The notes under the pieces: model-generated
What the model was told of the DNA's origin: nothing
What the model saw: only the letters and a program-made list of their open reading frames with translations
Database searches by the model: none
Translations under genes and position numbers: made by a program
Origin: Acidobacteriota bacterium
GTDB lineage: Bacteria; Acidobacteriota; Vicinamibacteria; Vicinamibacterales; UBA823
DNA: 64,000 nt
Assembly: GCA_002730525.1 (NCBI GenBank)
Contig: PCAK01000040.1
Span: 62,001-126,000 of the forward strand
Direction: 5' to 3'
Shown here: one piece after another, positions 1-64,000 of the stretch
Layout of the letters: the number at the start of each line of letters is the position of its first letter
How positions within the stretch are numbered: position 1 is the first letter of the stretch

Positions 1-1172
1 GGCTGGTAGATCAGCCCCTCGTGAATCGCGGGGGTCGAGATCGAACGGCGGATGTCGGTGTAGGACCAGACGCGCCCGGTCTCGGTGATATCGTCGCGCT
101 TCGTCGCGTCGATCGCGTACATGTTGCCGACCCCTTCGCCGTGCTCGGGGTCCTGTCCGTTGGCGATGTAGACGAGGTCATCGTAGACGACCGCGGTGGC
201 GATCAGCTCGTTGCGGGTGCGCGGCCAGACCGAGTCCTTCGGGTTCGTGTCGAACTCCCAGAGTTTCTCGCCGGTGGTCGCCTCGTAGCCGCGGATCCAG
301 CCGTCGCCCTGGCCCATGATGACTTGGTCGACCCCGCCGATCGTGCCCACCGTCGGCGACGCCCACTGGCCGTGGAGGATCCGGTCGTCGACCGAGTTGT
401 CCTCCCAGATCAGTTCGCCCGTCGTCTTGTTCAGCGCGATGATCGCCGGGGCGAAGGGTGACTGGATGTTGACGTGACTCTCGTCTTGCCCGTTCGCCGT
501 GCTCACGTAGATCAACTCGCCGTGCGTGACCGGCGACGAGTTCGACATGTTGTGCGGAAACGCCCCGACTTCCTCGAGCATGTCGAACCGCCAGATGACG
601 TCGGCGTCGATCTCGTTCTGGGACGACTCGTCCTGCACCCAGCCGTCGTTTTCCCCGTCGCGGAAGCCCTCGAGGTCGAGCGCGACGACCTCGCCACGGT
701 TCGAGACGTAGTAGGCGACGCCATCTTCGATCAGCGGCGACGAGCAGACGCCCTGGTAGGGCCAGTCGTGCACCCGGCCCGCGATGAGCTTCGCGTTGGC
801 GTGCTGCCAGAGAAACTCGCCGTCCGACTCGCGGAACGCCATGAGGATGCCCATGTCGCCCTGCTGACGCGGGTCCTTGACCGCCTCGTTGTTCGTCCCG
901 ACCAGCACGACGCCCTCGGCGACGACCGGGTTGCCATAGGTCTGCGAGCCGAGTTCGGCCACCCAGCGGATGTTGCGGCCACTGTCGACGTCCCAGTCGG
1001 CCGGCAGGCCGGTCATGTCCGACACCATGTTCCGGTCGGGCGTGCCGCCCCACATCGGCCAGTCGCCCCCCATCGGCGAGGGCCCCTGCTGCGCCCGCAT
1101 GGACGAACTCGCCGCCACGAGCGCGAGCGCCATGGCGGCCAAGACGCACAAGCTGCTGGATCGCCGTCGCAT
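1..1172 (-). CDS. Exported PQQ-like beta-propeller protein (C-terminus beyond window)
   Basis: Reading leftward from the ATG at 1170-1172 gives at least 390 codons with no stop before the window edge. Residues 1-30 form a signal peptide: RRR, a hydrophobic Leu/Ala stretch, then AQQ. The mature start carries the GDWPMWGG motif typical of PQQ-binding-like (quinoprotein dehydrogenase-like) propellers. Repeated blades follow, with motifs such as GELIWE, GEKLWEFDT and ALDLEG, the usual 'convert to X / display W' pattern. No cofactor-binding residues can be assigned, so an enzymatic role is unproven. It lies 82 bp downstream of another propeller gene on the same strand and is probably co-transcribed with it. 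It could be a structural or BamB-like propeller rather than an enzyme. Confidence 0.85.
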   Translation of the reverse strand, partial: MRRRSSSLCVLAAMALALVAASSSMRAQQGPSPMGGDWPMWGGTPDRNMVSDMTGLPADWDVDSGRNIRWVAELGSQTYGNPVVAEGVVLVGTNNEAVKDPRQQGDMGILMAFRESDGEFLWQHANAKLIAGRVHDWPYQGVCSSPLIEDGVAYYVSNRGEVVALDLEGFRDGENDGWVQDESSQNEIDADVIWRFDMLEEVGAFPHNMSNSSPVTHGELIYVSTANGQDESHVNIQSPFAPAIIALNKTTGELIWEDNSVDDRILHGQWASPTVGTIGGVDQVIMGQGDGWIRGYEATTGEKLWEFDTNPKDSVWPRTRNELIATAVVYDDLVYIANGQDPEHGEGVGNMYAIDATKRDDITETGRVWSYTDIRRSISTPAIHEGLIYQ

Positions 1173-1223
1173 CAATGTTCCTGCTTTCCCATTCGTTCCT
1201 GCTGTCGTCGTCGCCGAACCGTT

Positions 1224-1243
1224 CGCGGGGCTGAAGCCCCGCG
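1224..1243. repeat. REP-like palindrome, copy 1
   Basis: Nine-base arms CGCGGGGCT / AGCCCCGCG flank a GA centre, in the short gap between the two propeller genes. A related palindrome with compensatory base changes lies at 57616-57635. It may act as a transcript-end hairpin or a dispersed REP element. Confidence 0.6.
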
Positions 1244-1254
1244 CCACGCATCGT

Positions 1255-3447
1255 TTAGTACACCCGCACGTTGTCGAAGAAGATCTCGAACGGCGCATTT
1301 GCGTAGATGCCTGGGCTGCCCTGCGGATGGGGGTTCGGGTCGATCACTTCGAGCGCCCAGTCGGCGGGCTCGGCCTCGTCCCGCGGCCAGACCTTCCCGC
1401 GCGCGCGCACCTGGCCGTCGTGGAGATCCTCGACGCTCAGCTTGAACCGGTACCAGGTGTCCGGCTCCCAGGCGAACGGCATCGTAACCGTCCGCACCGT
1501 CTCTGGCTGCCAGGTCTGGAGTTCCAGCCGCTGGTGGTTGCCCATCAGCACCAGCGTGTGGCGCTGGGCGTTGACGCCGGCATCGCCCATCTGGCGACGG
1601 CTCCGGATAGCCCAGATGTCGGCCTCGACCGTGTAGTCGGACAGGCCGGAATCGCCGATGTAGACGCGCGCGCGCCGCGTGAACGGATTGTCCGACTTCT
1701 TGACCAGGACGCGGCTGCCGGCCTCGTCTCGCACCTCGAACTTGCCGGTCGACGCAATCCAGTGCGCCGGGGAACTGCTCGGCGCATCCGCCTCGAAGTC
1801 GTACTCGTGCGGCAGCGGCGGAATCACCCGGAGCCGGGCGCTGCTGGTCACGCCATTGGCCGATGCGGTCACCGAACCGGCTTGCATGTTGGCGGCGGCG
1901 TCGGCGATGAACTCGCCGCCGGATGTAATCGTGCCCTCGAGGCCGTCGAGCGCCCAGGTCACCGCGCCGTCCGGTACCTGTCGACCCCGGGCATCGAACA
2001 GATCCGCGCGGAGCGACACGGTCTCTCCAGGTTCGACGACCAATTCGGTGGGCGACAGCCGCACCTGGCTCACCGGGCCGGTCGACGTGGGCAGTGCGGC
2101 GGATGGCGTCTGGCCGGCGTTCGGCCGCGGCTCTTCCGGGCCGATGGCGTAGAGTGCCTGGTCGGTGACGACGTAGACGCGGCCGTCGGCAATCGCAGGG
2201 GAGGCGATTAGTTCCTCCGGATCCTCGACCGTGCCGAGCTGCACCTCCGACAGGATCTCGGCGCCGTCACGGCCGGGCTCGAAAATGAAGAAGCGCCCGG
2301 TGACCGAGCCGACGTAGAGTTTGCCGTCGCCCAGCACCGGCGCCGCTCGCTGGATCGTGCCGAGGTTCATCTCCCAGCGCCTGGCGCCCGACGCCAGGTC
2401 GAACGCCGCGAGGTTCGCGCTGTTGTCGACCTGGTAGATCCGGTCGCCGTCGACGACCGGCGAGGCGTAGCCGCCCTGGAACCCGGTGACCTGCCAGGCG
2501 ACGTCGCCGGCGTCGAGGTCGCCCGTGCCGGTGGCGTCGACGGCGGCCAGCAGGCCCATCTCGCTCGTCCCGAGGTTCTCCTCGCTGTGGCTCACGAACA
2601 CCCGGTTGTCGGCGAAGACGACGCCTGCATTGATGCCGCGCTTGCTCATCGCGAACTTCCAGACCGGCAGACCGGTCTGGGGCTGCATCGCGTGCACAGC
2701 CCCGTCGCCGCCGCCCGCGATGAGTAGGCGGGTGCCGTTCACGTCCGTGATGACCGGCGTCGAGTAGGTCGTGTCGAAGGCTCGGCCACCCGGCGTGCTC
2801 ACCCAGACCGTCTCGCCGCTGTTCTTGTCGAACGCCATGAACCGATGGCGGCCGATTGCCTGGTTGCCCCAGCCCGACGAGAGCCCGCTGACGATCACGA
2901 GGTCGCCGTCCAGGACCGGCGACACTGTTCGTCCGCCATGGGTCGTGATGAGGCCGAACTCCTCGTTGAGCGAACGCTGCCAGCGAAGTTCACCCGACGC
3001 GGTCAGCGACAGCAGCGTCCCGCCCGCGCCGTAGACATATAGATGTCCGCTTGCCGGATCGCCCGTGGGCGAGGCCCAGCCGACGCGATGCGGTGGCACG
3101 TCGCTGAGGTAGACGTTGAAGCGATGTTCCCAGAGCAGGTCGCCGCTGCCGGCGTCGAACGCCATCAGGCGCTCCTGGAGCGATTCGTCGGCGCCGACGC
3201 CGTTCTGGATGTACACCTGGCCGCCGAGAACGATCGGCGCCGAGCGCCCGCCGTACGGCACCCGCCAGGCGAGGTTCTCGCCGTCGGGCGACCAACTCGT
3301 GGGTAGGCCGGTCTCCGAGGAGGTGCCGTCGCGGTTCGGGCCGCGCCAGTCGGGCCAGTCGTCGCCAGCGGCGGTGCCTGCCGAGAGTGCGGTCGTGGCG
3401 GCCAGGAGGGCGGCGAGACCGAATCGGTGAAGCGTGAGCTTGGTCAT
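1255..3447 (-). CDS. Exported PQQ-like beta-propeller with Ig-like and LamG-like C-terminal domains
   Basis: 730 aa. The ATG at 3445-3447 is chosen because it gives a clean signal peptide (MTKLTLHRF, hydrophobic core, AGTAAG). An upstream GTG at 3495 would only add a non-hydrophobic leader. The mature protein opens with DDWPDWRGPNRDG, the classic start of PQQ-like propellers, and blades run to about residue 440 (GDLLWEH, GETVWVS, LPVWKF, GARRWEM). A bacterial Ig-like (Big_2-type) segment follows (LSPTELVVEPGETVSL), then a jelly-roll/LamG-like domain from about residue 545 to the end (IFFDNVRVY). This resembles extracytoplasmic carbohydrate- or surface-binding fusions. No catalytic residues were identified. 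It precedes a second propeller gene on the same strand. Confidence 0.85.
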   Translation of the reverse strand: MTKLTLHRFGLAALLAATTALSAGTAAGDDWPDWRGPNRDGTSSETGLPTSWSPDGENLAWRVPYGGRSAPIVLGGQVYIQNGVGADESLQERLMAFDAGSGDLLWEHRFNVYLSDVPPHRVGWASPTGDPASGHLYVYGAGGTLLSLTASGELRWQRSLNEEFGLITTHGGRTVSPVLDGDLVIVSGLSSGWGNQAIGRHRFMAFDKNSGETVWVSTPGGRAFDTTYSTPVITDVNGTRLLIAGGGDGAVHAMQPQTGLPVWKFAMSKRGINAGVVFADNRVFVSHSEENLGTSEMGLLAAVDATGTGDLDAGDVAWQVTGFQGGYASPVVDGDRIYQVDNSANLAAFDLASGARRWEMNLGTIQRAAPVLGDGKLYVGSVTGRFFIFEPGRDGAEILSEVQLGTVEDPEELIASPAIADGRVYVVTDQALYAIGPEEPRPNAGQTPSAALPTSTGPVSQVRLSPTELVVEPGETVSLRADLFDARGRQVPDGAVTWALDGLEGTITSGGEFIADAAANMQAGSVTASANGVTSSARLRVIPPLPHEYDFEADAPSSSPAHWIASTGKFEVRDEAGSRVLVKKSDNPFTRRARVYIGDSGLSDYTVEADIWAIRSRRQMGDAGVNAQRHTLVLMGNHQRLELQTWQPETVRTVTMPFAWEPDTWYRFKLSVEDLHDGQVRARGKVWPRDEAEPADWALEVIDPNPHPQGSPGIYANAPFEIFFDNVRVY

Positions 3448-3640
3448 CTGATTCAAGGATTGGAGGTGCCGGAACCCTTCGACCTTAATATGCACACGTT
3501 TTGACCGTCAAGGTGAAGGACGCCGCCGGCCACCGGAGCGTTCAGTCGCTCGATCGACACCGAGAAACAGGGCCCGTACCGCCGGCTGGTCTCGCTTTTG
3601 GCTCCGGGCTTGATAGGATCAACGTCGAGGAACCAGACTG

Positions 3641-4390
3641 ATGCAAAAGATAGTCACGATTGGCGTGGTTGTTGCCATCGGCGCGCTCGCCGCGAGTGGC
3701 TGTAACCGTCGGGAATCCTCGGTGATAGGCCAAGGCCAGGCGGAGGAGATCCTGCACGAGCTGCAAGAGATCCGGAGGCTGCTGGAGGGGCAGGGCGGCG
3801 CGCGCCCGGCGCCGCAGGCCGCGCCGGCGCCGCAGCCGCAGTCGGCCGAGGTCTCGATCGCCGGTGCCCACTCGCTCGGCAGCGTCGATGCGCCGGTCAC
3901 GGTGGTCGAGTTCACCGACTACCAGTGTCCGTTTTGCAGCCGGTTTGCGACGACGACCTTCGCCGAGCTGAAGGCGAAGTACATCGACACCGGACAGGTC
4001 AGGCTGGTCAGCCGCGACCTGCCGCTACCGATGCACGCAAACGCCGAGCGGGCGGCCTACGCCGCCCGGTGCGCCGACGAGCAGGGGCAGTACTGGGAGA
4101 TGCGCGAGGTGATGTTCGGAAACATCAACGCGCTGGGTGACGCCTCGCTGGTCGACTACGCTTCGGGTCTGGGCCTCGACCGCGCCGGCTTCGAGGCGTG
4201 CCTTGGGAGCGGGAAGTACCGCGACGTCGTCCAGGCCGATATGGCCGCCGCGAGCGCGCTCGGCCTCACCGGCACGCCGAGCTTTATCGTCGGCCGCGCC
4301 TCGGGCGATACGGTGGAGGGCAACATCATCGTCGGCGCCCAGCCGTTCGCGGCGTTCGACGGGCAGATCCAAGCGCTGCTCAATGAATAG
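3641..4390 (+). CDS. DsbA-like thioredoxin-fold lipoprotein
   Basis: 249 aa. The N-terminus is a lipoprotein signal with lipobox ASGC (Cys21), so the protein is probably membrane-anchored on the periplasmic side. A short coiled-coil/Pro-Ala linker (about residues 30-70) is followed by a thioredoxin_4 (DsbA-type) domain. The active site is CPFC at residues 96-99 in FTDYQCPFCSRF, and the cis-Pro loop is GTPSF. A role as a disulfide oxidase or isomerase for exported proteins fits the family, and the neighbourhood has many exported proteins. A purine-rich GAGGAA about 8 bases before the ATG supports the start. No DsbB/VKOR partner is visible nearby. Confidence 0.92.
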   Translation: MQKIVTIGVVVAIGALAASGCNRRESSVIGQGQAEEILHELQEIRRLLEGQGGARPAPQAAPAPQPQSAEVSIAGAHSLGSVDAPVTVVEFTDYQCPFCSRFATTTFAELKAKYIDTGQVRLVSRDLPLPMHANAERAAYAARCADEQGQYWEMREVMFGNINALGDASLVDYASGLGLDRAGFEACLGSGKYRDVVQADMAAASALGLTGTPSFIVGRASGDTVEGNIIVGAQPFAAFDGQIQALLNE

Positions 4391-4470
4391 ATAGCGTAGG
4401 GCAGTCCTTGCCACTACCTGCAGGCTGGACGATGTCGTGGCCCCCGAAGCGAGCGGGCCAGGGGCTGTCG

Positions 4471-4492
4471 GGGCGAGCCGCAGGCGAAGCCC
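4471..4492. repeat. Dispersed short repeat, copy A
   Basis: A GGGCGAGCC-GCAGG-CGAAGCCC type sequence in the gap between the convergent DsbA-like gene and the TonB receptor gene. A close relative is at 57637-57660, next to the second REP-like palindrome, so the two elements appear to travel together. It may also form the 3' hairpin of either flanking transcript. Confidence 0.45.
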
Positions 4493-4497
4493 GCTTT

Positions 4498-7400
4498 CTA
4501 ATAGATTAGCTTCACGCCGAGCTGCAGCCGTCTGGCGGGGCCGGCCGTGAGGATGCGGCCGAAGGTCGGCGAGCCGAGAAACGCGTCAGGCAATCCCAGA
4601 TTCACCCGGTTCAGGACGTTGAACGCCTCGAGCCTGAACTGCAGGTTCACTCCCTCACTCAGCGACGCCAGCTTGAGGACGGCCAGATTCAGGTTCTGGT
4701 AGCCGGGCCCATCCAGGATGTTGCGTCCGGCGTTGCCGAAGCTGCCGAACGCCGGGAACGCGAAGGCCTCGGTGTCGAACCATGCCCCGGCCGATGGATT
4801 CGCCAGCGTCGCGTTGCCCGACAGGTTCGGCCGGTCGTTGGCGCCAAAGCCGAGCGCGGCGCGCCCGGTATTGCTGTTGTCGATCTCCGGCAGCAGCGCC
4901 ACGGTGAACGGCGCGCCGCTCTCGGCCGTGAAGATGCCGGCGACCGTACAGTCGCCAAGAACCTGCGCGGCCCACCCGTCCGACGCCCAGCGTTGGCCGG
5001 CGCCGAACGGCAGCGCGTAGGCGAAGCTCGCCGTGAACCGGTGGCGGACGTCGAAGCTCGATCGGCCGTGCTCCGCCCCGGGATTGTTGCTGTCCTGCGG
5101 GAAGTTCGGGTCGCCGGCGCTCGTGAAGAAATCCGACGCGTCATCTGTCGACTTGCCGAGCGTGTAAGCCGCGTGCAGTGTGAAGCCACTGCTCATCCGT
5201 TGCTGGGCCGTCACCTGCAGCGCGTCGTAGCGCGAGCGTGCGCTCGATTCGAGTGAGACGATATCGCCAAACCTCGGATCGGGCCGCAGATTGAACGGCA
5301 CGGGGCTCGGCTCAGGCTGGTTGATGTCGCGCGCCGTCAGCAGGTCGTGTCCTCTCGAGCCGACGTAGGCGATCTCGATCGCTCGCCGGCCGCCGAACTG
5401 CCGCTGCACGCCGACGCTCCACTGCTCAAGCCACGGCGTCTTCAGCGCGGCGTTGAACGCCAGCGCCGAGGGCGGCGTCGGCAGCGGGAACTGCTCGGGG
5501 AACGGGTTGGCCAGCGTCAGCGGCAGGCCGGGCAGCGGGAAGTACAGGTTGAAGTCGAAGAACGGCGGATTGAAGTAGAGTCCCTCGCCCGGCGCCAGCG
5601 CCGACTGGTTGTAGTAGATGCCGTAACCGCCTCGAATGACGGTGTCGCTGCTCCCGCCGGGTGCCCAGGCCAGGCCGATCCGAGGCGCGACGTTGTTGGT
5701 GTCGGTCGCGTAGCCGCTTCGGGGCACGCCCGAGGTGCCCACCTGCACGATCGACCCTGACACCGGGTCGAAGACGTTGGCCCGATCGTCGACATCGACC
5801 GGAGGCGAGATCACTTCGTACCGCAGACCGGCCGACAGTGTCAGATCGTCGTGGAGTCTCACCTCGTCCTGCACGAACAGATTGACGCTTTCGGTACGCA
5901 GCCGCTGCGGGTTGTCGAGCCGCGCGCCGCCGGTGGCGAGCGGCAGGCCGAGCAGCAGGTCGGCCAGCCCGTTGCCAGTGAAGATCGGCTGGCTCGAAAA
6001 CGTGAGGAAGCCGCGCGACTGGACGTCGCGGAACGCCTCCTGCCGCGTGAAGAGCACGTCGACGCCGAATTTCAACAGATGTCGCCCGCGCACGTAGGTC
6101 AGCGAGTCGAGCAGTTGCAGCGTGTTCGTCGTACTCCGCTGCGGGTTGTTGAACTCGTCGCCGAGCGCCGAGTAGCCCGTGACCGTGATGAAGCCCAGGC
6201 CGAAATCGCGCGGGTTGCTCGACAGTTCGGGCAATCCGACGGCGGTATTCAGGCTGTCGCCGAGGTTCTCGTGAAACACACCGGCGGAGACGCGGTTGTA
6301 GGCGACACGGAGGTCGTTGACGAGGCTCGGTGAGACGACCTGTGTGAGTCCGATTACGAGATTCTGCGCGCGGCGTTCGACGTCGGACCCGAAGCCGGGC
6401 ACGGCCGCGAAACCCGGACCGGAGAACGGCTCGAACAGCCGGCGGTCGCCCAGGCTGTAGCGGGCGGTGAGCGTCGCATTGGACCCGATCGTGTGATCGA
6501 CGCGGACGTCGACGTGATCGTTGCGGTCGCGCAGCGTGGGCGAGGCGACGTGATTCTCGAACGCCACGTTGCGATTCGGCAGCGGGTAGAGGTCGGCGAT
6601 CGCCGCCCCGATCGGGTCCACGAACGGCGCGGGGATCGTGTCACCCGGGAAGCGCTGTCCGGTGAACGGGTTCGTCGGCGGCGCCAGCAGGCTCGCCGAG
6701 AAGTCGCCCTGTCGCTCGGCTGCGGTGGGGACGTTGGCGATCCGCGTGATCCCTTCGTCGAGTCGCAGTCCCTCGTAGTCGGCGAAGAAGAACGTCCGGT
6801 TCTCGACGATCGGGCCGCCGAGGGAGAGGCCGAACTGGTTGCGTCGATAATCGGGTGCCGGCTGGTCGGCTGGCGCGAAGACGTTGGTGGCGTTCAGTGC
6901 CTCCGCGCGGAAGAACTCGTAAGCCGTTCCGGAGAAACGGTTCGTGCCGGCCATCGTCGTCACGTTGACCTGGCCGCCGGCGTGGCGACCGAACGAGGCG
7001 TCGTAGGTGCTGGTCAGGACCCGAAACTCCTTGATCGCGTCGACCGGCGGTCGCACCGACGAGGTGTTCAGCTTTGGGTCGACGTTGTAGGCGCCGTCGA
7101 GCAGGAACGCGTTGGCATCCTCGCGTGCGCCGTTGACGCTCATGGCAAAGTCGCCACGGACCGACGCGGCCGACCCCTTCGCCGCCGGCGACGTGCCGGG
7201 CGCGAGCAAGGCCAGCTCGAGGAAGTTCCGGCCGTCGAGTGGGAGTTGCACGACCTGGGCGTTGTCGATGACGGTCGCCAGCACCACCGACTCACGGTCG
7301 ATGAGCGCGTCGGTCGTCACCACGACTCGCTCGCTGATCGCCCCGATTTCGAGCCGCACCTCCAGGCTGAGTTGCTGGCTGACCTGCAGCGTCGTCTGGC

Positions 7401-7677
7401 TGACGTGGGTCTTGTAGCCGTCGCGCGCGGTGTCGATCCGGTAGTCACCGGGCGGGAGCTGCGTCAGGACGAAGGCACCGCTGGCGCCGGTCGTCGTCTC
7501 GCGGCCCGCGCCGGTCGCAACGTGGACGAGCGTCAATGCCGCGTCGGCGACGGTCGCGCCCGTCGGGTCGAGCACCGTCCCCCGAATCGATCCGAGGTGC
7601 GTCTGGGCCAAGCCGCTCGACGCGGTTCCGACCGCCAATGCCACGATCGCCCAGGCTCGCAGGCGTACGTTCCCCAT
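4498..7677 (-). CDS. TonB-dependent receptor with carboxypeptidase-regulatory-like N-terminus (Oar-like)
   Basis: 1059 aa from the ATG at 7675-7677 (MGNVRLRAW). The start is chosen for the signal peptide ending SGLAQ and a GGGAG upstream; an ATG at 7701 in the same frame adds eight residues. Residues about 30-110 form a carboxypeptidase regulatory-like beta-sandwich (IRGTVLDPTGATVADA). A plug domain follows (QLPLDGRNFLELALLAPG, then VKEFRV-like DAIKEFRVLTSTYDA), then a long 22-strand-type barrel ending in ...LQLGVKLIY, with a terminal aromatic as expected for BAM recognition. Oar-like transporters of this size are common in Acidobacteriota and import large substrates. The substrate is unknown, and no neighbouring degradation locus defines it. 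Confidence 0.93.
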   Translation of the reverse strand: MGNVRLRAWAIVALAVGTASSGLAQTHLGSIRGTVLDPTGATVADAALTLVHVATGAGRETTTGASGAFVLTQLPPGDYRIDTARDGYKTHVSQTTLQVSQQLSLEVRLEIGAISERVVVTTDALIDRESVVLATVIDNAQVVQLPLDGRNFLELALLAPGTSPAAKGSAASVRGDFAMSVNGAREDANAFLLDGAYNVDPKLNTSSVRPPVDAIKEFRVLTSTYDASFGRHAGGQVNVTTMAGTNRFSGTAYEFFRAEALNATNVFAPADQPAPDYRRNQFGLSLGGPIVENRTFFFADYEGLRLDEGITRIANVPTAAERQGDFSASLLAPPTNPFTGQRFPGDTIPAPFVDPIGAAIADLYPLPNRNVAFENHVASPTLRDRNDHVDVRVDHTIGSNATLTARYSLGDRRLFEPFSGPGFAAVPGFGSDVERRAQNLVIGLTQVVSPSLVNDLRVAYNRVSAGVFHENLGDSLNTAVGLPELSSNPRDFGLGFITVTGYSALGDEFNNPQRSTTNTLQLLDSLTYVRGRHLLKFGVDVLFTRQEAFRDVQSRGFLTFSSQPIFTGNGLADLLLGLPLATGGARLDNPQRLRTESVNLFVQDEVRLHDDLTLSAGLRYEVISPPVDVDDRANVFDPVSGSIVQVGTSGVPRSGYATDTNNVAPRIGLAWAPGGSSDTVIRGGYGIYYNQSALAPGEGLYFNPPFFDFNLYFPLPGLPLTLANPFPEQFPLPTPPSALAFNAALKTPWLEQWSVGVQRQFGGRRAIEIAYVGSRGHDLLTARDINQPEPSPVPFNLRPDPRFGDIVSLESSARSRYDALQVTAQQRMSSGFTLHAAYTLGKSTDDASDFFTSAGDPNFPQDSNNPGAEHGRSSFDVRHRFTASFAYALPFGAGQRWASDGWAAQVLGDCTVAGIFTAESGAPFTVALLPEIDNSNTGRAALGFGANDRPNLSGNATLANPSAGAWFDTEAFAFPAFGSFGNAGRNILDGPGYQNLNLAVLKLASLSEGVNLQFRLEAFNVLNRVNLGLPDAFLGSPTFGRILTAGPARRLQLGVKLIY

Positions 7678-7862
7678 CCTCGACCGTTCTCCCGTGGTCA
7701 TCTGAAGCAAGAAAACTGCTGTATCAGGCAGCGTATCAGATCGGCCGGTCGCCTCGTCGGCCCCACCAACGACGCGGAATATGCTCGATGTAAGGCTTTG
7801 ACGCGCCCGGCGGCGCTGGTATTTCATGGCGGACGCCGGTACGATCGGCGTGAGACGTCCCG

Positions 7863-9227
7863 GTGATCGGCGATCCGCAGTCCTTCCCGTCCGTTGCATC
7901 CCCCGACCTGCTGCCACCGCGCAGGCTGCCGTGGTTGTACTTCGGCGCCGCGCACCTCTGTCTGGCGTTGGCCGTCGCCGTCGTGGCCGTCGATCCACGT
8001 AGCGTGGCCGGCTTCTACTACCACCCCCGGATGCTGGCGGTCGTGCACCTCGTCACGCTCGGATGGATCAGCCTGTCGATTCTCGGCGCGCTCTACATCG
8101 TCGGCCCGCTCGCGCTGCGGGCGCCGCTACCGGCCGGCCGAGGCGACACGTGGGCCTGGGGGGCATCGGTGGTCGGTGTCTCCGGGATCGTCTCGCACTT
8201 CTGGATCGACGAACTGAGCGGGATGGCGTACTCGGCGGTGCTCGTGATGGCGGGCTTCGCGTGGGTCGGCGGGCGCGTCGTCCGGAGCCTCTGGACGGCG
8301 CCGGTGCCGACTGCGGTCAAGGCCCACGTCGTCCTCGCGTTCGCCAACGTGCTGCTCGCCGCCCTGTTCGGTCTCACGATCGGCATCGACAAGCTTGGCG
8401 TCGTCGATCTGGTGCCCGGCGACGCGCTGCGCCACGCGCTGGCGCATGCGCACCTGGCCGGAATCGGATGGGCGACGATGGTGGCCGTCGGCGTCGGCTA
8501 CCGGCTCTTTCCGATGGTGCTGCCGGCCGCGATGCCGACCGGCGCGCCGATCGTCGCCAGCGCGATCCTGCTCGAAGCCGGCGCGCTGGGCCTGTTCGTG
8601 GGGCTCGCGACCGGTGCCGGAGCGGTCGTCAGGGCATCAGCCGGAGCGACCCTCGCCGGCATCGGTGTCTTCCTGTCGCAGGTGATCTGGATGCGACGTC
8701 ATCGGCGCCCGGCGCCGCCGGCGCGTCCGTCACCCGAATTCGGGTCGGTCCACGCGCTGCTCGCAGTCGCGTACCTCGGCCTGAGTGCGGGCTGCGGCCT
8801 CGTGCTGTCGATCGCCCCGCCATCGGCGGCGATGCTGCGCCTGGCGAGCGTCTACGGCGTCTTCGCCCTGCTCGGCTTCCTGGGACAGCTGATCGTCGGG
8901 ATGGAGTCGCGGCTGCTGCCCTTGCACGCCTGGTACTGGGCATTCGCCGATTCCGGTTGGACTGGTCCGGTCCGGTCGCCGCACGACATGCCGTCACGCC
9001 CTGCGCAGCGCGGCGCGTTTCTCGGATGGCTCGTCGGCGTGCCGGGGCTCGCCGCCGGATTCTATGTCAATGTCATGCCGCTGATCGCAGCCAGCGCCGC
9101 GGCGCTGCTGGTCGGCGTCGCGCTGAGCGGCGTCAATGGTTGGGTCGTCGCGAGCCATGCATTCTGGGGGCGCCCGTCGAGGGCGTTCACGGCGGCGACG
9201 AGCGACGCGTCGTCATCGTCACCCTAA
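7863..9227 (+). CDS. Heme-copper-oxidase subunit I-like / NnrS-like integral membrane protein
   Basis: 454 aa with about twelve hydrophobic segments. Conserved His-containing helices resemble stand-alone relatives of cbb3-oxidase subunit I and the NnrS family: HLVTLGWISLSILGALY at about residue 62 and HAHLAGIGWATM at about residue 196, plus GMESRLLPLHAWYW near residue 345. Such proteins usually bind heme and are linked to NO or oxygen metabolism. The full catalytic set of a terminal oxidase is not evident, and no subunit II or cytochrome is adjacent. The start is GTG at 7863, with only a weak ribosome binding site. It is followed 19 bp later by a VIT1-family gene, probably as an operon, and is divergent from the TonB receptor gene. 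Confidence 0.7.
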   Translation: MIGDPQSFPSVASPDLLPPRRLPWLYFGAAHLCLALAVAVVAVDPRSVAGFYYHPRMLAVVHLVTLGWISLSILGALYIVGPLALRAPLPAGRGDTWAWGASVVGVSGIVSHFWIDELSGMAYSAVLVMAGFAWVGGRVVRSLWTAPVPTAVKAHVVLAFANVLLAALFGLTIGIDKLGVVDLVPGDALRHALAHAHLAGIGWATMVAVGVGYRLFPMVLPAAMPTGAPIVASAILLEAGALGLFVGLATGAGAVVRASAGATLAGIGVFLSQVIWMRRHRRPAPPARPSPEFGSVHALLAVAYLGLSAGCGLVLSIAPPSAAMLRLASVYGVFALLGFLGQLIVGMESRLLPLHAWYWAFADSGWTGPVRSPHDMPSRPAQRGAFLGWLVGVPGLAAGFYVNVMPLIAASAAALLVGVALSGVNGWVVASHAFWGRPSRAFTAATSDASSSSP

Positions 9228-9246
9228 CGCGACAGGTGCACAGATC

Positions 9247-9813
9247 ATGACTGCCAACTCACGTCCACCATCCCTGCATCGAGATCCCGAGAGCGCCGTC
9301 GAGATCGCGCAGCACTACATCCGCGATCTGGTCTACGGCGCGCTCGACGGCATCATCACGACCTTCGCAGTCGTGGCCGGCGTCACCGGCGGCGCGCTGT
9401 CGCTGAAGGCGGTGCTGGTCGTCGGCGTGGCGAACCTCTTCGCCGACGGGCTCTCAATGGGTGTCGGAAACTACCTGAGCATCCGATCGCACGAGAGCGC
9501 GCTCGTCGCGCAGAATCGGCCGGAAGAGGAAGCTCGACCGATCTGGCATGGATTGGCGACGTTCGCGGCGTTCGTCATCGTCGGCGCCGTTCCCCTGGTC
9601 CCCTACGTCATGTCGGACTTCGCGCTCGGCCGGTTCGAAGTCTCCTGCGGGATGACGCTGGTCGTTCTCTTCGGGGTCGGCGCGTCGAGAGCAATGGTGA
9701 CGACCGACAGCTGGTGGTTGAGCGGACTCGAGATGCTGCTGCTCGGCGTGGCCGTGGCCGGCGCCGCGTACGGCGCGGGCGCGGTCGTCGCCGACTGGGT
9801 CGGAGAGGTGTAA
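9247..9813 (+). CDS. VIT1/CCC1-family iron/manganese transporter
   Basis: 188 aa from the ATG at 9247. A longer upstream reading is low-complexity and overlaps the preceding gene. The N-terminal helix contains the family signature YGALDGIITTFAVVAGVTGG, followed by ANLFADGLSMGVGNYLS with the conserved DG...S.G.G.Y pattern. Five membrane segments are visible. The Glu-rich cytoplasmic loop between TM2 and TM3 is short (RPEEEARP). Family members exchange protons for Fe2+ or Mn2+. It is the second gene of a likely two-gene operon with the heme-copper-like protein, which suggests a shared metal or respiratory role (inference). Confidence 0.9.
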   Translation: MTANSRPPSLHRDPESAVEIAQHYIRDLVYGALDGIITTFAVVAGVTGGALSLKAVLVVGVANLFADGLSMGVGNYLSIRSHESALVAQNRPEEEARPIWHGLATFAAFVIVGAVPLVPYVMSDFALGRFEVSCGMTLVVLFGVGASRAMVTTDSWWLSGLEMLLLGVAVAGAAYGAGAVVADWVGEV

Positions 9814-9822
9814 TCCGCCGTC

Positions 9823-10664
9823 CTAGACGACGGCAAAGACCCGCGCGGGGCCGCCCGAACCGCGCTCGTGCTTCGGAGCGCCGCCGACGAGCGTCGCACC
9901 GGCGGCGGGCACGGTCTCGAGGTTGGCCATCAACTCGACACCGTACTTTCCGGCCGGCAGGAACGTGCGATGGCTGGATACTCCTGGGCAGTGCCCAGGT
10001 CGAGGCTGAATCCGTCCACGCCGGCGCCGACGATGTCACGCTCCTCACAGAGGAACGCCGCAGCTTCGCCGGTATAGCCCGGCGCATGCATGACGCCGTC
10101 GTCGTCGAGGTTCGCGAACGCGTCGGGGTCGCCGATGCGGTCGCCCCACCCGGAGAGCATCGCGACGAACGCACCGGGCGGCAGCGGGCCGTGCGCCGCC
10201 TCCCAGGCCAGGATGTCGTCGACCGTGACGCCAGTATCTGGGTCGTCGGCCGCGCGGGAGGCGATCGAAATGACCGCCAGCGGTGCAAAGAAGTTCTCCG
10301 CCGGGATCTGATCGGTCGTCATCCCACCCTCGGCGAAGTGCATCGGCGCATCGAGATGCGTGCCGGTGTGCTCGCCGAACGTCAGGTCGTTGTTGTAGAC
10401 GCCGTTCTCCTCGAGGCTCGAGGTCTGGGTCATCTGCGGGCAGGTCAGGCCCGGGTAGACCGGCATCGACATCGTCAGGACATGCGTCAAGTCGAAGAGC
10501 TGGTCGTAGGGCCGTGGCCGGCCCGTTTCGGGTTGAGCCTCAGGCGGCGTCTCGGCGGGCGCGCCCCCGCACGCCGCGCCCAGCGGGGCGGCGCTCATCG
10601 CACCCAGAACCTGCCGTCGCGACACGGTTCGCTTGACCGTCTCGATTACGCTCGGTGCGCACAT
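9823..10664 (-). pseudogene. Exported cyclase-family (kynurenine-formamidase-like) hydrolase, frameshifted near the C-terminus
   Basis: The ATG at 10662-10664 follows a perfect AAGGAGGA ribosome binding site. The N-terminus combines a twin-arginine-like motif (SRRQVLG) with a lipobox-like GAAC, suggesting export. The metal-binding signature HTGTHLDAPMHF is intact. The frame then stops at 9930, but the expected C-terminal sequence continues in the next frame (RTFLPAGKYGVE, then MANLETVPAAGATLVGGAP and GSGGPARVFAVV) to the stop at 9823-9825. One missing base near 9973 explains it; an extra C in CCAGCCATCGC would restore P-A-H-R-T-F. It is either a recent pseudogene or a one-base assembly error. 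The family hydrolyses amide or cyclic substrates. Confidence 0.8.
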
Positions 10665-10795
10665 GCTGTTCCTCCTTCGGTCGGACGCAGGGCCGACCCG
10701 CCGCGGCCTGCCGGTTCGGCTACTCCGGCGGGTCCTGGCTGGGTTGCCGTCGATCCTACCGTGGAGGTCCGCGCCGATTCGTTGTGCACTTCATC

Positions 10796-10801
10796 TATAA
10801 T
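10796..10801 (+). promoter_or_regulatory. -10 box upstream of D-cysteine desulfhydrase gene
   Basis: A perfect TATAAT 20 bases before the ATG at 10822. No good -35 hexamer lies at 16-18 bases spacing, so only the -10 is claimed. Confidence 0.45.
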
Positions 10802-10821
10802 CCGGTGTTCCGAACAAACCG

Positions 10822-11862
10822 ATGACTGAATCTTCGATCGCCCAGGCCCTCGCCCGGCATCCCCGCCAGGATCTGATTCGGACGCCGACACCGCTCGTGC
10901 GCCTGCCCCATCTGAGCGAGCGCCTCAATCTGGATCTCTTCATCAAGCGAGAGGACCTGACCGACCTGGCGCTGGGCGGCGACAAGCCGCGCAAGCTGGA
11001 ATACGAAACGGCCAAGGCAGTCGCCGAGGACGCGACGATTCTCGTGACCTGCGGCAGCACACAGAGCAACCATGCGCGGCTGACCACCGCGGCGGCGAGG
11101 AAGCTCGGCCTGAAGTCGGCGGTGGTCCTCAGCCGCGACCGGTTCCAGGCGTTCCAGGCCAACCTGCTGACGGTCTACCTGATGGGAGCCGACGTCCGGT
11201 TCGTCGACACCGAGGACCACTGGGATCTGGAGCGGCATGTCCTGGCGCTTTGTGACGAATTGCGAGCAGGCGGCGAGCGTCCCTACTACATCCCCGTCAG
11301 CGGCACGACGCCGACGAGCTGCCTCGGCTACGTCCGGGCTGGCCTGGAACTGGCGGACCAGCTCGAGGCCGACGGGATCCAGCCCGACGCGGTCTACACG
11401 CCGTTCGGGACGGGGGGCATCTTCACGTCGATGCTCCTGTCACTGCGCGAGCGGGGCCTCGACTGTCCGGTCGTCGGCGTGAGCGTCAACGCGCGCCTGG
11501 AGAAGTGCCGCGAGAACCTCGAGAAGTGGTGGGCGGGGCTGTGTGAACTGCTCGAGCGCGATCGGGCCCGTCCGCGAGGCGCTCACGAGATTCGCGACGA
11601 ATTCATCGGCCGTGAGTACGGCGACGCGACTGAGGGCTGTCTCGACGCGCTGATGTTGATGGCCGAGATCGAGGGGATCCTGCTCGACCCGGTCTACTCG
11701 GGGAAGGTGTTCTCAGGACTGCTGGCCGATCACGCCGCCGGACGCTGGGTGTCGGGCCAGCGGCTCGTCTTCATCCACTCGGGTGGGACGCCCGCCATCT
11801 TCGCGTATCACGACGAGATCAAGCGGCACCTCGTCAAGCGCGGCCGGACGATCGACGCATGA
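10822..11862 (+). CDS. dcyD: D-cysteine desulfhydrase / ACC-deaminase-family PLP enzyme
   Basis: 346 aa, a fold-type II PLP enzyme. Near the N-terminus TPLVRL is followed by IKREDLTDLALGGDKPRKLEY, with the PLP-binding Lys in GGDKPRK (about residue 56). The phosphate and substrate loop CGSTQSNHAR and the Gly loop PFGTGGIF follow, and HSGGTP is near the C-terminus. The family converts D-cysteine to pyruvate, H2S and ammonia, or opens aminocyclopropane carboxylate. Sequence alone does not separate the two. It is preceded by a -10 box, divergent from the cyclase gene and convergent with threonine aldolase 17 bp away. Confidence 0.88.
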   Translation: MTESSIAQALARHPRQDLIRTPTPLVRLPHLSERLNLDLFIKREDLTDLALGGDKPRKLEYETAKAVAEDATILVTCGSTQSNHARLTTAAARKLGLKSAVVLSRDRFQAFQANLLTVYLMGADVRFVDTEDHWDLERHVLALCDELRAGGERPYYIPVSGTTPTSCLGYVRAGLELADQLEADGIQPDAVYTPFGTGGIFTSMLLSLRERGLDCPVVGVSVNARLEKCRENLEKWWAGLCELLERDRARPRGAHEIRDEFIGREYGDATEGCLDALMLMAEIEGILLDPVYSGKVFSGLLADHAAGRWVSGQRLVFIHSGGTPAIFAYHDEIKRHLVKRGRTIDA

Positions 11863-11879
11863 GCTTCGCGGCGGGCCCG

Positions 11880-12932
11880 CTAGGCGGCCTGTTCCGAGAC
11901 GACCGCCCCGACGATCGCCAGCGCCTTCTGAATCTGAGCCTCCGAGATGTCGGCGTGGGGCACCGCGCGAACGCCGTCTGCGCCTGTGGTCAGCAGGTGG
12001 AGGCCGGCGTCATGGCACCGCTCGACGAACGCGCCGGAGGGCATCGCCGCCAGCGTGAAGCGGACGATGTTGGTCTGGACCCGCGCCAGATCGATCCCGA
12101 TCCCGGTGATGCGGCTCAGCCCCCCAGCGAAGGCGGTCGCCTTCGAGTGATCTGCCGCCAGGCCCGCGCGATGATGCTCCAGCGCGTGCAGTGCGCCGGC
12201 CGCTACGACGCCGGCCTGCCGGAACCCGCCGCCGAACATCGCCTTGAACCGCCGGGCGCGCGCGACCAACTCGGACGACCCCGCCAGCGCCGACCCGACC
12301 GGCGCACCCAGGCCCTTCGAGAAGCAGACGCTCACCGTGTCGAACGGCGCGGCGTACTCTCGCTCCGAGACGCCGGTCGCCACCGAGGCGTGCCAGAGCC
12401 GCGCACCATCCATGTGCAGCCGGAGCCCGTGCTGCCGTCCCGCCGCGCACACCGCTTCGACCGCGTCGAGCGGCCAGATCGTTCCGCCGCCGCCGTTGTG
12501 CGTGTTCTCGATGCAGAGCAGCTTCGTGGGCGGCAGCAGCGTTGCCGGCGTGAACGGATGCACCGGCATCGCGGCGGCGTGAACGTCCTCGGCGGTGAAT
12601 ACGCCGTGGATGCCCGGTAATCCCTTCGTCATCACGCCAGACAGCGCAGCTGGCCCGCCGGCCTCCGCGCGCGCCACGTGGGCGTTTGCGTCGATCAGGA
12701 TCTGATCGCCCGGCTCCGTGTGTGTCCGGATCGCGACCTGGTTTGTCATCGTGCCGGTCGGCATGTAGACGGCGTCGTCCTTGCCGAGGAGGTCGGCGGT
12801 CCGCCGCTCGAGGGCGAGGACGGTCGGGTCGTCCCGGTAGACGTCGTCGCCGACGTCGGCCGCGGCCATGGCCTCGCGCATGGCGGCCGTCGGCTTCGTC
12901 ACCGTGTCACTACGCAAGTCGATCATATTCAT
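11880..12932 (-). CDS. ltaE: Low-specificity L-threonine aldolase
   Basis: 350 aa, a PLP-dependent fold-type I enzyme that cleaves L-threonine or L-allo-threonine to glycine and acetaldehyde. The diagnostic N-terminus IDLRSDTVTKPT is present, as are DDVYRDDPT, the GTMTNQ phosphate loop, HMDGAR (Asp binding the pyridine nitrogen) and the Schiff-base Lys in SVCFSKGLGAPVGS. The length is normal for the family. The ATG at 12932 precedes a second ATG two codons in; either may be used. It lies five bases after the DinB gene and is the last gene of a phzF-dinB-ltaE operon. Confidence 0.95.
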   Translation of the reverse strand: MNMIDLRSDTVTKPTAAMREAMAAADVGDDVYRDDPTVLALERRTADLLGKDDAVYMPTGTMTNQVAIRTHTEPGDQILIDANAHVARAEAGGPAALSGVMTKGLPGIHGVFTAEDVHAAAMPVHPFTPATLLPPTKLLCIENTHNGGGGTIWPLDAVEAVCAAGRQHGLRLHMDGARLWHASVATGVSEREYAAPFDTVSVCFSKGLGAPVGSALAGSSELVARARRFKAMFGGGFRQAGVVAAGALHALEHHRAGLAADHSKATAFAGGLSRITGIGIDLARVQTNIVRFTLAAMPSGAFVERCHDAGLHLLTTGADGVRAVPHADISEAQIQKALAIVGAVVSEQAA

Positions 12933-12937
12933 ACCTG

Positions 12938-13465
12938 CTAGAGATACCGCTCGCGGAGGACGTCGAGATGGTGTGCGACGTGGCCAGCCGAGATCCAGAT
13001 CAGCGCGCGCACGGTGGTCCGGTTACCCGACGACGTGCCGACACGCGAGAAGACCTCCTCGTCGAAGCTGCCGAACAGCCTCAGGCTCGCGCTGCGCAGA
13101 TCCCCGAACTCCTCGATCCATTCGTCGAGATGTTGGTTGCTGACGTCGGTGTTGGCGACGAACGCCGCTTGATCCATGTCGGGCAGTGGACTCTGGTCGG
13201 CACGCGCAATCCACAGCGCCCGGTACGAGAAGACCCACTCGGTGTCGATCATGTGGCGCAGCATCTCCATGACCGACCACTTGTCGGGCGCGTAGCGATA
13301 ACGCCGCTTGTCGGGTGGAATCGCGCTCAACGTCTCGATGACGTTCGCGCGCTGAGCGCTCAAGGTGTCGAGGATGTCACCGTCCGGAAGCTTCGCCAGG
13401 TAGCCGGTGTAGAACGGTGCATGCTCGCCGTCCGCCGGTCGTTGCGCCCGCCAATTGGTCATCAT
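12938..13465 (-). CDS. DinB-family protein
   Basis: 175 aa. A four-helix-bundle DinB/YfiT-like protein with three conserved histidines expected to bind a divalent metal: the first in MLRHMIDTEWVF, the others in SAGHVAHHLDVLRERYL. The family includes bacillithiol- and mycothiol-type S-transferases and proteins of unknown function, so the reaction is not assigned. It lies between phzF and ltaE with gaps of 7 and 5 bases, indicating co-transcription. Confidence 0.9.
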   Translation of the reverse strand: MMTNWRAQRPADGEHAPFYTGYLAKLPDGDILDTLSAQRANVIETLSAIPPDKRRYRYAPDKWSVMEMLRHMIDTEWVFSYRALWIARADQSPLPDMDQAAFVANTDVSNQHLDEWIEEFGDLRSASLRLFGSFDEEVFSRVGTSSGNRTTVRALIWISAGHVAHHLDVLRERYL

Positions 13466-13472
13466 GAACGCC

Positions 13473-14378
13473 TCATGCCGTTAGGGTGCCTTCCGACACC
13501 ATGATCGCGCTACCGCCGACCCGCACCTCCATCGTGCCGCCGGCGGTGCGCTCGATCGACATCCAGATCTCGCTCGGCCGGCCCATCTTGACCCCTTGGA
13601 GGTTGAGCATCCGGTCGGACTGGTCCGCGGGGACGACGGCGTGCTCGACAAGGTAGGCTCCCAGCGGCCCGCTCGCCGAACCGGTGGCCGGATCCTCGGC
13701 GATCCCGAACGACGGCGCGAACATCCGGCTGTAGGCCACTGCGTCGTCGTCGCCGCGCTCGGTCGTGAAGAGGTACACCGGCAGGGTGGAGAGGTCGGCC
13801 GTGGCGAAGTAGCCGTCAAGCGCGCTGGTGTCCGATCGGGCGCCGTCGAGCGCCGATCGGGTCGCGACCGGCACCATCAGGAACTCGACGCCGCACGAGA
13901 CCGGCTGGACCGGGAGGGCGTCCACGATCTCGGCGGCATCGATGCCGAGCGCCTCACCGAGCCCATCACGACGTGTCACCGGCGCGCCGAATCGGGGCGG
14001 CTGCTGCCGCATCCAGGCCGACTCGAGCCGCGAGCCATCCCACTCGAGCGTGACCGGCGTTGGCCCGACGCCAAGTTCGAACATGAATCTCTCTTGACCG
14101 ACCTGGATGACGCCGTCGTGCGCCAGGGCGTAAATACTGCCGACGGTCGGGTGGCCCGCGATCGGCAGCTCGACCGCCGGGGTGAAGATCCGCATCCTTG
14201 CGTCGCCGCCCGCCTCGGCTGGCAGGATGAACGTCGTCTCCGAGTAGGCCATCTCGGCCGCGATCTGCTGCATGACCGACGGGTCGAGGCCTGCCGCCGC
14301 GGGGAACACGGCGAGTTGGTTCCCGGCGAACCGGCGGTTCGTGAAAACGTCGAGATGCAGGTACCGGTAGGCAGTCAT
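13473..14378 (-). CDS. PhzF-family isomerase/epimerase-like protein
   Basis: 301 aa with the two-lobed diaminopimelate-epimerase-like fold. The N-terminal lobe carries LDVFTNRRFAGNQLAVF and the acidic catalytic region AYSETTFILP (Glu in SET). IAGHPTVGS and the second-lobe signature EDPATGSASGPLGAYL follow. Phenazine genes are absent, so a phenazine role is unlikely; most family members are of unknown metabolic function. It leads the phzF-dinB-ltaE set, with an aminotransferase remnant ending four bases upstream. Confidence 0.92.
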   Translation of the reverse strand: MTAYRYLHLDVFTNRRFAGNQLAVFPAAAGLDPSVMQQIAAEMAYSETTFILPAEAGGDARMRIFTPAVELPIAGHPTVGSIYALAHDGVIQVGQERFMFELGVGPTPVTLEWDGSRLESAWMRQQPPRFGAPVTRRDGLGEALGIDAAEIVDALPVQPVSCGVEFLMVPVATRSALDGARSDTSALDGYFATADLSTLPVYLFTTERGDDDAVAYSRMFAPSFGIAEDPATGSASGPLGAYLVEHAVVPADQSDRMLNLQGVKMGRPSEIWMSIERTAGGTMEVRVGGSAIMVSEGTLTA

Positions 14379-14382
14379 GTCG

Positions 14383-14556
14383 CTACGAGGCCACGGCCAG
14401 CGATTCTCGCACGGCCTCGGCGGTCAATGCGAGTGCGTCGTCGAAACCCTCGGTGCAGGCCCCGAACCCGATTCTCAGGTGCGAGGGCCGACCGAAGCAG
14501 TCGCCTGGCCCGAGGATGACGCCCTTCGCCGCCGCCGCCTCGCACAGTGGCCGGGC
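14383..14556 (-). pseudogene. C-terminal remnant of a class I/II aminotransferase
   Basis: The last 57 residues of this frame read like the C-terminus of a fold-type I aminotransferase: a small-domain segment with KGVILGPGDCFGRPSHLRIGF followed by an amphipathic helix ending ESLAVAS. The rest of the enzyme, about 300 residues including the PLP Lys, is absent upstream, where the frame becomes low-complexity. The stop lies four bases before phzF, so an intact ancestor was probably the first gene of the operon. Confidence 0.55.
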
Positions 14557-14789
14557 GTTGCTTATAGTCCTGGTGAGGTGTTTCAGGTCGAGCCTGAGCC
14601 TGGCCGACATCTCAGGCTCTGCTTCGGGACCCTGAACGAGGACCGGATCCGCCAGGTTGTCGGGACGCTGGGCGGCTTGATCCAGGAGCGGTTGCGCACG
14701 ACACCGGCGGCGACCGAACGGCCCGCCGACCGTCGGACGGTAGTCTGAGATGAGGCAATCGGCGGGGGGCCAAGGAGGAGGAGGCAGCA

Positions 14790-15310
14790 TTGACCATCAC
14801 CTGGAAGTGGACCGCACCTGTGCTGATCGCGTTCATGTCGATTTCGGCCGGACTGGCCGCCCAGGACCCGGCCACGCAACTCGTGGACGAGGCGCTGCTG
14901 TCGTGAGGTTCGAGGACGGCGAGCAGGTGACGCTGCGCGAGGGGACCAACGGCATCTTCTGCCGGGCCGACGATCCCGACGTCCGCGGCGTCGCCGTCTG
15001 GTGTTATCCGGAGTCCCACGATGCGTATGCCCGGCGCTGGTACCAGCTCGCGGCCGAGGGGCACGCGCCGGGCGAAGTCGATGCGATGATTACTGAGGAG
15101 ATCGCGTCCGGCAGCCTCGAGTGGCCCGCCGTCGCGGTGAACTACAACCTGCGGGGGCCGAGTCTCGACAACGCGTTGCTGAACACCGTGGTGTTCGTGC
15201 CGTTTGCCACCGGCGAGTCGCTCGGCATCGTTGAGGAGCGTAGCTTCAACCGCCCGTGGCTGATGAACGCCGGGACGGCATTCGCGCACATCATGATTCC
15301 AAGGCAGTGA
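14790..15310 (+). pseudogene. Secreted protein of unknown function, frame-disrupted after its signal peptide
   Basis: A strong AAGGAGGAGGAGG precedes a TTG at 14790, giving a signal peptide (ITWKWTAPVLIAFMSISAGLAAQ). A TGA at 14904 ends this frame after 38 codons. The protein clearly continues in the adjacent frame from about 14900 (VRFEDGEQVTLREGTNGIFC, then CYPESHDAYARRWYQL) to the stop at 15308-15310. A short deletion or a one-base loss explains the break. The TLREGTNG-type motif recalls small exported proteins of unknown function. The final TGA overlaps the GTG start of the DUF5916 gene, so the two were translationally coupled. Two conserved-looking Cys may form a disulfide. Confidence 0.6.
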
Positions 15311-17541
15311 GTAGCGTTCCGACCGTCCTGATCGTCGTCACCGCCACCTTCGTCGGCGGCCTCCTGCTCGATACGCGGAGCCCCGTGGCGGCGGCAGCGA
15401 CTCCGCTGGCTCCGCTGACCCTCGAGCAGCGAGACGCCGAGGGCAATGTCACGTTGCGCGCCATTCCTCTGGCCGAGGCTCTGGTCGTCGACGGACGGCT
15501 CGACGAGCCGACCTACGAGGAGGTCGAGCCGGCGGGCAACTTCGTGCAGCAGGAACCGATCGAAGGTGCGGCGGCGACGGAGCCAACCGAGGCGTGGATC
15601 CTCTACGACGACGACAATCTCTACGTCTCGGCCCGGCTATGGGACAGCGCACCCGAGCGGATGGTGGCCAACGAGCTGCGCCGCGACCACCGGAACATCC
15701 GTGACAACGAGAGCTTCGCGGTCGTGCTCGACACGTTTCACGACCGTCGGAACGGCTTCTTCTTCCAGACCAACGCGCTTGGCGCGCTCCGAGACGGCTT
15801 GATTACCGACGAGCGCAACGCCAACTTCGACTGGAACACCGTCTGGGACGTCCGGACCGGCGAATTCGAGAACGGCTGGACTCTCGAGATGGTCATCCCG
15901 TTCAAGTCGCTCCGCTTTCGCGGCCAGGGCGACCAGGTGTGGGGGATCAACCTGCATCGCTTCGTCAGGTGGAAGAACGAGCACTCGTTCGTCAATCCGG
16001 TCCCGGCGTCGTACGGCGAGGAAGGGATCTACCGGATGTCGTCGGCCGGGACGCTCGTCGACCTGCGGCTGCAGACAGGTTCGCGCACGCTCGAGATCAA
16101 GCCGTACGGTATCTCGTCGGTCTCGACTGATGTCACCGTGACACCCGACCTGACCAACGACTTCGACGCCGAGGGCGGACTCGATGCCAAGTACAACCTG
16201 ACGAAGGGCCTGACGGCCGACTTCACGTACAACACCGACTTCGCCCAGGTCGAGGCAGACGACGAACAGGTGAACCTGACGCGATTCAATCTCTTTTTCC
16301 CCGAGAAGAGGGAGTTCTTCCTGGAGGGGCAGGGGCTCTTCGAGTTCGGCGGCCCCGAGCGCGTCATCTGGGGGCGGCCCAGCAATGCACCGGTCGTCTT
16401 CTTCAGCCGGCGGATCGGGCTCGACGGCGGGCACGAGATTCCGCTCAACGTCGGCGGTCGGGTGACCGGGCGCGCCGGGGACTACACGGTCGGCGCGCTC
16501 GCCATCCGGACCGGTGACGAGCCAGACCTGGGCGTCGAGTCGACCAATTTTTCAGTCGTGCGGATCAGGCGAGACGTCTTTGCGCGCAGTGCCGTTGGCA
16601 TCATCGGCACCCACCGCTCGGGCTCGAATCAGGTCTTCGGCGCCGACGCCAGCCTGGCGTTCTTCCAGAACCTGAGCCTGACCGGCTTCTGGGCCCGCAG
16701 CCTGACCCAGGGGCGCGACGGCGAGGATTACAGCTACCGGGGACGCCTCGAAAACCTGGGCGACCGTTACGGCATCGAGTACGAGCACCTCGTGGTCGGG
16801 GAGGGCTTCAATCCGGAGGTCGGCTTCCTGCGCCGGCGGAATTTTCGGCGCAACTACATGCAGGTGCAATTCACGCCGCGACCCGACATGCCGTCAGTCC
16901 GGAAGTTCAGGAACGAACTGAGCTTCGATTACATCGAGACGATGGACGGGCGACTCGAGTCGCGCGAACTGCGCTATTTCTGGGCCGCGGAGTTCCAGCG
17001 CGGCGACGAGTGGTGGCTTTGGTACGAGCGGGACTTCGAGTTCCTGTCGGAGCCGTTCGAGATTGCCGATGGCATCGTGCTGCCGGTCGGGCCCTATTCG
17101 TCCGACTCGTTTCTCAGCAACTACAATCTCGGGCCGCAGCGCCCGATCAACGGCTGGCTCGGGTTCATTAAAGGCAGCTTCTTCGGGGGCACGCGGACGC
17201 AGGCGAGATACTTCGGGCGGGTCGAGCTGTCGCCGATCGTCTCGATCGAACCCCGCATCGCGATCGACTGGGTCGATCTGCCCCAGGGCAGCTTCGTCTC
17301 GAAGCTGGTCAGCGGGCGCTTCAACTACACGATCTCGCCGCGGTCGTTCTTCTCGGCGCTGCTGCAGTACAATTCGGGCTCGGACGCGTTCAGCACGAAC
17401 ATCAGGTTCAGGTGGGAGTACCAGCCAGGCAGCGACCTGTTCGTGGTCTACAGCGAGGGCCGGAATACGGACGAGCGCGGCTTCCCGATGTTGCAGAACC
17501 GCGGTTTCGTCGTGAAGTTCACGCGGCTGTTCCGTTTCTAG
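15307..17541 (+). CDS. DUF5916 outer-membrane protein with CBM9-like N-terminal domain
   Basis: 744 aa from the GTG at 15307, which overlaps the preceding stop in GTGA. The start gives a hydrophobic signal segment (VLIVVTATFVGGLLL). Residues about 50-250 form a carbohydrate-binding family 9-like sandwich: ALVVDGRLDEPTYEEV, then DDDNLYVSARLWDS and FEVV-like VVLDTFHDRRNGFFF. The remainder is a DUF5916 beta-barrel with the signature FPEKREFFLEGQGLFEFG and a C-terminal VVKFTRLFRF ending in Phe, as expected for outer-membrane insertion. The ligand is unknown. The next gene, a porin-like protein, is convergent. Confidence 0.9.
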   Translation: MSSVPTVLIVVTATFVGGLLLDTRSPVAAAATPLAPLTLEQRDAEGNVTLRAIPLAEALVVDGRLDEPTYEEVEPAGNFVQQEPIEGAAATEPTEAWILYDDDNLYVSARLWDSAPERMVANELRRDHRNIRDNESFAVVLDTFHDRRNGFFFQTNALGALRDGLITDERNANFDWNTVWDVRTGEFENGWTLEMVIPFKSLRFRGQGDQVWGINLHRFVRWKNEHSFVNPVPASYGEEGIYRMSSAGTLVDLRLQTGSRTLEIKPYGISSVSTDVTVTPDLTNDFDAEGGLDAKYNLTKGLTADFTYNTDFAQVEADDEQVNLTRFNLFFPEKREFFLEGQGLFEFGGPERVIWGRPSNAPVVFFSRRIGLDGGHEIPLNVGGRVTGRAGDYTVGALAIRTGDEPDLGVESTNFSVVRIRRDVFARSAVGIIGTHRSGSNQVFGADASLAFFQNLSLTGFWARSLTQGRDGEDYSYRGRLENLGDRYGIEYEHLVVGEGFNPEVGFLRRRNFRRNYMQVQFTPRPDMPSVRKFRNELSFDYIETMDGRLESRELRYFWAAEFQRGDEWWLWYERDFEFLSEPFEIADGIVLPVGPYSSDSFLSNYNLGPQRPINGWLGFIKGSFFGGTRTQARYFGRVELSPIVSIEPRIAIDWVDLPQGSFVSKLVSGRFNYTISPRSFFSALLQYNSGSDAFSTNIRFRWEYQPGSDLFVVYSEGRNTDERGFPMLQNRGFVVKFTRLFRF

Positions 17542-17680
17542 CGCACCCCCCGTTAGCGGGTCCTGTCGCCGGCCTTCCCCCACGGGTGCTCAACCTGCGC
17601 CCATCGGCGCTGGCCTCGGGCTTGGCCTCCGCGCCCGCGGGGGGGGGGCGGTCCGGCGCCACCCGCCTCGGTGGCCTGCC

Positions 17681-19187
17681 TCAGAAGCGCAGGCCCTGCT
17701 CGAAATACGCGAACGTCAGGTTGTCGCCGTCGAACGATTCCGCGACGACCGCGCCACCGTTGATGAGGCCGACGTAGCCGTTGATCGACCAGTGCGGGTT
17801 GATCGTGTAGCCGGCCGAGCCTTCCACCACCGTGCCGAAGTCGGTCTCGCCGCCCGACGGGCGCGCGCCGAAGCCGAAGATCGTGCCCATGTTCTGCGTG
17901 GCGCCGCTGCCGAAGTACCAGCGATCGGGGCCTTCGGTCAGCGTGATCCGGTGGACGTCGAGCCGGATGTTGAGCGGCGGGGTCGGCCTGAGGACCACCT
18001 GGGCGAACACGTCGGCCGAGTTCATCAGGTCGTAGCTGGCCGACAGCGAGTACTTCCGGACGGTTGGCAGCATCTGGAAGAACGTGCCGTGCCGGTCGTC
18101 GTCGGGATCGTCGTCACCCGTTCCGCGGAAGACGCCGCCGCGGAGCCAGGGCCGCCACGGCGCCTCGCTCCACTGATAGCCAGCCTCGGCCGCCACTGCG
18201 AATGCGCCGTGATCCTGGCCGTACCAGGAGCCGGTCTGCCCCGTCAGCCAGAGCAGGGTGCCGATCTCGCCGGTCGAGGTGGGGTAGGCGCCGATCAGGG
18301 CGCCGCCGAAAGTGTTGACCTTCACGCCGACGCGGGTGGCGGACCGGCCAGAGTTATCGGGGCGGCCAGTCACCTCCCGGCGATCGTCGTAGCGATAGGC
18401 GAAGAGCTGCACCTCGGAGTTGGGGAGGACGGCGTCGGGCTTGGCGCTGACGTTGACGCCAAACAGATCGAGGTCGGACATATGCGTGCCCGTCTGTTCC
18501 TCGAATCCGCCCTGCGTCGGCCGGAACGCAATCGCCGTGGCGTGCCAGGCCGGCTGGTCGCTGTCGGCGCGGATACCGTCGTAGCCTCGCTGGTAGATCG
18601 ACCACTCGAACTCGCCGATGATGCGCGAGGCGACGCGCATGTTCTTGAGGGCTTCAATCTTGCCGTTGCCCGACGGTGATTCGGTGCCGCTGGTGTAGCC
18701 CATTCGGCCCACCTGCAGGCTGACCGGTCCGAGGTCCTTCAGCCGGACATTGAGGTAGCGCAGGTACACCTGGTTGCTCGACGTGTCACCGCTATGACCG
18801 AAGTAGGCGGCGCAGGTCCCGTACGGCCCGGGCCCGCTCGAATCACTCGGCAAACCGCCGAACTGGACGTACTGCAGCGTGCCGGTGACGTCGAATCGTC
18901 GGCTGCGATGCTCGACACCGACCTGAAGGCGGTTCGAGATGTGAGCGTAGGTCGGATCCCCGCCCTCGGGTTTCGGCGCGAAGTAATCCCAGCCTTCGAT
19001 GCGCGTCCAGTTGCGGACGTAGGCGGACGTTGTGGAGGACGCGGGCGCGGTCGCCGCCTGGGCCGGCGACGCGTCAGAAGTCGACGACGTGTTCGTCGGC
19101 TGGGCGGCCAGGGGGCCCGGCAGTAGGGGCGATCGGTAGGGCGACGAGCGCGATGAATGACAGGTTCAGGGATGATGAAGACGGCAT
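17681..19187 (-). CDS. Alginate-export-family outer-membrane porin, frameshifted within the signal peptide
   Basis: The uninterrupted frame runs from about 19125 to 17681. Its first internal ATG, at 18853, would remove the start of the barrel. The true start is the ATG at 19187, preceded by GAGGTGA, which begins a signal peptide (LNLSFIALVALPIA). One extra C in the run at 19126-19129 (GGGG on the plus strand) shifts the frame. Removing it yields an ideal LLPGPLAAQ cleavage region followed by the mature protein. The mature part (RNWTRIEGWDYF, LQVGRMGYTSG, MLPTVRKYSLSASYDLMN, ending YFEQGLRF) fits Alginate_exp barrels, which pass anionic sugars. It is divergent from the Crp/Fnr gene across 92 bp with an Fnr-type palindrome. 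Confidence 0.85.
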
Positions 19188-19233
19188 ATGAGTCACCTCG
19201 TATCGGTATGCATCCGGGAAATCATGTCGGTGT

Positions 19234-19247
19234 ATGACGACAATCAT
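19234..19247. promoter_or_regulatory. Fnr/Dnr-type palindrome in the porin-regulator divergent region
   Basis: ATGAC-GACA-ATCAT has the TGAT-N4-ATCA architecture of Fnr/Dnr boxes with one half-site mismatch. It sits between the divergent porin and Crp/Fnr genes, so the regulator may control itself and the porin. An overlapping TGTCG-N8-CGACA dyad lies at 19225-19242. Confidence 0.4.
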
Positions 19248-19279
19248 CCAGCCTGTCGGGAATCCAGTATGATGCCGCC

Positions 19280-19969
19280 GTGCAGCAGACGAGTGCGGAA
19301 CTGCTTCGAGCGATGCCGGTGTACTGGCGACTTGGCGCCGAGGACCAGGAGCGCCTGGCCAAGGTCGCCAGGGTGCGGAGCTACGAGCGTGGCGAGAGGA
19401 TCTTCGAAGAAGGGGCGCCGTCGGACTTCTTCTACACGATTGCCGCGGGCCGCGTAAAAATCTTCAAGATGACGCCGTCGGGCAAGGACGTGATCCTGGA
19501 GATTTTCGGCGTCGGCGACCCGTTCGGTGCAGTCGCGGTCTACGAGTCTCGGCCGTACCCCGCGTCAGCGGTTGCGCTGGAAGATACCTCCTGTCTGCTG
19601 ATTCCCCGCGACGCCTTCTTCCGGCTCATTGAGGCGCATCCGTCGCTCGTGCGCGGACTGATGCTGGGCATGACGCACCGGCTCGTGGAGCTGGCGAATC
19701 GGCTGGCCGAGCTGACCGGCGGCCGGGTCGAACCGAGACTCGCCAGGCTGTTTCTCAAGCTCGGGAATGACTTGGGCCGCGAGGAGCGGGGCGGCACGTT
19801 CGTGCCGCTGGTGCTCTCCCGGCAGGAACTCGCCGATATGACCGGAACGACGATCGAGACCTGCATCCGCATCATGAGCCGCTGGGGCAAGGAAGAGATC
19901 GTGCGGACAGGGAAGGACGGATTCGTCCTGGTCGATCGGAAGGCGCTTGAGATGCTCTCCCTGAACTGA
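19280..19969 (+). CDS. Crp/Fnr-family transcription regulator
   Basis: 229 aa, GTG start at 19280. An N-terminal cyclic-nucleotide-binding fold (residues about 20-135: ERGERIFEEGAPSDFFYTI, GRVKIFK) is followed by a dimerisation helix and a C-terminal winged HTH. The recognition helix reads TIETCIRIMSRW. The Glu and Arg that contact TGA-type half-sites in Fnr are kept, while the Fnr Ser is Ile. There is no N-terminal Cys cluster, so it is not an [4Fe-4S] Fnr. A heme/NO-sensing (Dnr-like) or redox role is plausible but unproven. TGAT-N4-ATCA-type palindromes flank the gene on both sides, and the downstream gene is hemerythrin-like. Confidence 0.92.
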   Translation: MQQTSAELLRAMPVYWRLGAEDQERLAKVARVRSYERGERIFEEGAPSDFFYTIAAGRVKIFKMTPSGKDVILEIFGVGDPFGAVAVYESRPYPASAVALEDTSCLLIPRDAFFRLIEAHPSLVRGLMLGMTHRLVELANRLAELTGGRVEPRLARLFLKLGNDLGREERGGTFVPLVLSRQELADMTGTTIETCIRIMSRWGKEEIVRTGKDGFVLVDRKALEMLSLN

Positions 19970-19982
19970 CGTACGCGGCTGG

Positions 19983-19996
19983 ATGATCTGGATCAT
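19983..19996. promoter_or_regulatory. Fnr/Dnr-type box upstream of hemerythrin-like gene
   Basis: Perfect dyad ATGAT-CTGG-ATCAT. The core TGAT-N4-ATCA equals the Fnr/Dnr consensus and differs only at the two outermost bases. It is centred about 41 bases before the hemerythrin-like ATG and directly follows the Crp/Fnr gene. Confidence 0.55.
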
Positions 19997-20030
19997 AGGT
20001 GGCTGAGAGGCCCGCTCGTAAGCTTCCGTC

Positions 20031-20447
20031 ATGCCTGTTGGGGCCGCCGATCGGCAGTTTTTCGAGCGACTGGCCATCACCCACGACGCGCTCCGTCGTC
20101 GCGTCGAGCGGATGGGGGTCGGCGCGTCCCCGGCCGCGGTCCTCGATATCGGCGTCGCCGTGGTCTTTCACGGGGCCGTGGAGGAGTGCTGGCCGCAGGC
20201 GGCGGATACCCTGCTCGAGCCGGCGACCGTCGCCCAGTTCGCGATCGAGCACGCCCGCCTGGCCGAGGACCTCGATCTGTTGGCCTCGCTGGCCGAGTCG
20301 CACCCGAGTTCGCCAGACCTCGGGTCGCTGGCCGACGCGCTGCTAGCGCGGCTTCGGGAGCACATCACTCGCGACGACCGAGTGTTCTATCAGTCGATCC
20401 CGAGGCTGCGTGGGGCGCCGGTACGCCGGCCGTGCTCAACCCTCTGA
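20031..20447 (+). CDS. Hemerythrin-like (HHE-domain) protein
   Basis: 138 aa, all-helical. Potential di-iron ligands are spaced as in HHE proteins: His18 (ITHDAL), His47/Glu51 (FHGAVEE), His74 (IEHARLAEDLDLL) and His111 with Asp115/116 (LREHITRDDRVFYQ). Family members bind O2 or NO or repair iron centres. The last 20 residues (GAPVRRPCSTL) look unstructured. It lies 61 bases after a Crp/Fnr gene with an Fnr-type palindrome in the gap, which suggests induction by that regulator under low oxygen or nitrosative stress (inference). The ribosome binding site is weak. Confidence 0.8.
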   Translation: MPVGAADRQFFERLAITHDALRRRVERMGVGASPAAVLDIGVAVVFHGAVEECWPQAADTLLEPATVAQFAIEHARLAEDLDLLASLAESHPSSPDLGSLADALLARLREHITRDDRVFYQSIPRLRGAPVRRPCSTL

Positions 20448-20527
20448 AGCGCCGTTCGGGCGATCCTCCACCGCATCCAGACCTGCCCCCGCGCCCTTCG
20501 CACAGGAGCCGGTGACCCCCGACCCGG

Positions 20528-21445
20528 TCACGACCCATCCGAACCATTTGGCACCGTCAGCACCGGACACGTCGCAGCACGCACGACGTGGTTCGTCACC
20601 GATCCGAACATCATCATGTCGAGCGCTCCGCGCCCGTGAACCCCCATCACGATGACGTCGGCAGACTGCGCCTCGGCCAGGCGAAGGATCTCGCGATGCG
20701 GCTTGCCCGACGTCAACACTTCGTCAGCCTCACACCATTGGCGGGCCTCCGCCGGGATCGCACGTGCCAGGCGCGCGCGCGCGTCACTCTCCACGACTCG
20801 ACGACACTCGGGCACGCTCATCTCCTCGGAGTCAGGCGGCTCGGGATCCGCGAACCACTCGAGGATGTGAACGGCCGTCAGCTTGCCATCCGCCTCTTCG
20901 GCCAGCGAGAGCGCGTGCGAGAGCGCCCGCATCGACGGCTTCGAGAAGTCGACCGGGCAGAGGATGTTGCGGAAGACGATGGTGTGAGGCTGCGGTTCGG
21001 TGGCGTCGTGTGGCGGGATGGTCAAGACAGGGCACGGTGCCTGGCGCAGCACCTTCTCGCTGATCGAACCGAGTAGCAGCCGTTCGAATCCTCCGCTGCC
21101 GTGGGTGCCCATGACGATCAGATCGCAGTCGCGCGCCTTGGCGTGGTGGAGAACGCGCTCCACCGTGTCGCCGTCCTCGACGGTCGCGGCGAACGTGATG
21201 CCCGCGTCGGCGAGCGGCGTGGCCATTCGCTGGACGTCCTCAACGACGCGCTCACGGTCGACGGCGGTGAGACTGAGTGTGGACGGATACTCGGCCATGA
21301 CGGCCGTCGGGGCGACCGACGCGATCACGTGCACGAGGTCGACCTCCGACTCGTACCACTCGGCGAGCCGAGTCGCGTACTGGACGGCGTGGCGTGAGTA
21401 CTCCGAGAAATCGACTGGACAGAGAATCCGACTGATCGAGACCAT
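20528..21445 (-). CDS. Tandem-domain universal stress protein
   Basis: 305 aa with two UspA domains in tandem (residues about 3-145 and 158-300). Each starts with the ILCPVDFS strand-loop. Each carries an ATP-binding motif: GTHGSGGFERLLLGSIS in the first and GVHGRGALDMMMFGSVT in the second, which fits G-2x-G-9x-G-S/T. Such proteins are stress-induced nucleotide-binding proteins, often linked to hypoxia regulons. A perfect GGAAGGAGG lies seven bases before the ATG. It is convergent with the hemerythrin-like gene, with an 80 bp gap. Confidence 0.95.
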   Translation of the reverse strand: MVSISRILCPVDFSEYSRHAVQYATRLAEWYESEVDLVHVIASVAPTAVMAEYPSTLSLTAVDRERVVEDVQRMATPLADAGITFAATVEDGDTVERVLHHAKARDCDLIVMGTHGSGGFERLLLGSISEKVLRQAPCPVLTIPPHDATEPQPHTIVFRNILCPVDFSKPSMRALSHALSLAEEADGKLTAVHILEWFADPEPPDSEEMSVPECRRVVESDARARLARAIPAEARQWCEADEVLTSGKPHREILRLAEAQSADVIVMGVHGRGALDMMMFGSVTNHVVRAATCPVLTVPNGSDGS

Positions 21446-21668
21446 CGAACCTCCTTCCGGCGCCGTGAATTCGACACGCCGGCGCGGCTCCGGGGATACC
21501 GCTCACCGAACTACCAAGCAACGCCAATGCCGCTTTTCCAAGGCCGCCCGGGCGCCGGTTCCAGGGTCGGGGCTGCGTTATGATGGGCTGTAGCCGCGAA
21601 ATTCTTCGCACTTCAGTTGAAATCTTGAGCGCCCCCGATCCTGCGGCGATCGGATGGGCGGGGACCCC

Positions 21669-22721
21669 ATGGCGGAAATCACCATCATCACGCTCTGTCT
21701 GTTGCTGAATGCGCTGCTCTCGGCCACCGAGACGGCGTTCGTGTCGATCGGTCGGCCGGAAATCCGGGCGATGGCGAACGCGGGGTTCCCCGGCGCCTCA
21801 CGCCTGCTCGCGCTGCGCGAGCGCCCTGAGCGAACGCTGTCGGTCGTCCAGCTCGGCATCACGATGGTCGGGTTGATTTCTGGCGCGGTCGGCGGCGCGG
21901 GCGCGAGCGAAACCCTGCGCCCGGTGTTCGAACGCCAGTGGGGCCTGAGCCACGCGTGGGCCGACTTCCTGGCCATTGCGGTCGTCGTCGCCCCGTTGAC
22001 GTATCTGACGGTCGTCGTGGGTGAGATCGCCCCGAAGGCGATGGCGTTGAGAAACGCGCATCGCATCGGCCTGAGCGGCGCATTCTGGCTGACGACGCTC
22101 GATAGGCTGCTGTCCCCGGCCGTGACCTCCCTGGAATGGTCGACCAAGATCGTCATGCGCCTGTTCGGCGCCGCGCACGCCGCGGCCACAGCCGATGCGG
22201 ACGGCGCCGAGGAGGAGCTCTCGGACGCCCACGAGCGCTACATCATCAACTTGGTGAACATCGAAGCCAAGAGCGTCGGTGATATCGCGCTGCCGTGGGA
22301 GAACGTCACGTTCGTCAGGACCGCGCAGTCGGCCGAAGACGTGATGTCGGTCGTGGTCAAGTCGGGGCACACGCGGCTACCGGTCTGCGACGCACGCGGT
22401 GCAGTCACCGGGTTGCTTCACACGAAAGAGTTCATGGGGTTTCGACTGGCCGGCGAGGACGACTGGCCGACCCTCGTGCGGCCGGCGCTCACCGCCCGCG
22501 TCGGCGACCCGCTGCTGAAGGTGCTCCGGGCCATGCAGGAGCGCCGGAGCCACTTGGCGATCGTCTACGGTTCTGACGGGTCTCCAGGCGGCGTCGTGAC
22601 GCTGGAGGACATCATCGAAGAAGTGTTCGGCGAGGTCTTCGACGAGGACGACGATCAGATGCTCGGCCGTCTCCTCAGCCGCGCGCGCCGACGCAGCGTT
22701 CGCAGCGGGCGCCTGCGATGA
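21669..22721 (+). CDS. CNNM/CorC-type membrane protein with CBS domains
   Basis: 350 aa from the ATG at 21669; an in-frame ATG at 21654 adds five residues. The N-terminal CNNM domain (four hydrophobic segments, LLNALLSATETAFVSIGRPEI, GEIAPKAMAL) is followed by a pair of CBS domains from about residue 210 (SAEDVMSVVVKSGHTRLPV, VVTLEDIIEEVFGE). The family, formerly called hemolysin C-like, is linked to Mg2+ export or divalent cation homeostasis. The usual C-terminal CorC_HlyC domain is missing: the protein ends in an Arg-rich tail soon after CBS2. Its stop overlaps the start of the trehalose phosphatase gene (ATGA). Confidence 0.9.
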   Translation: MAEITIITLCLLLNALLSATETAFVSIGRPEIRAMANAGFPGASRLLALRERPERTLSVVQLGITMVGLISGAVGGAGASETLRPVFERQWGLSHAWADFLAIAVVVAPLTYLTVVVGEIAPKAMALRNAHRIGLSGAFWLTTLDRLLSPAVTSLEWSTKIVMRLFGAAHAAATADADGAEEELSDAHERYIINLVNIEAKSVGDIALPWENVTFVRTAQSAEDVMSVVVKSGHTRLPVCDARGAVTGLLHTKEFMGFRLAGEDDWPTLVRPALTARVGDPLLKVLRAMQERRSHLAIVYGSDGSPGGVVTLEDIIEEVFGEVFDEDDDQMLGRLLSRARRRSVRSGRLR

Positions 22722-23545
22722 CGACGTCCGGCTCGCTTCCCTCGGCGCTCGACTCGTGGGACGCCGTCGTCGAGCGGTTGCACGGTACCGCGCCCGTGCT
22801 CTTCCTCGACTACGACGGCACGCTGACGCCGATCGTGGCGCGACCTGAGGAGGCGACCCTCGCGGCAACGAGCCGTGAGGTGGTGCGGTCGGTGGCCGCG
22901 CTCTGTCCGGTCACGATCGTGAGTGGGCGAGACCGGACCGTCGTCGAGGCGCTGGTGGGATTGTCCGGGCTCGGATACATCGGCAGCCACGGCTTCGACA
23001 TCGTCGGGCCGACCGAAGCGCCGGTGCGTCACGAGGTCGGGGAAGGTCACCTCGGGGCGCTCGATGCCGCCGAGGCGGCCCTGCGCGATCGGTTGGCCGG
23101 AGTCCCGGGCGCCGCCGTCGAGCGGAAACGATTCGGTGTCGCCGCTCACTACCGGCGGGCACCGGACCACCGCGCGGAGGTGGAGACCGCCGTGCGGGAG
23201 GTTCTGGCTGGGGCGCCCGAACTCGCCCTGGCGTTGGGGAAGGCTGTCTTCGAGCTGAGACCGGCGATCGAGTGGGACAAGGGGCGGGCGATCAGGTGGC
23301 TTCTGGATCGCTGGCCGACGACGCACGGAATCCCGCTGCATCTCGGCGACGATCTGACCGACGAGGCCGCGTTCGCGGCGTTGGCTCACGACGGGCTCGG
23401 CCTCGGCATCGTGGTGGCCGACGACGACCGGCCGACGGCCGCGCAGTTCTCGCTAGGCAGTCCGGCCGAGGTGCATGAGTTTCTGGAGCGCCTGGGCCGA
23501 ATACTGGAAGGCTTCAGCCGAACGCGACATCCAGCGTCATCATGA
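22718..23545 (+). CDS. otsB: Trehalose-6-phosphate phosphatase
   Basis: 275 aa, HAD superfamily. It dephosphorylates trehalose-6-phosphate in trehalose (osmoprotectant) synthesis. Motif I FLDYDGTLTPI holds the nucleophile Asp and acid/base Asp (about residues 30-34). Motif II is TIVSGRD, motif III the Lys in EWDKGRAI, and motif IV LGDDLTDEAAF. The length is normal for the family. It is translationally coupled to the CNNM gene through ATGA. No trehalose-6-phosphate synthase (otsA) is present in the window. Confidence 0.93.
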   Translation: MTTSGSLPSALDSWDAVVERLHGTAPVLFLDYDGTLTPIVARPEEATLAATSREVVRSVAALCPVTIVSGRDRTVVEALVGLSGLGYIGSHGFDIVGPTEAPVRHEVGEGHLGALDAAEAALRDRLAGVPGAAVERKRFGVAAHYRRAPDHRAEVETAVREVLAGAPELALALGKAVFELRPAIEWDKGRAIRWLLDRWPTTHGIPLHLGDDLTDEAAFAALAHDGLGLGIVVADDDRPTAAQFSLGSPAEVHEFLERLGRILEGFSRTRHPASS

Positions 23546-23674
23546 TGACGAACCCGACGATGGTCGCGACCGTGGCGATGTCGCCATGGCCGCCATGCTG
23601 CGATTCGGGAATCAGCTCTTCGGCGCTTGCCAGCGACGCGCCCGTGCCGACCAGTTCTGGAAGGCGCCGCCGGC

Positions 23675-25093
23675 TCAGTTTTTGTCGAGCTTGAACTTGT
23701 CGATGCGGTACCGGATCTGATCGCGGTTGAGGCCCAGGAGTGACGCGGCCTTGGTTTGGTTGCCTTTCGTCCGCTTCAACGCCTGCGCGACCAGATCGCG
23801 TTCCAGTTGCTCCAAGCTGATGCCGCTGGCCGGCAGCTCCACGCCCTGGGTGAGCGGCAGGCGCCTGGCCAGCATCGGGAACTCGTCGAGCCCCAGTTCC
23901 TCGGAGTCGGTCAGCAACATCGCCCGTTCGATCGCATTCCGGAGTTCTCGTACGTTGCCGGGCCAGGGATATCGCCTCAACGCCTCCATGGCGTCCGGTG
24001 TTACCTGCGTGACGTGCTTTCTGAACTCGGCGTTGAAGGCGTCGACGAAGAATTTCACCAGCGTCGGGACGTCGCTCGACCGCTCGCGCAAGGTCGGCAG
24101 CGCGACCGGGAGCACGTTCAAGCGATAGTAGAGGTCCTCCCGGAACTTGCCCTGTTTGACGGCGTCATCGAGATCGCGATTCGTCGCGGCGACGATGCGT
24201 ACGTCGACCGTGATGTCTGTCGAGCCGCCGATTCGCTTGAAGGTCTTCTCCTCCAGGAAACGGAGGAGCTTGGCCTGCAGCGGTGCCGCCATCTCGCTGA
24301 TCTCGTCGAGGAACACAGTGCCGTGGTCAGCTGATTCGAGCAACCCGCGCTTCATCTGCCGGGCGTCGGTGAACGCGCCGCGCTCGTGGCCGAACAGTTC
24401 GCTCTCGAGTAGCGTCTCGGCCAGTGCGGAGCAGGTGATATTCATGAACGGGCGACCGGCGCGGTCACCCGTGTAGTGAATGACCTTCGCGGCAAGATCC
24501 TTGCCTGTGCCGCTCTCGCCGGTCAGCAGGACCGTCGAGGCCGGGCTCGTCGCGATCCTCTGGAGGAGCGCCTTGATCTCCTGCATCGCCGGCGACTCCC
24601 CGATGATCCGGTCGAGTTGGTAGGGGCGCGCCTCTTGATCGCGGAGACGGCCCACTTCACGCCTCAGCTGGGTTGTTTCGAGGGCCTTCTCGACGAGCAG
24701 GACCACCTCGTCGATGTCGAACGGCTTCGAGAGGTAGTGGTAGGCACCCAGCTTCATCGCTTCGACGGCGGAGTCGACCGTCGAGTACGCGGTCAGTAGG
24801 ATGACGAGCGCGTTGGGATGGCTCTGCCGGACACGCTTGAGAATCGTCAAGCCGTCGATGTCGGGAAGCTTGTAGTCGAGCAGGACGAGGTCCACGCCCT
24901 CAGCGCACTGGTCGAGTCCGGCTTGGCCGGTCGCCGCTTCGACCAGTTCGTAGCCTTCCTGCGCCAGCCGCTCGACGAGTGACCAGCGGATCAAGTCTTC
25001 GTCGTCGACGACAAGTACCCGAGCCTTGTTCATGCGGACGATTATAGTGGACCCGTCCGGTGGCTCCTGCGGTTCGTTTGCCGTCGCGCTCAT
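23675..25093 (-). CDS. NtrC-family sigma-54-dependent response regulator
   Basis: 472 aa. Order: REC domain (about residues 23-140; phospho-Asp in VLLDYKLPD; KPFD), AAA+ sigma-54 activator domain (Walker A GESGTGKD, the sigma-54 contact loop as GAFTDA, Walker B TVFLDEISEM, FREDLYYRLNV), and a Fis-type HTH at the C-terminus (NQTKAASLLGLNRDQIRYRI). The ATG at 25093 overlaps the stop of the upstream response regulator (ATGA), which favours it. MNKARVLVVDDE at 25033 is the alternative start and has a TATAAT just upstream. It likely responds to the divergent PAS kinase at 25615 and drives sigma-54 promoters. Confidence 0.94.
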   Translation of the reverse strand: MSATANEPQEPPDGSTIIVRMNKARVLVVDDEDLIRWSLVERLAQEGYELVEAATGQAGLDQCAEGVDLVLLDYKLPDIDGLTILKRVRQSHPNALVILLTAYSTVDSAVEAMKLGAYHYLSKPFDIDEVVLLVEKALETTQLRREVGRLRDQEARPYQLDRIIGESPAMQEIKALLQRIATSPASTVLLTGESGTGKDLAAKVIHYTGDRAGRPFMNITCSALAETLLESELFGHERGAFTDARQMKRGLLESADHGTVFLDEISEMAAPLQAKLLRFLEEKTFKRIGGSTDITVDVRIVAATNRDLDDAVKQGKFREDLYYRLNVLPVALPTLRERSSDVPTLVKFFVDAFNAEFRKHVTQVTPDAMEALRRYPWPGNVRELRNAIERAMLLTDSEELGLDEFPMLARRLPLTQGVELPASGISLEQLERDLVAQALKRTKGNQTKAASLLGLNRDQIRYRIDKFKLDKN

Positions 25094-25485
25094 GTCGAGG
25101 AGCGTCCGAGCGAATCCTCGACGATTCGTACGATGTCGTGAATGTCGAATGGCTTATTGAGGACCTGGAGCGCGCCAAGGGCCAGCGCCTCTTCAGCCAG
25201 TTCGGGCGTGCCGTGGGCGGTCATCAGCACGACTCCCCATTGCGGCGCGCGCTTCCGAACCATCTTCAACAAGCTCAAGTCGCTGCAGTCGGGCAGCTTG
25301 AGGTCCAGGAGCACGAGACCGTCGTGCTCTGATTCCTTCTCCAGGTGTTCGAGCATGCGCGCGCCGTTGTGCGCCTCCTCGACGTGGTAGCCCTCGCGGG
25401 CGAGGGCTTCGGAGATGGACCAGCGGATCAGCGGTTCGTCGTCGGCGACGATCACGCGGGCCGTGGGGGATTTTCCAACGCCCAT
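25090..25485 (-). CDS. Single-domain response regulator (REC)
   Basis: 131 aa, a receiver domain with no output domain. The acidic pair is VADDE, the phospho-acceptor Asp is in LVLLDLKLPD, the Thr switch is MTAHGT, and the conserved Lys is in NKPFD. Its closest visible relative is the REC domain of the NtrC-type protein encoded next: both share EPLIRWS/DLIRWS and the KPFDI motif, which suggests a local duplication. It could act as a phosphate sink or an intermediate for the divergent PAS kinase. It overlaps the NtrC-type gene by four bases. Confidence 0.92.
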   Translation of the reverse strand: MGVGKSPTARVIVADDEPLIRWSISEALAREGYHVEEAHNGARMLEHLEKESEHDGLVLLDLKLPDCSDLSLLKMVRKRAPQWGVVLMTAHGTPELAEEALALGALQVLNKPFDIHDIVRIVEDSLGRSST

Positions 25486-25614
25486 AGTGGGAATTCTCCG
25501 CGGCTCAACCCTCCAGTCCGTGGACTGCCGGCGGCTCAGGTGAGGCTGCTATCATGGCGGAGCCAACGACGGGCTGGCCGCACGGCCATCGAGTTATTCA
25601 AATCTCAGACCAAC

Positions 25615-26676
25615 ATGGGATCCTCCCGGCGCCGAAGCCACACGAGCGAACTCGAAGAGCTCAAGTACGCCCTCGATCAGTCTGCGATCGTCGCCATTAC
25701 CGACACCCGCGGCACCATCACCTACGCCAACGACCGGTTCTGCGAGATCTCGAAGTATCCGCGCGAGGAGCTACTCGGAGGGGATCACCGGGTCCTCAAC
25801 TCGGGGTTCCATCCGAAGGCGTTCATGCACGATCTGTGGAAGACGATCGAGAGCGGCAAGATCTGGCGAGGCGAGATCAGGAATCGCGCCAAGGACGGCA
25901 CGCTCTACTGGGTCGACACGACGATTGTGCCCTTCCTTGCCACCGACGGCCGACCCTACCAGTACATGGCGATCCGCTACGAGACCACAGAGCGAAAGCG
26001 GGCGGAGGAGCGGCTGCGGGAGCGCGAAGGGCTCGCGCGGCTCGGACAGATGGCGGCGATCATCGCGCACGAGGTGAAGAACCCGCTGGCCGGCATCAAG
26101 GGTGCGCTGCAAGTGGTCCGCAGGTCGCTGCCGAAGGACGGCCGGGACCACGCGATCTTCGGCGACATCATCGCGCGGCTCGATTCACTGAACGAGATGG
26201 TCCAGGATTTGCTGTTGTTCTCTCGGCCGCGCACCCCCAAGCCGGCGCCGATGTCGCTCAGGATGCTGGTCGACCGGACGGCCGCCGTGCTGGTGCGTGA
26301 CCCTGATCTGGCGAAGGTCGAGGTTGTGGTCGAAGGGGACGACGTCGTCGCGCATGCCGATGGGGAGCAACTCCAGCACGTCTTTCAGAACGTGCTGCTG
26401 AACGCCGCCCAGGCGATGAATGGGCAAGGGCGGATTCTGGTCACCTTGTCGTCGGCCGCCGATGGCTGCTGTGAGGTGGTGTTCGCCGACCAGGGGCCGG
26501 GGATTCCGCAGGAGGTGCACGACCGCGCGTTCGAGCCGTTCGTCACGACGAAGCACCGCGGCTCCGGGCTCGGTTTGGCCATCGCCAAGCAGGTGGTCGA
26601 ATTGCATCACGGCGAGATCGCGGTCGAGTCGACCGACGCCGGGGCGACGATCCGGGTGCAGCTGCCAGCGGGGTAG
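25615..26676 (+). CDS. PAS-domain sensor histidine kinase
   Basis: 353 aa from the ATG at 25615 (MGSSRRRSH); longer upstream readings have no domain. A PAS domain (residues about 15-125: AIVAITDTRGTITYANDRFCEISKY in part, PAC loop RPYQYMAIRYETTERK) is followed by HisKA with the phospho-acceptor His in AAIIAHEVKNPLAGIKG and a HATPase_c domain (N box NVLLNAAQAM, G1 DQGPGIP, G2 RGSGLGLAI). No membrane segments are present, so it is probably cytosolic. It is divergent from two response regulators across 129 bp and forms a local two-component system with them. Confidence 0.94.
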   Translation: MGSSRRRSHTSELEELKYALDQSAIVAITDTRGTITYANDRFCEISKYPREELLGGDHRVLNSGFHPKAFMHDLWKTIESGKIWRGEIRNRAKDGTLYWVDTTIVPFLATDGRPYQYMAIRYETTERKRAEERLREREGLARLGQMAAIIAHEVKNPLAGIKGALQVVRRSLPKDGRDHAIFGDIIARLDSLNEMVQDLLLFSRPRTPKPAPMSLRMLVDRTAAVLVRDPDLAKVEVVVEGDDVVAHADGEQLQHVFQNVLLNAAQAMNGQGRILVTLSSAADGCCEVVFADQGPGIPQEVHDRAFEPFVTTKHRGSGLGLAIAKQVVELHHGEIAVESTDAGATIRVQLPAG

Positions 26677-26706
26677 CCGTGCCGCGCAGTCGGCGGCCCG
26701 CGCGGC

Positions 26707-27168
26707 GTGCTCGGGCGGTTCAGCGTCGACTTCGTCTCGGTGAGAACGCCCAGCGGGTGGCGTCACTTCGGGCTCGAAGTGAATCTCCGCAAGGGTGGCA
26801 CGACCCACCCCTACATGATGCTGCAGTTCCTGACCGACGGCGTCTTCGACGAGTCGAGCGGTCTCTACCACGCACCGACGGGGCAGCCCTGCTACTACTA
26901 CGCGTCGGACAACCTGCAGCACGCCGAGTACCGCGGCCTCACGCCCGACGATCTCATCGACATCGCCGTCGACCGGTCGCTGCACTTCCACGCCACCACG
27001 CAGGAAGGCGTCGTCTTTCATCTCCTGGGGGCGCTGCCAGAGTTCGGCAAGCTCGGTGTCGTCTGCATCGCCCGAACGCGCGATCGGGCGAACGAGTTGT
27101 ACCAGGAGACGATTCGGACGCTCGACGAAGAGGCTGCGGCCCGAGCCACGGGGCTGTCGGGCAGCTAG
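26707..27168 (+). pseudogene. C-terminal fragment of a PGM1-related ATP-grasp peptide ligase
   Basis: 153 codons read like the C-terminal part of the ATP-grasp family related to the pheganomycin ligase PGM1: LGRFSVDFVSVR, then LEVNLRKGGTTHPYMMLQFLTDG, YRGLTPDDLIDI and GVVFHLLGALPEFGKLG. The N-terminal two-thirds, including the ATP-binding portion, is missing. Only a TAG at 26674-26676 and ten codons in the same frame separate it from the histidine kinase. The GTG at 26707 has no clear ribosome binding site. Most likely it is a truncated remnant left by a deletion. A stand-alone small domain is less likely. Confidence 0.65.
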
Positions 27169-27194
27169 ACGTCGACAGGGCCCGGCGCGCCCGG

Positions 27195-28094
27195 CTAGCC
27201 GGCTGCCGACCGTTCCTCGGCGATCCGCCGTTCCAGCGTCTCGGCCGCGCCCGCCGCGTAGTCGCGACAGCCTTGCGCATCGATGAGCGCATCCGGATCG
27301 ATTCTCCGGTCACGCCGATCGAGTTTGTTGAACAGATTCGAGAACTCGGGGTGTGTGGACACCATGACGTCGCACGGCAGCGCGGCCACCGTGTCGATGC
27401 TCCTTCGAAACGTCTCGACGATGCTCGGATGCGTGTCGTCTCCCGTGTACCGAAAGCCTGGCGCGGACACCGCGGTGAGGCTGTCCGCGTAGACCATGTC
27501 GAGGCATCTCGTGCCTTCGCAGGAGCGCCATGTCCAGCTCGTCCCGCCTGGCGTGTGGCCGGGTGTGAAGCGCACGGTGATTTCCTGATCACCGACGCTC
27601 AGCGTCTCGCCGTCCTGAACGACGCGCAGCCCGCCGATCGCCGGGAAACTGCCTCCGTAGGCGAACTGCGGATCATCCGCGGTCGGTCTTCCGGTACGCA
27701 GTGCGTCGGCCGCAGCCGGGCTCGCTGCAACCGTGGCACCGCTCGCGCGTTGCAGTGCCGCGATGCCGCCCGCATGATCGTAGTGCGCGTGCGAGTTGCC
27801 GATCAGGCGGACGTCCTGAGTGCGGAAGCCGAGCTCTCTGATGCCGGCGTCGATGAGCGCCGCTGACTGCGGCAAGCCACCGTCGAGCAGGATGTGCCCA
27901 TCATCGGTGACGACGAGAATCGCCGAGAGCCCGCCGACGCCGACGTAGTAGGTGTTCCCAAAGATCTTGAACGGCTCCTGCATGCGATTCCAGCCGTCAC
28001 ATGAATCGCAGACGATCGGGGGGTCCGGTCGCAACTGGTTCTCGCCTTGCGTCAAAAGAAGTAGGCCGATCGTGATCAGGCTCCGCACGTGCAT
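27195..28094 (-). CDS. Exported subclass-B3-like metallo-beta-lactamase-fold hydrolase
   Basis: 299 aa from the ATG at 28094, supported by AAGGGAG six bases upstream and a short signal peptide. Zn ligands follow the B3 pattern: NSHAHYDHAGG (His102, His104, Asp106, His107), His180 in TPGHTPGGTSW and His248 in STHPEFSN. Two Cys pairs (CDSC near residue 29; CEGTRC near 192) could form disulfides. The sequence has the layout of environmental B3 enzymes such as L1/GOB relatives. True beta-lactam hydrolysis cannot be decided from sequence. It lies 50 bp downstream of the topoisomerase genes on the same strand. Confidence 0.87.
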   Translation of the reverse strand: MHVRSLITIGLLLLTQGENQLRPDPPIVCDSCDGWNRMQEPFKIFGNTYYVGVGGLSAILVVTDDGHILLDGGLPQSAALIDAGIRELGFRTQDVRLIGNSHAHYDHAGGIAALQRASGATVAASPAAADALRTGRPTADDPQFAYGGSFPAIGGLRVVQDGETLSVGDQEITVRFTPGHTPGGTSWTWRSCEGTRCLDMVYADSLTAVSAPGFRYTGDDTHPSIVETFRRSIDTVAALPCDVMVSTHPEFSNLFNKLDRRDRRIDPDALIDAQGCRDYAAGAAETLERRIAEERSAAG

Positions 28095-28144
28095 ATGAGC
28101 TCCCTTGGGTGGATCAACGTCCGCCGGACTCTGGAGGGGGACCG

Positions 28145-30070
28145 CTAGACGTCGAGTTGTTCGGCTTCCTCGGCGCGTTCCATGATGAAGCGGAAGCGCG
28201 CCGAGGCGTCCTTGCCCATCAGGTCGTTGATCACCCGATCGGTGACGATCTGATCGGTGATGTCGACTCTGAGGATCCGGCGGGTCTTCGGATTCAGCGT
28301 TGTCTCCCAGAGCACTTTCGGCATCATCTCGCCCAGCCCCTTGAACCGCGCGATCTCGGGCGTGGCCTTGCCGGGGCCCGGCTTGCCGTGCTTCTTGACG
28401 ATCGCGTCGCGGTGGGCATCGTCGAGCGCCCAGTGGGTCTCCTTGCCGATGTCGACCCGGTACAGCGGAGGCTGAGCCAGGAAGACCTTGCCATTTGAGA
28501 TGAGCTGCGGCAGGTGACGGTAGATGAAGGTCAGCAGCAGCGTCGCGATATGGTTGCCGTCGGAATCGGCATCGGCCAGTAGGACGACCTTGCCGTAGCG
28601 CAGCCGCGAGACGTCGAAGTTCTTGCCGAGGCCGCAACCGAGGGCGGTGACCAGGTCGGAGAGCTCCTTGTTTTCCAGGACCTTGGCGAGTGACGCGCTC
28701 TCGACGTTGAGCACCTTCCCACGCAACGGCAGGATCGCCTGCCGGGTACGATCACGCCCCTGCTTGGCGGAGCCACCGGCCGAGTCGCCCTCGACGACGA
28801 AGAGTTCGCTGCCCGAGGCGCCCGGATGCGTGCAGTCGCTGAGCTTGCCCGGCAGGTTCAGGCGATTCGACGTCGCGCTCTTGCGCGAGACCTGCTCCTG
28901 GGCCGCCCGACTCGCCTCGCGCGCGCGCGCCGCGAGAATGATCCGCGCCACGATCGCTTCGGCGACCGACCTGTTGTGGTTCAACCAGTGTTCGACCGCC
29001 GGCCGCACTATCGCGTCGACGATCGCGGCGAGTTCGGTGTTGTTGAGCCGGTCCTTGGTTTGCCCCTGGAACTGCGGGTTGCCCATGAAGACGCTCAAGA
29101 CGCCGACGAGGCCCTCACGCAGGTCTTCGCTCGCGATCGTCACGCCCTTGGGCGCCAGCTTGTGTGTGTCGATGAAGTTCCGCAACGCCTTGCCGAGTCC
29201 GGCGCGGAAGCCATTCTCATGGGTGCCGCCCGAGCCGGTCGGAATGCCGTTGACGTAGCTGCGCAGGCTTTCCTCGGTCGACTCGGTCCAGTGCAGCACG
29301 AGGCCGATTCGCACACCGCTGCCGTTCGCGTCCTTGAGCATTGTAAAGGGCGCGTCGTGGACCGTCTTGGCCGATCGCTCGGCGACGAGGCGCGCCAGAT
29401 ACTCGACCAGGCCGTCGTTGTGCTGATGGACGACCTTCGTCTTCCGTGTTTCGTCCTCGAACGTGACCTTCAGCCCCTGATGGAGGTAACTGATGATCTC
29501 CATCCGGTCGGCGAGCAGGTCCCCGTCGAACTGCACCTTGGGAAAGATCGTCGGGTCGGGCCGGAAGAAGACCGTGGTGCCGGTGCCGCGGGCGGCGCCG
29601 AGCTTCTTCACGGGTCCGCCGGGCTTGCCGCGCTTGAACTTCTGCTGCCAGCGACGCCCATCGCGCTTCGACGTGGCGATGAGTTCCTTCGACAGCGCGT
29701 TCACCACGCTGGCGCCGACCCCGTGCAGGCCGCCCGCCGTCTTGTAGGTCTGGTGCTCGAACTTGCCGCCGGCGTGCAGCGTCGTGAAGATGACGTCCAA
29801 GGCGCTCTTCTTGGTCTTGGCGTGCCGGTCCACCGGGATGCCGCGACCGTCGTCAACGACCGTCACCGACGCCCCGTCGGCGTGCAGGGTGAGGCCGATC
29901 GACGACGCGTGCTCGTTCATCGCCTCGTCGACGGCGTTGTCGACGATCTCCCAGACAAGGTGATGGAGTCCGGGTGCCCCGACGCCGCCGATGTACATCC
30001 CGGGGCGCTTCCGGACGGGCTCGAGCCCTTCGAGGACCGTGATGTCTTTCGCCGTGTAGCTGCGCGCCAT
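28145..30070 (-). CDS. parE: DNA topoisomerase IV subunit B (GyrB-like)
   Basis: 641 aa. GHKL ATPase domain: EIVDNAVDEAM, VVDDGRGIPVD, and the ATP lid YKTAGGLHGVGASVVNALS. Transducer domain, then the TOPRIM domain (EGDSAGGSAKQGRDR, Mg-binding DADSDG) and the C-terminal GyrB/ParE tail LMGKDASARFRFI. The length is close to ParE and short GyrB. ParE versus GyrB cannot be decided without a tree, but the adjacent parC-type partner and the gene order suggest topoisomerase IV, which decatenates chromosomes. It ends 20 bp upstream... of nothing coding on its own strand except the metallo-beta-lactamase gene 50 bp on. Confidence 0.9.
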   Translation of the reverse strand: MARSYTAKDITVLEGLEPVRKRPGMYIGGVGAPGLHHLVWEIVDNAVDEAMNEHASSIGLTLHADGASVTVVDDGRGIPVDRHAKTKKSALDVIFTTLHAGGKFEHQTYKTAGGLHGVGASVVNALSKELIATSKRDGRRWQQKFKRGKPGGPVKKLGAARGTGTTVFFRPDPTIFPKVQFDGDLLADRMEIISYLHQGLKVTFEDETRKTKVVHQHNDGLVEYLARLVAERSAKTVHDAPFTMLKDANGSGVRIGLVLHWTESTEESLRSYVNGIPTGSGGTHENGFRAGLGKALRNFIDTHKLAPKGVTIASEDLREGLVGVLSVFMGNPQFQGQTKDRLNNTELAAIVDAIVRPAVEHWLNHNRSVAEAIVARIILAARAREASRAAQEQVSRKSATSNRLNLPGKLSDCTHPGASGSELFVVEGDSAGGSAKQGRDRTRQAILPLRGKVLNVESASLAKVLENKELSDLVTALGCGLGKNFDVSRLRYGKVVLLADADSDGNHIATLLLTFIYRHLPQLISNGKVFLAQPPLYRVDIGKETHWALDDAHRDAIVKKHGKPGPGKATPEIARFKGLGEMMPKVLWETTLNPKTRRILRVDITDQIVTDRVINDLMGKDASARFRFIMERAEEAEQLDV

Positions 30071-30089
30071 GGCTCTCGTCTCGTTCGTG

Positions 30090-32510
<2,421 letters not shown>

Positions 32511-32780
32511 GTGCGAGTGCCTCCGTTCCGCCGGTGCGCAGTCGTCTGTGTGCGGGTGGCGCGCAGCCCGTGGTGAGCGTCCCCGGGGCAGTCGCCGTTA
32601 GACGGGCCGGCGTGTCCTCATCATGTATTCTCGGACGTTCCGGAGCGAGCAATAGTGTGCAGTCCTGCCCGCAGGCGGGTTCCCGCGTCTGCCTCCGAGA
32701 AGAGTCACGGCACGCACAGCGTACCGCGCGCTGGCTGGAGCGGGGCAATTCGGGATCCCCGCGCAGGCCGGCGCGGGGGC

Positions 32781-32797
32781 GTGGGGCGCAGCCCCAC
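32781..32797. terminator. GC-rich hairpin after the Nudix gene
   Basis: GTGGGGC-GCA-GCCCCAC lies directly past the stop of the minus-strand Nudix gene. It lacks a T run, so it may be a REP-like hairpin rather than a true rho-independent terminator. Confidence 0.35.
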
Positions 32798-32799
32798 TC

Positions 32800-33450
32800 T
32801 TACCAGGGGTCGGGCGCGTACCCGAGCAGGTGGAGGAACTCGGACAGGATCATCGCCGTGGCGCCCCACACCCGGGTGCCGTCGAGATCGAAGTGGGGGG
32901 CGTCGATGTCGACGCCGTCGCGGGTCCGGTGCTGGCGACCCAGGCGGTCCGGGTCCATCAACGCCTCGAGGGGTGCCTCGAGGGCACGCGCGACCTCCCC
33001 CGGGTCGAGGCGTAGCGTGGGCTGCCTCGAGGCGGCGCCGACGATCGGAGAGAGCAGAAAGCGGCTGACCGGAATCTGGAGCGGTGTAAGCGCGCCCAGG
33101 ACGCGCACGGTGTCGGGCTGGACGCCGCACTCTTCGAACGCCTCGCGCAGCGCGGCCTCCTCGATCGTTTCCGAGGCCTCGAGGGTCCCGCCCGGCAGCG
33201 AGATCTGCCCGCCGTGCCGGGAGAGCGTCCCGGCCCGTTCGGTCAGGAGGATCGTGGATCGGCCGTCGACCGGATAGATCAGCAGCAGGCCAGCGGCCTT
33301 GCGCAACCGGCCTTCATCCGCGTGAAGCGGCCGTCGTGGCCGCGGCGCCATGCCGAGATGGGCGGGGCTGCCTGGCAGGGGCTCGCCGAGCGCAGCCTGC
33401 ACGCGAGTCTCGAGCGCGTCGAAGGAAGCGGGGAGGTGCTGAAGTGTCAA
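32800..33450 (-). CDS. Nudix hydrolase, CoA pyrophosphatase type
   Basis: 216 aa. The Nudix box is complete from GGTLEASET to REAFEECGV (about residues 90-112). Upstream is the CoA-specific motif region ILLTERAGTLSRHGGQISLPGG, matching the LLTxRxxxLxxHxGQVaFPGG pattern of NudL-type enzymes. These cleave CoA to phosphopantetheine and 3',5'-ADP. The frame opens with a TTG at 33448-33450 without a clear ribosome binding site. An ATG at residue 34 (MAPRPRRP) is a possible shorter start. Confidence 0.87.
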   Translation of the reverse strand: MTLQHLPASFDALETRVQAALGEPLPGSPAHLGMAPRPRRPLHADEGRLRKAAGLLLIYPVDGRSTILLTERAGTLSRHGGQISLPGGTLEASETIEEAALREAFEECGVQPDTVRVLGALTPLQIPVSRFLLSPIVGAASRQPTLRLDPGEVARALEAPLEALMDPDRLGRQHRTRDGVDIDAPHFDLDGTRVWGATAMILSEFLHLLGYAPDPW

Positions 33451-33518
33451 ACGGCCTGCTCGCCGAGGGGCGGGATGGAACCCGGGACGCCGCGTGGCGC
33501 GGCGCCCCGGGGGATTGC

Positions 33519-34088
33519 CTACTGTCGCGAGACGCCGGTGATGAGAATCGGCGTCGAGGGCACATCGGGGAACGGTCCGCTCGTGCCGGTCTCCGTGTTC
33601 TCGATCTGATCGACGACATCCATGCCATCGATAACCTTCCCGAAGACGGCGTAGCCGTACGCCGCCTGTTCGGTGCTGCGATGATTGAGGGCGCGATTGT
33701 TGACCGTGTTGATGAAGAACTGCGCCGTCGCGCTGTCGACCGCGCCGGTGCGTGCCATGGCCAGCGTGCCACGCTCGTTGCCGAGGCCATTGGTCGCCTC
33801 GTTCTTGATTGGCGGATTCGTTTCCTTCCGAACCATCTCTTGGGTCAAGCCGCCGCCCTGGACCATGAAGCCCTTGATGACGCGGTGGAAGACCGTGCCC
33901 TCGTAGAACCCGGAATCGGCGTAGGCTAGGAAGTTCTCTACGCTGAGCGGCGCCTCGTCCTGATAGAGCTCGGCGGTGATGCTGCCGACACTGGTCTCGA
34001 TGACGACGATCGCATTCTGGGCCGACGCTGGAGCGGCGGCCAACAGGACGGCGAGGCAGGCGATTCCGACGGCGACACGCAGCGACAT
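33519..34088 (-). CDS. Exported cyclophilin-type peptidyl-prolyl isomerase
   Basis: 189 aa from the ATG at 34088, supported by AAGGAGT and by a signal peptide ending APASAQ. The cyclophilin core is intact: VFHRVIKGFMVQGGG (catalytic Arg in FHR, and FMVQGG), AMARTGAVDSATAQFFIN and FGKVIDGMDVVDQI. It would speed proline isomerisation of periplasmic proteins, in keeping with the many exported proteins in the window. The domain is close to the minimal length for periplasmic PpiA. Confidence 0.94.
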   Translation of the reverse strand: MSLRVAVGIACLAVLLAAAPASAQNAIVVIETSVGSITAELYQDEAPLSVENFLAYADSGFYEGTVFHRVIKGFMVQGGGLTQEMVRKETNPPIKNEATNGLGNERGTLAMARTGAVDSATAQFFINTVNNRALNHRSTEQAAYGYAVFGKVIDGMDVVDQIENTETGTSGPFPDVPSTPILITGVSRQ

Positions 34089-34146
34089 GAGTGACTCCTT
34101 GGCTATGACAGGATGCACACGACTCGACGATGAGATTCGGAATTCA

Positions 34147-34186
34147 GGATCGCGATCCGAAAATCAGGATCCGAACGACTCCTGAT
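34147..34186. other. Nested palindromes in the ppi/DUF349 divergent gap
   Basis: A perfect 12-base palindrome GGATCGCGATCC (34147-34158) is followed by a hairpin with arms ATCAGGA (34163-34169) and TCCTGAT (34180-34186). A TCAGGATC unit occurs in both. They may be operators for the divergent genes. No known factor is recognised. Confidence 0.3.
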
Positions 34187-34368
34187 CTCCTCAGCCCTAA
34201 GGAAACCGCAGGTTTCGAGCCGACCGACAGTTCCAACGGCCCGGTCCCGAGTATGCATAATTTCTCGCTGACCTGTCCAGCGGGCGGTGGCAGCCGGCCC
34301 GGTAGCGCCGGTTCGCAGCTGTTTTGTAGACTACGGACAGGCGTCAGTCGGACGCTGACGCGAACTCG

Positions 34369-37257
34369 ATGAGCATCCTCGACAAGTTGCGGCCTCAACC
34401 AGAGTGGAAGGACGACGACCCGGGTGTCCGGCTGGCCGCCGTGCATCAGCTCGTCGCCGACGACGATGTCGAGGCCGCCGACGACATTCTCGCCCAGATC
34501 GTCGCGACCGACTCCGACGCGCGGGTGCGCCAGGCGGCGGTTGAACGACTGACCGATCCGGAGCAGCTCGCGCGGGTGGTACGCGACGACGCCGACGAGT
34601 CCGTCCGTGCCACGGCGGTTGCCATCCTACTCGAGCTGGCGACCTCGGCGGACGACGTCGAGGTCGGCGCCACCGCGCTCGCTGCGCTGGACGATCCTCG
34701 CGATCTCGCAGATGTCGCGCGCGCCGCGGCGAGTGAGTCGATGGCCCTCGCGGCGCTGGCGCGAGTGAACGAGACGAAGGCGCTCGGAGCCGTGGCGCGC
34801 CGCGCCGTGCACGGCAGCGTGCGTCTCGCGGCGGTCGCGCGAATCGCTGATACCGAGGTCGACGAGTTGGCGGCGGTGGCGATCAAGAGCGACCACAAGG
34901 ATGTCGCCTTCGCGGCGATCGGCCAGGTCGCGGACGCACCGCCGTCGGACCCGACGGCCACCGCTGGCCTCGAGGCGATCGCCGCGCACGCGCGCAACAA
35001 GGTCGCCGCGCGGCGCGCCAGAACCGTGCTGGAGGAGCGCACCACGGCGGCGGGCAGCGTCCTCGATGTCGAGGCCGAGCGCGAGGCCCTCTGTAGCCGG
35101 GTGGAATCGCTAGTTGGGTCGGAGGACTGGTCGGCGGTGACCGACGGACTCCGCGAGACTGAGAGCGCCTGGGCCGGTCTGGCGGCGCCGGTGCCGTCAG
35201 CGAGCACCCTCGACGAGCGCTTCACAGCGGCCGTCGATGCGTTGAGGAGCGGGCTCGATGCCCACCATCGCGCGCTGGCGGAGCAGGCACGCCGCAAGGA
35301 GTCGCACGCCGCCGAGGCAGCGCCGCGAGTCGCGCTGTGCGAGCGTGTGGAGCGTATCGAGGGCGAGCAGGCGCCGAGTGACGTCGAGGTGGCGAAAGCC
35401 GAATGGTCCGCCTTGACCACGCCAACGGCGCTTCAGGCCGACGAGGCCGCGGCACTCGCGCGGCGGTTCGACGACGGCTGTGCCGCCGCGGTGCGCCGCC
35501 ACAGCCAACTCAGCGAAATCCTCACCTGGCGTGAGCGCGTAGCCGCCGATCTCGAACCGCTCGAAGCGAAGGTCTCGGCGGGCGCGCTCGACGAGGTGTC
35601 CTCGACGTGGCGCTCCATGAAGAAGGGATGGCCGGCGCTCGAAGGGGGCTGGACCGATGAGTTGCGTGCGCGCGCGCGCGCGATCGACGACGCGCTCAAG
35701 ACCGTCAAGGACGCGGCCAGAGCGACCGATACCCAACGGCGCCGCGCCAACCTGTCCCGCCTGACCCAGCGATGCGATCAGCTCGAGGCGCTGGTGGCCT
35801 CGGACGCGATGACGCTGAAGCACGCCGAGCGCGGCTATCGCGACGTGCGTGCCACACTCGATCATCCACCGCCGTTGCCGACCAAGCAGGATCGGACGGC
35901 GCTCGAGGTGCGATTGAAGGCGCTGCAGGAAGCGCTCTACCCGAAGCTTCACGAGCTTCGCGAGATCGACTCGTGGCAGCGGTGGGCGAACCTCAACGTG
36001 CAAGAGGAATTGTGCCAGCGTGTCGAGGCACTGGCCGGCATCGACGACCTGGCGGAGGTGGCGAAACGCTTGCGTGAGGCGGTCGCCCAGTGGAAGACCG
36101 CCGCGACCGTCCCGCGCGAGCGCGCCGGCGAACTGTGGCAGCGGTTCAAGACCGCTCACGACGCGGCGTACGCACGCTGTGCCAGCTTCTTTGCCGAGCA
36201 GGCCGAGGCCAGAAAAGCCAATCTGAAGAAGAAGACCGCGCTTTGCGAGCAGGTCGAGGCGCTCGCGACCTCGACGGACTGGATCAAGACCGCCAGCCGC
36301 ATCGTCGCCCTGCAGGCGGAGTGGAAGTCGGTCGGGGCCGTACCCCGGAAGCACTCCAAGGCGATCTGGAACCGGTTCCGTGTGGCCTGCGACCAGTTCT
36401 TCGAGCGGCGCAAGGCCGACTTCACGCAACGGAAACAGGTCTGGGCGGAGAACCTCGAGAAGAAGGAGGCGCTCTGCCAGCAGGTCGAGGCGCTTGCGGA
36501 CGCGCCGGACACCAAGGCCATCGCGGCCGTCAAGCAGTTGCAGGCGGAGTGGCGCAAGATCGGCCCGGTCAAGCGCACCAAGTCCGACGCGATCTGGCAG
36601 CGCTTCCGGACCGCCTGCGCGAAGGTGTCGGAGAAGCTCGTCGAGCAGGAGGAGGCGGCGCAGGCCGACAAGGTCGCGGAGCGCGAGGCGATGTGCGCCG
36701 AGTTGGAGGCGCTTCTGCCGACCGAGGGCAGCGACCCGCCGCCCGCACCGCCGGACGGGCTCGCCGTTCTGGTCAAGGACGTTCGCAAGCGGTGGCAACA
36801 GGCCGGCGGTCTGGCGCACCGGCGAGCTCAGAGTCTTGGCTTCAGATTCCACGACGCGGTGGGCAAGCTCGTGGCGGCGTTTCCAGAGGCGTTCGGGGGG
36901 ACCGATCTCGATCCGCAGAAGAGTCGACGGCGGATGGAGCAGCTATGCGAGCGGGTCGAGAAGCTGCCGGCGGCGACCGAGCAGGGGAGCGCTGGCGATC
37001 TGTCGCCCTCTGAACTCCTCGCGCAGCGGTGGCGCGAGACGTTGGCCGCCAACACGATGGGCGCCAAGGTCGATCCCGCGGCAGCGCGCCGGGCGCAGGC
37101 CGAGGAGGTCAAGCGAGCCCAGACCGAATGGAAACGCCTGACGCCGTTGCACGGTGACGAGGGGAAGCGTCTGGCCGCCCGGTTCAAGGACGCCTGCGAT
37201 CGCTTCTTCTCGCAACGGAAGAGTTCGCCCGCTCCGCCCTCGCGCCAGGCGGGCTAG
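34369..37257 (+). CDS. HEAT-repeat and DUF349 protein
   Basis: 962 aa, cytosolic, with no signal peptide. Residues 1 to about 230 are acidic HEAT-like repeats (PGVRLAAVHQLVADDD, DARVRQAAVERLTDPEQL and similar). From about 240 the chain is helical with repeated DUF349 units of about 75 residues, each with a W..........P...W..F..AC..F core such as AVPRKHSKAIWNRFRVACDQFF in part, and linkers with KKEALCQQVEAL. Residues 580-760 hold the clearest copies. DUF349 proteins are of unknown function; some are linked to ribosome or RNA association. It is convergent with tenA, with stops four bases apart. Confidence 0.85.
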   Translation: MSILDKLRPQPEWKDDDPGVRLAAVHQLVADDDVEAADDILAQIVATDSDARVRQAAVERLTDPEQLARVVRDDADESVRATAVAILLELATSADDVEVGATALAALDDPRDLADVARAAASESMALAALARVNETKALGAVARRAVHGSVRLAAVARIADTEVDELAAVAIKSDHKDVAFAAIGQVADAPPSDPTATAGLEAIAAHARNKVAARRARTVLEERTTAAGSVLDVEAEREALCSRVESLVGSEDWSAVTDGLRETESAWAGLAAPVPSASTLDERFTAAVDALRSGLDAHHRALAEQARRKESHAAEAAPRVALCERVERIEGEQAPSDVEVAKAEWSALTTPTALQADEAAALARRFDDGCAAAVRRHSQLSEILTWRERVAADLEPLEAKVSAGALDEVSSTWRSMKKGWPALEGGWTDELRARARAIDDALKTVKDAARATDTQRRRANLSRLTQRCDQLEALVASDAMTLKHAERGYRDVRATLDHPPPLPTKQDRTALEVRLKALQEALYPKLHELREIDSWQRWANLNVQEELCQRVEALAGIDDLAEVAKRLREAVAQWKTAATVPRERAGELWQRFKTAHDAAYARCASFFAEQAEARKANLKKKTALCEQVEALATSTDWIKTASRIVALQAEWKSVGAVPRKHSKAIWNRFRVACDQFFERRKADFTQRKQVWAENLEKKEALCQQVEALADAPDTKAIAAVKQLQAEWRKIGPVKRTKSDAIWQRFRTACAKVSEKLVEQEEAAQADKVAEREAMCAELEALLPTEGSDPPPAPPDGLAVLVKDVRKRWQQAGGLAHRRAQSLGFRFHDAVGKLVAAFPEAFGGTDLDPQKSRRRMEQLCERVEKLPAATEQGSAGDLSPSELLAQRWRETLAANTMGAKVDPAAARRAQAEEVKRAQTEWKRLTPLHGDEGKRLAARFKDACDRFFSQRKSSPAPPSRQAG

Positions 37258-37260
37258 CAC

Positions 37261-38019
37261 CTACTCGGGCGGCCAGGTCTGCCGTCGGTACGCGGCATCC
37301 CAGAACATCCACTCGTAGCGGCTACTGCGGCGGAACCGCTCGTGCATCCGCTCGCGCGTGGCGGCATCCGCTCCGGCTGACGCCGCGTTGACCATGTCGA
37401 CGATCGCGCCGACCGCGTCGGCGTAGCCGGGCGACACGTACGCGTCGATCCAGGCCTGGTACGTCGCGTTGGGCGAGCCTTCCGCCTGGAGGGCCTTCCC
37501 GACCTCCCAGTAGATCCAGTAGCACGGCAGCAGCGCGGCGATCGCCTCCTCGAACGAAGCGGCGTGCGCGGTCGCGAGCAGGAAATTGGCGTACGCGACG
37601 GCGTTGGGTGCCGATGCGGTCGACGCGGCATCCGCTTCGCTCATGCCATGGGTCGTGAACACCTGCTCGTGCAGCCGGCGTTCCTCTGCCAGGCTGTCCT
37701 GGGCGTCCGCGCTCAGTTGCCGCGCCCACGCCGGCTCCGGCGCCTTGGTCGCGGCCGCCTTCAGCGCGTCCGCGAACGCGCCCAGGTAGCGGGCGTCCTG
37801 CACGATGTAGAACGCGAACGTGTCGGGCGGGAGCGAACCGTCCTGCATGCCGCGGAGAAACGGGTGTTCCAGAATCGCCTCGTACACGTCACGGTTGGCT
37901 TCCCAGAGTTCGTCGGCGAACGTCTGGCCGGCGACCGGTGCTGCCAGGCCGAGTGTGAGGGCAGCGACGGTGCAGGCAAGGGCCCGGGCCACGGTGCCGG
38001 AGCGTGGCGGGGCGTTCAT
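37261..38019 (-). CDS. TenA/thiaminase-II-family protein with a signal peptide
   Basis: 252 aa. Residues 1-32 form a clear export signal (basic start, VARALACTVAALTLGLAAPVAGQ). The TenA core follows: FYIVQDARYLGAF (Asp75), the Tyr region NAVAYANFLLATA, the nucleophile Cys166 in LLPCYWIYWEVG, and a final FWDAAYRRQ. The residues needed for aminopyrimidine hydrolysis appear to be present. TenA normally acts in the cytosol in thiamine salvage, so predicted export is unusual and suggests periplasmic breakdown of thiamine or its derivatives. The ATG overlaps the stop of the upstream potassium channel gene. Confidence 0.88.
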   Translation of the reverse strand: MNAPPRSGTVARALACTVAALTLGLAAPVAGQTFADELWEANRDVYEAILEHPFLRGMQDGSLPPDTFAFYIVQDARYLGAFADALKAAATKAPEPAWARQLSADAQDSLAEERRLHEQVFTTHGMSEADAASTASAPNAVAYANFLLATAHAASFEEAIAALLPCYWIYWEVGKALQAEGSPNATYQAWIDAYVSPGYADAVGAIVDMVNAASAGADAATRERMHERFRRSSRYEWMFWDAAYRRQTWPPE

Positions 38020-38732
38020 CGTTCCACCGCCAGGTGGGCGAGTCGCAGGCCACCGATCTGATACGGGTTCACGGCGCGATCGGCACCGGCCTGGCGCACC
38101 CGCTGCTCGGCGTCGTCCTCGGTCGCGCGTGCCACGATGAAGAGCTTCTGGTTGAGCGTGCGCGCGGTGAGCACCGCGTAGACGTTGTGGGCGTCGTCCG
38201 CGAGACAGGCGATCAACCCGCGGGCGCGGTCGATACCCGCTTGACGCAGCGTGGCCTCGGCGGTCGCGTCGCCCCGGACGGTCGGTATCGAGGCGTCGTG
38301 AAGCAGCGCGAGGCGATCGGGATCGCGGTCGATGACAACGACCTGCTCGCCGGTGCGCTGTAGTTCCTCGACGACCGCGCGGCCCATCCGCCCGACGCCG
38401 CAGACGATCTGGTGATCCCTCATCTGATCGATCATGCGAGACCTCCGCCTCTGTCCCCAGAATTCTTGCAACTCGCCTTCCAGGATCGTTCGCCCGATCT
38501 CCGTCAGCACGAAGAGAAATACTCCGACCCCGCCCAACAGCAAGAGTACGGTGAACGCCTCACCCCGATCGGAGAGCGGAAACTCCTCGCCGTAGCCGAC
38601 GGTCGTCAGGGTGATCACCGTCATGTAGAACGAGTCCCACCACGATGCGTCCTCGATGTAGCGATAGCCGGCGGTGCCCCCGGCAAACATGCTGGAGACG
38701 AGCAGGATCGGTCGCAGGTTCTGTCGAAGCAT
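38016..38732 (-). CDS. Potassium channel with RCK/TrkA-N domain
   Basis: 238 aa from the ATG at 38732; a TTG at 38771 in frame adds 13 residues. Two transmembrane helices flank a pore loop with the selectivity filter TTVGYGE (about residues 44-50). A cytosolic RCK/TrkA-N Rossmann domain follows (VCGVGRMGRAVVEEL, then VVVIDRDPDRL, and GDATAEATLRQAGIDRA). There is no TrkA-C domain. This is the 2TM MthK/Kch-like design; ligand gating by nucleotide or Ca2+ cannot be read from sequence. It overlaps tenA by four bases (ATGA), so the two are co-translated. Confidence 0.92.
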   Translation of the reverse strand: MLRQNLRPILLVSSMFAGGTAGYRYIEDASWWDSFYMTVITLTTVGYGEEFPLSDRGEAFTVLLLLGGVGVFLFVLTEIGRTILEGELQEFWGQRRRSRMIDQMRDHQIVCGVGRMGRAVVEELQRTGEQVVVIDRDPDRLALLHDASIPTVRGDATAEATLRQAGIDRARGLIACLADDAHNVYAVLTARTLNQKLFIVARATEDDAEQRVRQAGADRAVNPYQIGGLRLAHLAVER

Positions 38733-38794
38733 CGGGTTCGCTGCCCCGGTAGAGTGGAGGCAGTCTGGCAAGCATGATAAACCTACGCGCCACC

Positions 38795-38866
38795 ATGTCC
38801 CAGTTTCATCCGCTCATCGCCGATTGGCTCACGCGCAGGTTCGGCGTCGCCACCGAGCCGCAGCGA
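38795..38866 (+). pseudogene. N-terminal stub of an Lhr-like DEAD/DEAH helicase
   Basis: The first 24 codons, MSQFHPLIADWLTRRFG followed by VATEPQR, match the start of large Lhr-type ATP-dependent helicases, where the next residues should be the Q-motif/Walker A segment. Instead the frame turns into unrelated Arg/Ala/Ser sequence and ends near 39007. No motor domain is present, so this is a deletion remnant. Confidence 0.45.
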
Positions 38867-39000
38867 CGCGCCGGCGCCCGGTCCGCCCGATTCCGTCGTG
38901 CTCATGCGCTAGCCGCGCGGCAGAGCAGCTCAAGCCCTCCGCGTAGAATCCGGTGTCTCTTGACTCGCGTTGAGTGCCCAGATAGACTCGATGAGATCCG

Positions 39001-39363
39001 ATGTTGAGAGTGCTGCGCGCACAGCGCTGGCCGCTCGTCCTCGCCGCGACGGTAATCGTGACGGGCCTCGCCGGCGAGGCCGTTGCGCTCGACCATGGGC
39101 ATCACGAGGTCGGCGCACTCTGCCCGCTCACTGGGGTCGAGCACGAGGCGGACGGGCATCGCCTCAGCGCCGTCGGGCGCTCGCCCGAACACGCGCACGA
39201 GCATTGCTACGTCTGCCACTGGGTCCGGTCGTTCCGGCCGGCTGAACAGTCCAGCCGGGTTGGCGCCGATCGCCTCGTCGCCGGGCAGCTCGACTACGCC
39301 CTCAGTTCCATCTCCGGCCGCCTCGTCGTCTCCCAGCTCCCGGCGCGGTCTCCTCCCGTCTAG
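39001..39363 (+). CDS. Small exported His-rich protein with CxxC motif (putative metal-binding)
   Basis: 120 aa. N-terminal signal (LVLAATVIVTGLAGEAVA), then a His-rich stretch (LDHGHHEVGALC) and a HAHEHCYVCHW cluster around residues 64-74. This resembles the HCxxC ending of DUF2946-like proteins encoded beside metal receptor genes. The clustered His and Cys suggest binding of Zn, Cu or a similar metal (inference). It lies 92 bp upstream of a ZnuD-like receptor gene on the same strand and is probably its accessory. A comparable small gene precedes the other receptor at 45.9 kb. Confidence 0.65.
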   Translation: MLRVLRAQRWPLVLAATVIVTGLAGEAVALDHGHHEVGALCPLTGVEHEADGHRLSAVGRSPEHAHEHCYVCHWVRSFRPAEQSSRVGADRLVAGQLDYALSSISGRLVVSQLPARSPPV

Positions 39364-39455
39364 CTACTCGTTGTCCTAGCCTCGTTCGGTCATCTTCAGG
39401 TTCTTCGTTTCGATCCGGAGTTCGGGTCGCCGCTCGGACGTACAGGAGGCACGGC

Positions 39456-41684
39456 ATGGACTCGTGTGGTAGGCGCCCATCAGGAATCGGATACTCGCTC
39501 GTCGTGGGCCTGGTCTGCATCCTTTCGAACAGCCCGCTTGGGGCTCAAGAGCCCGCGGGGCGGATCAGCGGCCAGTTACTGGAAACGGATTCCCAGGCCC
39601 CGGTCACCGGCGCGCTCATCTTCATCGAGGAACTCGGCCTCGAGGCCACGTCGGACGGCATGGGTCGCTACGTCTTCGATGCGGTGCCCGACGGCGCGTA
39701 CCACATGCTCGTCGCGGCCGAGGGCTACACCTCGCAGCGGATCGAGGTGGTGGTGGCTGGCGCTGAGGCGGTCTTCGAGATCCAGCTGCCGCCCGAGTTG
39801 CACTACACCGAAGTTGTGTCGGTCAGTCCCGAGCCGCGCGATCTGTTCGAGGCATACCAACCGATCGCCGTCCTGGCCGGGCAGGACCTGTCCAAGCAGC
39901 TCGAGGCATCGCTGGGCGCCACCCTGGCGACGCAGCCCGGCGTCGCCGAGCGCTCGCTCGGGCCGGGCCCGGCGCGCCCCGTCATCCGGGGTCTCGACGG
40001 CGATCGCGTGCTCATCCTCGAGGACGGCCAGCGGATGGGCGACCTGTCGAGCCAGTCGGCCGACCACGGCATCACAGTGAACACGGCGAGCGCATCCCGG
40101 ATCGAGGTCGTGCGGGGGCCGGCCACGCTGCTGCATGGGTCGAGCGCGATCGGGGGGCTGGTCAACGTGATCTCTGAGCAGATCCCCGAGCGGGGCATTA
40201 CCGGGGTCGCTGGTGCGGTGACCGTCGATCTGGGTACGGCCGCCACCGAGGGCGGCGGCGCGGCGGATCTGCGCTGGGGCCAAGGGCCCTGGGCACTGCA
40301 CGCCTCTGGCGGCGGACGCCGATCGGGGGATGTCGACACACCGGAGGGCACGGTCGACAACACGCAGTTACGCGGGGCATCTGGCTCGCTGGGCCTGTCC
40401 TACATCGGCGCGCGAGGTTACCTGGGAGCGAACTACGGCTACGAGGAGACGCGGTACGGCGTGCCGGTGATCGAGGAGGGCAGTATCGAGCTGACCCCGC
40501 GGCGCCACAAGCTTGGCCTGCGCACGGAGCTGCGCGACATCGACAGCGTCGTCGAATCGGTCCGCGCGTCGGTCGGCTACCGGCAGTATCGGCACGAGGA
40601 ACTCGAGGGCACCGATATCGGCACGCGCTTCGAGAACGACGGTGTCGAGGTCGAGGTGCTCGCGAATCATCGCGCCCGCGGGCGCTTGACCGGCACGTTC
40701 GGGGGCTGGGCGCACTCGCGGGCGTTCGCGGCGTTCGGTGAGGAGGCGCTGTCGCCGCCCGTCGATCAGTCTGGCGGTGCGGTGTTCGCGTACGAGGAGG
40801 TCACCTGGCCGCACTTCACCTTCCAGGCCGGCGGCCGACTCGACTACGCACGATTCAGGCCGCAGGGGAGCCTGCTGCCGAACCGCGATTTCAGCGAGTT
40901 CTCGGGCTCGTTAGGCCTGTTGTTCCGTCCCTCTGCGGCAGACGACCACATGACCGTCGCGATCAGCCTCGCGCGTGCCGCGCGGCATCCGGCGCTGGAG
41001 GAGCTCTACTTCTTCGGCGAGCATCCGGGGAACCTGGCGATCGAGATAGGTAATCCCGACCTCGGTGCGGAGCATGCCGTCGGGTTCGATGCCTCGCTCA
41101 GGTGGCGATACGCCCGCGTGTCGGGTGAGCTGACCTACTTCTTCAACGATATAAACGATTTCATCGTTCGGCGAGAGCTGACGGACGAGGAGTTCGAAGA
41201 TCGGTTTCCCGACGAGGAGAACCCCGAGGGATTTGCGGTCGTCGAGTTCGTGGCCGCGGACAGTCTACTGCGGGGGATCGAAGCGCACACCGACGTGACC
41301 GTGCTGCCCTGGTTGATTGCCGAGGTAGGGTTCGACTGGGTGCGGGGTGAGCAGAGCACCACCGGCGACCCCCTGCCACGGATGCCACCGCTGAGGGTCC
41401 GGACCGGCCTGCGCTACGAGCGCGACGCCTTTCAGGCCGGTGGGGAGGTCATCGTGGCCGGCCGCCAGGACCGGATCTTCGGGGCCGAGACCGCGACCGA
41501 TGGCTACTCGCTGATCAAGCTGTTCACGTCGTACTCGTTCGTGTCGGGCGGGGCGACGAGCACCCTCACGGCCAGGCTCGACAACGTGACCGACCGGCTG
41601 TACCGGAACCACCTGTCGCTCATCAAGGACGTGGTGCCGGAAATCGGTCGTAACTTCAAGCTGCTGTACAGCGTGCAGTTCTAG
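39456..41684 (+). CDS. TonB-dependent outer-membrane receptor, ZnuD-like
   Basis: 742 aa. AGGAGG six bases before the ATG fixes the start, and a signal peptide ends near SPLGAQ. Residues about 33-110 form a carboxypeptidase-regulatory-like domain. The plug carries RPVIRGLDGDRVLILEDGQR (174-193), the SADHG element (201-205) and GPATLLHGSSAIGG (221-234), closely like ZnuD zinc receptors. The 22-strand barrel ends in FKLLYSVQF. Zn2+ or another transition metal is the likely substrate (inference). Upstream is a His/Cys small protein, and downstream is an FTR1 permease with its own promoter. Confidence 0.9.
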   Translation: MDSCGRRPSGIGYSLVVGLVCILSNSPLGAQEPAGRISGQLLETDSQAPVTGALIFIEELGLEATSDGMGRYVFDAVPDGAYHMLVAAEGYTSQRIEVVVAGAEAVFEIQLPPELHYTEVVSVSPEPRDLFEAYQPIAVLAGQDLSKQLEASLGATLATQPGVAERSLGPGPARPVIRGLDGDRVLILEDGQRMGDLSSQSADHGITVNTASASRIEVVRGPATLLHGSSAIGGLVNVISEQIPERGITGVAGAVTVDLGTAATEGGGAADLRWGQGPWALHASGGGRRSGDVDTPEGTVDNTQLRGASGSLGLSYIGARGYLGANYGYEETRYGVPVIEEGSIELTPRRHKLGLRTELRDIDSVVESVRASVGYRQYRHEELEGTDIGTRFENDGVEVEVLANHRARGRLTGTFGGWAHSRAFAAFGEEALSPPVDQSGGAVFAYEEVTWPHFTFQAGGRLDYARFRPQGSLLPNRDFSEFSGSLGLLFRPSAADDHMTVAISLARAARHPALEELYFFGEHPGNLAIEIGNPDLGAEHAVGFDASLRWRYARVSGELTYFFNDINDFIVRRELTDEEFEDRFPDEENPEGFAVVEFVAADSLLRGIEAHTDVTVLPWLIAEVGFDWVRGEQSTTGDPLPRMPPLRVRTGLRYERDAFQAGGEVIVAGRQDRIFGAETATDGYSLIKLFTSYSFVSGGATSTLTARLDNVTDRLYRNHLSLIKDVVPEIGRNFKLLYSVQF

Positions 41685-41697
41685 CACCGGGCCGCGG

Positions 41698-41726
41698 TTG
41701 ACCCGGTTCGAGCGATCACGATAAAC
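41698..41726 (+). promoter_or_regulatory. Sigma-70-type promoter for FTR1 gene
   Basis: TTGACC at 41698-41703, then GATAAA or ATAAAC about 16-17 bases later. Transcription would start near 41732, just before the Fur-like box. Confidence 0.5.
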
Positions 41727-41739
41727 TCGCTGTCTAAAC

Positions 41740-41752
41740 GAGACTGAGTCTC
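41740..41752. promoter_or_regulatory. Fur-box-like operator
   Basis: GAGACT-G-AGTCTC is a perfect 6-1-6 dyad. It matches the proteobacterial Fur core GAGAAT-G-ATTCTC at 11 of 13 positions, with the two changes compensating each other. It lies between the promoter and the FTR1 start, where repressor binding would block transcription. Confidence 0.5.
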
Positions 41753-41796
41753 ACTTTCAGTTCGGCGGAGTTCGTCAAACGGGTTGCCAGGACGCC

Positions 41797-42564
41797 ATGC
41801 TCCAAGCCTTCGTCATCACGCTTCGGGAAGGTCTCGAAGCGTTCCTCATCATCGCCATCAGCTTGGCCTATCTGCGCAAGACTGGCCGTCATCAGCTGAT
41901 TCCGGCGGTTCATTGGGGCATCGCGGTGGCGATCGCGCTCAGCGTGGCGGCCGGAATGGCCTTCCAGCGCGCGGCCAACCAGGCGCTGTGGGAGGGGGTC
42001 CTGGCGATCGTCGCGGCCGTCATGGTGGCTTCGCTCACGGTCCACATGTGGCGCGTCGCGAAGCACCTGAAGGGCGACATCGAGGAGCGTCTCGAGGAGA
42101 CCAGCATGCGGCCGGGCCCCTGGGCGATGCTTGGGGTCTTCGCCTTCACCTTGCTGATGATCACGCGGGAAGGCATGGAGACCGCGCTGTTGATGAACGC
42201 CCTGCTGTTTCAGGTAAGGTCAGCGCAGCTCCTGGCGGGCGCGGCGGCTGGGATCCTCTGCGCCGCGTTCGTGGCCTGGCTCTGGTCGCGCTATGGCCAC
42301 CGAGTGAATCTGGCCAGATTCTTCCAGGTGACCGCGATCTTCCTGCTGGTCTTCGTCGCCCAACTGTTCGTCTACGGGTTTCACGAACTGACCGAAGCCA
42401 ACATCTTTCCGTACAGCGAACCCCTTCACTGGGCGACCGAGCCTTACGGGCCGGACGGTCGCTACGGGCAGTATCTGACGTATCTGCTGGTGTTGCTGCC
42501 GGTGACCTGGTTAGCCTTCGCGTCGTGGCGGGCACGGCACGTCGAGGCCGTCGCCGGGCGCTAG
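41797..42564 (+). CDS. FTR1-family iron permease
   Basis: 255 aa, seven hydrophobic segments. Both REGxE iron-passage motifs are present: ITLREGLEAFLI near residue 8 and ITREGMETALL near residue 124. FTR1/EfeU-type permeases import Fe3+ or Fe2+, often with a periplasmic oxidase or P19-type partner, but none is adjacent here. A promoter and a Fur-like dyad lie upstream, so iron repression is likely. It sits between a ZnuD-like and an OprC-like receptor, which suggests a metal-uptake island. Confidence 0.93.
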   Translation: MLQAFVITLREGLEAFLIIAISLAYLRKTGRHQLIPAVHWGIAVAIALSVAAGMAFQRAANQALWEGVLAIVAAVMVASLTVHMWRVAKHLKGDIEERLEETSMRPGPWAMLGVFAFTLLMITREGMETALLMNALLFQVRSAQLLAGAAAGILCAAFVAWLWSRYGHRVNLARFFQVTAIFLLVFVAQLFVYGFHELTEANIFPYSEPLHWATEPYGPDGRYGQYLTYLLVLLPVTWLAFASWRARHVEAVAGR

Positions 42565-42610
42565 CCGTTCACCGAACTACGCCGGGCGAGGGCGGCGTCT
42601 GGACGCGTCC

Positions 42611-42886
42611 CTACGCGTCTGGTTTCTCGCCGGTGGCTGGCTTCGCTTCCGCCTCGGCCTCTGCTGCGGCTTCGGCTTCGGCGAACACCTCTGCCTGCCA
42701 CTCAGGCATCGGCTGCGGGCCGGCCGCAATGTGGGCGATGTCCGGGTCGATGGCGCCCGAACGATCGGGGGCGTTGGCTCGCCGCTCCTTGGCGACTTCC
42801 TTCCGCGCTTCCCGGTCCTTCTGCTTCTCGACCCGGGCACGTTCGCGCTGCCGCTTCTGCAGCGTCGGTCGTCCTCGTTGAGCCAT
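42611..42886 (-). CDS. Small conserved basic protein of unknown function
   Basis: 91 aa. A perfect AAGGAGGCACC precedes the ATG. The N-terminal half is highly basic and probably helical (MAQRGRPTLQKRQRERARVE); a short PGPQPMPEWQ segment and an Ala/Glu-rich tail follow. The layout resembles small proteins with an RGRPTLQKRQ start that are widespread in Gram-negative bacteria and uncharacterised. Nucleic-acid or ribosome binding is possible because of the charge, but this is only inference. Confidence 0.7.
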   Translation of the reverse strand: MAQRGRPTLQKRQRERARVEKQKDREARKEVAKERRANAPDRSGAIDPDIAHIAAGPQPMPEWQAEVFAEAEAAAEAEAEAKPATGEKPDA

Positions 42887-43067
42887 GGTGCCTCCTTGCT
42901 CCGTTGTTCAGTAGCCGCCGAGGCGCCGCGAGGGGCCGTCAGGCGGATTTCATTTGGGTGCGCAACGCGGTAAGGCTGGGTGGCCAGATCCCGCGAAGTT
43001 CTTACTACTCTAGCAGATACCGGTGCGGGTTGCAATTTGGCAAACCGCGCCGGCCGACGGCATCGCC

Positions 43068-45416
43068 CTAGAACTCGTACTCCAGGCCGAGGTAGCCGCG
43101 ACGCCCTGGTTCGAAGATTCGCGACCGCGTGAACGGATTCAGCGCGTTCAAGTGGGTCGCGTAGGCGTTGTTCGTCAGGTTCTCGAGTCCGATTCGCAGC
43201 GTGGCTCCCTCGCCGAGTCGGAATCCGGCTTGCAGATCGATCGTCGTCCACCCTTCGGTCGGCACTTCCAGGCGCGACGTGGCGACCCGGTCCTGCTCGT
43301 TCGCATGCGAGACGACGAGTTCCACCCAGGGCTCAGCGCTCGCCGTGTGACCCCGAACCGAGAGTCGCTGCTCGAACGGCGGAATGCCGAACACCGGTTC
43401 ATCAAGGAACTCGTCTTTCGCCCGGACGTAGCCAAGGAACCCTTGCACGTCGATGTACTCAGTGGCCGCAACCCGCCCGCGCAACTCGTAGCCCGTGAAG
43501 GTGGCGGTCGTGCCGTTGATGTAGCGGTAGACGGTATCCGGACTCAGCGGTAACCGCTTCGGCAGCGACGGATCGGGTACGACCGTGATGTAGTCGTCGA
43601 TCTGCCGGTAGAAGAAATCGGCCTCGACGGAGCCGCGGCTGTTCCCGGCCATGGTGCCGACGTTGAACTCGACGCTGCGCTCGGGCGTCAGGCTCGGATT
43701 GCCCATGAACTCCGCCGCGATCTGGAACTTGGTCGACGGGAACCGATCGGAGTATCGCTCGAGTGGCGTGGCCGACCTGACTGCCTGCCCGACGCCAGCC
43801 GACACGTTCCAGAGATCGTTTACCTGCATCGTGGCATTGAGCGCCGCGCTGAAGTTGACCTCGGACTGATCGACGTCGCCGGTCGTGTTCTCGTCGAAGA
43901 ACGGCGAGGTCTCACCGGCCGAGGCGTCGAGTGCGTCGATCCGAACCGCGGCACCGACTTGCCCCCGCCCGCGCCGGTAGACCATCTGCGTGTAGGCGCC
44001 GACGTCGTTGATGGTCGCGTCGGGCCAGACGATGTCCTGGAAGAGGAGCTTGTCGTCCCGCCGACGGTAGACGAAGCGGTCGGCCGATTGGTCGAGGCTG
44101 TAGAAATCGACCCCAACCTTCCACTCGGTCGGGCCCTGGCCCAGGCTGAGATGAGCGCTGCCGCCGATCGTGTCCGAGGTGGCGGGCAGGTCGACTCGCA
44201 GCCCGAACGGCGGAACCCGGTTGGGATTGCCGAGCGCCGTGGGCTTCTCGTCGTTGTTCATTACGTGGTCCTTGCGGTTGACGTAGAACTGCGCGTGCAC
44301 CTCCCGCACCAGGCCCCCAGCCGGCGACCACGTGGTTTCCACCGCGTGTGAGAACGTCTCGAACAACGTCGCGTCGAGTATCCGCCCTGGATAGTCGATG
44401 TCGTTCTGCTTCTGATACCCGCCCGTGTACTCGAGGAGTCCGCGCTCGCCCACTCGGCCACCGGCCGACCACATCGTGTCGAACGACTCGTAGTCAGCAG
44501 GCACCACATTGCCGTCGCCGTCCTCGTAGTCGTTGCCGGTGCGGACACTCTGGAAGAGGCTGAACCGTGCCCGTTCACTGGCACCCCACAGGCCGGCCGC
44601 CCCCTCCGCCCGGTCGCCGTTGCCGCCGTAGTTCATGCTGGCGCGGCCGTTCAGCTGGAACGCTCCCGAGGTGAAGGCCGGCCGGAAGGTCTCGACCTGC
44701 ATCGCACTCAGCGTCCCGGCTCCCCAGGTCAAGGCATAGGGCCCCTTGATCACGCGAACCGACTCGATCGTGCGCGGGCTGACATGGCTGATGTCGGAAT
44801 CCATGCGCGCCGGTCCCGCCGAGAAGGTGCGCGTACCGTCGACGAACATGGCGATCTGAGTCTCCTGGAGGCCGCGGATCGTCGGCTCGAGGTTGATCGG
44901 CCCTCGCCGGACCGACGAGAGACCAGGCTGCGTCCGCAGGTACTCGCCTACATCCTGCTCGGCCCGCTCGTCGAGTTCTCGCCCGGGCAGGCGGATCTCG
45001 CGGGCGATGTCCGGCATGCTCGCCGAGACAAGAACCTCCTGGTCGAATCCGGCGATCGATAATTGGATGGTCATCGGCTCGGGCACCGCGTCAGAGTCGA
45101 CTGAGACCGCGCGACGTTCGCTCGCGAAACCTGAGAGGTCGATGACGAGTTCGTAGGCACCGGGCGCCAGCGTGAATTGGAACTCCCCGGCGGCGCCGGT
45201 GACGAACTGATCGACGACCGTGCCGTCGAGCGAGCGAACCGTGACCGAGGCTCCTGGCACGACTTGGCGCTGGGGGTCGACGACCTGGCCCGTCAGGGTC
45301 GCGGACTGTGCGGCGGCGGCCGCGACAGCGGTCAAGCAGATCATCAGTGTCAGCAGGCAGGCGCGGGTGTTGTGTTCCGTTTCGTTGAGAATTCTCGAGA
45401 GACAGCGAATCGCCAT
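43068..45416 (-). CDS. TonB-dependent receptor, OprC/NosA copper-receptor-like
   Basis: 782 aa from the ATG at 45416, preceded by GGAG; an in-frame GTG at 45428 is rejected. A signal peptide ends AAAAAQ, and residues 40-120 form a carboxypeptidase-like domain. The plug (about 125-245) reads YLRTQPGLSSVRRGPINLEP, then GPARMDSDISHVSPRT and VIKGPYALTWGAG, in register with the OprC/NosA copper receptors. Met205 aligns with a copper-ligand Met of OprC, but the partner Cys appears to be Gly201 (alignment from memory). The barrel ends YLGLEYEF. Copper is a hypothesis, and other metal complexes are possible. A Cys/Met-rich small protein gene lies 147 bp upstream on the same strand. Confidence 0.87.
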   Translation of the reverse strand: MAIRCLSRILNETEHNTRACLLTLMICLTAVAAAAAQSATLTGQVVDPQRQVVPGASVTVRSLDGTVVDQFVTGAAGEFQFTLAPGAYELVIDLSGFASERRAVSVDSDAVPEPMTIQLSIAGFDQEVLVSASMPDIAREIRLPGRELDERAEQDVGEYLRTQPGLSSVRRGPINLEPTIRGLQETQIAMFVDGTRTFSAGPARMDSDISHVSPRTIESVRVIKGPYALTWGAGTLSAMQVETFRPAFTSGAFQLNGRASMNYGGNGDRAEGAAGLWGASERARFSLFQSVRTGNDYEDGDGNVVPADYESFDTMWSAGGRVGERGLLEYTGGYQKQNDIDYPGRILDATLFETFSHAVETTWSPAGGLVREVHAQFYVNRKDHVMNNDEKPTALGNPNRVPPFGLRVDLPATSDTIGGSAHLSLGQGPTEWKVGVDFYSLDQSADRFVYRRRDDKLLFQDIVWPDATINDVGAYTQMVYRRGRGQVGAAVRIDALDASAGETSPFFDENTTGDVDQSEVNFSAALNATMQVNDLWNVSAGVGQAVRSATPLERYSDRFPSTKFQIAAEFMGNPSLTPERSVEFNVGTMAGNSRGSVEADFFYRQIDDYITVVPDPSLPKRLPLSPDTVYRYINGTTATFTGYELRGRVAATEYIDVQGFLGYVRAKDEFLDEPVFGIPPFEQRLSVRGHTASAEPWVELVVSHANEQDRVATSRLEVPTEGWTTIDLQAGFRLGEGATLRIGLENLTNNAYATHLNALNPFTRSRIFEPGRRGYLGLEYEF

Positions 45417-45563
45417 GTAGATCTCCACGGACCGATCCTCATGGACCGGTCGATCGAACGATCTCGAGCACGGGGCCGGCCGAAGCCGGCCCGTGGCGCC
45501 ATTCGAATCGAGGTGCCGACGGTCAGCTGGCGGTGAAATGTCCCGTGCGGAAGAGCAGCGGGT

Positions 45564-45962
45564 TCAGCGACGGGGTGGAGGAGGCGTGGAGGTGGGGAGC
45601 CAGTCGATGCTCGGGGCGACCGGGCCTTCGACTGCGTGGAGCCGAGCAATCTGAATGTCGATGACGGACGGGGCCGTGGCCAGGCCGGGCGGTCCGAGTA
45701 AGGCATTCACGGCCGCGTCGTGGTCGCCGCATGCACACTGCATCGAGGCCGAACCTTTTGAGGTATCCGACGCCTCGTCCATCATGTGACACATCGCGCC
45801 AGGCGTCGCGACGGGCTGGGCAGCGTGGTAGTCGTCGTCATTCGCCATGGCCATCTGGCATGTCTCGTGACAGCACAGCATGGCGGCGATGGCGGTGGTG
45901 CCGAGATGCATCCCGAGGATGACGACGGTCAGCGCGGCCAGCCGTGTACGGAGCAACGACAT
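45564..45962 (-). CDS. Small exported Cys/Met/His-rich protein (putative copper-binding)
   Basis: 132 aa. Signal segment (LAALTVVILGMHLGTTAIA) followed directly by MLCCHETCQMAMAN, then MCHMMDEASD and MQCACGDHDAA. About six Cys, six Met and four His fall within 60 residues, a composition typical of soft-metal (Cu+) binding. No named family is recognised. It precedes the OprC-like receptor gene, mirroring the His/Cys small gene before the ZnuD-like receptor, so an accessory role in metal capture or sensing is inferred. Confidence 0.6.
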   Translation of the reverse strand: MSLLRTRLAALTVVILGMHLGTTAIAAMLCCHETCQMAMANDDDYHAAQPVATPGAMCHMMDEASDTSKGSASMQCACGDHDAAVNALLGPPGLATAPSVIDIQIARLHAVEGPVAPSIDWLPTSTPPPPRR

Positions 45963-46004
45963 CCCATCGATGGTAGCGCGGAATCGCTGTGCCGCGCCAG
46001 TCGG

Positions 46005-48638
46005 CTATCGGGCGTCCGCCTCGGCGGCCAGTCCACGGTAGACCTCCCGTGCCTGCTCGAACTGTTCGAACACGTGCGCGCGCTCCGGGTCCGACCGCCA
46101 GCCCGGCCAGGCGTCCGCCATCTCCTGGAGCTTGTCGATCCATCGCAGCGCGTACTCCGCGGCGGCACGCGATCGGACCGGTTGGTCGCCGACGTGCACC
46201 CAGACCGGGTTGGTGAAGGCCTGGGCGAAGCCGGCGTCGAGCGGAAACCGGTCCTCGGGTCGGCCCTCCACTCGAAGGTGGTACCAGCCGGACTCAGTGA
46301 CCGTCAGGCTGCGCGACAGTTCCGCGTCGCGGCGGTTGCCGAGCACCGGCACCTCCTCGATCACCACACCGTTCCGGACCAGCTGCAAGGAATCGATCGG
46401 GGTAATCGACCTCACCCGCGCCTGCAGCTCCACGGTACCGCCCTCGGAAGGCAGGTCCACGGTCTCACCCGGCAGGGCGCCGTCGACAGTCAACTCGACG
46501 ATGGGCCCGGTGGTCACGAACGCGCGCCCGGCTCTGAGACCGTCGAACCAGGCCTCCATCGTGAGGCCGCGGGCGCCGGTGTGCACGTAGGTGCGGACCG
46601 ATCCGACGAGCTTGCTGGCGTGCAGGTTGCTGATCGAATCCTCGCCGCCGACCGCGGTGACCCGCAGGCCGTTGTTCCAGGCCGCGTAGACGGGGTAGAA
46701 CCCGGCTCGCCCCGCGCCCGACCACTCGACCGCGTCGGTAGTCCCCAGCGCGGCATCGACCATGAAGCCCTTGCCGCCGCCCAGCGCTCCTTCGAGCGGG
46801 TCGGCGTTCCCGAAGAACGCATGGACGTAGCCGACCGTCGCGCCCTGGGCCTTGGCCTTGCGGAACATGTCGGTATTGCTCGGATAGAGGCTTTCGATCG
46901 CGGTGCCCTCGTAGCCGGTTGTGAACGGTGAGATCAGGTGGTCCTCGAGGCCGAACATGAAGACGTGACCGTAGAACGGCGGCCGGTACTCCTGTCCGAC
47001 CACCAGGATGCGATCGGGGGTCGACAGCGGATGCGCGCTGCCGCCGGGCACGAAGATCTGGTGGTCGAGGATCCGGTTGTCCTTGTTGGCGATCTGCTCG
47101 TTGACGATGTCCTGATCCTCGGCGTCCGACATCATCATCATGTTGTCGAGCGTATTGTGGAGGTTACCCGCGTAGTTCATGTGCATGTGGGTCGACCCGC
47201 TGTACCAGCCCTTGGCGGCCATGTCGGTCATCGGGTCGAGGTCGACGACGACCGTGGTCACGTCGCCCGCCGTGATCTCGGCGGTCAGTTCACGGGGCCA
47301 GAACTCGAAGCCCTTGGCCACCGTCAGGTTCACGGTGCCCACGGGCAACTCGAGGCGCGCCGTGCCGCGTGAGTGGAAGATTCGATCGCCCGCCCCGCTG
47401 ACCCGCGCGTAGGCGTCGGCCGGCGCGTAGAACTTGCCGTCCGCGGCGATCAGGTGGACGCGTGAGGCGGTGGTCTCGGTCGTGGCCCCGTGCCGCGTCT
47501 GGAGCGTCAGGACGCCCATCGGTCGCTTCCAGCGGCGATCGGTGATCTCGACCGTCCGCTGCGCCCCGCCGTAGGTCTCGAGCAAGGCCAGCTGAGGCAG
47601 CCCCCCGGCGTTCGACACGTAGGCGATCCACTCGCCGTCGGGCGACCACCGCGGGTTGAACGCGTCGTTCGCGAAGAAGGTCATCTTGTACGGTTCGCCG
47701 CCTGAGGTCGGCTGCACGTACAGGTTCGAGTATTGGTCGGCGCTGCCCGACGTGGAGGAGTAGACGAACCGCCTCCCGTCAATCGAGACGTCGGGACGCG
47801 CGCGATACAGCGTTTGCTCGGCCAGAACCGTCTGGGCTTCCTCGATGCCTTGCGCCATGGCCGGGACCCGGATGACGTTGCCCGATCCCAGGGGCACGTC
47901 GCGGTTCGACACCAGCAAGAGTTCCCGCCCGTCCGGCAGCCACGCCGGAGTCAGGTGCATGTCCCACTCGCCGAAATACAGGCGACTGCGGCCGAACGAG
48001 TTGTCCTCGGTGACGGCGATTTCGTCCCCCGCCCACTGTCCGTCACGAATCGCCCGGACGTAGACGTTGAAGTAGCCGCTCGGCTTCGTCGAGACGTAGG
48101 CCAGCTGGGTGCCATCAGGGGAATAGACCGGGTCGGTGTAGATGAATTCGTCGTCGGTCAGCGCGCGGGCCGTGCCGGTCTCGACGTCGACGACCTCCAG
48201 TTGAATGGTCTCGCCCCCGTCGTCGGCGGTGTAGACGATCCATCGGCCATCGGGCGACCAGTCGGGCATCGAGTGGTACTTGTCGTTGTAGCTGACCTCG
48301 TCCGCCCGGCCAGTCTCCGGATCCACCTTCCAGATCGACCCGCTCATGGCGACCGCAATCCAGCGTCCGTCGGGCGACCAGCTCGGCGCCCACGGGGTCG
48401 AACTGGGAGCCGGGGGCAGGTAGTAGTTGTGCATGTAGTTGCCGCCGTGGCGGGCCGATGGGTAGGTCCGGCCGCCGGGCTGGCCCCAGGCCGTGGCCGG
48501 GGCCAGGGCGAGGGTCAGAGCGAGCGAGATCGCCACGGGCATCGTCCGAGCCAGCCAGGGCAAGGCCTGCCCGACCGTCGGGCGAGGCACCCAGGAGGCC
48601 CGCTGGGGGGCGAGAATCTGGCCGAATCGTTGGGGCAT
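46005..48638 (-). CDS. Exported PD40 beta-propeller plus CehA/McbA-type metallohydrolase
   Basis: 877 aa. AAGGAG nine bases before the ATG supports the start, and the signal core is ISLALTLALAPATAWG. Residues about 60-390 are TolB-like PD40 repeats (WSPDGRWIVY, YSPDGTQLAYVS, WSPDGEWIAYVS). The C-terminal half is a PHP-like metallohydrolase of the CehA/McbA type: GSTHMHMNYAGN, VGYVHAFFGNADP and GGEDSISN provide likely metal ligands. The family includes carbaryl hydrolase and many periplasmic phosphoesterase- or amidohydrolase-like enzymes; the substrate is not predictable. It is divergent from the DGQHR gene. Confidence 0.87.
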   Translation of the reverse strand: MPQRFGQILAPQRASWVPRPTVGQALPWLARTMPVAISLALTLALAPATAWGQPGGRTYPSARHGGNYMHNYYLPPAPSSTPWAPSWSPDGRWIAVAMSGSIWKVDPETGRADEVSYNDKYHSMPDWSPDGRWIVYTADDGGETIQLEVVDVETGTARALTDDEFIYTDPVYSPDGTQLAYVSTKPSGYFNVYVRAIRDGQWAGDEIAVTEDNSFGRSRLYFGEWDMHLTPAWLPDGRELLLVSNRDVPLGSGNVIRVPAMAQGIEEAQTVLAEQTLYRARPDVSIDGRRFVYSSTSGSADQYSNLYVQPTSGGEPYKMTFFANDAFNPRWSPDGEWIAYVSNAGGLPQLALLETYGGAQRTVEITDRRWKRPMGVLTLQTRHGATTETTASRVHLIAADGKFYAPADAYARVSGAGDRIFHSRGTARLELPVGTVNLTVAKGFEFWPRELTAEITAGDVTTVVVDLDPMTDMAAKGWYSGSTHMHMNYAGNLHNTLDNMMMMSDAEDQDIVNEQIANKDNRILDHQIFVPGGSAHPLSTPDRILVVGQEYRPPFYGHVFMFGLEDHLISPFTTGYEGTAIESLYPSNTDMFRKAKAQGATVGYVHAFFGNADPLEGALGGGKGFMVDAALGTTDAVEWSGAGRAGFYPVYAAWNNGLRVTAVGGEDSISNLHASKLVGSVRTYVHTGARGLTMEAWFDGLRAGRAFVTTGPIVELTVDGALPGETVDLPSEGGTVELQARVRSITPIDSLQLVRNGVVIEEVPVLGNRRDAELSRSLTVTESGWYHLRVEGRPEDRFPLDAGFAQAFTNPVWVHVGDQPVRSRAAAEYALRWIDKLQEMADAWPGWRSDPERAHVFEQFEQAREVYRGLAAEADAR

Positions 48639-48685
48639 CCGTCCTAACTCCTTGATTTCAGGGGGTTCGGCCGGCGAAAAAGCCG

Positions 48686-48714
48686 TTGAGTCCTACGCGA
48701 TAAGCCGTTATTAT
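48686..48714 (+). promoter_or_regulatory. Near-consensus sigma-70-type promoter for DGQHR gene
   Basis: TTGAGT (48686-48691), 17-base spacer, TATTAT (48709-48714). The start point would be near 48721, giving a leader of about 80 bases before the ATG at 48802. Confidence 0.6.
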
Positions 48715-48801
48715 ACGCGTCTTTAGCCACCCACACGGGGGCGGCCGTCTGCCGGCCTGACGCTGGCGGGCGGCGGGTCTCAGAGGGGCCTTGCCGAAAT
48801 C

Positions 48802-49932
48802 ATGATCAACGTCGCCGCTATCCGGATGCAGCAGTTCGGCGTGCACTTCTACCAAGCGTCGCTGACGGCCAACGACATCGACCGGCTGGTCCGGTTCGAG
48901 GTGCTCAGCTACGGCGAGCAGGGCCAGGCTCCGGCTCGGGGTGGGAAGCGCCGCCAGTCGAAGGTCAACTGGGACTTCCTCGAGCGGCGGATCGGCTCGA
49001 GCGAAAAGGCCTACCAGCGCCAGATCATCAAGCGGAAGATCGACGAACTGGTCCAGTACTACGAACAGTGCCGCCAGGCGCGAGATCTCCCGTCGATTCC
49101 GGGGGCGGTCATCATCTCGTCGGACGAGCCGCTGCGGTTCGAGACGTCCCAGGCCGGCTCCAACCTCGGCGTGCTGAAGGTGCCCGAGCGCGAGGGCGTC
49201 CTGCGCGCCATCGACGGCCAGCATCGGCTGCTGGCGCTGCACGCCGACATCGAACGATTCGGCGAGGAACTGTTCAGCGTGCCCGCCGTCGTTTTCGACC
49301 GACTGCCAGAAGACCACGTCGTCCAGATGTTCGTGACGATCAACGCGAAGCACACGCGGCTGAACGCCTCGCATCTGGTGTCGTTGTCGGGTCGGCAGCT
49401 CTACCGTGACGACAATCTGGCCGCCGCGCACGACATCGTGCGTGTCCTGGCCGAGCGAAGCGGTTCGGCGCTCAGCGGCGAGATCAAGCTGCTGGGGGTG
49501 GGGCAGGGTCGCGTGGCCCAAGCGCCGCTGGCCCAGGAGTTGAAGAAGCTTTTTGCGACCGAGTCGTTCGGCGGCCAGCGGAAGTCCGCGGCGTTTCGCA
49601 ACGAGGCCAAGAAATTCTACGTGAACTACTTCCGTCAGGTGGCTCAGGTGTTCGGCGCCGCGTGGAACGGTCGGAAGTACAGCATCAAGAAGGCAACGGC
49701 GCTCAGGGCCTTCATCCGGGTCTCACCCTCGGTCATCAGCCGCCTCGACCAGGAGCACGCCGATCGGAGTGATTTCCGGGCGATCGGGCGAGTCATTTCC
49801 CCGTGGGGCCGCCGGATCGGCGATCTGCGCTTCGAGACCGAGGGGGCCTGGAAGCGAAAGAACACGACGGTGGAGTCCCTGGCGACCGAATTGCGCCTAG
49901 CGCTGCAGTACCCGGAAGGCGCCTCGACCTAG
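48802..49932 (+). CDS. Stand-alone DGQHR-domain protein (DndB-related fold)
   Basis: 376 aa, cytosolic. The signature AIDGQHRLLAL is at residues 136-146 (DGQHR at 138-142), followed by VQMFVTINAKHTRLNASHL, as in DGQHR/DndB-like proteins. DndB regulates DNA phosphorothioation, and other DGQHR proteins lie in defence islands or are of unknown role. The DGQHR motif is intact. No dndACDE, restriction or other defence genes are nearby, so its role is open. A strong promoter lies upstream. The following pilin-like gene starts 87 bp after its stop. Confidence 0.85.
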   Translation: MINVAAIRMQQFGVHFYQASLTANDIDRLVRFEVLSYGEQGQAPARGGKRRQSKVNWDFLERRIGSSEKAYQRQIIKRKIDELVQYYEQCRQARDLPSIPGAVIISSDEPLRFETSQAGSNLGVLKVPEREGVLRAIDGQHRLLALHADIERFGEELFSVPAVVFDRLPEDHVVQMFVTINAKHTRLNASHLVSLSGRQLYRDDNLAAAHDIVRVLAERSGSALSGEIKLLGVGQGRVAQAPLAQELKKLFATESFGGQRKSAAFRNEAKKFYVNYFRQVAQVFGAAWNGRKYSIKKATALRAFIRVSPSVISRLDQEHADRSDFRAIGRVISPWGRRIGDLRFETEGAWKRKNTTVESLATELRLALQYPEGAST

Positions 49933-50019
49933 CCCCGACAGGTTGAGTGAAATCCTGTGTAGGTCCCGTCAGCGTGTTGGCAGATCTCTTGCGGTCCGTC
50001 GCGGGAGGCTAGGAATAGG

Positions 50020-50436
50020 GTGATGACGGGTCTTCGAGATCGCGGCCGGGGGGAGTTGGGGTTCACCCTCATCGAGCTGCTCATCGTCGTGGCGGTGATC
50101 GGGCTCCTGGCGGCGATTGCAATCCCCGTTTTCGCGCGAGCGCGGTCGGCCGCCGGTGATACCGTCGCCAAGGCTGATCTGAAGAGCGCCATGACGGCGA
50201 TCGAGCAGTACGTCAACACTTTCGGAGCATTTCCGACATCAGAAGCGGATCTGGCCGATGTGGACTTCAACCTCTCGGGTGGAGTCAGCTTTTCCACGTT
50301 CGACGTCAAGACCAAGAACGGTGTCCTCAGTGCGCACATGCACATCGAACACGTCGGGTCGGCCAATGGCTGGCATGCACAGTATCCAACCGAAGGAATG
50401 GCGATTACGTTTCGGAAAGGCCAACTGGGCGAATAG
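50020..50436 (+). CDS. Type IV pilin / type II secretion pseudopilin-like protein
   Basis: 138 aa; GTG at 50020 is followed immediately by an ATG at 50023. A short leader ends in LG before FTLIELLIVVAVIGLLAAIA, the prepilin peptidase site with Glu5, so the class III signal is complete. The C-terminal domain has about 95 residues and no Cys pair. It resembles GspG/PilA-type subunits with a short globular domain (TAIEQYVNTFGAFPT). No assembly genes are nearby, so it is an orphan pilin whose machinery must be elsewhere. Confidence 0.87.
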   Translation: MMTGLRDRGRGELGFTLIELLIVVAVIGLLAAIAIPVFARARSAAGDTVAKADLKSAMTAIEQYVNTFGAFPTSEADLADVDFNLSGGVSFSTFDVKTKNGVLSAHMHIEHVGSANGWHAQYPTEGMAITFRKGQLGE

Positions 50437-50868
50437 CCCGTCACCCGTCCCCGCCCTGTAATTTCAATCCTGAAACTAGTGTCGCAAAATGGTGCGCTCA
50501 CTTCAGGCTGGCCTCGAAAAACCTTAAGGAAATCGCTGGTTCGGCCCTTGCTCTAGATCCAGGCGCCGGAGCCTGATTGCGGTGGGGAGCCGCAAGTGCT
50601 GGGGAGCCGGGTCCCGGTAATCGAAGGGGGTATCGTCGCGACGGGGCCCCTTCATATTTCCTGTTTCAGACGTTCTCCGAGTTCCCTGCCTCCTCGCGAG
50701 CCTGGTCTAGTGGACGCCAGGCTCGTGCCTTGTACGGAGCCATGTCTAGATGGGGCTTCGCCCAGACCCCCCGCGGCGTCCTCCACGGGGACCCCGAACG
50801 CCCCATTCCGGACGCCGCGCGTCGCGCTGTGCGCGCCGTGATCCGGCGACGGCCGCTGCGCCACGGTC
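50437..50868. other. Non-coding stretch with several stable hairpins
   Basis: 432 bases without a supportable gene. Visible structure: CCGGG/CCCGG near 50608-50616, the nested hairpin at 50623-50653, and a CTGG...CCAG arm pair around 50700-50722. A GGGC-TTC-GCCC hairpin near 50754 resembles the REP-like elements. Two GGGGAGCCG units (about 50585 and 50602) form a short direct repeat. It may hold the pilin 3' end, a small RNA or degraded repeats. Confidence 0.4.
50623..50653 (+). terminator. Nested hairpin downstream of pilin gene
   Basis: Arms GAAGGGG (50623-50629) and CCCCTTC (50647-50653) enclose an inner palindrome CGTCGCGACG (50634-50643). It is followed by an AT-rich CATATTTCC, not a clean T run. 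It could be a terminator or part of a structured RNA. Confidence 0.35.
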
Positions 50869-51987
50869 CTACGCCATCGCCCCGAAGAACTCGGCGTGGC
50901 CGTTCATGACCCGGTCCATTTCGGTCGCGCTCGGTTCCAGGGACCAGTCGTCGGCCTGCTGCGTGCCCCCGAGCACGATCCCGTCGCGACGGGAGAGCAT
51001 GTAGAGGCCGCCGCCGATGACCATGTAGTCGACCTCGGGCTGCGGCAACAGGACGGTGAGCTGGCCCTTGACCGGATGCAGTTCCTCGTCGCCGAAGAGC
51101 GGCTTGGCGCCGAGTCCGGTGCAGTTCACGAGCGCAGGTTCGTCCAGGGCGAGCAGTTCGTCGAGGTCGGCGAACTCTCGCACGACCACCCGCGCGCCGG
51201 CGAGTCTGACGTCGCGCATCAGCGCATTCAGGTAGACCGGCGGCTCGAAGCGCATCGTCCACCGCCGGCGCACGTAGGGCGCCGGGAACGGATGCTCGGA
51301 CGGTTCGAGTTGGGCCGTCTCCGGATAGAGGTCGGTGATGAGCCGGCCGAGGCCGCGCTGCTGGCCCTCGGGGTTCGGCGGGTTCTGCGAGAACGAGTAG
51401 TACGGCACCCACCGGACGCCGTACTCGTCGCCGAGGTAGTCCTGAAAATGCCGGTGCGACAGCCGCGTCGCCCGGTGCCACACTTCTTCGAACGCCGGCG
51501 TCGTATGCTCCGCCTCGGAGGCGCCGGTCGGTCCGAACCACGCCGCCGACATGTTGGAGGTGGCCCGTGGTGGCAGATCCCTCGCGTAGATCGTCACGTC
51601 GCGGCCCCGCTGCTGCAGGAGACGGGCAGTCGACAGGCCGATGACGCCCGCGCCGATCACGCCGAACCGCGTCGCGCCGGTCTCGAGTGCCAGATCGGCA
51701 GCGAGATGGGCCGTTCCCCAGGAGAGCGACATGCCGCTCCCGCCGTGGCCATAGTTGTGGATGATCGTCTTCTCGCCGTGGGACTCAGTGCGCAGCACGA
51801 AGCCCGAGGGGCGGGAGGGCCGCAGGCCGACAGTCGTCCGGATGATCCGGTCCCGCGCCACCCGCACCCGAGGGAGTCGGACCGGCGCCGGCGCGCTCGG
51901 GCGGGCGCAGTGGGCAGCCAGGCTGCCGCCGAAGCCGCCCAGGAGGGTTGTTTTCAGCCAGGTCCGCCGGTTGGTCCGTCCACCCAT
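50869..51987 (-). CDS. Tat-exported, circularly permuted D-amino-acid-oxidase-like flavoprotein
   Basis: 372 aa. Tat-type signal (NRRTWLKTTLLGGFGG). Residues 53-60 VGLRPSRP and 77-85 HNYGHGGSG, then SWGTA, are the motifs that normally end D-amino-acid oxidases (substrate Arg and FAD-binding C-terminus). Here they come before the Rossmann FAD motif VIGAGVIGLSTARLL (about 110-124). The chain then ends at GIVLGGTQQADDWSLEPS and a helix, the part that normally precedes GLRP. The order is thus circularly permuted with all parts kept. An oxidase or dehydrogenase of amino acids or amines in the periplasm is likely; the substrate is unknown. It is divergent from the adhesin-like gene. Confidence 0.85.
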   Translation of the reverse strand: MGGRTNRRTWLKTTLLGGFGGSLAAHCARPSAPAPVRLPRVRVARDRIIRTTVGLRPSRPSGFVLRTESHGEKTIIHNYGHGGSGMSLSWGTAHLAADLALETGATRFGVIGAGVIGLSTARLLQQRGRDVTIYARDLPPRATSNMSAAWFGPTGASEAEHTTPAFEEVWHRATRLSHRHFQDYLGDEYGVRWVPYYSFSQNPPNPEGQQRGLGRLITDLYPETAQLEPSEHPFPAPYVRRRWTMRFEPPVYLNALMRDVRLAGARVVVREFADLDELLALDEPALVNCTGLGAKPLFGDEELHPVKGQLTVLLPQPEVDYMVIGGGLYMLSRRDGIVLGGTQQADDWSLEPSATEMDRVMNGHAEFFGAMA

Positions 51988-52044
51988 CGGTCACTCGTCC
52001 TTGGCCACGGCACGGGCGACGGTGCAAAACAAACCGGCCCCATG

Positions 52045-52060
52045 GCTCGTATTAACGAGC
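52045..52060. promoter_or_regulatory. Palindrome in the flavoprotein/adhesin divergent gap
   Basis: GCTCGT-ATTA-ACGAGC is a perfect dyad midway between two divergent genes, so it is an operator candidate. No known regulator is recognised. Confidence 0.3.
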
Positions 52061-52158
52061 AGAGGCATTGTTTCCGGGCGATCCAGGCCTGTCAACATGC
52101 GGCCGATAGCCGCCGATAGGGATCGCAGCGGTGGGAATGGGCGACACGCAGAACTGAT

Positions 52159-53211
52159 ATGGCCAAGATGACCGGTTGGCAGAAGGGCTGCCTTGTCGCG
52201 GGACTGGGGTGTGTCTCAGTCATCGTGCTGGTCGTCACGGTGACCGGAATCGCCCTGGTCTGGGCCGCATCGTCCGCCCGCCGCCTGGGGGATCCGACGC
52301 CGGATCCGGTTTCCCGGACGATCGCCCGCGCTGACCGGTCGGCGAATGACCGCAACGCTGCGCGGGGGGATGACTCACGCGATGACCGTCAGGACGACCG
52401 TCGGAGAGACCGGCGCGACGAACCATCGGTCGAAACCTCGCTGGTGCTTCCGGACGAATCGGGTGACGACGAACCGCTGCGCCTCCGGATCGACATGCAG
52501 GAAGGCCGCTTCGAGGTGCGATCCGGCCCGGCGGGCAGCGAGTTGCGGGTCGACGGGACCTTTGCGTCGACCTACTACGAATTGACCGACGAGCGGGACG
52601 AGGACGCCGACGGCGGTCGCGGCCTCACGATTCGGTTCCGGTCCAGCCGCTCACTCCCGGTCCGGCTGTTCGCTGGCCTGATGGCCGGCCGCGGGAATCC
52701 GAACCGACTCACCGTGTCGATTCCCGAGGACCTGCTCGTCGACCTCTCGCTCCGGTTCGGTTCGGGCCAGTCGGAGGTCGACCTGGGCGGCTTGAACGTG
52801 ACCGAACTCGATGGCGAGTTCTCGATGGGCCAGCACGAGGTGCGGTTCAGCCGTCCCACCGCGAGGGAGATGCGCGGCGCCCGGTTCGACGGGCAGATGG
52901 GTGAGGTGTCCTTCCGAGACCTCGGCAACGCGCGAGCCCTCGAGTTCGATATCACCACCGGCATGGGCGAGGGCCGAGTCGATCTCGGCGGCACTTGGCA
53001 GGCTGACGCCGAAGTGTCGATCCGCCATTCGATGGGGGATCTTCGCGTCGACGTGCCGAACGAGATTCGCCTCTCGGAGTCGTCGCGCGTGCGGGTGGGC
53101 AACGAAACGCGGCGGCTAGATCGGCGCCGCGAGACCGACCGCCCCGACGCGCCCGAGATCCAGCTTCGCCTCACGGCATCGATGGGCGAAGCTCGCGTCC
53201 GGCGCTATTGA
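52159..53211 (+). CDS. Single-pass membrane protein with adhesin/LiaF-like beta-solenoid domain
   Basis: 350 aa. A short cytosolic start is followed by one transmembrane helix (residues about 10-36: GCLVAGLGCVSVIVLVV). An Asp/Arg-rich, probably disordered linker (about 45-95, RDDRQDDRRRDRRDE) follows, then a repetitive beta domain. Repeats such as FGSGQSEVDLGGL, MGEVSFRDLGNA, MGEGRVDLGG, MGDLRVDV and MGEARVRRY resemble DUF4097/LiaF-like putative adhesin folds. Function is unknown; relatives are linked to envelope-stress sensing. Its last seven bases overlap the convergent FAD oxidoreductase gene. Confidence 0.75.
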   Translation: MAKMTGWQKGCLVAGLGCVSVIVLVVTVTGIALVWAASSARRLGDPTPDPVSRTIARADRSANDRNAARGDDSRDDRQDDRRRDRRDEPSVETSLVLPDESGDDEPLRLRIDMQEGRFEVRSGPAGSELRVDGTFASTYYELTDERDEDADGGRGLTIRFRSSRSLPVRLFAGLMAGRGNPNRLTVSIPEDLLVDLSLRFGSGQSEVDLGGLNVTELDGEFSMGQHEVRFSRPTAREMRGARFDGQMGEVSFRDLGNARALEFDITTGMGEGRVDLGGTWQADAEVSIRHSMGDLRVDVPNEIRLSESSRVRVGNETRRLDRRRETDRPDAPEIQLRLTASMGEARVRRY

Positions 53212-54329
53212 AGCCGTTTCATGAACGCGCGGTCGATGTAGTCCTTGAGCCACATCACCCAGCGGCCCTCGAACGTCACGCCCCTCTTGACGCCGAGCGC
53301 CCGGCCATCGCCTAGATTCAGCAACGTCAAGAACTCCGGCTGCGGCGTGTAGGTCTGCAACGGCCGCCCAGCGAGCGATGCGCGCAGGTTGTCGATCAGG
53401 ATCGGTCCTTGCCGGACGGCATGCACACCCGCCTTCGGCGTCCTCGGATAGTCGATGAACGTTCCGCAGTCGCCGGCGGCGAAGATGTCGTCGTGTTCCT
53501 CCAGCTGGAGGGTGCTTCGGATCCGGACGAACCCGCGCGGGTCGGTCGGCAGGTCGGAGCTGCGGAACACCGGGTGACTGACGGCGCCGGTCACCCAGAC
53601 CACGACGTCGGCGGGGATGGACTCGCCCGAGTCGAGCTGGACGCTGTCGGCGGTGACCGCATCCACGCGAGTGCGGTTGCGGATCTGAATGCCCCGTGTC
53701 CCGGCGTGCCGCTCGACGCGACGCGCCAGGCCGGCGGGGTAGCTCTCGATGACCCGTTCGCTCCGGTTGAGCAGGGTGACCTCGATCGGAGGCCCGGCCA
53801 TCGCCTTCAGCCTGGCGTCGAGGCTGAAGGCGACCTCGACACCCCCGGCGCCGCCGCCGACGACGACGGCCCGGCAGGTGTCGCTGCTGCGACGTTGGCC
53901 GATATCGCCGACCAGCGCATCGATCCGCTCGACGAAGTCGGCGATCGGCCGTGTGGGGATCGCATGGTCGCGCACACCCGGGAGGTCGAGCCCGGCGACC
54001 GTTGAACCGATGTTGACTGACGCGAGGTCATAGGGGAGCGGCTCGCCCGTTGTGGGCACGACCCGACGGCCGTCGGCGTCGATGCTGCGGGCCGACTCGA
54101 GCACGATGCGGGCGCCGGCGCGCGCCGCCAGCGCGGGGACGTCGATCTGCAACTGCTCGACACGATATTGGCCGGCGACGTAACCGGGCACCATGCCCGA
54201 GTAGATCGCGATCGGTCGATCGACGACGACCGTCACGTCGGCGTCGATGGGCCGCGCGATCATGCTCTCGAGCACCAGCGCGTGGGCGTGGCCACCACCG
54301 ATCAGGACCAACTGTGGGCGAGCCATCAT
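53205..54329 (-). CDS. FAD/NAD(P)-dependent oxidoreductase, NDH-2-like (GGGHAH subgroup)
   Basis: 374 aa from the ATG at 54329 (MMARPQLVL). The FAD-binding Rossmann motif LIGGGHAHALVLE is at the very start, a second dinucleotide motif VVVGGGAGGVEVAF is near residue 160, and the FAD-binding end is DDIFAAGDCGTF (about 295). The GGGHAH variant marks the subgroup often fused or linked to SelD selenophosphate synthetase, but no selD is present here. There is no membrane-binding amphipathic helix like classic Ndh apart from the basic C-terminus MWLKDYIDRAFMKRLQ. Electron acceptor and donor are unknown. It overlaps the convergent gene by seven bases. Confidence 0.85.
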   Translation of the reverse strand: MMARPQLVLIGGGHAHALVLESMIARPIDADVTVVVDRPIAIYSGMVPGYVAGQYRVEQLQIDVPALAARAGARIVLESARSIDADGRRVVPTTGEPLPYDLASVNIGSTVAGLDLPGVRDHAIPTRPIADFVERIDALVGDIGQRRSSDTCRAVVVGGGAGGVEVAFSLDARLKAMAGPPIEVTLLNRSERVIESYPAGLARRVERHAGTRGIQIRNRTRVDAVTADSVQLDSGESIPADVVVWVTGAVSHPVFRSSDLPTDPRGFVRIRSTLQLEEHDDIFAAGDCGTFIDYPRTPKAGVHAVRQGPILIDNLRASLAGRPLQTYTPQPEFLTLLNLGDGRALGVKRGVTFEGRWVMWLKDYIDRAFMKRLQ

Positions 54330-54405
54330 CGAGTGTCCGCTGCATTGTCCCACGCGTCTGCCGCGGGTTGGAGTCCGCGACCGCGCTCGGCGACGCCGGC
54401 GGCGC

Positions 54406-54411
54406 TATAAT
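54406..54411 (+). promoter_or_regulatory. -10 box upstream of exported hydrolase-like gene
   Basis: A perfect TATAAT 63-68 bases before the ATG at 54474, in the divergent gap. No matching -35 hexamer was seen. Confidence 0.35.
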
Positions 54412-54473
54412 CGGCGCGCCGGGTCGGGCGGCAGAGTGTCTGCCACCGACTACCGCGGCTAGTGACGGCACCG

Positions 54474-55412
54474 ATGGAACACGGAACACGAGTCGCCACG
54501 TTCGTGATCAGCATGGCGGTGCTCGCCGGTGCGTTGCTGCGGCCCGCCACGCTCGGCGCGCAGGTACCACAGAGTCCGTCGCCGATGGTCGACACGACCA
54601 GGCCGCATCCCCGTATCGAACCGCCGATCGCCGACGGCCAGCGAGAGTCGCTCGCTGTCGGCACGCTGTTCGTGCCCGGCAACTTCAGCGGCCAGGAGAT
54701 CGTGCCGCTCATCGTCAACTTTCACCACGCCTACTGGCTAGGAGAGCACTACGTGTCGCAGTTGGTCCCCGACGCGGCGCTGGTCATGGTGCCACTGGGT
54801 GCCGGCTCCCGGATCTACAGCGACGCGTTCGCCGATCCCGACGTGTTCAGCACGATGATCGACGAGGTCGAACTCGCGCTCGAGTGGATTGGTGGGGGCG
54901 AGACCACCGTGGGCAAGATTCTCCTCAGCTCGTTCAGTGCGGGCTACGGTGCGACGCGCGCCATCCTCCGGCATCCCGAGCACTACGCGCGGGTCGATGG
55001 CATCCTGCTGGCCGACGGCCTGCACGCCGCCTACGTGGAGGGCGCCGCCCCCCCGCGGCCGGGCGGAGAGTCACCGGCGGTGGTCGCCGAGGATCTGGAG
55101 GTGTTTGCGCGCTTCGCCGCCGATGCGGTGGCGGAACGGAAGCTGATGTGGGTGACGCACTCGGAGGTCTTTCCGGGGACCTACGCGAGCACGACGGAGA
55201 CCGCGGACTATCTCCTGGGCCGGCTCGGCCTCGCACGGGCGCCAGGCCTCAGCGAGGGCCCCGTCGGGATGCAGCAGCTGAGCGCGGTCGAGCAGGGGAG
55301 TTTTCTGCTGGCCGGCTTTGCGGGCAATACGGCGCCCGACCATCTCGACCATCAGTACGCGCTTGGCCACTGGCTGGGTCGTCTCAGGCGGTGGCTACTG
55401 CGCGCCGACTGA
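54474..55412 (+). CDS. Exported alpha/beta-hydrolase-like protein of unknown function
   Basis: 312 aa from the ATG at 54474; an in-frame GTG at 54462 is possible. The signal peptide ends LGAQ. The fold cues are those of an alpha/beta hydrolase: a beta strand LIVNFHHAYW, then SSFSAGYGATRAIL with the presumed nucleophile Ser in FSAGY, an Asp in DGILLADGLHAAY, and a late His (PDHLDHQYALGHW). No closer family is recognised, and the nucleophile elbow is SxSxG rather than the usual GxSxG. Its neighbours do not indicate a substrate. Confidence 0.65.
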   Translation: MEHGTRVATFVISMAVLAGALLRPATLGAQVPQSPSPMVDTTRPHPRIEPPIADGQRESLAVGTLFVPGNFSGQEIVPLIVNFHHAYWLGEHYVSQLVPDAALVMVPLGAGSRIYSDAFADPDVFSTMIDEVELALEWIGGGETTVGKILLSSFSAGYGATRAILRHPEHYARVDGILLADGLHAAYVEGAAPPRPGGESPAVVAEDLEVFARFAADAVAERKLMWVTHSEVFPGTYASTTETADYLLGRLGLARAPGLSEGPVGMQQLSAVEQGSFLLAGFAGNTAPDHLDHQYALGHWLGRLRRWLLRAD

Positions 55413-55447
55413 TCCCACCCGCGCCGGACCTCGCCCGCGGCCGAGCC

Positions 55448-56344
55448 TCAGTCGTCAGCCAGCGGCGCGCGCCGCGTCATCAGGAAGGCGAGCAGATCGG
55501 CGGTTTGCCCAGGCCGGAGCGCCAACCGGGGCATGCCCACCCGCCGCATCTCCTGGTCCATGGCTGCCGCGTGGTTCCACATCGAGGCCATCAGCGACAG
55601 CGGATCGCCGATGCCGGGTGCCGTCGCGAGATCCGGCCCGACGCGTGAGCCGCCGCCGAGCGTGTGGCAGACCGCGCAGTTGCCGGCCCAGACTTCCGCC
55701 CCGCGCGCCGGCGTCGCCCTGACGTTCGCCCAGTCGGCGAAGGAGACGTAGGCGATCAGGTCGGCCATCTCCTGCCCGCTCATCCGCACCCTCGGGATGG
55801 CGCGCTCGACGAAGTCGGACGCCAGCCACTGACTGTGGTTCCACATGACGCCGGTCACCGGACCCACTTGCTCGTGGCAGACCGCGCAGCGCTTCTCGCG
55901 ATAGGCGCGCTCGCCCACGGCGGGGTCGCCTGGTTCTTCGCGCTCTGCGAGGTAGTAGCGCAGGATGCCGAGGTAGGCGACGAGGTCGGTCATGTCCTCG
56001 CTGGACATGGCGGTCTGCTCGAGGTCGAGATCTTGCATTCGGTCGCGCGTCGTGGGCGCGTGGTTCCAGAGCGCCCCCGCCAGGTCCAGCGCCGTCCCGC
56101 TGAAGAGCAGGCCGCTCAGGTCCGGGCCGATGTCGGGCGCCCCGCCGCCGAGCGCGTGGCATTGCCCGCAACTCCGTTCCTCGAAGAGTTCGGCCCCTGC
56201 GGTGGGACGGTCCGGCAGGTCGATCGACAGGACGACCGTCTCGGGTTGGGCCCAGACCGGCGTTGTCACCAGGGTCAGGAGCAGGACCGCCGTCGCGACG
56301 GTTCGCCCGACCGGCTGCGATTGAGATGTCGAAAGGTTTCGCAT
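55448..56344 (-). CDS. Triheme cytochrome c
   Basis: 298 aa from the ATG at 56344, with a signal peptide ending PVWAQ. Three class-I-like cytochrome c modules of about 90 residues each hold a CxxCH: CGQCH (module 1), CAVCH (module 2) and CAVCH (module 3). Each module carries the same W-N-H element after its heme motif (LWNHAP, MWNHSQ, MWNHAA) and a helical end such as MSSEDMTDLVAYL or MSGQEMADLIAYV with candidate Met ligands; the third end (LRPGQTADLLAFL) lacks the matching Met. It would be a periplasmic electron carrier. No oxidase or reductase gene is adjacent, and the partners are unknown. Confidence 0.9.
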   Translation of the reverse strand: MRNLSTSQSQPVGRTVATAVLLLTLVTTPVWAQPETVVLSIDLPDRPTAGAELFEERSCGQCHALGGGAPDIGPDLSGLLFSGTALDLAGALWNHAPTTRDRMQDLDLEQTAMSSEDMTDLVAYLGILRYYLAEREEPGDPAVGERAYREKRCAVCHEQVGPVTGVMWNHSQWLASDFVERAIPRVRMSGQEMADLIAYVSFADWANVRATPARGAEVWAGNCAVCHTLGGGSRVGPDLATAPGIGDPLSLMASMWNHAAAMDQEMRRVGMPRLALRPGQTADLLAFLMTRRAPLADD

Positions 56345-56477
56345 AATCGTGCTCCAGAGCGTGCCTCCGGCACACGAAGCAACCACCGTACCGGATGGAC
56401 GCGGTCGCCGAAGCGCCTTGGGAGCAAGGTGTTACGCCGGGTCGGTGCGACGCGGCGGGCGCGAATCGCGGGCTACC

Positions 56478-56496
56478 CCCCCAGCGATCGTGGGGG
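56478..56496 (-). terminator. GC hairpin after the phosphodiesterase-like gene
   Basis: CCCCC (56478-56482), nine-base loop, GGGGG (56492-56496), just past the stop at 56499. It lacks a T run, so it is only a possible terminator. Confidence 0.3.
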
Positions 56497-56498
56497 AA

Positions 56499-57590
56499 TC
56501 AGCGGTCGACGAGGCGTGCGATCGGCGGGCCGGCGCCCGGCGTCAGGCTGCGGAAATCGAGGCCGAGAAAGGCCGCCAGCGTCGCGGCGACCTGGTTCAG
56601 GCGGATCGGTGCGTGGTCACGCCACTCGCCTCTGAGCGCCACCGTCGGGCTGACGACGGCCATCCAGACGAACTGGGCACCTTCCGTGTCGTTCCCGTGA
56701 TCGGTCCAGTCGGCGCCGGTGTGGCCACGCCCGTGGTCCGTCGTCAGGACGATCGCGGTCCGGTCGCGATACTGGTCGTCGGCCTGCAGCCATTTCCAGA
56801 GCTGGCGCAACTGCTGGTCGTTGCGCGCGAACGCTTCAAGGGTCCGATCGTAGCGTTCGCCGTGGGCCCAGTCATCGGTTTCGCCCAGTGCCAGGTACAG
56901 CACGCGCGGGTGATGGACCGCCAGGTGCCGCATGGCGAGGGCGAACGTGTAATGGTCGTGCCTGACGTTGTCCCAGGGCGTCGGGGTGTCGAATTGCTGA
57001 CTCGACAGTTCCTGCATCACGGGATCGGGATCGTCCGACGCCTGATAGCCGGCGTTGACCGTAAAGGTACCGGCCTCGCTGGAGACGATCCAACGAAACG
57101 TCTCCCAGGCGGCGAACGCCGCGACCCGCGTGTCGTCGAGGCCCAGCTCACGTTGCAGGAACTGGAGCACCGTCGGGAACGGATAGCGGCGGTTGTCGTT
57201 GCTCGTGATCGTGTCATCGTGTGCTTCGCCGGTGAGGATCTCGGCATAGCTCGGGTAGGAGAACCGCATCCGGTTCGCGAGTTCGACGGTGCTGCCGAGC
57301 GCGCGGTTGCCGGCAATCGAGCCGTGCTCGACCATCAGCGTCTCCCAGAAGAACGGCATCAGGCGGGTCCGCCTGGCTTCCGGCGTCGGCGCCCAGAACC
57401 ACCGGTAGACTTCGGTCGACTCCGGCTCGCCGCCGTCGATCGAGGCGCGTAGGACGTCGAGATCCAGCCCGCCGAAGATCTCCTGCGTCCGCGCGCCGTC
57501 GAACGTAATGAGGATGACGTTGTCGACCGCCGGCTGCGCGTGAAGCGGCAGCGCCTGGAGTGCCGCGATGACGATGAGTCTTGCCAACAT
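56499..57590 (-). CDS. Exported alkaline-phosphatase-superfamily hydrolase
   Basis: 363 aa from the ATG at 57590, with a signal peptide ending LPLHAQ. Metal-binding motifs of the phosphodiesterase/nucleotide pyrophosphatase branch: LITFDGART (first Asp, with Thr26 of ART a possible nucleophile), GETDDWAHG and TTDHGRGHTGAD. The substrate could be a phosphodiester or a sulfate ester. The 'FDG' start and lack of a sulfatase CxPxR motif favour a phosphodiesterase. It shares its strand with the GH172 and sugar-isomerase genes upstream, which suggests one carbohydrate-related set. A REP-like palindrome lies in the 83 bp gap. Confidence 0.82.
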   Translation of the reverse strand: MLARLIVIAALQALPLHAQPAVDNVILITFDGARTQEIFGGLDLDVLRASIDGGEPESTEVYRWFWAPTPEARRTRLMPFFWETLMVEHGSIAGNRALGSTVELANRMRFSYPSYAEILTGEAHDDTITSNDNRRYPFPTVLQFLQRELGLDDTRVAAFAAWETFRWIVSSEAGTFTVNAGYQASDDPDPVMQELSSQQFDTPTPWDNVRHDHYTFALAMRHLAVHHPRVLYLALGETDDWAHGERYDRTLEAFARNDQQLRQLWKWLQADDQYRDRTAIVLTTDHGRGHTGADWTDHGNDTEGAQFVWMAVVSPTVALRGEWRDHAPIRLNQVAATLAAFLGLDFRSLTPGAGPPIARLVDR

Positions 57591-57615
57591 TCGGTAGTCC
57601 CCAGGGCCAATGTAG

Positions 57616-57635
57616 CGCAGGGCTTCAGCCCTGCG
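57616..57635. repeat. REP-like palindrome, copy 2
   Basis: Arms CGCAGGGCT / AGCCCTGCG around a TC centre. It is the reverse-strand relative of the palindrome at 1224-1243, with paired (compensatory) base changes. Confidence 0.6.
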
Positions 57636-57636
57636 A

Positions 57637-57660
57637 GGGCGAGCCCGCAGGGCGAAGGCC
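57637..57660. repeat. Dispersed short repeat, copy B
   Basis: GGGCGAGCC-type sequence with a GCAGGGCGAAGG core, one base from the REP-like palindrome. It resembles 4471-4492. Confidence 0.45.
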
Positions 57661-57673
57661 AAACACAGCTTCC

Positions 57674-58915
57674 TCAAAACGTTCGCCAGAAACTTCGCTG
57701 ACTCTCCTGGTCCGCGACCGGCAGCCGATCCGCGACCGGCAGCAACGTCGGGAACGCGCGATGCGGCAGTGTCTGGTACCAGTAGGCGACCGACGAGTAG
57801 TCGTTCGCATGGACATTGGCGTGCCCGGCCTCGATCGAGAACTTCAGTGACCGCTGGAACATGACCGGATCCTCGACGTGGTACCGGTACATCGTCCACT
57901 TGCCCGAGTAGCGCTCCGGCCCTTCCTCGGGCGCCACCGGATACGAGATCCCGTGGTAGGGCATCGAGTTGAAGCCGCCCGGGTAGCCCCACGCCGCGCA
58001 GAAGTAGTCCTCGGTACCCGTACCCATCAGCGATGGCGTCTGCTCGCCGTCGATCCAGAAGAAGTCGTCGCCCTCGCCGAACCAGTTGAAGTTCGGGATC
58101 GGGTTGAGGTGGTCGATCGACAGGTTGCAGCCGACGTAGTGGCCGCGGCCCTCGGCGTCGAGGACCAGGTAGTTCTCGGCGCCGTCGAGGTTGACCTCCT
58201 CGTTGGTCCTCGGAAAATCGTTCGCGCGGTTCGACAGATCCAGCCGCGGTGAGGTTGGATTCACTCGGCGCCAGTGCGCGTGAAACCGCAGCGCCTCGTC
58301 GATCATCGAGTCGAATGACTCGTAGTCGACGTAGTAGTAGAGCGCGAGCGTCGGTTCGTCCCCTTGATTTTCGACCGTGATCCGCGCGCCGTCGCCGAAC
58401 GCCATCGGGAAGAAGCAGTTCATCGCCGCGCGGTTCTGGCTCTCGGGTCCGCCGCCGGTGACCATGTTCAGCGGCAGCGACCAGTAGTTCGAGACCCGGC
58501 CGTGACCGACGCCGAAGAAGTCGCCGATCGGCGCCTCGACGCTCGGTTCAGACTGCCCGTCCCAGTAGGTACGCAGCACCAGCTTGCGCAGGTAGTCGGG
58601 TTCTTGATGATTGATGGTGACCCAGATGTGCCGGATGATCCCCGCGCCCTGGAGATCGGCCATGACGTGCGTCGCGCCGGGCTCGATCTGGTAGCGGTCG
58701 GCGTTCCGGCCGTCGCGGTTCCAGCTCGACTCACGCCGCCGCTGCCCCTGCCGCTGCAGGAACAGTCCGGCCAGGCCGCCCGGTGTGTTGACACGCCCTC
58801 GGCCGCCGGGCCCCTGCGCGAACGCCGGCCCGCCAACCGCCGACATCGCCGCGGCCGCGCCGCCCATGCCCAGCATGCCGCCCATGAACTTCCGACGAAA
58901 CGCGTTCTTCAACAT
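57674..58915 (-). CDS. DUF2961 / glycoside hydrolase family 172-like exported enzyme
   Basis: 413 aa from the ATG at 58915, supported by GAGAGGAAG eight bases upstream. The N-terminus is a long export signal with Met/Gly-rich core (FMGGMLGMGGAAAAMSAVGG, then AFAQG). The DUF2961 jelly-roll core follows: HIWVTINHQEPDYLRKLVL, VEAPIGDFFGVGHG, GARITVEN, WFGEGDDFFWIDG and the signature GTGTEDYFCAAWGYP with probable catalytic Glu/Asp. Family GH172 includes exo-acting fructofuranosidase/arabinofuranosidase-type enzymes. The specific glycan is unknown. It sits between the phosphodiesterase and a sugar isomerase gene, gaps 83 and 73 bp. Confidence 0.9.
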   Translation of the reverse strand: MLKNAFRRKFMGGMLGMGGAAAAMSAVGGPAFAQGPGGRGRVNTPGGLAGLFLQRQGQRRRESSWNRDGRNADRYQIEPGATHVMADLQGAGIIRHIWVTINHQEPDYLRKLVLRTYWDGQSEPSVEAPIGDFFGVGHGRVSNYWSLPLNMVTGGGPESQNRAAMNCFFPMAFGDGARITVENQGDEPTLALYYYVDYESFDSMIDEALRFHAHWRRVNPTSPRLDLSNRANDFPRTNEEVNLDGAENYLVLDAEGRGHYVGCNLSIDHLNPIPNFNWFGEGDDFFWIDGEQTPSLMGTGTEDYFCAAWGYPGGFNSMPYHGISYPVAPEEGPERYSGKWTMYRYHVEDPVMFQRSLKFSIEAGHANVHANDYSSVAYWYQTLPHRAFPTLLPVADRLPVADQESQRSFWRTF

Positions 58916-58988
58916 GGCGATCTTCCTCTCGCGTGGGTGAAACCCTTGCTTGAAGGTTCGAGGTGCAGCGTGACCGGGCAAGGCCCGG

Positions 58989-59966
58989 CTAGTACTGTCC
59001 GTCCAGATCGGTCCGGACCCGCTCGAGCAACGCCTTGGTCCTGCGGATTCCGTCCGCCTCGGCGAGTTGCCGTCCCTCGTATTCGATGCCGACCCAGCCG
59101 CGGTAGCCCGCGTCCAGCACGATCCGCATCATCCGCTCGAAATCGACCGTCGTGTTGTTGCCGTCGGCGTCGAAGTCGTGCGACTTTGCGCTGACCGCCT
59201 TGGCGTAGGGCATCATCTCGGAGACCCCCTGGTAGCTGTCGTAGGTTTCGCCGTCGCCCAGATTGAAGTTGCCGAAATCGGGCAGCGTCCCTACACGCGG
59301 GTGACCCACCATTGCCATCACGCTCGACAGCCACTGGCCGTTGCTCGACAATCCGCCGTGGTTCTCCACGATGACGTTGATGTCGTGACCGTCGGCGTAG
59401 TCGGCCAGGCGCGAGAGGCCGTCGGCGGCGTTCCTAGCCTGCTCGCCCCACGGCCCGCGGCTCCGGGCGTTGACCCGGATCGAATGGCAGCCGAGAAACG
59501 CCGCTGCGTCGACCCACTTGTGATGGTTCTCGATCGCCAGCGCCCGGCCGGCGGCGTCGGGATCGCCGAGATCGCCCTCGGCGTCGCACATGATGAGAAG
59601 GCTCGTCACCCCTTCGTCGTCGGCCCGCTGCCTGAGATCGCGCAGATAGGGCTCATCCCTCGCATGCCCAAAGAAAAAGGTATTGACGTACTCGATCCCC
59701 TCGATGCCGAAGTCGCGCCGCGCGGTGCGGGCGAAGTCGAGCGGGTGCAGCGAACCTCGAAGCACGGCGTCGGGGTCGGTCCTCAGCAGCGAATTGAAGT
59801 TATCGCGCGGCCCGAAGATCGTTCGGTTCAGCGACCACTGCGCAAGGGAGATCCGGAACAATGAATCGTTGGGCTGCTGGGCGAGCGCATCGGTCGCGCT
59901 GGGTGCGAGTCCGGCTGCGGCGGCGGTAATGCCGAGAAAGTGCCGGCGCGTGATTCGTGATTCCAT
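58989..59966 (-). CDS. Tat-exported sugar isomerase/epimerase (AP endonuclease 2-like TIM barrel)
   Basis: 325 aa. Tat signal (TRRHFLGITAAAAGLAPSA). A xylose-isomerase-like TIM barrel follows, with the usual metal/substrate acids: FGIEGIEYVN (first Glu), VIVENHGG (Glu and His), LPDFGNFNLG (Asp) and WVGIEYEG (final Glu). No DNA-repair context exists, and export argues for carbohydrate work in the periplasm, as in other Planctomycete/Acidobacteria-type proteins annotated this way. It is upstream of GH172 on the same strand and is probably the first gene of that set. Confidence 0.9.
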   Translation of the reverse strand: MESRITRRHFLGITAAAAGLAPSATDALAQQPNDSLFRISLAQWSLNRTIFGPRDNFNSLLRTDPDAVLRGSLHPLDFARTARRDFGIEGIEYVNTFFFGHARDEPYLRDLRQRADDEGVTSLLIMCDAEGDLGDPDAAGRALAIENHHKWVDAAAFLGCHSIRVNARSRGPWGEQARNAADGLSRLADYADGHDINVIVENHGGLSSNGQWLSSVMAMVGHPRVGTLPDFGNFNLGDGETYDSYQGVSEMMPYAKAVSAKSHDFDADGNNTTVDFERMMRIVLDAGYRGWVGIEYEGRQLAEADGIRRTKALLERVRTDLDGQY

Positions 59967-60131
59967 GGATCCTCGAATGGGGTCGGTTGCGGCGCCAATC
60001 GTAGCAGAAAGTGGCCAAGATCCTTGATCAATCGGCGACCACGGGCTAGTCTGGCGGATCGCTGTTTCACGGTCCCGACTGCGCGGTGCCGGGCCGTGTG
60101 CCGTAACCCCTGAACCTTTCGAGGAGCGCCG

Positions 60132-63100
60132 GTGCGTCCGTCACGTCAACGGCTCGTCCATCTCTCTGGCCTGGTGTTCTGCGTCTTCGCCCTGTCGGCC
60201 TCCCTGGTCGGTCAGGAGCCCGCCGAACCGCCTCTGTTGACGCTGGGCGCGGTCTACGACGAGGGCGCGGTGCTTCAGGACCGCAACGGTGACGGCGTCA
60301 TAGATTTCATCAACGTCCGGTTCCTCCTAGCGGATCCGCCAGGCGCCGCCGATGTCGCCGCGGCCGCCAACGTCGCCGCACGCCTCGGGTTCGAGTCGAT
60401 GGGCGTCGATCTGCCGCTGACCGGGGAAGGTGCCTCGGCTGACGCGCCGATCGTCGCGATCGGTCCCGCCGCCGCGGTCCGCGCCGGTCTCTCCGCGTCC
60501 GCGCTCGGCCTCGACGACCTGACCGCGGGCGAGGGGCTGGTGAGGGTGGCGCGCGCTGCCGGTGTGCCGGTGATCGTCGTGGCCGGTGCGGACGACGCCG
60601 GTACGCTCGCGGCCGCCGAGCTGTTCGCCGGACGGCTGCCGCGGGTCTGGGATCCGAAAGGCGCGACGCTGGCCGATGTCACCGAGGCGCTCCATGAGTT
60701 TCTGGTCCAAGAGGATGACGGAGCCGACGCGTCGGAGGATGGCGTCAGCATCGAGGTCGGTCAGGTTCGCGTCGTCGCCGGCGACGCGGCCATTGATCGA
60801 CTGGAGGCTGTGGTCGAGTTCGATTCGGTCGCGGCGCTCCGTCGAGCCGAGGCTGCGCTGAGTGAACTCGTCGCCGCTCGGTCCGCCCCGGAGAGTGACG
60901 CGGGTGCCGATGGCGATGCGGCGACTGCGGACGACGCTCCCGCGCTCTCGTACCCCGGCGCGCGTCTGCTCCAGATCGATCTGCTCGCCGAGGGTGTCGA
61001 GGTGACGATCGACTTCCCGCGCGCGAACGGTCCCGATCCGAAGCCGATGGGCGTCCGGCCGGGGGCGGGCGCCAAGCGAAACCTGGACCTGTCCTCGATC
61101 TATGCCAATGACGGCTTCCTGGGCGACGCCAACAGCGATCTGATTCCCGATCGGACCGACATCCTCCTGGTGCCGTCGGGCGACGGCGTCATGCGGACGA
61201 TCGACCTCGCGGCGCGGATCGGCGTCGAGACGACCGGCCTATCGGTACCGCTGGCGGTGCCGGCCGATGCAATCGAGAACGCCGACTCGCGTCCGACGTT
61301 GGTGCTCATCGGTACCGAGCATCCATTAGTCGACGAACTGATCGAGGACGACAAGTTCGAGCTACCCGACCTCGCGCCTGGCCAGGGACTGATTCACCTG
61401 GTGCGGCCGGCGTTCGGCAGCAAGAGCGCCATCGTCGTCACCGGAGGCGATGCGGCCGGCCTCGACCGGGCGATCCGCCAACTCGCCGAGCGGTTTCCTC
61501 ATATCTGGGCCCGCGGCAAGGACCGTCCGACGCTCGACACCGTCGAGGACGACGCGCGCAGGATGCTCTCGGGACGGACCCCGATCGGCCAGGCTGCCAC
61601 GGCGCTCTACAAGCTGGAGCAACTGGCGGCCGACCTGGCCGATCGCGACCTGGCGTCGGTCGAGGTCGCGGTCTACGTCGACAAGCCTGACGACCGGCTC
61701 GTGGGGCAGGTCCGGCGGACGGCCGAGGCGGCCTTGAGCGCGCCCGAGATCGACGTTGTCGTCGAGAGCCTCGACGTCCAGGAGGCTCGCCCGGTCAGCG
61801 TCGATGGCGCGCCGGTTGGTGGAGAGGTCCAGATTCCGTCAGAGGTCGACGAGTTCTGGCAGCGATTCCGGACCGACGTGATTCCGGCGGTCATCTGGGA
61901 CGAGCCGATCAACATCGTGGCGAGGTTGAGCGAGCCGCCCACGATGCGCGCGCGCGTCGAGCAGCAGGCGGTGCAGGAACTCGTCGACGCCGGCGCGATG
62001 CTCTCGGAAGTGTCGGTGTCGGTGTTGTCCGCTTACAAGCAGGGGTACAGCTGGCTCTACGACGCCGTGCGCCCGCGACTGGCCCGGCTGCCCGTAGCCC
62101 GTATCGAGATTCGCTTCGCCGAGATCGGTCCGCCCCCGGGCTGGCAGCAGCAGGCGATGTTCACGCCGACACGTTGGCTGCTCGAGCTGCATCCGATCGA
62201 CGAGGTCCTCGCGCGCGAACTCGACCTTCCGCTCGAGGCGATCGTGTTCGAGAAGATGCCGATCGGCTCCCCGACCTACGAAGTCATCGCCTGGGACGCG
62301 GCCGGCGGCGAGCTGCTCCGGCAGACCTTCGAGCCGGCCGTCGTCGTGCGGTCGTACTTCGACCAGTTTCCGGATTACGAGAAGGTGCGGGTCACGACCG
62401 GGTGGCTCGATGCACGGGTTGGTGACCGGCAGGTCGTCGACGCCCGGATCGTCACCGATCCCGAGCGATTCTGGGATCACTTTCAGGGTACGACGCTGCC
62501 GGCGATCTACGACTACGTGATGGCGCTCAGCGACGGCAAGCCGCGCGCCGCCGACGCGCCGCACTTTGGCGAGCTGACGGTTGAGGTGACGCTGAGCGAG
62601 CCCGACTACCAGATCGGCGTCGATCAGGAACAGATTGCGCCGATGGAGGCGCTGCACGAGGAAATCTACTTCGCGACGCTGCACTTCTTCGACGTACTGG
62701 GGCGCTATGCGCGGGGGCAGGCCTTGAACTATCCGGGTCGTGTCATCCCGATCGTGCAGGCGAAGTCGGACGGCACCGCCGGCACGGCCGCCATCCGCTT
62801 CACCGGGTTCAACTCCCCGCGCCCAGGCGTCGAGGTGCGTTACCGGGAAGTGGACGGCGGCGAGGGCGAGCGGCGCCTCGACATTCCGAAGGTGGTGCTC
62901 GAGCGGCCCGAAGCGCTCGCGGCCTACGTGCGCGCGGGACGCGACGGGCTCGAGCGACTCGATCTGCGCGTGAAGGTCGATTCCGAGCTGGACGAGCGAC
63001 GCGAGCTCGTCAAGCGGACGCGGGCCGAACGTGTCGACGAGCAGATCATGTCGGCCGCTCAGGTCGAGGCGGTCGTCGGCCACGCCGAGCGGCTCCGCGA

Positions 63101-64000
63101 GGCCGGGCTCTACCAGTCGGCGCTCGCCTATGCCGATCTCGGTGAACTCCGGGTCGCGGCCGGCTGGGAGCACGACATCGAGGCCGAGACGCAGGTCGTG
63201 GCCACGTTGGTGCGCGGCGGTCGGCCCGACCCGCTTCCCGACGTTCGAGGGCTACTGCGCGGCGCCCCGGCGCGCGACCCGGATGCACCGCTGGTGCAGT
63301 GGGAAACGCCGATTCCCCCGGCGGAGGCCTACGCCATTCTGGCCGTCATGGCCGAGTATCCCGAGGCCACGACCTATCGGGTCGGCGGCAGCTATCTCGG
63401 GAAGGATGTCTGGGCGATGGACCTCATGGCGCCGATCGAGGCGTCGCACTGGTCGCACGCCAAAGCTACGACCTTCAAGCCGACCGTCGTCTACTCGGCA
63501 CGGCAGCACGCGAACGAGGTGTCGTCGACGAGTCACGTCTTGAAGTTGGCCGAGCTTCTGCTGACGGACGATGCATACGCAGCCCACCTCGACAAGGTGA
63601 ACGTCGTCATCCATCCGATCACGAACGCCGACGGCGCGCAGTTGGCCTACGACCTGCAGCTGCGCACGCCCAACCACATGCTGCACGCTGGCTACCTGGG
63701 CTCGCTGGGGGTCGATGTGGGGTCGGGGCAGTGGGACACCGACCCGATCTATCCCGAGTCGACGATCCGTGCCGACCTCTGGCGCACGTGGCTGCCCGAC
63801 ATCTTTCTCAATCCACACGGCTACCCGTCGCACGAATGGGTGCAGCTCTTTTCCGAGTACGCCGGCTGGGTGCGGAACCGCGTGACGCAGTCGCGCGACT
63901 GGTGGGGGATGCGCGGATGGTTCATGCCGGGCTTCAGCTATCTCGACGATCCGCGCTACCCGCGCCACAAGGACGCGGCGTTCGAAATCAGAGACCGGAT
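60132..64000 (+). CDS. Giant exported M14-family zinc carboxypeptidase (C-terminus beyond window)
   Basis: At least 1289 codons. The GTG at 60132 has GAGGAG five bases upstream, and a signal peptide ends ASLVGQ. Two related N-terminal modules begin with acidic turns: DRNGDGVID (Asp50) and DANSDLIPD (Asp332); each is followed by a strand and a VAARLG/LAARIG helix. A long unassigned middle region follows. From about residue 1090 the chain matches M14 peptidases: zinc ligands His1126 and Glu1129 in SARQHANEVS, the Asn-Ala-Asp-Gly segment PITNADGAQ, and His1229 in FLNPHGYPSHEW. Most M14 domains are 300-400 aa, so this is several times longer. The substrate is unknown, and a role in digesting peptides or peptidoglycan outside the cell is inferred. 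Confidence 0.85.
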   Translation, partial: MRPSRQRLVHLSGLVFCVFALSASLVGQEPAEPPLLTLGAVYDEGAVLQDRNGDGVIDFINVRFLLADPPGAADVAAAANVAARLGFESMGVDLPLTGEGASADAPIVAIGPAAAVRAGLSASALGLDDLTAGEGLVRVARAAGVPVIVVAGADDAGTLAAAELFAGRLPRVWDPKGATLADVTEALHEFLVQEDDGADASEDGVSIEVGQVRVVAGDAAIDRLEAVVEFDSVAALRRAEAALSELVAARSAPESDAGADGDAATADDAPALSYPGARLLQIDLLAEGVEVTIDFPRANGPDPKPMGVRPGAGAKRNLDLSSIYANDGFLGDANSDLIPDRTDILLVPSGDGVMRTIDLAARIGVETTGLSVPLAVPADAIENADSRPTLVLIGTEHPLVDELIEDDKFELPDLAPGQGLIHLVRPAFGSKSAIVVTGGDAAGLDRAIRQLAERFPHIWARGKDRPTLDTVEDDARRMLSGRTPIGQAATALYKLEQLAADLADRDLASVEVAVYVDKPDDRLVGQVRRTAEAALSAPEIDVVVESLDVQEARPVSVDGAPVGGEVQIPSEVDEFWQRFRTDVIPAVIWDEPINIVARLSEPPTMRARVEQQAVQELVDAGAMLSEVSVSVLSAYKQGYSWLYDAVRPRLARLPVARIEIRFAEIGPPPGWQQQAMFTPTRWLLELHPIDEVLARELDLPLEAIVFEKMPIGSPTYEVIAWDAAGGELLRQTFEPAVVVRSYFDQFPDYEKVRVTTGWLDARVGDRQVVDARIVTDPERFWDHFQGTTLPAIYDYVMALSDGKPRAADAPHFGELTVEVTLSEPDYQIGVDQEQIAPMEALHEEIYFATLHFFDVLGRYARGQALNYPGRVIPIVQAKSDGTAGTAAIRFTGFNSPRPGVEVRYREVDGGEGERRLDIPKVVLERPEALAAYVRAGRDGLERLDLRVKVDSELDERRELVKRTRAERVDEQIMSAAQVEAVVGHAERLREAGLYQSALAYADLGELRVAAGWEHDIEAETQVVATLVRGGRPDPLPDVRGLLRGAPARDPDAPLVQWETPIPPAEAYAILAVMAEYPEATTYRVGGSYLGKDVWAMDLMAPIEASHWSHAKATTFKPTVVYSARQHANEVSSTSHVLKLAELLLTDDAYAAHLDKVNVVIHPITNADGAQLAYDLQLRTPNHMLHAGYLGSLGVDVGSGQWDTDPIYPESTIRADLWRTWLPDIFLNPHGYPSHEWVQLFSEYAGWVRNRVTQSRDWWGMRGWFMPGFSYLDDPRYPRHKDAAFEIRDR

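What the first reader, a model, noticed from the sequence alone, without database searches (positions are those of the whole stretch)
50869..51987. Natural circular permutation of a D-amino-acid-oxidase-like flavoenzyme, with a Tat signal
The FAD/substrate motifs VGLRPSRP (53-60) and HNYGHGGSG (77-85), which end ordinary DAO-family proteins, come before the Rossmann GAGVIG motif. The chain ends at GIVLGGTQQADDW, which normally precedes GLRP. All segments are present but rotated by about 50 residues. Combined with a twin-arginine signal, this suggests an exported oxidase with altered topology.
Basis: partly seen in the sequence, partly recalled or inferred. Interest (0 to 1): 0.75.

Follow-up and report, generated by a model that had tools for sequence, protein, structure and literature searches.

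The report
Circularly permuted, exported D-amino-acid-oxidase-like flavoenzyme
This gene encodes a D-amino-acid-oxidase-like enzyme whose last part has moved to the front of the chain behind an export signal, and well over a hundred related bacterial genes share the same rotated order, so it is a real, apparently undescribed natural variant of a textbook enzyme.

Summary
The 372-aa protein (50869-51987, minus strand) matches D-amino-acid and D-aspartate oxidases (DAO) in two out-of-order pieces: residues 105-360 match the first three quarters of the enzyme and residues 49-102 match its C-terminal quarter. Rotating the sequence in silico joins them into one collinear match with higher scores. 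The permutation is shared by three paralogues in the same genome and by 127 distinct relatives in Acidobacteriota, Gemmatimonadota, Eremiobacterota, Pseudomonadota and Actinomycetota. None has a second copy of the moved segment. Canonical-order DAOs occur in the same phylum. AlphaFold2 gives a confident model (pLDDT 92). Its residues 104-370 superpose on DAO residues 1-269 (Z about 23), and the N-terminal segment has the strands and helix of the missing C-terminus. The carboxylate-binding arginine (Arg283 in human DAO, here Arg56), HNYGHGG and the FAD motif are kept. About 94% of relatives carry Tat-like signals, mostly with a lipobox, against none of 14 canonical homologues. Most likely it is a periplasmic, often lipid-anchored flavoenzyme that deaminates D- (or related alpha-) amino acids. 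Substrate and electron acceptor are inferred, not shown. No held paper describes a permuted DAO. New variant of a known kind.

The parts
50869..51987 (-). Complete gene of the circularly permuted DAO-family flavoprotein, 372 aa
   Evidence: ORF; high GC at codon position 3, 0.89; PF01266 DAO E 5.7e-37; 95% identical protein in UBA2161
51904..51987 (-). Tat-type signal, residues 1-28: NRRTWLKTTLLGGFGGSLAAHC, with an atypical lipobox-like end
   Evidence: Sequence; family-wide pattern RRxxLK...GC; low pLDDT as expected for a signal; TatC in the genome
51682..51855 (-). Relocated C-terminal segment of DAO, residues 45-102 (GLRP strand, hairpin, HNYGHGG, helix)
   Evidence: Matches DAO C-terminus, residues 280-336 of 6rkf; strands 48-58, 64-70, 73-79 and helix 82-101 at pLDDT 94-99
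51817..51828 (-). GLRP motif, residues 54-57, with Arg56 equivalent to human DAO Arg283 (substrate carboxylate)
   Evidence: Invariant in 44 of 44 exported permuted, 3 of 3 non-exported permuted and 14 of 14 canonical bacterial rows
51739..51759 (-). HNYGHGG motif, residues 77-83, equivalent to human DAO His307-Gly313
   Evidence: Aligned and nearly invariant
51667..51684 (-). New junction (residues about 102-107) joining the former C-terminal helix to the first Rossmann strand
   Evidence: Rotation optimum at residues 94-110; helix ends at 101 and strand begins at 107; most relatives have a gap of 4-9 residues here
51637..51654 (-). FAD-binding GxGxxG motif (GAGVIG, residues 112-117)
   Evidence: Invariant glycines; PF13450 and PF01266 match starts here
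50872..51681 (-). FAD- and substrate-binding body, residues 103-372, matching DAO residues 1-269
   Evidence: VIA-align Z 22.9, rmsd 2.0 over 249 residues to pig DAO 1kif; Z 23.6 to 6rkf
51001..51003 (-). Tyr329, equivalent to human DAO Tyr228 (substrate carboxylate)
   Evidence: Aligned column: Tyr in 23 of 44 exported permuted rows, His in 9
50944..50982 (-). GIVLGGTQQADDW (336-348), followed by the helix 354-369 that ends the chain
   Evidence: Aligned to DAO GGxxQxxxW; canonical chains continue from here to GLRP; helix

Best explanation
The gene encodes a naturally circularly permuted member of the DAO family of FAD enzymes. The canonical C-terminal piece (about 58 residues: the GLRP strand, a hairpin, HNYGHGG and the last helix) sits at the N-terminus behind a Tat signal, and a short junction of about five residues fuses it to the Rossmann strand that begins ordinary DAOs. 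The new chain ends lie in the loop after the helix that follows GGTQQADDW. The folded enzyme should be an ordinary DAO: FAD held by GAGVIG, substrate carboxylate held by Arg56 (with Tyr329), the HNYGHGG loop at the flavin. It is folded with FAD in the cytoplasm, exported by Tat and, in most relatives, lipid-anchored, where it oxidatively deaminates D- (or related alpha-) amino acids outside the cytoplasm. Shown by computation: gene order, homology, fold, motif conservation, breadth of the family. Inferred: export, FAD loading, substrate class, activity, and whether O2 or the respiratory chain takes the electrons. The usual origin route (tandem duplication, in-frame fusion, trimming of both ends) is assumed; no intermediate was found.
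For: Crossed matches to DAO structures become single collinear matches on rotation, e.g. human DAO 58.3 bits in two pieces to 67.8 in one, and 6rkf 108.1 to 114.2. Rotation scan with controls. 160 permuted ORFs (127 distinct) against 14 canonical ones found by half-profiles, with no ORF carrying two copies of the moved segment. Three permuted paralogues in the same genome. Model pLDDT 92, pTM 0.87, with Foldseek E 1.9e-16 to 6rkf and the first 33 matches all D-amino-acid or D-aspartate oxidases. VIA-align maps model 104-370 to DAO 1-269. Catalytic arginine, FAD and HNYGHGG residues conserved. Tat signals in 116 of 124 against 6.9 expected, Tat plus lipobox in 99 of 124. TatC in the genome. Paralogue neighbourhoods hold M19 dipeptidase, amidase, gamma-glutamyltranspeptidase and a beta-lactamase-family hydrolase, compatible with amino acids released outside the cytoplasm.
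Against: No biochemical data. The structural aligners work in sequence order, so the three-dimensional placement of residues 45-102 on the DAO C-terminus was not superposed directly; it rests on sequence homology plus the confident single-domain model. The substrate pocket differs from DAO: the Tyr224 lid is missing, residues around human 51-55 differ, and Tyr228 is not universal (His in a relative 75% identical). The window gene stands alone between divergent and convergent genes, with no operon partner that points to D-amino acids. The Tat call is by motif and shuffle control, not a trained predictor.
Confidence: 0.85

Rival explanations
1. It is permuted and exported but works as a respiratory dehydrogenase: electrons go to a membrane quinone or a periplasmic c-type cytochrome rather than to O2, so no hydrogen peroxide is made.
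For: In Kozakia the permuted gene is directly followed by a cytochrome c gene and lies near a second, DadA-like FAD enzyme and serine hydrolases. Haem motifs (CxxCH) occur in 5 of 73 co-directional neighbours. PQQ dehydrogenase genes recur near 11 loci. Peroxide formation at the cell surface would be costly.
Against: The closest solved relatives are oxidases. The gene association is present in a minority, and none is adjacent to the window gene. Acceptor use cannot be read from sequence in this family.
Confidence: 0.35
2. The permuted enzymes have left D-amino acids and act on another alpha-amino or imino acid, for example a glycine or sarcosine derivative or a peptide-derived amine.
For: The substrate pocket has diverged. 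The GcvT-like aminomethyltransferase family is the commonest co-directional neighbour (5 of 73). The signal-less permuted branch sits beside a thiamine-diphosphate enzyme.
Against: The carboxylate-binding Arg is invariant and the nearest solved relatives by sequence and by fold are D-amino-acid or D-aspartate oxidases rather than glycine or sarcosine oxidase (Z 23 against 17-18).
Confidence: 0.3
3. The order is an artefact of assembly, annotation or a local gene fusion, or the front segment belongs to a separate domain and a second GLRP copy follows.
For: A single metagenome-derived gene could be chimeric.
Against: 127 distinct relatives in several phyla share the order, including plasmids and isolates such as Bauldia litoralis, Rhizobium, Bradyrhizobium and Kozakia. 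No second copy exists.
Confidence: 0.01
4. The permutation arose more than once: the exported branch and the signal-less Rhizobium/Nonomuraea branch are independent rotations at the same place.
For: The signal-less branch is no closer in identity (30%) to the window protein than canonical DAOs are (30-32%). With a distant outgroup the grouping falls to 73% bootstrap, though 99% by likelihood test, and that outgroup was poor.
Against: One change of order is enough on the unrooted trees, and the permuted rows form one side of a branch with 100/100 support, also with gappy columns removed. The cut point is the same.
Confidence: 0.15

Closest known systems
D-aspartate oxidase 6rkf and human/porcine D-amino-acid oxidase (EC 1.4.3.1 / 1.4.3.3)
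   Same: Same fold and FAD motif, same carboxylate Arg and HNYGHG(G/S) loop; 27-31% identity over about 305 columns after rotation
   Different: Ordinary order with the C-terminal segment last, no Tat signal, Tyr224 lid absent in the permuted protein; substrate pocket differs
Canonical bacterial DAO homologues in Acidobacteriota, Gemmatimonadota and Actinomycetota (L128-L134, L151-L153, L170, L175, L176)
   Same: 30-32% identical after rotation for the three measured, with the same conserved motifs
   Different: Unpermuted, no Tat-like signal in any of 14
Glycine oxidase ThiO, sarcosine oxidase, DadA-type D-amino-acid dehydrogenase (Pfam PF01266 superfamily)
   Same: Share the FAD fold (Z 17-18 for glycine and sarcosine oxidases); DadA is a membrane-associated dehydrogenase (own knowledge)
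   Different: More distant, canonical order; NCBIfam ThiO and DadA models far under their cut-offs
Other natural circular permutations (saposin-like swaposins, N6-adenine DNA methyltransferases, cited in PMC2213659)
   Same: Same kind of rearrangement, explained there by tandem duplication, fusion and new start and stop
   Different: Different folds; no DAO-family case found in the held literature

Membership tests
DAO superfamily (Pfam PF01266) | Profile score above the curated cut-off | tested here: met
   128.5 bits against 27.9; 55 of 55 relatives match
DAO superfamily (Pfam PF01266) | DAO fold: Rossmann FAD domain plus substrate domain | tested here: met
   Model pLDDT 92; Z 22.9-23.6 to DAO and DASPO over 249-253 residues
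D-amino-acid oxidase, canonical (EC 1.4.3.3) | N-terminal Rossmann strand and C-terminal GLRP...HNYGHGG, in that order | tested here: not met
   Order is reversed
D-amino-acid oxidase, canonical (EC 1.4.3.3) | Arg283 and Tyr228 that bind the substrate carboxylate | tested here: met
   Arg56 and Tyr329 align with them; the Arg is invariant in the family, the Tyr is not
D-amino-acid oxidase, canonical (EC 1.4.3.3) | Oxidation of D-amino acids with O2, giving H2O2 | not testable with these tools
   Needs purified protein
Glycine oxidase ThiO (TIGR02352) | Equivalog score above cut-off | tested here: not met
   64.4 bits against 250.8
D-amino acid dehydrogenase DadA type (NF001933) | Subfamily score above cut-off | tested here: not met
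   31.2 bits against 383
Tat-exported protein | Twin-arginine motif, hydrophobic stretch, Tat machinery in the genome | tested here: met
   RRTWLK at the N-terminus, 116 of 124 relatives against 6.9 expected, TatC present
Tat lipoprotein | Lipobox [LVI][ASTVI][GAS]C at the end of the signal | tested here: inconclusive
   Window protein has LAAHC, a poor match; 99 of 124 relatives have Tat plus lipobox-like

The most novel reading that the evidence does not exclude
A widespread, undescribed family of circularly permuted DAO-like enzymes works at the outside of the inner membrane as lipid-anchored amino-acid dehydrogenases that feed electrons from amino acids into the respiratory chain through cytochrome c or quinone, with the permutation freeing the FAD-domain end of the chain and placing the membrane tether on a surface loop near the substrate side.
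Probability: 0.2. Interest if true: 0.75.

Novelty: new variant of a known kind. Interest (0 to 1): 0.56.

Why it matters
DAO is a textbook flavoenzyme with much structural work and biotechnological use, and I found no natural circular permutant of it in the held literature. The family shows that the FAD fold tolerates rotation of its C-terminal quarter, gives a large natural data set (canonical and permuted forms in the same phyla) for studying how permutations arise, and suggests surface-located amino-acid oxidation in uncultured Acidobacteriota and Gemmatimonadota. It also warns annotators: sequence-order searches call these proteins partial DAO hits, or 'FAD-dependent oxidoreductase', and hide the rotation.

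Tried and rejected
Chimera or assembly artefact: rejected by paralogues and 127 distinct relatives. Second GLRP copy or duplication intermediate: none found. A Mesorhizobium copy that looked split at the junction is only frameshifted inside GAGVMG. A Gemmatimonadota copy in two pieces (G547) lies at contig ends. Phage origin: no phage or PHROG match. Gene-neighbourhood function prediction: diffuse, no operon. Rooting with distant outgroups: uninformative; one of the two outgroup rows was the wrong reading frame, so the root should be ignored. Ten literature searches with various wordings found no description of a permuted DAO. VIA-align and Foldseek rows cover model residues 102-371 only, because both align in chain order.

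Full report
What is there. The gene at 50869-51987 on the minus strand encodes 372 residues. It begins with a twin-arginine signal (MGGRTNRRTWLKTTLLGGFGGSLAAHC), then carries GLRPSRP (54-60) and HNYGHGG (77-83), and only afterwards the FAD motif GAGVIG (112-117). It ends 24 residues after GIVLGGTQQADDW (336-348). The gene stands alone: a divergent gene upstream and convergent genes downstream, none linked to amino acids.

Is the rotation real? Against solved structures the protein matches D-aspartate oxidase 6rkf in two crossed pieces: residues 105-360 to 12-263, and residues 49-102 to 280-336. When the sequence is rotated in silico, the same search gives one collinear match with a better score for 6rkf (108 to 114 bits) and human DAO (58 in two pieces to 68 in one). 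A scan over every rotation against six canonical bacterial DAOs gains 93-102 points with the optimum start at residues 94-110; canonical-canonical and permuted-permuted controls gain 0 to 3 points. The moved segment alone scores 118-123 against canonical C-termini, where the maximum of 500 shuffles is 45-48.

How widespread is it? The same genome holds three more copies, 43-47% identical over the alignment, all permuted. One scan of species genomes found 207 relatives. Profiles of the two halves sorted all fetched ORFs into 160 permuted (127 distinct) and 14 canonical, and none has the moved segment twice. In drawn samples the permuted form occurs in 15 of 199 Acidobacteriota genomes, where canonical forms occur in about 7; in about 42 of 200 Gemmatimonadota against 2 canonical; in 5 of 58 Eremiobacterota; in 13 of 289 Alphaproteobacteria; and among 185 Gammaproteobacteria only in the seed genome itself. 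In Gemmatimonadota the permuted form is therefore the usual one among relatives found with this query.

Structure. AlphaFold2 on a 55-sequence alignment gives pLDDT 92 and pTM 0.87. Residues 48-101 form three strands and a helix at pLDDT 94-99, and the helix (82-101) runs into the first Rossmann strand (107-111) through five residues. Foldseek's first 33 matches are all D-amino-acid or D-aspartate oxidases. VIA-align maps model 104-370 onto pig DAO 1-269 (Z 22.9, rmsd 2.0 over 249 residues) and 6rkf (Z 23.6); glycine and sarcosine oxidases follow at Z 17-18. These aligners work in chain order, so the relocated segment itself was not superposed; that remains the one missing structural check.

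Active site. Aligned with human DAO, Arg283 is Arg56 and is invariant in every permuted and canonical row. His307 to Gly313 is HNYGHGG at 77-83, and the GxGxxG glycines are invariant. Tyr228 corresponds to Tyr329, kept in about half of the exported rows and replaced by His, Ser or others elsewhere. The Tyr224 lid is absent. The enzyme should therefore bind the carboxylate of an alpha-amino acid at the flavin, but side-chain preference cannot be read off. The residue roles assigned to human DAO are established knowledge, not tested here.

Export. A Tat-like signal with a hydrophobic stretch is present in 116 of 124 permuted relatives against 6.9 expected from shuffles, and a lipobox-like motif accompanies it in 99 (1.3 expected); 0 of 14 canonical homologues have one (with N-termini listed). 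TatC is encoded in the genome. The Tat route fits a cofactor enzyme that must fold with FAD before export (established knowledge). The window protein's own lipobox is poor (LAAHC), so it may be soluble while most relatives are anchored.

Evolution. After rotation, permuted and canonical rows separate on one branch with 100/100 support, also with gappy columns removed. One change of order is enough, but because the tree is unrooted and the attempt at rooting was poor, a second independent rotation in the signal-less branch is not excluded. That branch (Rhizobium, Bradyrhizobium, Nonomuraea) has no export signal and sits next to a thiamine-diphosphate enzyme gene. So export is not a necessary consequence of permutation.

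Function. The best reading is an exported, DAO-like deaminase of D- or related alpha-amino acids. Around the paralogues lie an M19 dipeptidase, an amidase, a gamma-glutamyltranspeptidase and a beta-lactamase-family hydrolase, and across the family peptidases and GcvT-like proteins recur, which suits amino-acid release outside the cytoplasm but is diffuse. Whether electrons go to O2 or to the respiratory chain is open; a cytochrome c gene directly follows the Kozakia copy.

Novelty. Ten literature searches and one paper read (PMC2213659) gave no report of a natural circular permutant of this family. Subscription papers and preprints are not held, so absence is not proof. Databases label such proteins simply FAD-dependent oxidoreductase. 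I file it as a new variant of a known kind.

Noticed in passing
window 48802-49932 (+): Stand-alone DndB-like (PF14072, E 1.7e-13) gene next to a pilin-like gene (50020-50436); conserved beside the permuted gene in three close relatives (L006-L008), with no dnd operon seen among the genes called at 40-60 kb.
   Followed up: partly
L105:2476-6702, L150:3363-7690, L149:4866-7685: Permuted DAO-like gene without an export signal directly before a thiamine-diphosphate enzyme gene in Rhizobium, Bradyrhizobium and Nonomuraea (with an FAD-binding oxidoreductase gene before it in the two rhizobia): a small conserved cassette of unknown pathway.
   Followed up: partly
L154:3735-4798: Mesorhizobium onobrychidis copy of the permuted gene is frameshifted exactly inside the FAD motif GAGVMG, so it is annotated as two FAD-dependent oxidoreductases; probably broken or a sequencing error.
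   Followed up: partly
L148:217-6514: Kozakia baliensis plasmid cluster: serine hydrolases, a canonical DadA-like enzyme, the permuted Tat enzyme and a cytochrome c gene in one direction, with a TonB receptor gene beyond on the other strand; looks like a D-amino-acid or peptide uptake and oxidation cluster.
   Followed up: partly
L019:5183-6397, L033:5440-6705 and similar: GcvT-like aminomethyltransferase gene directly downstream of the permuted gene in several Gemmatimonadota, hinting at a glycine or methylated-glycine substrate there.
   Followed up: no
L171 (G739, ORF 1042-2601): Very divergent canonical-order DAO-like protein in an Eremiobacterota genome, on the longest end branch of the tree.
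   Followed up: no
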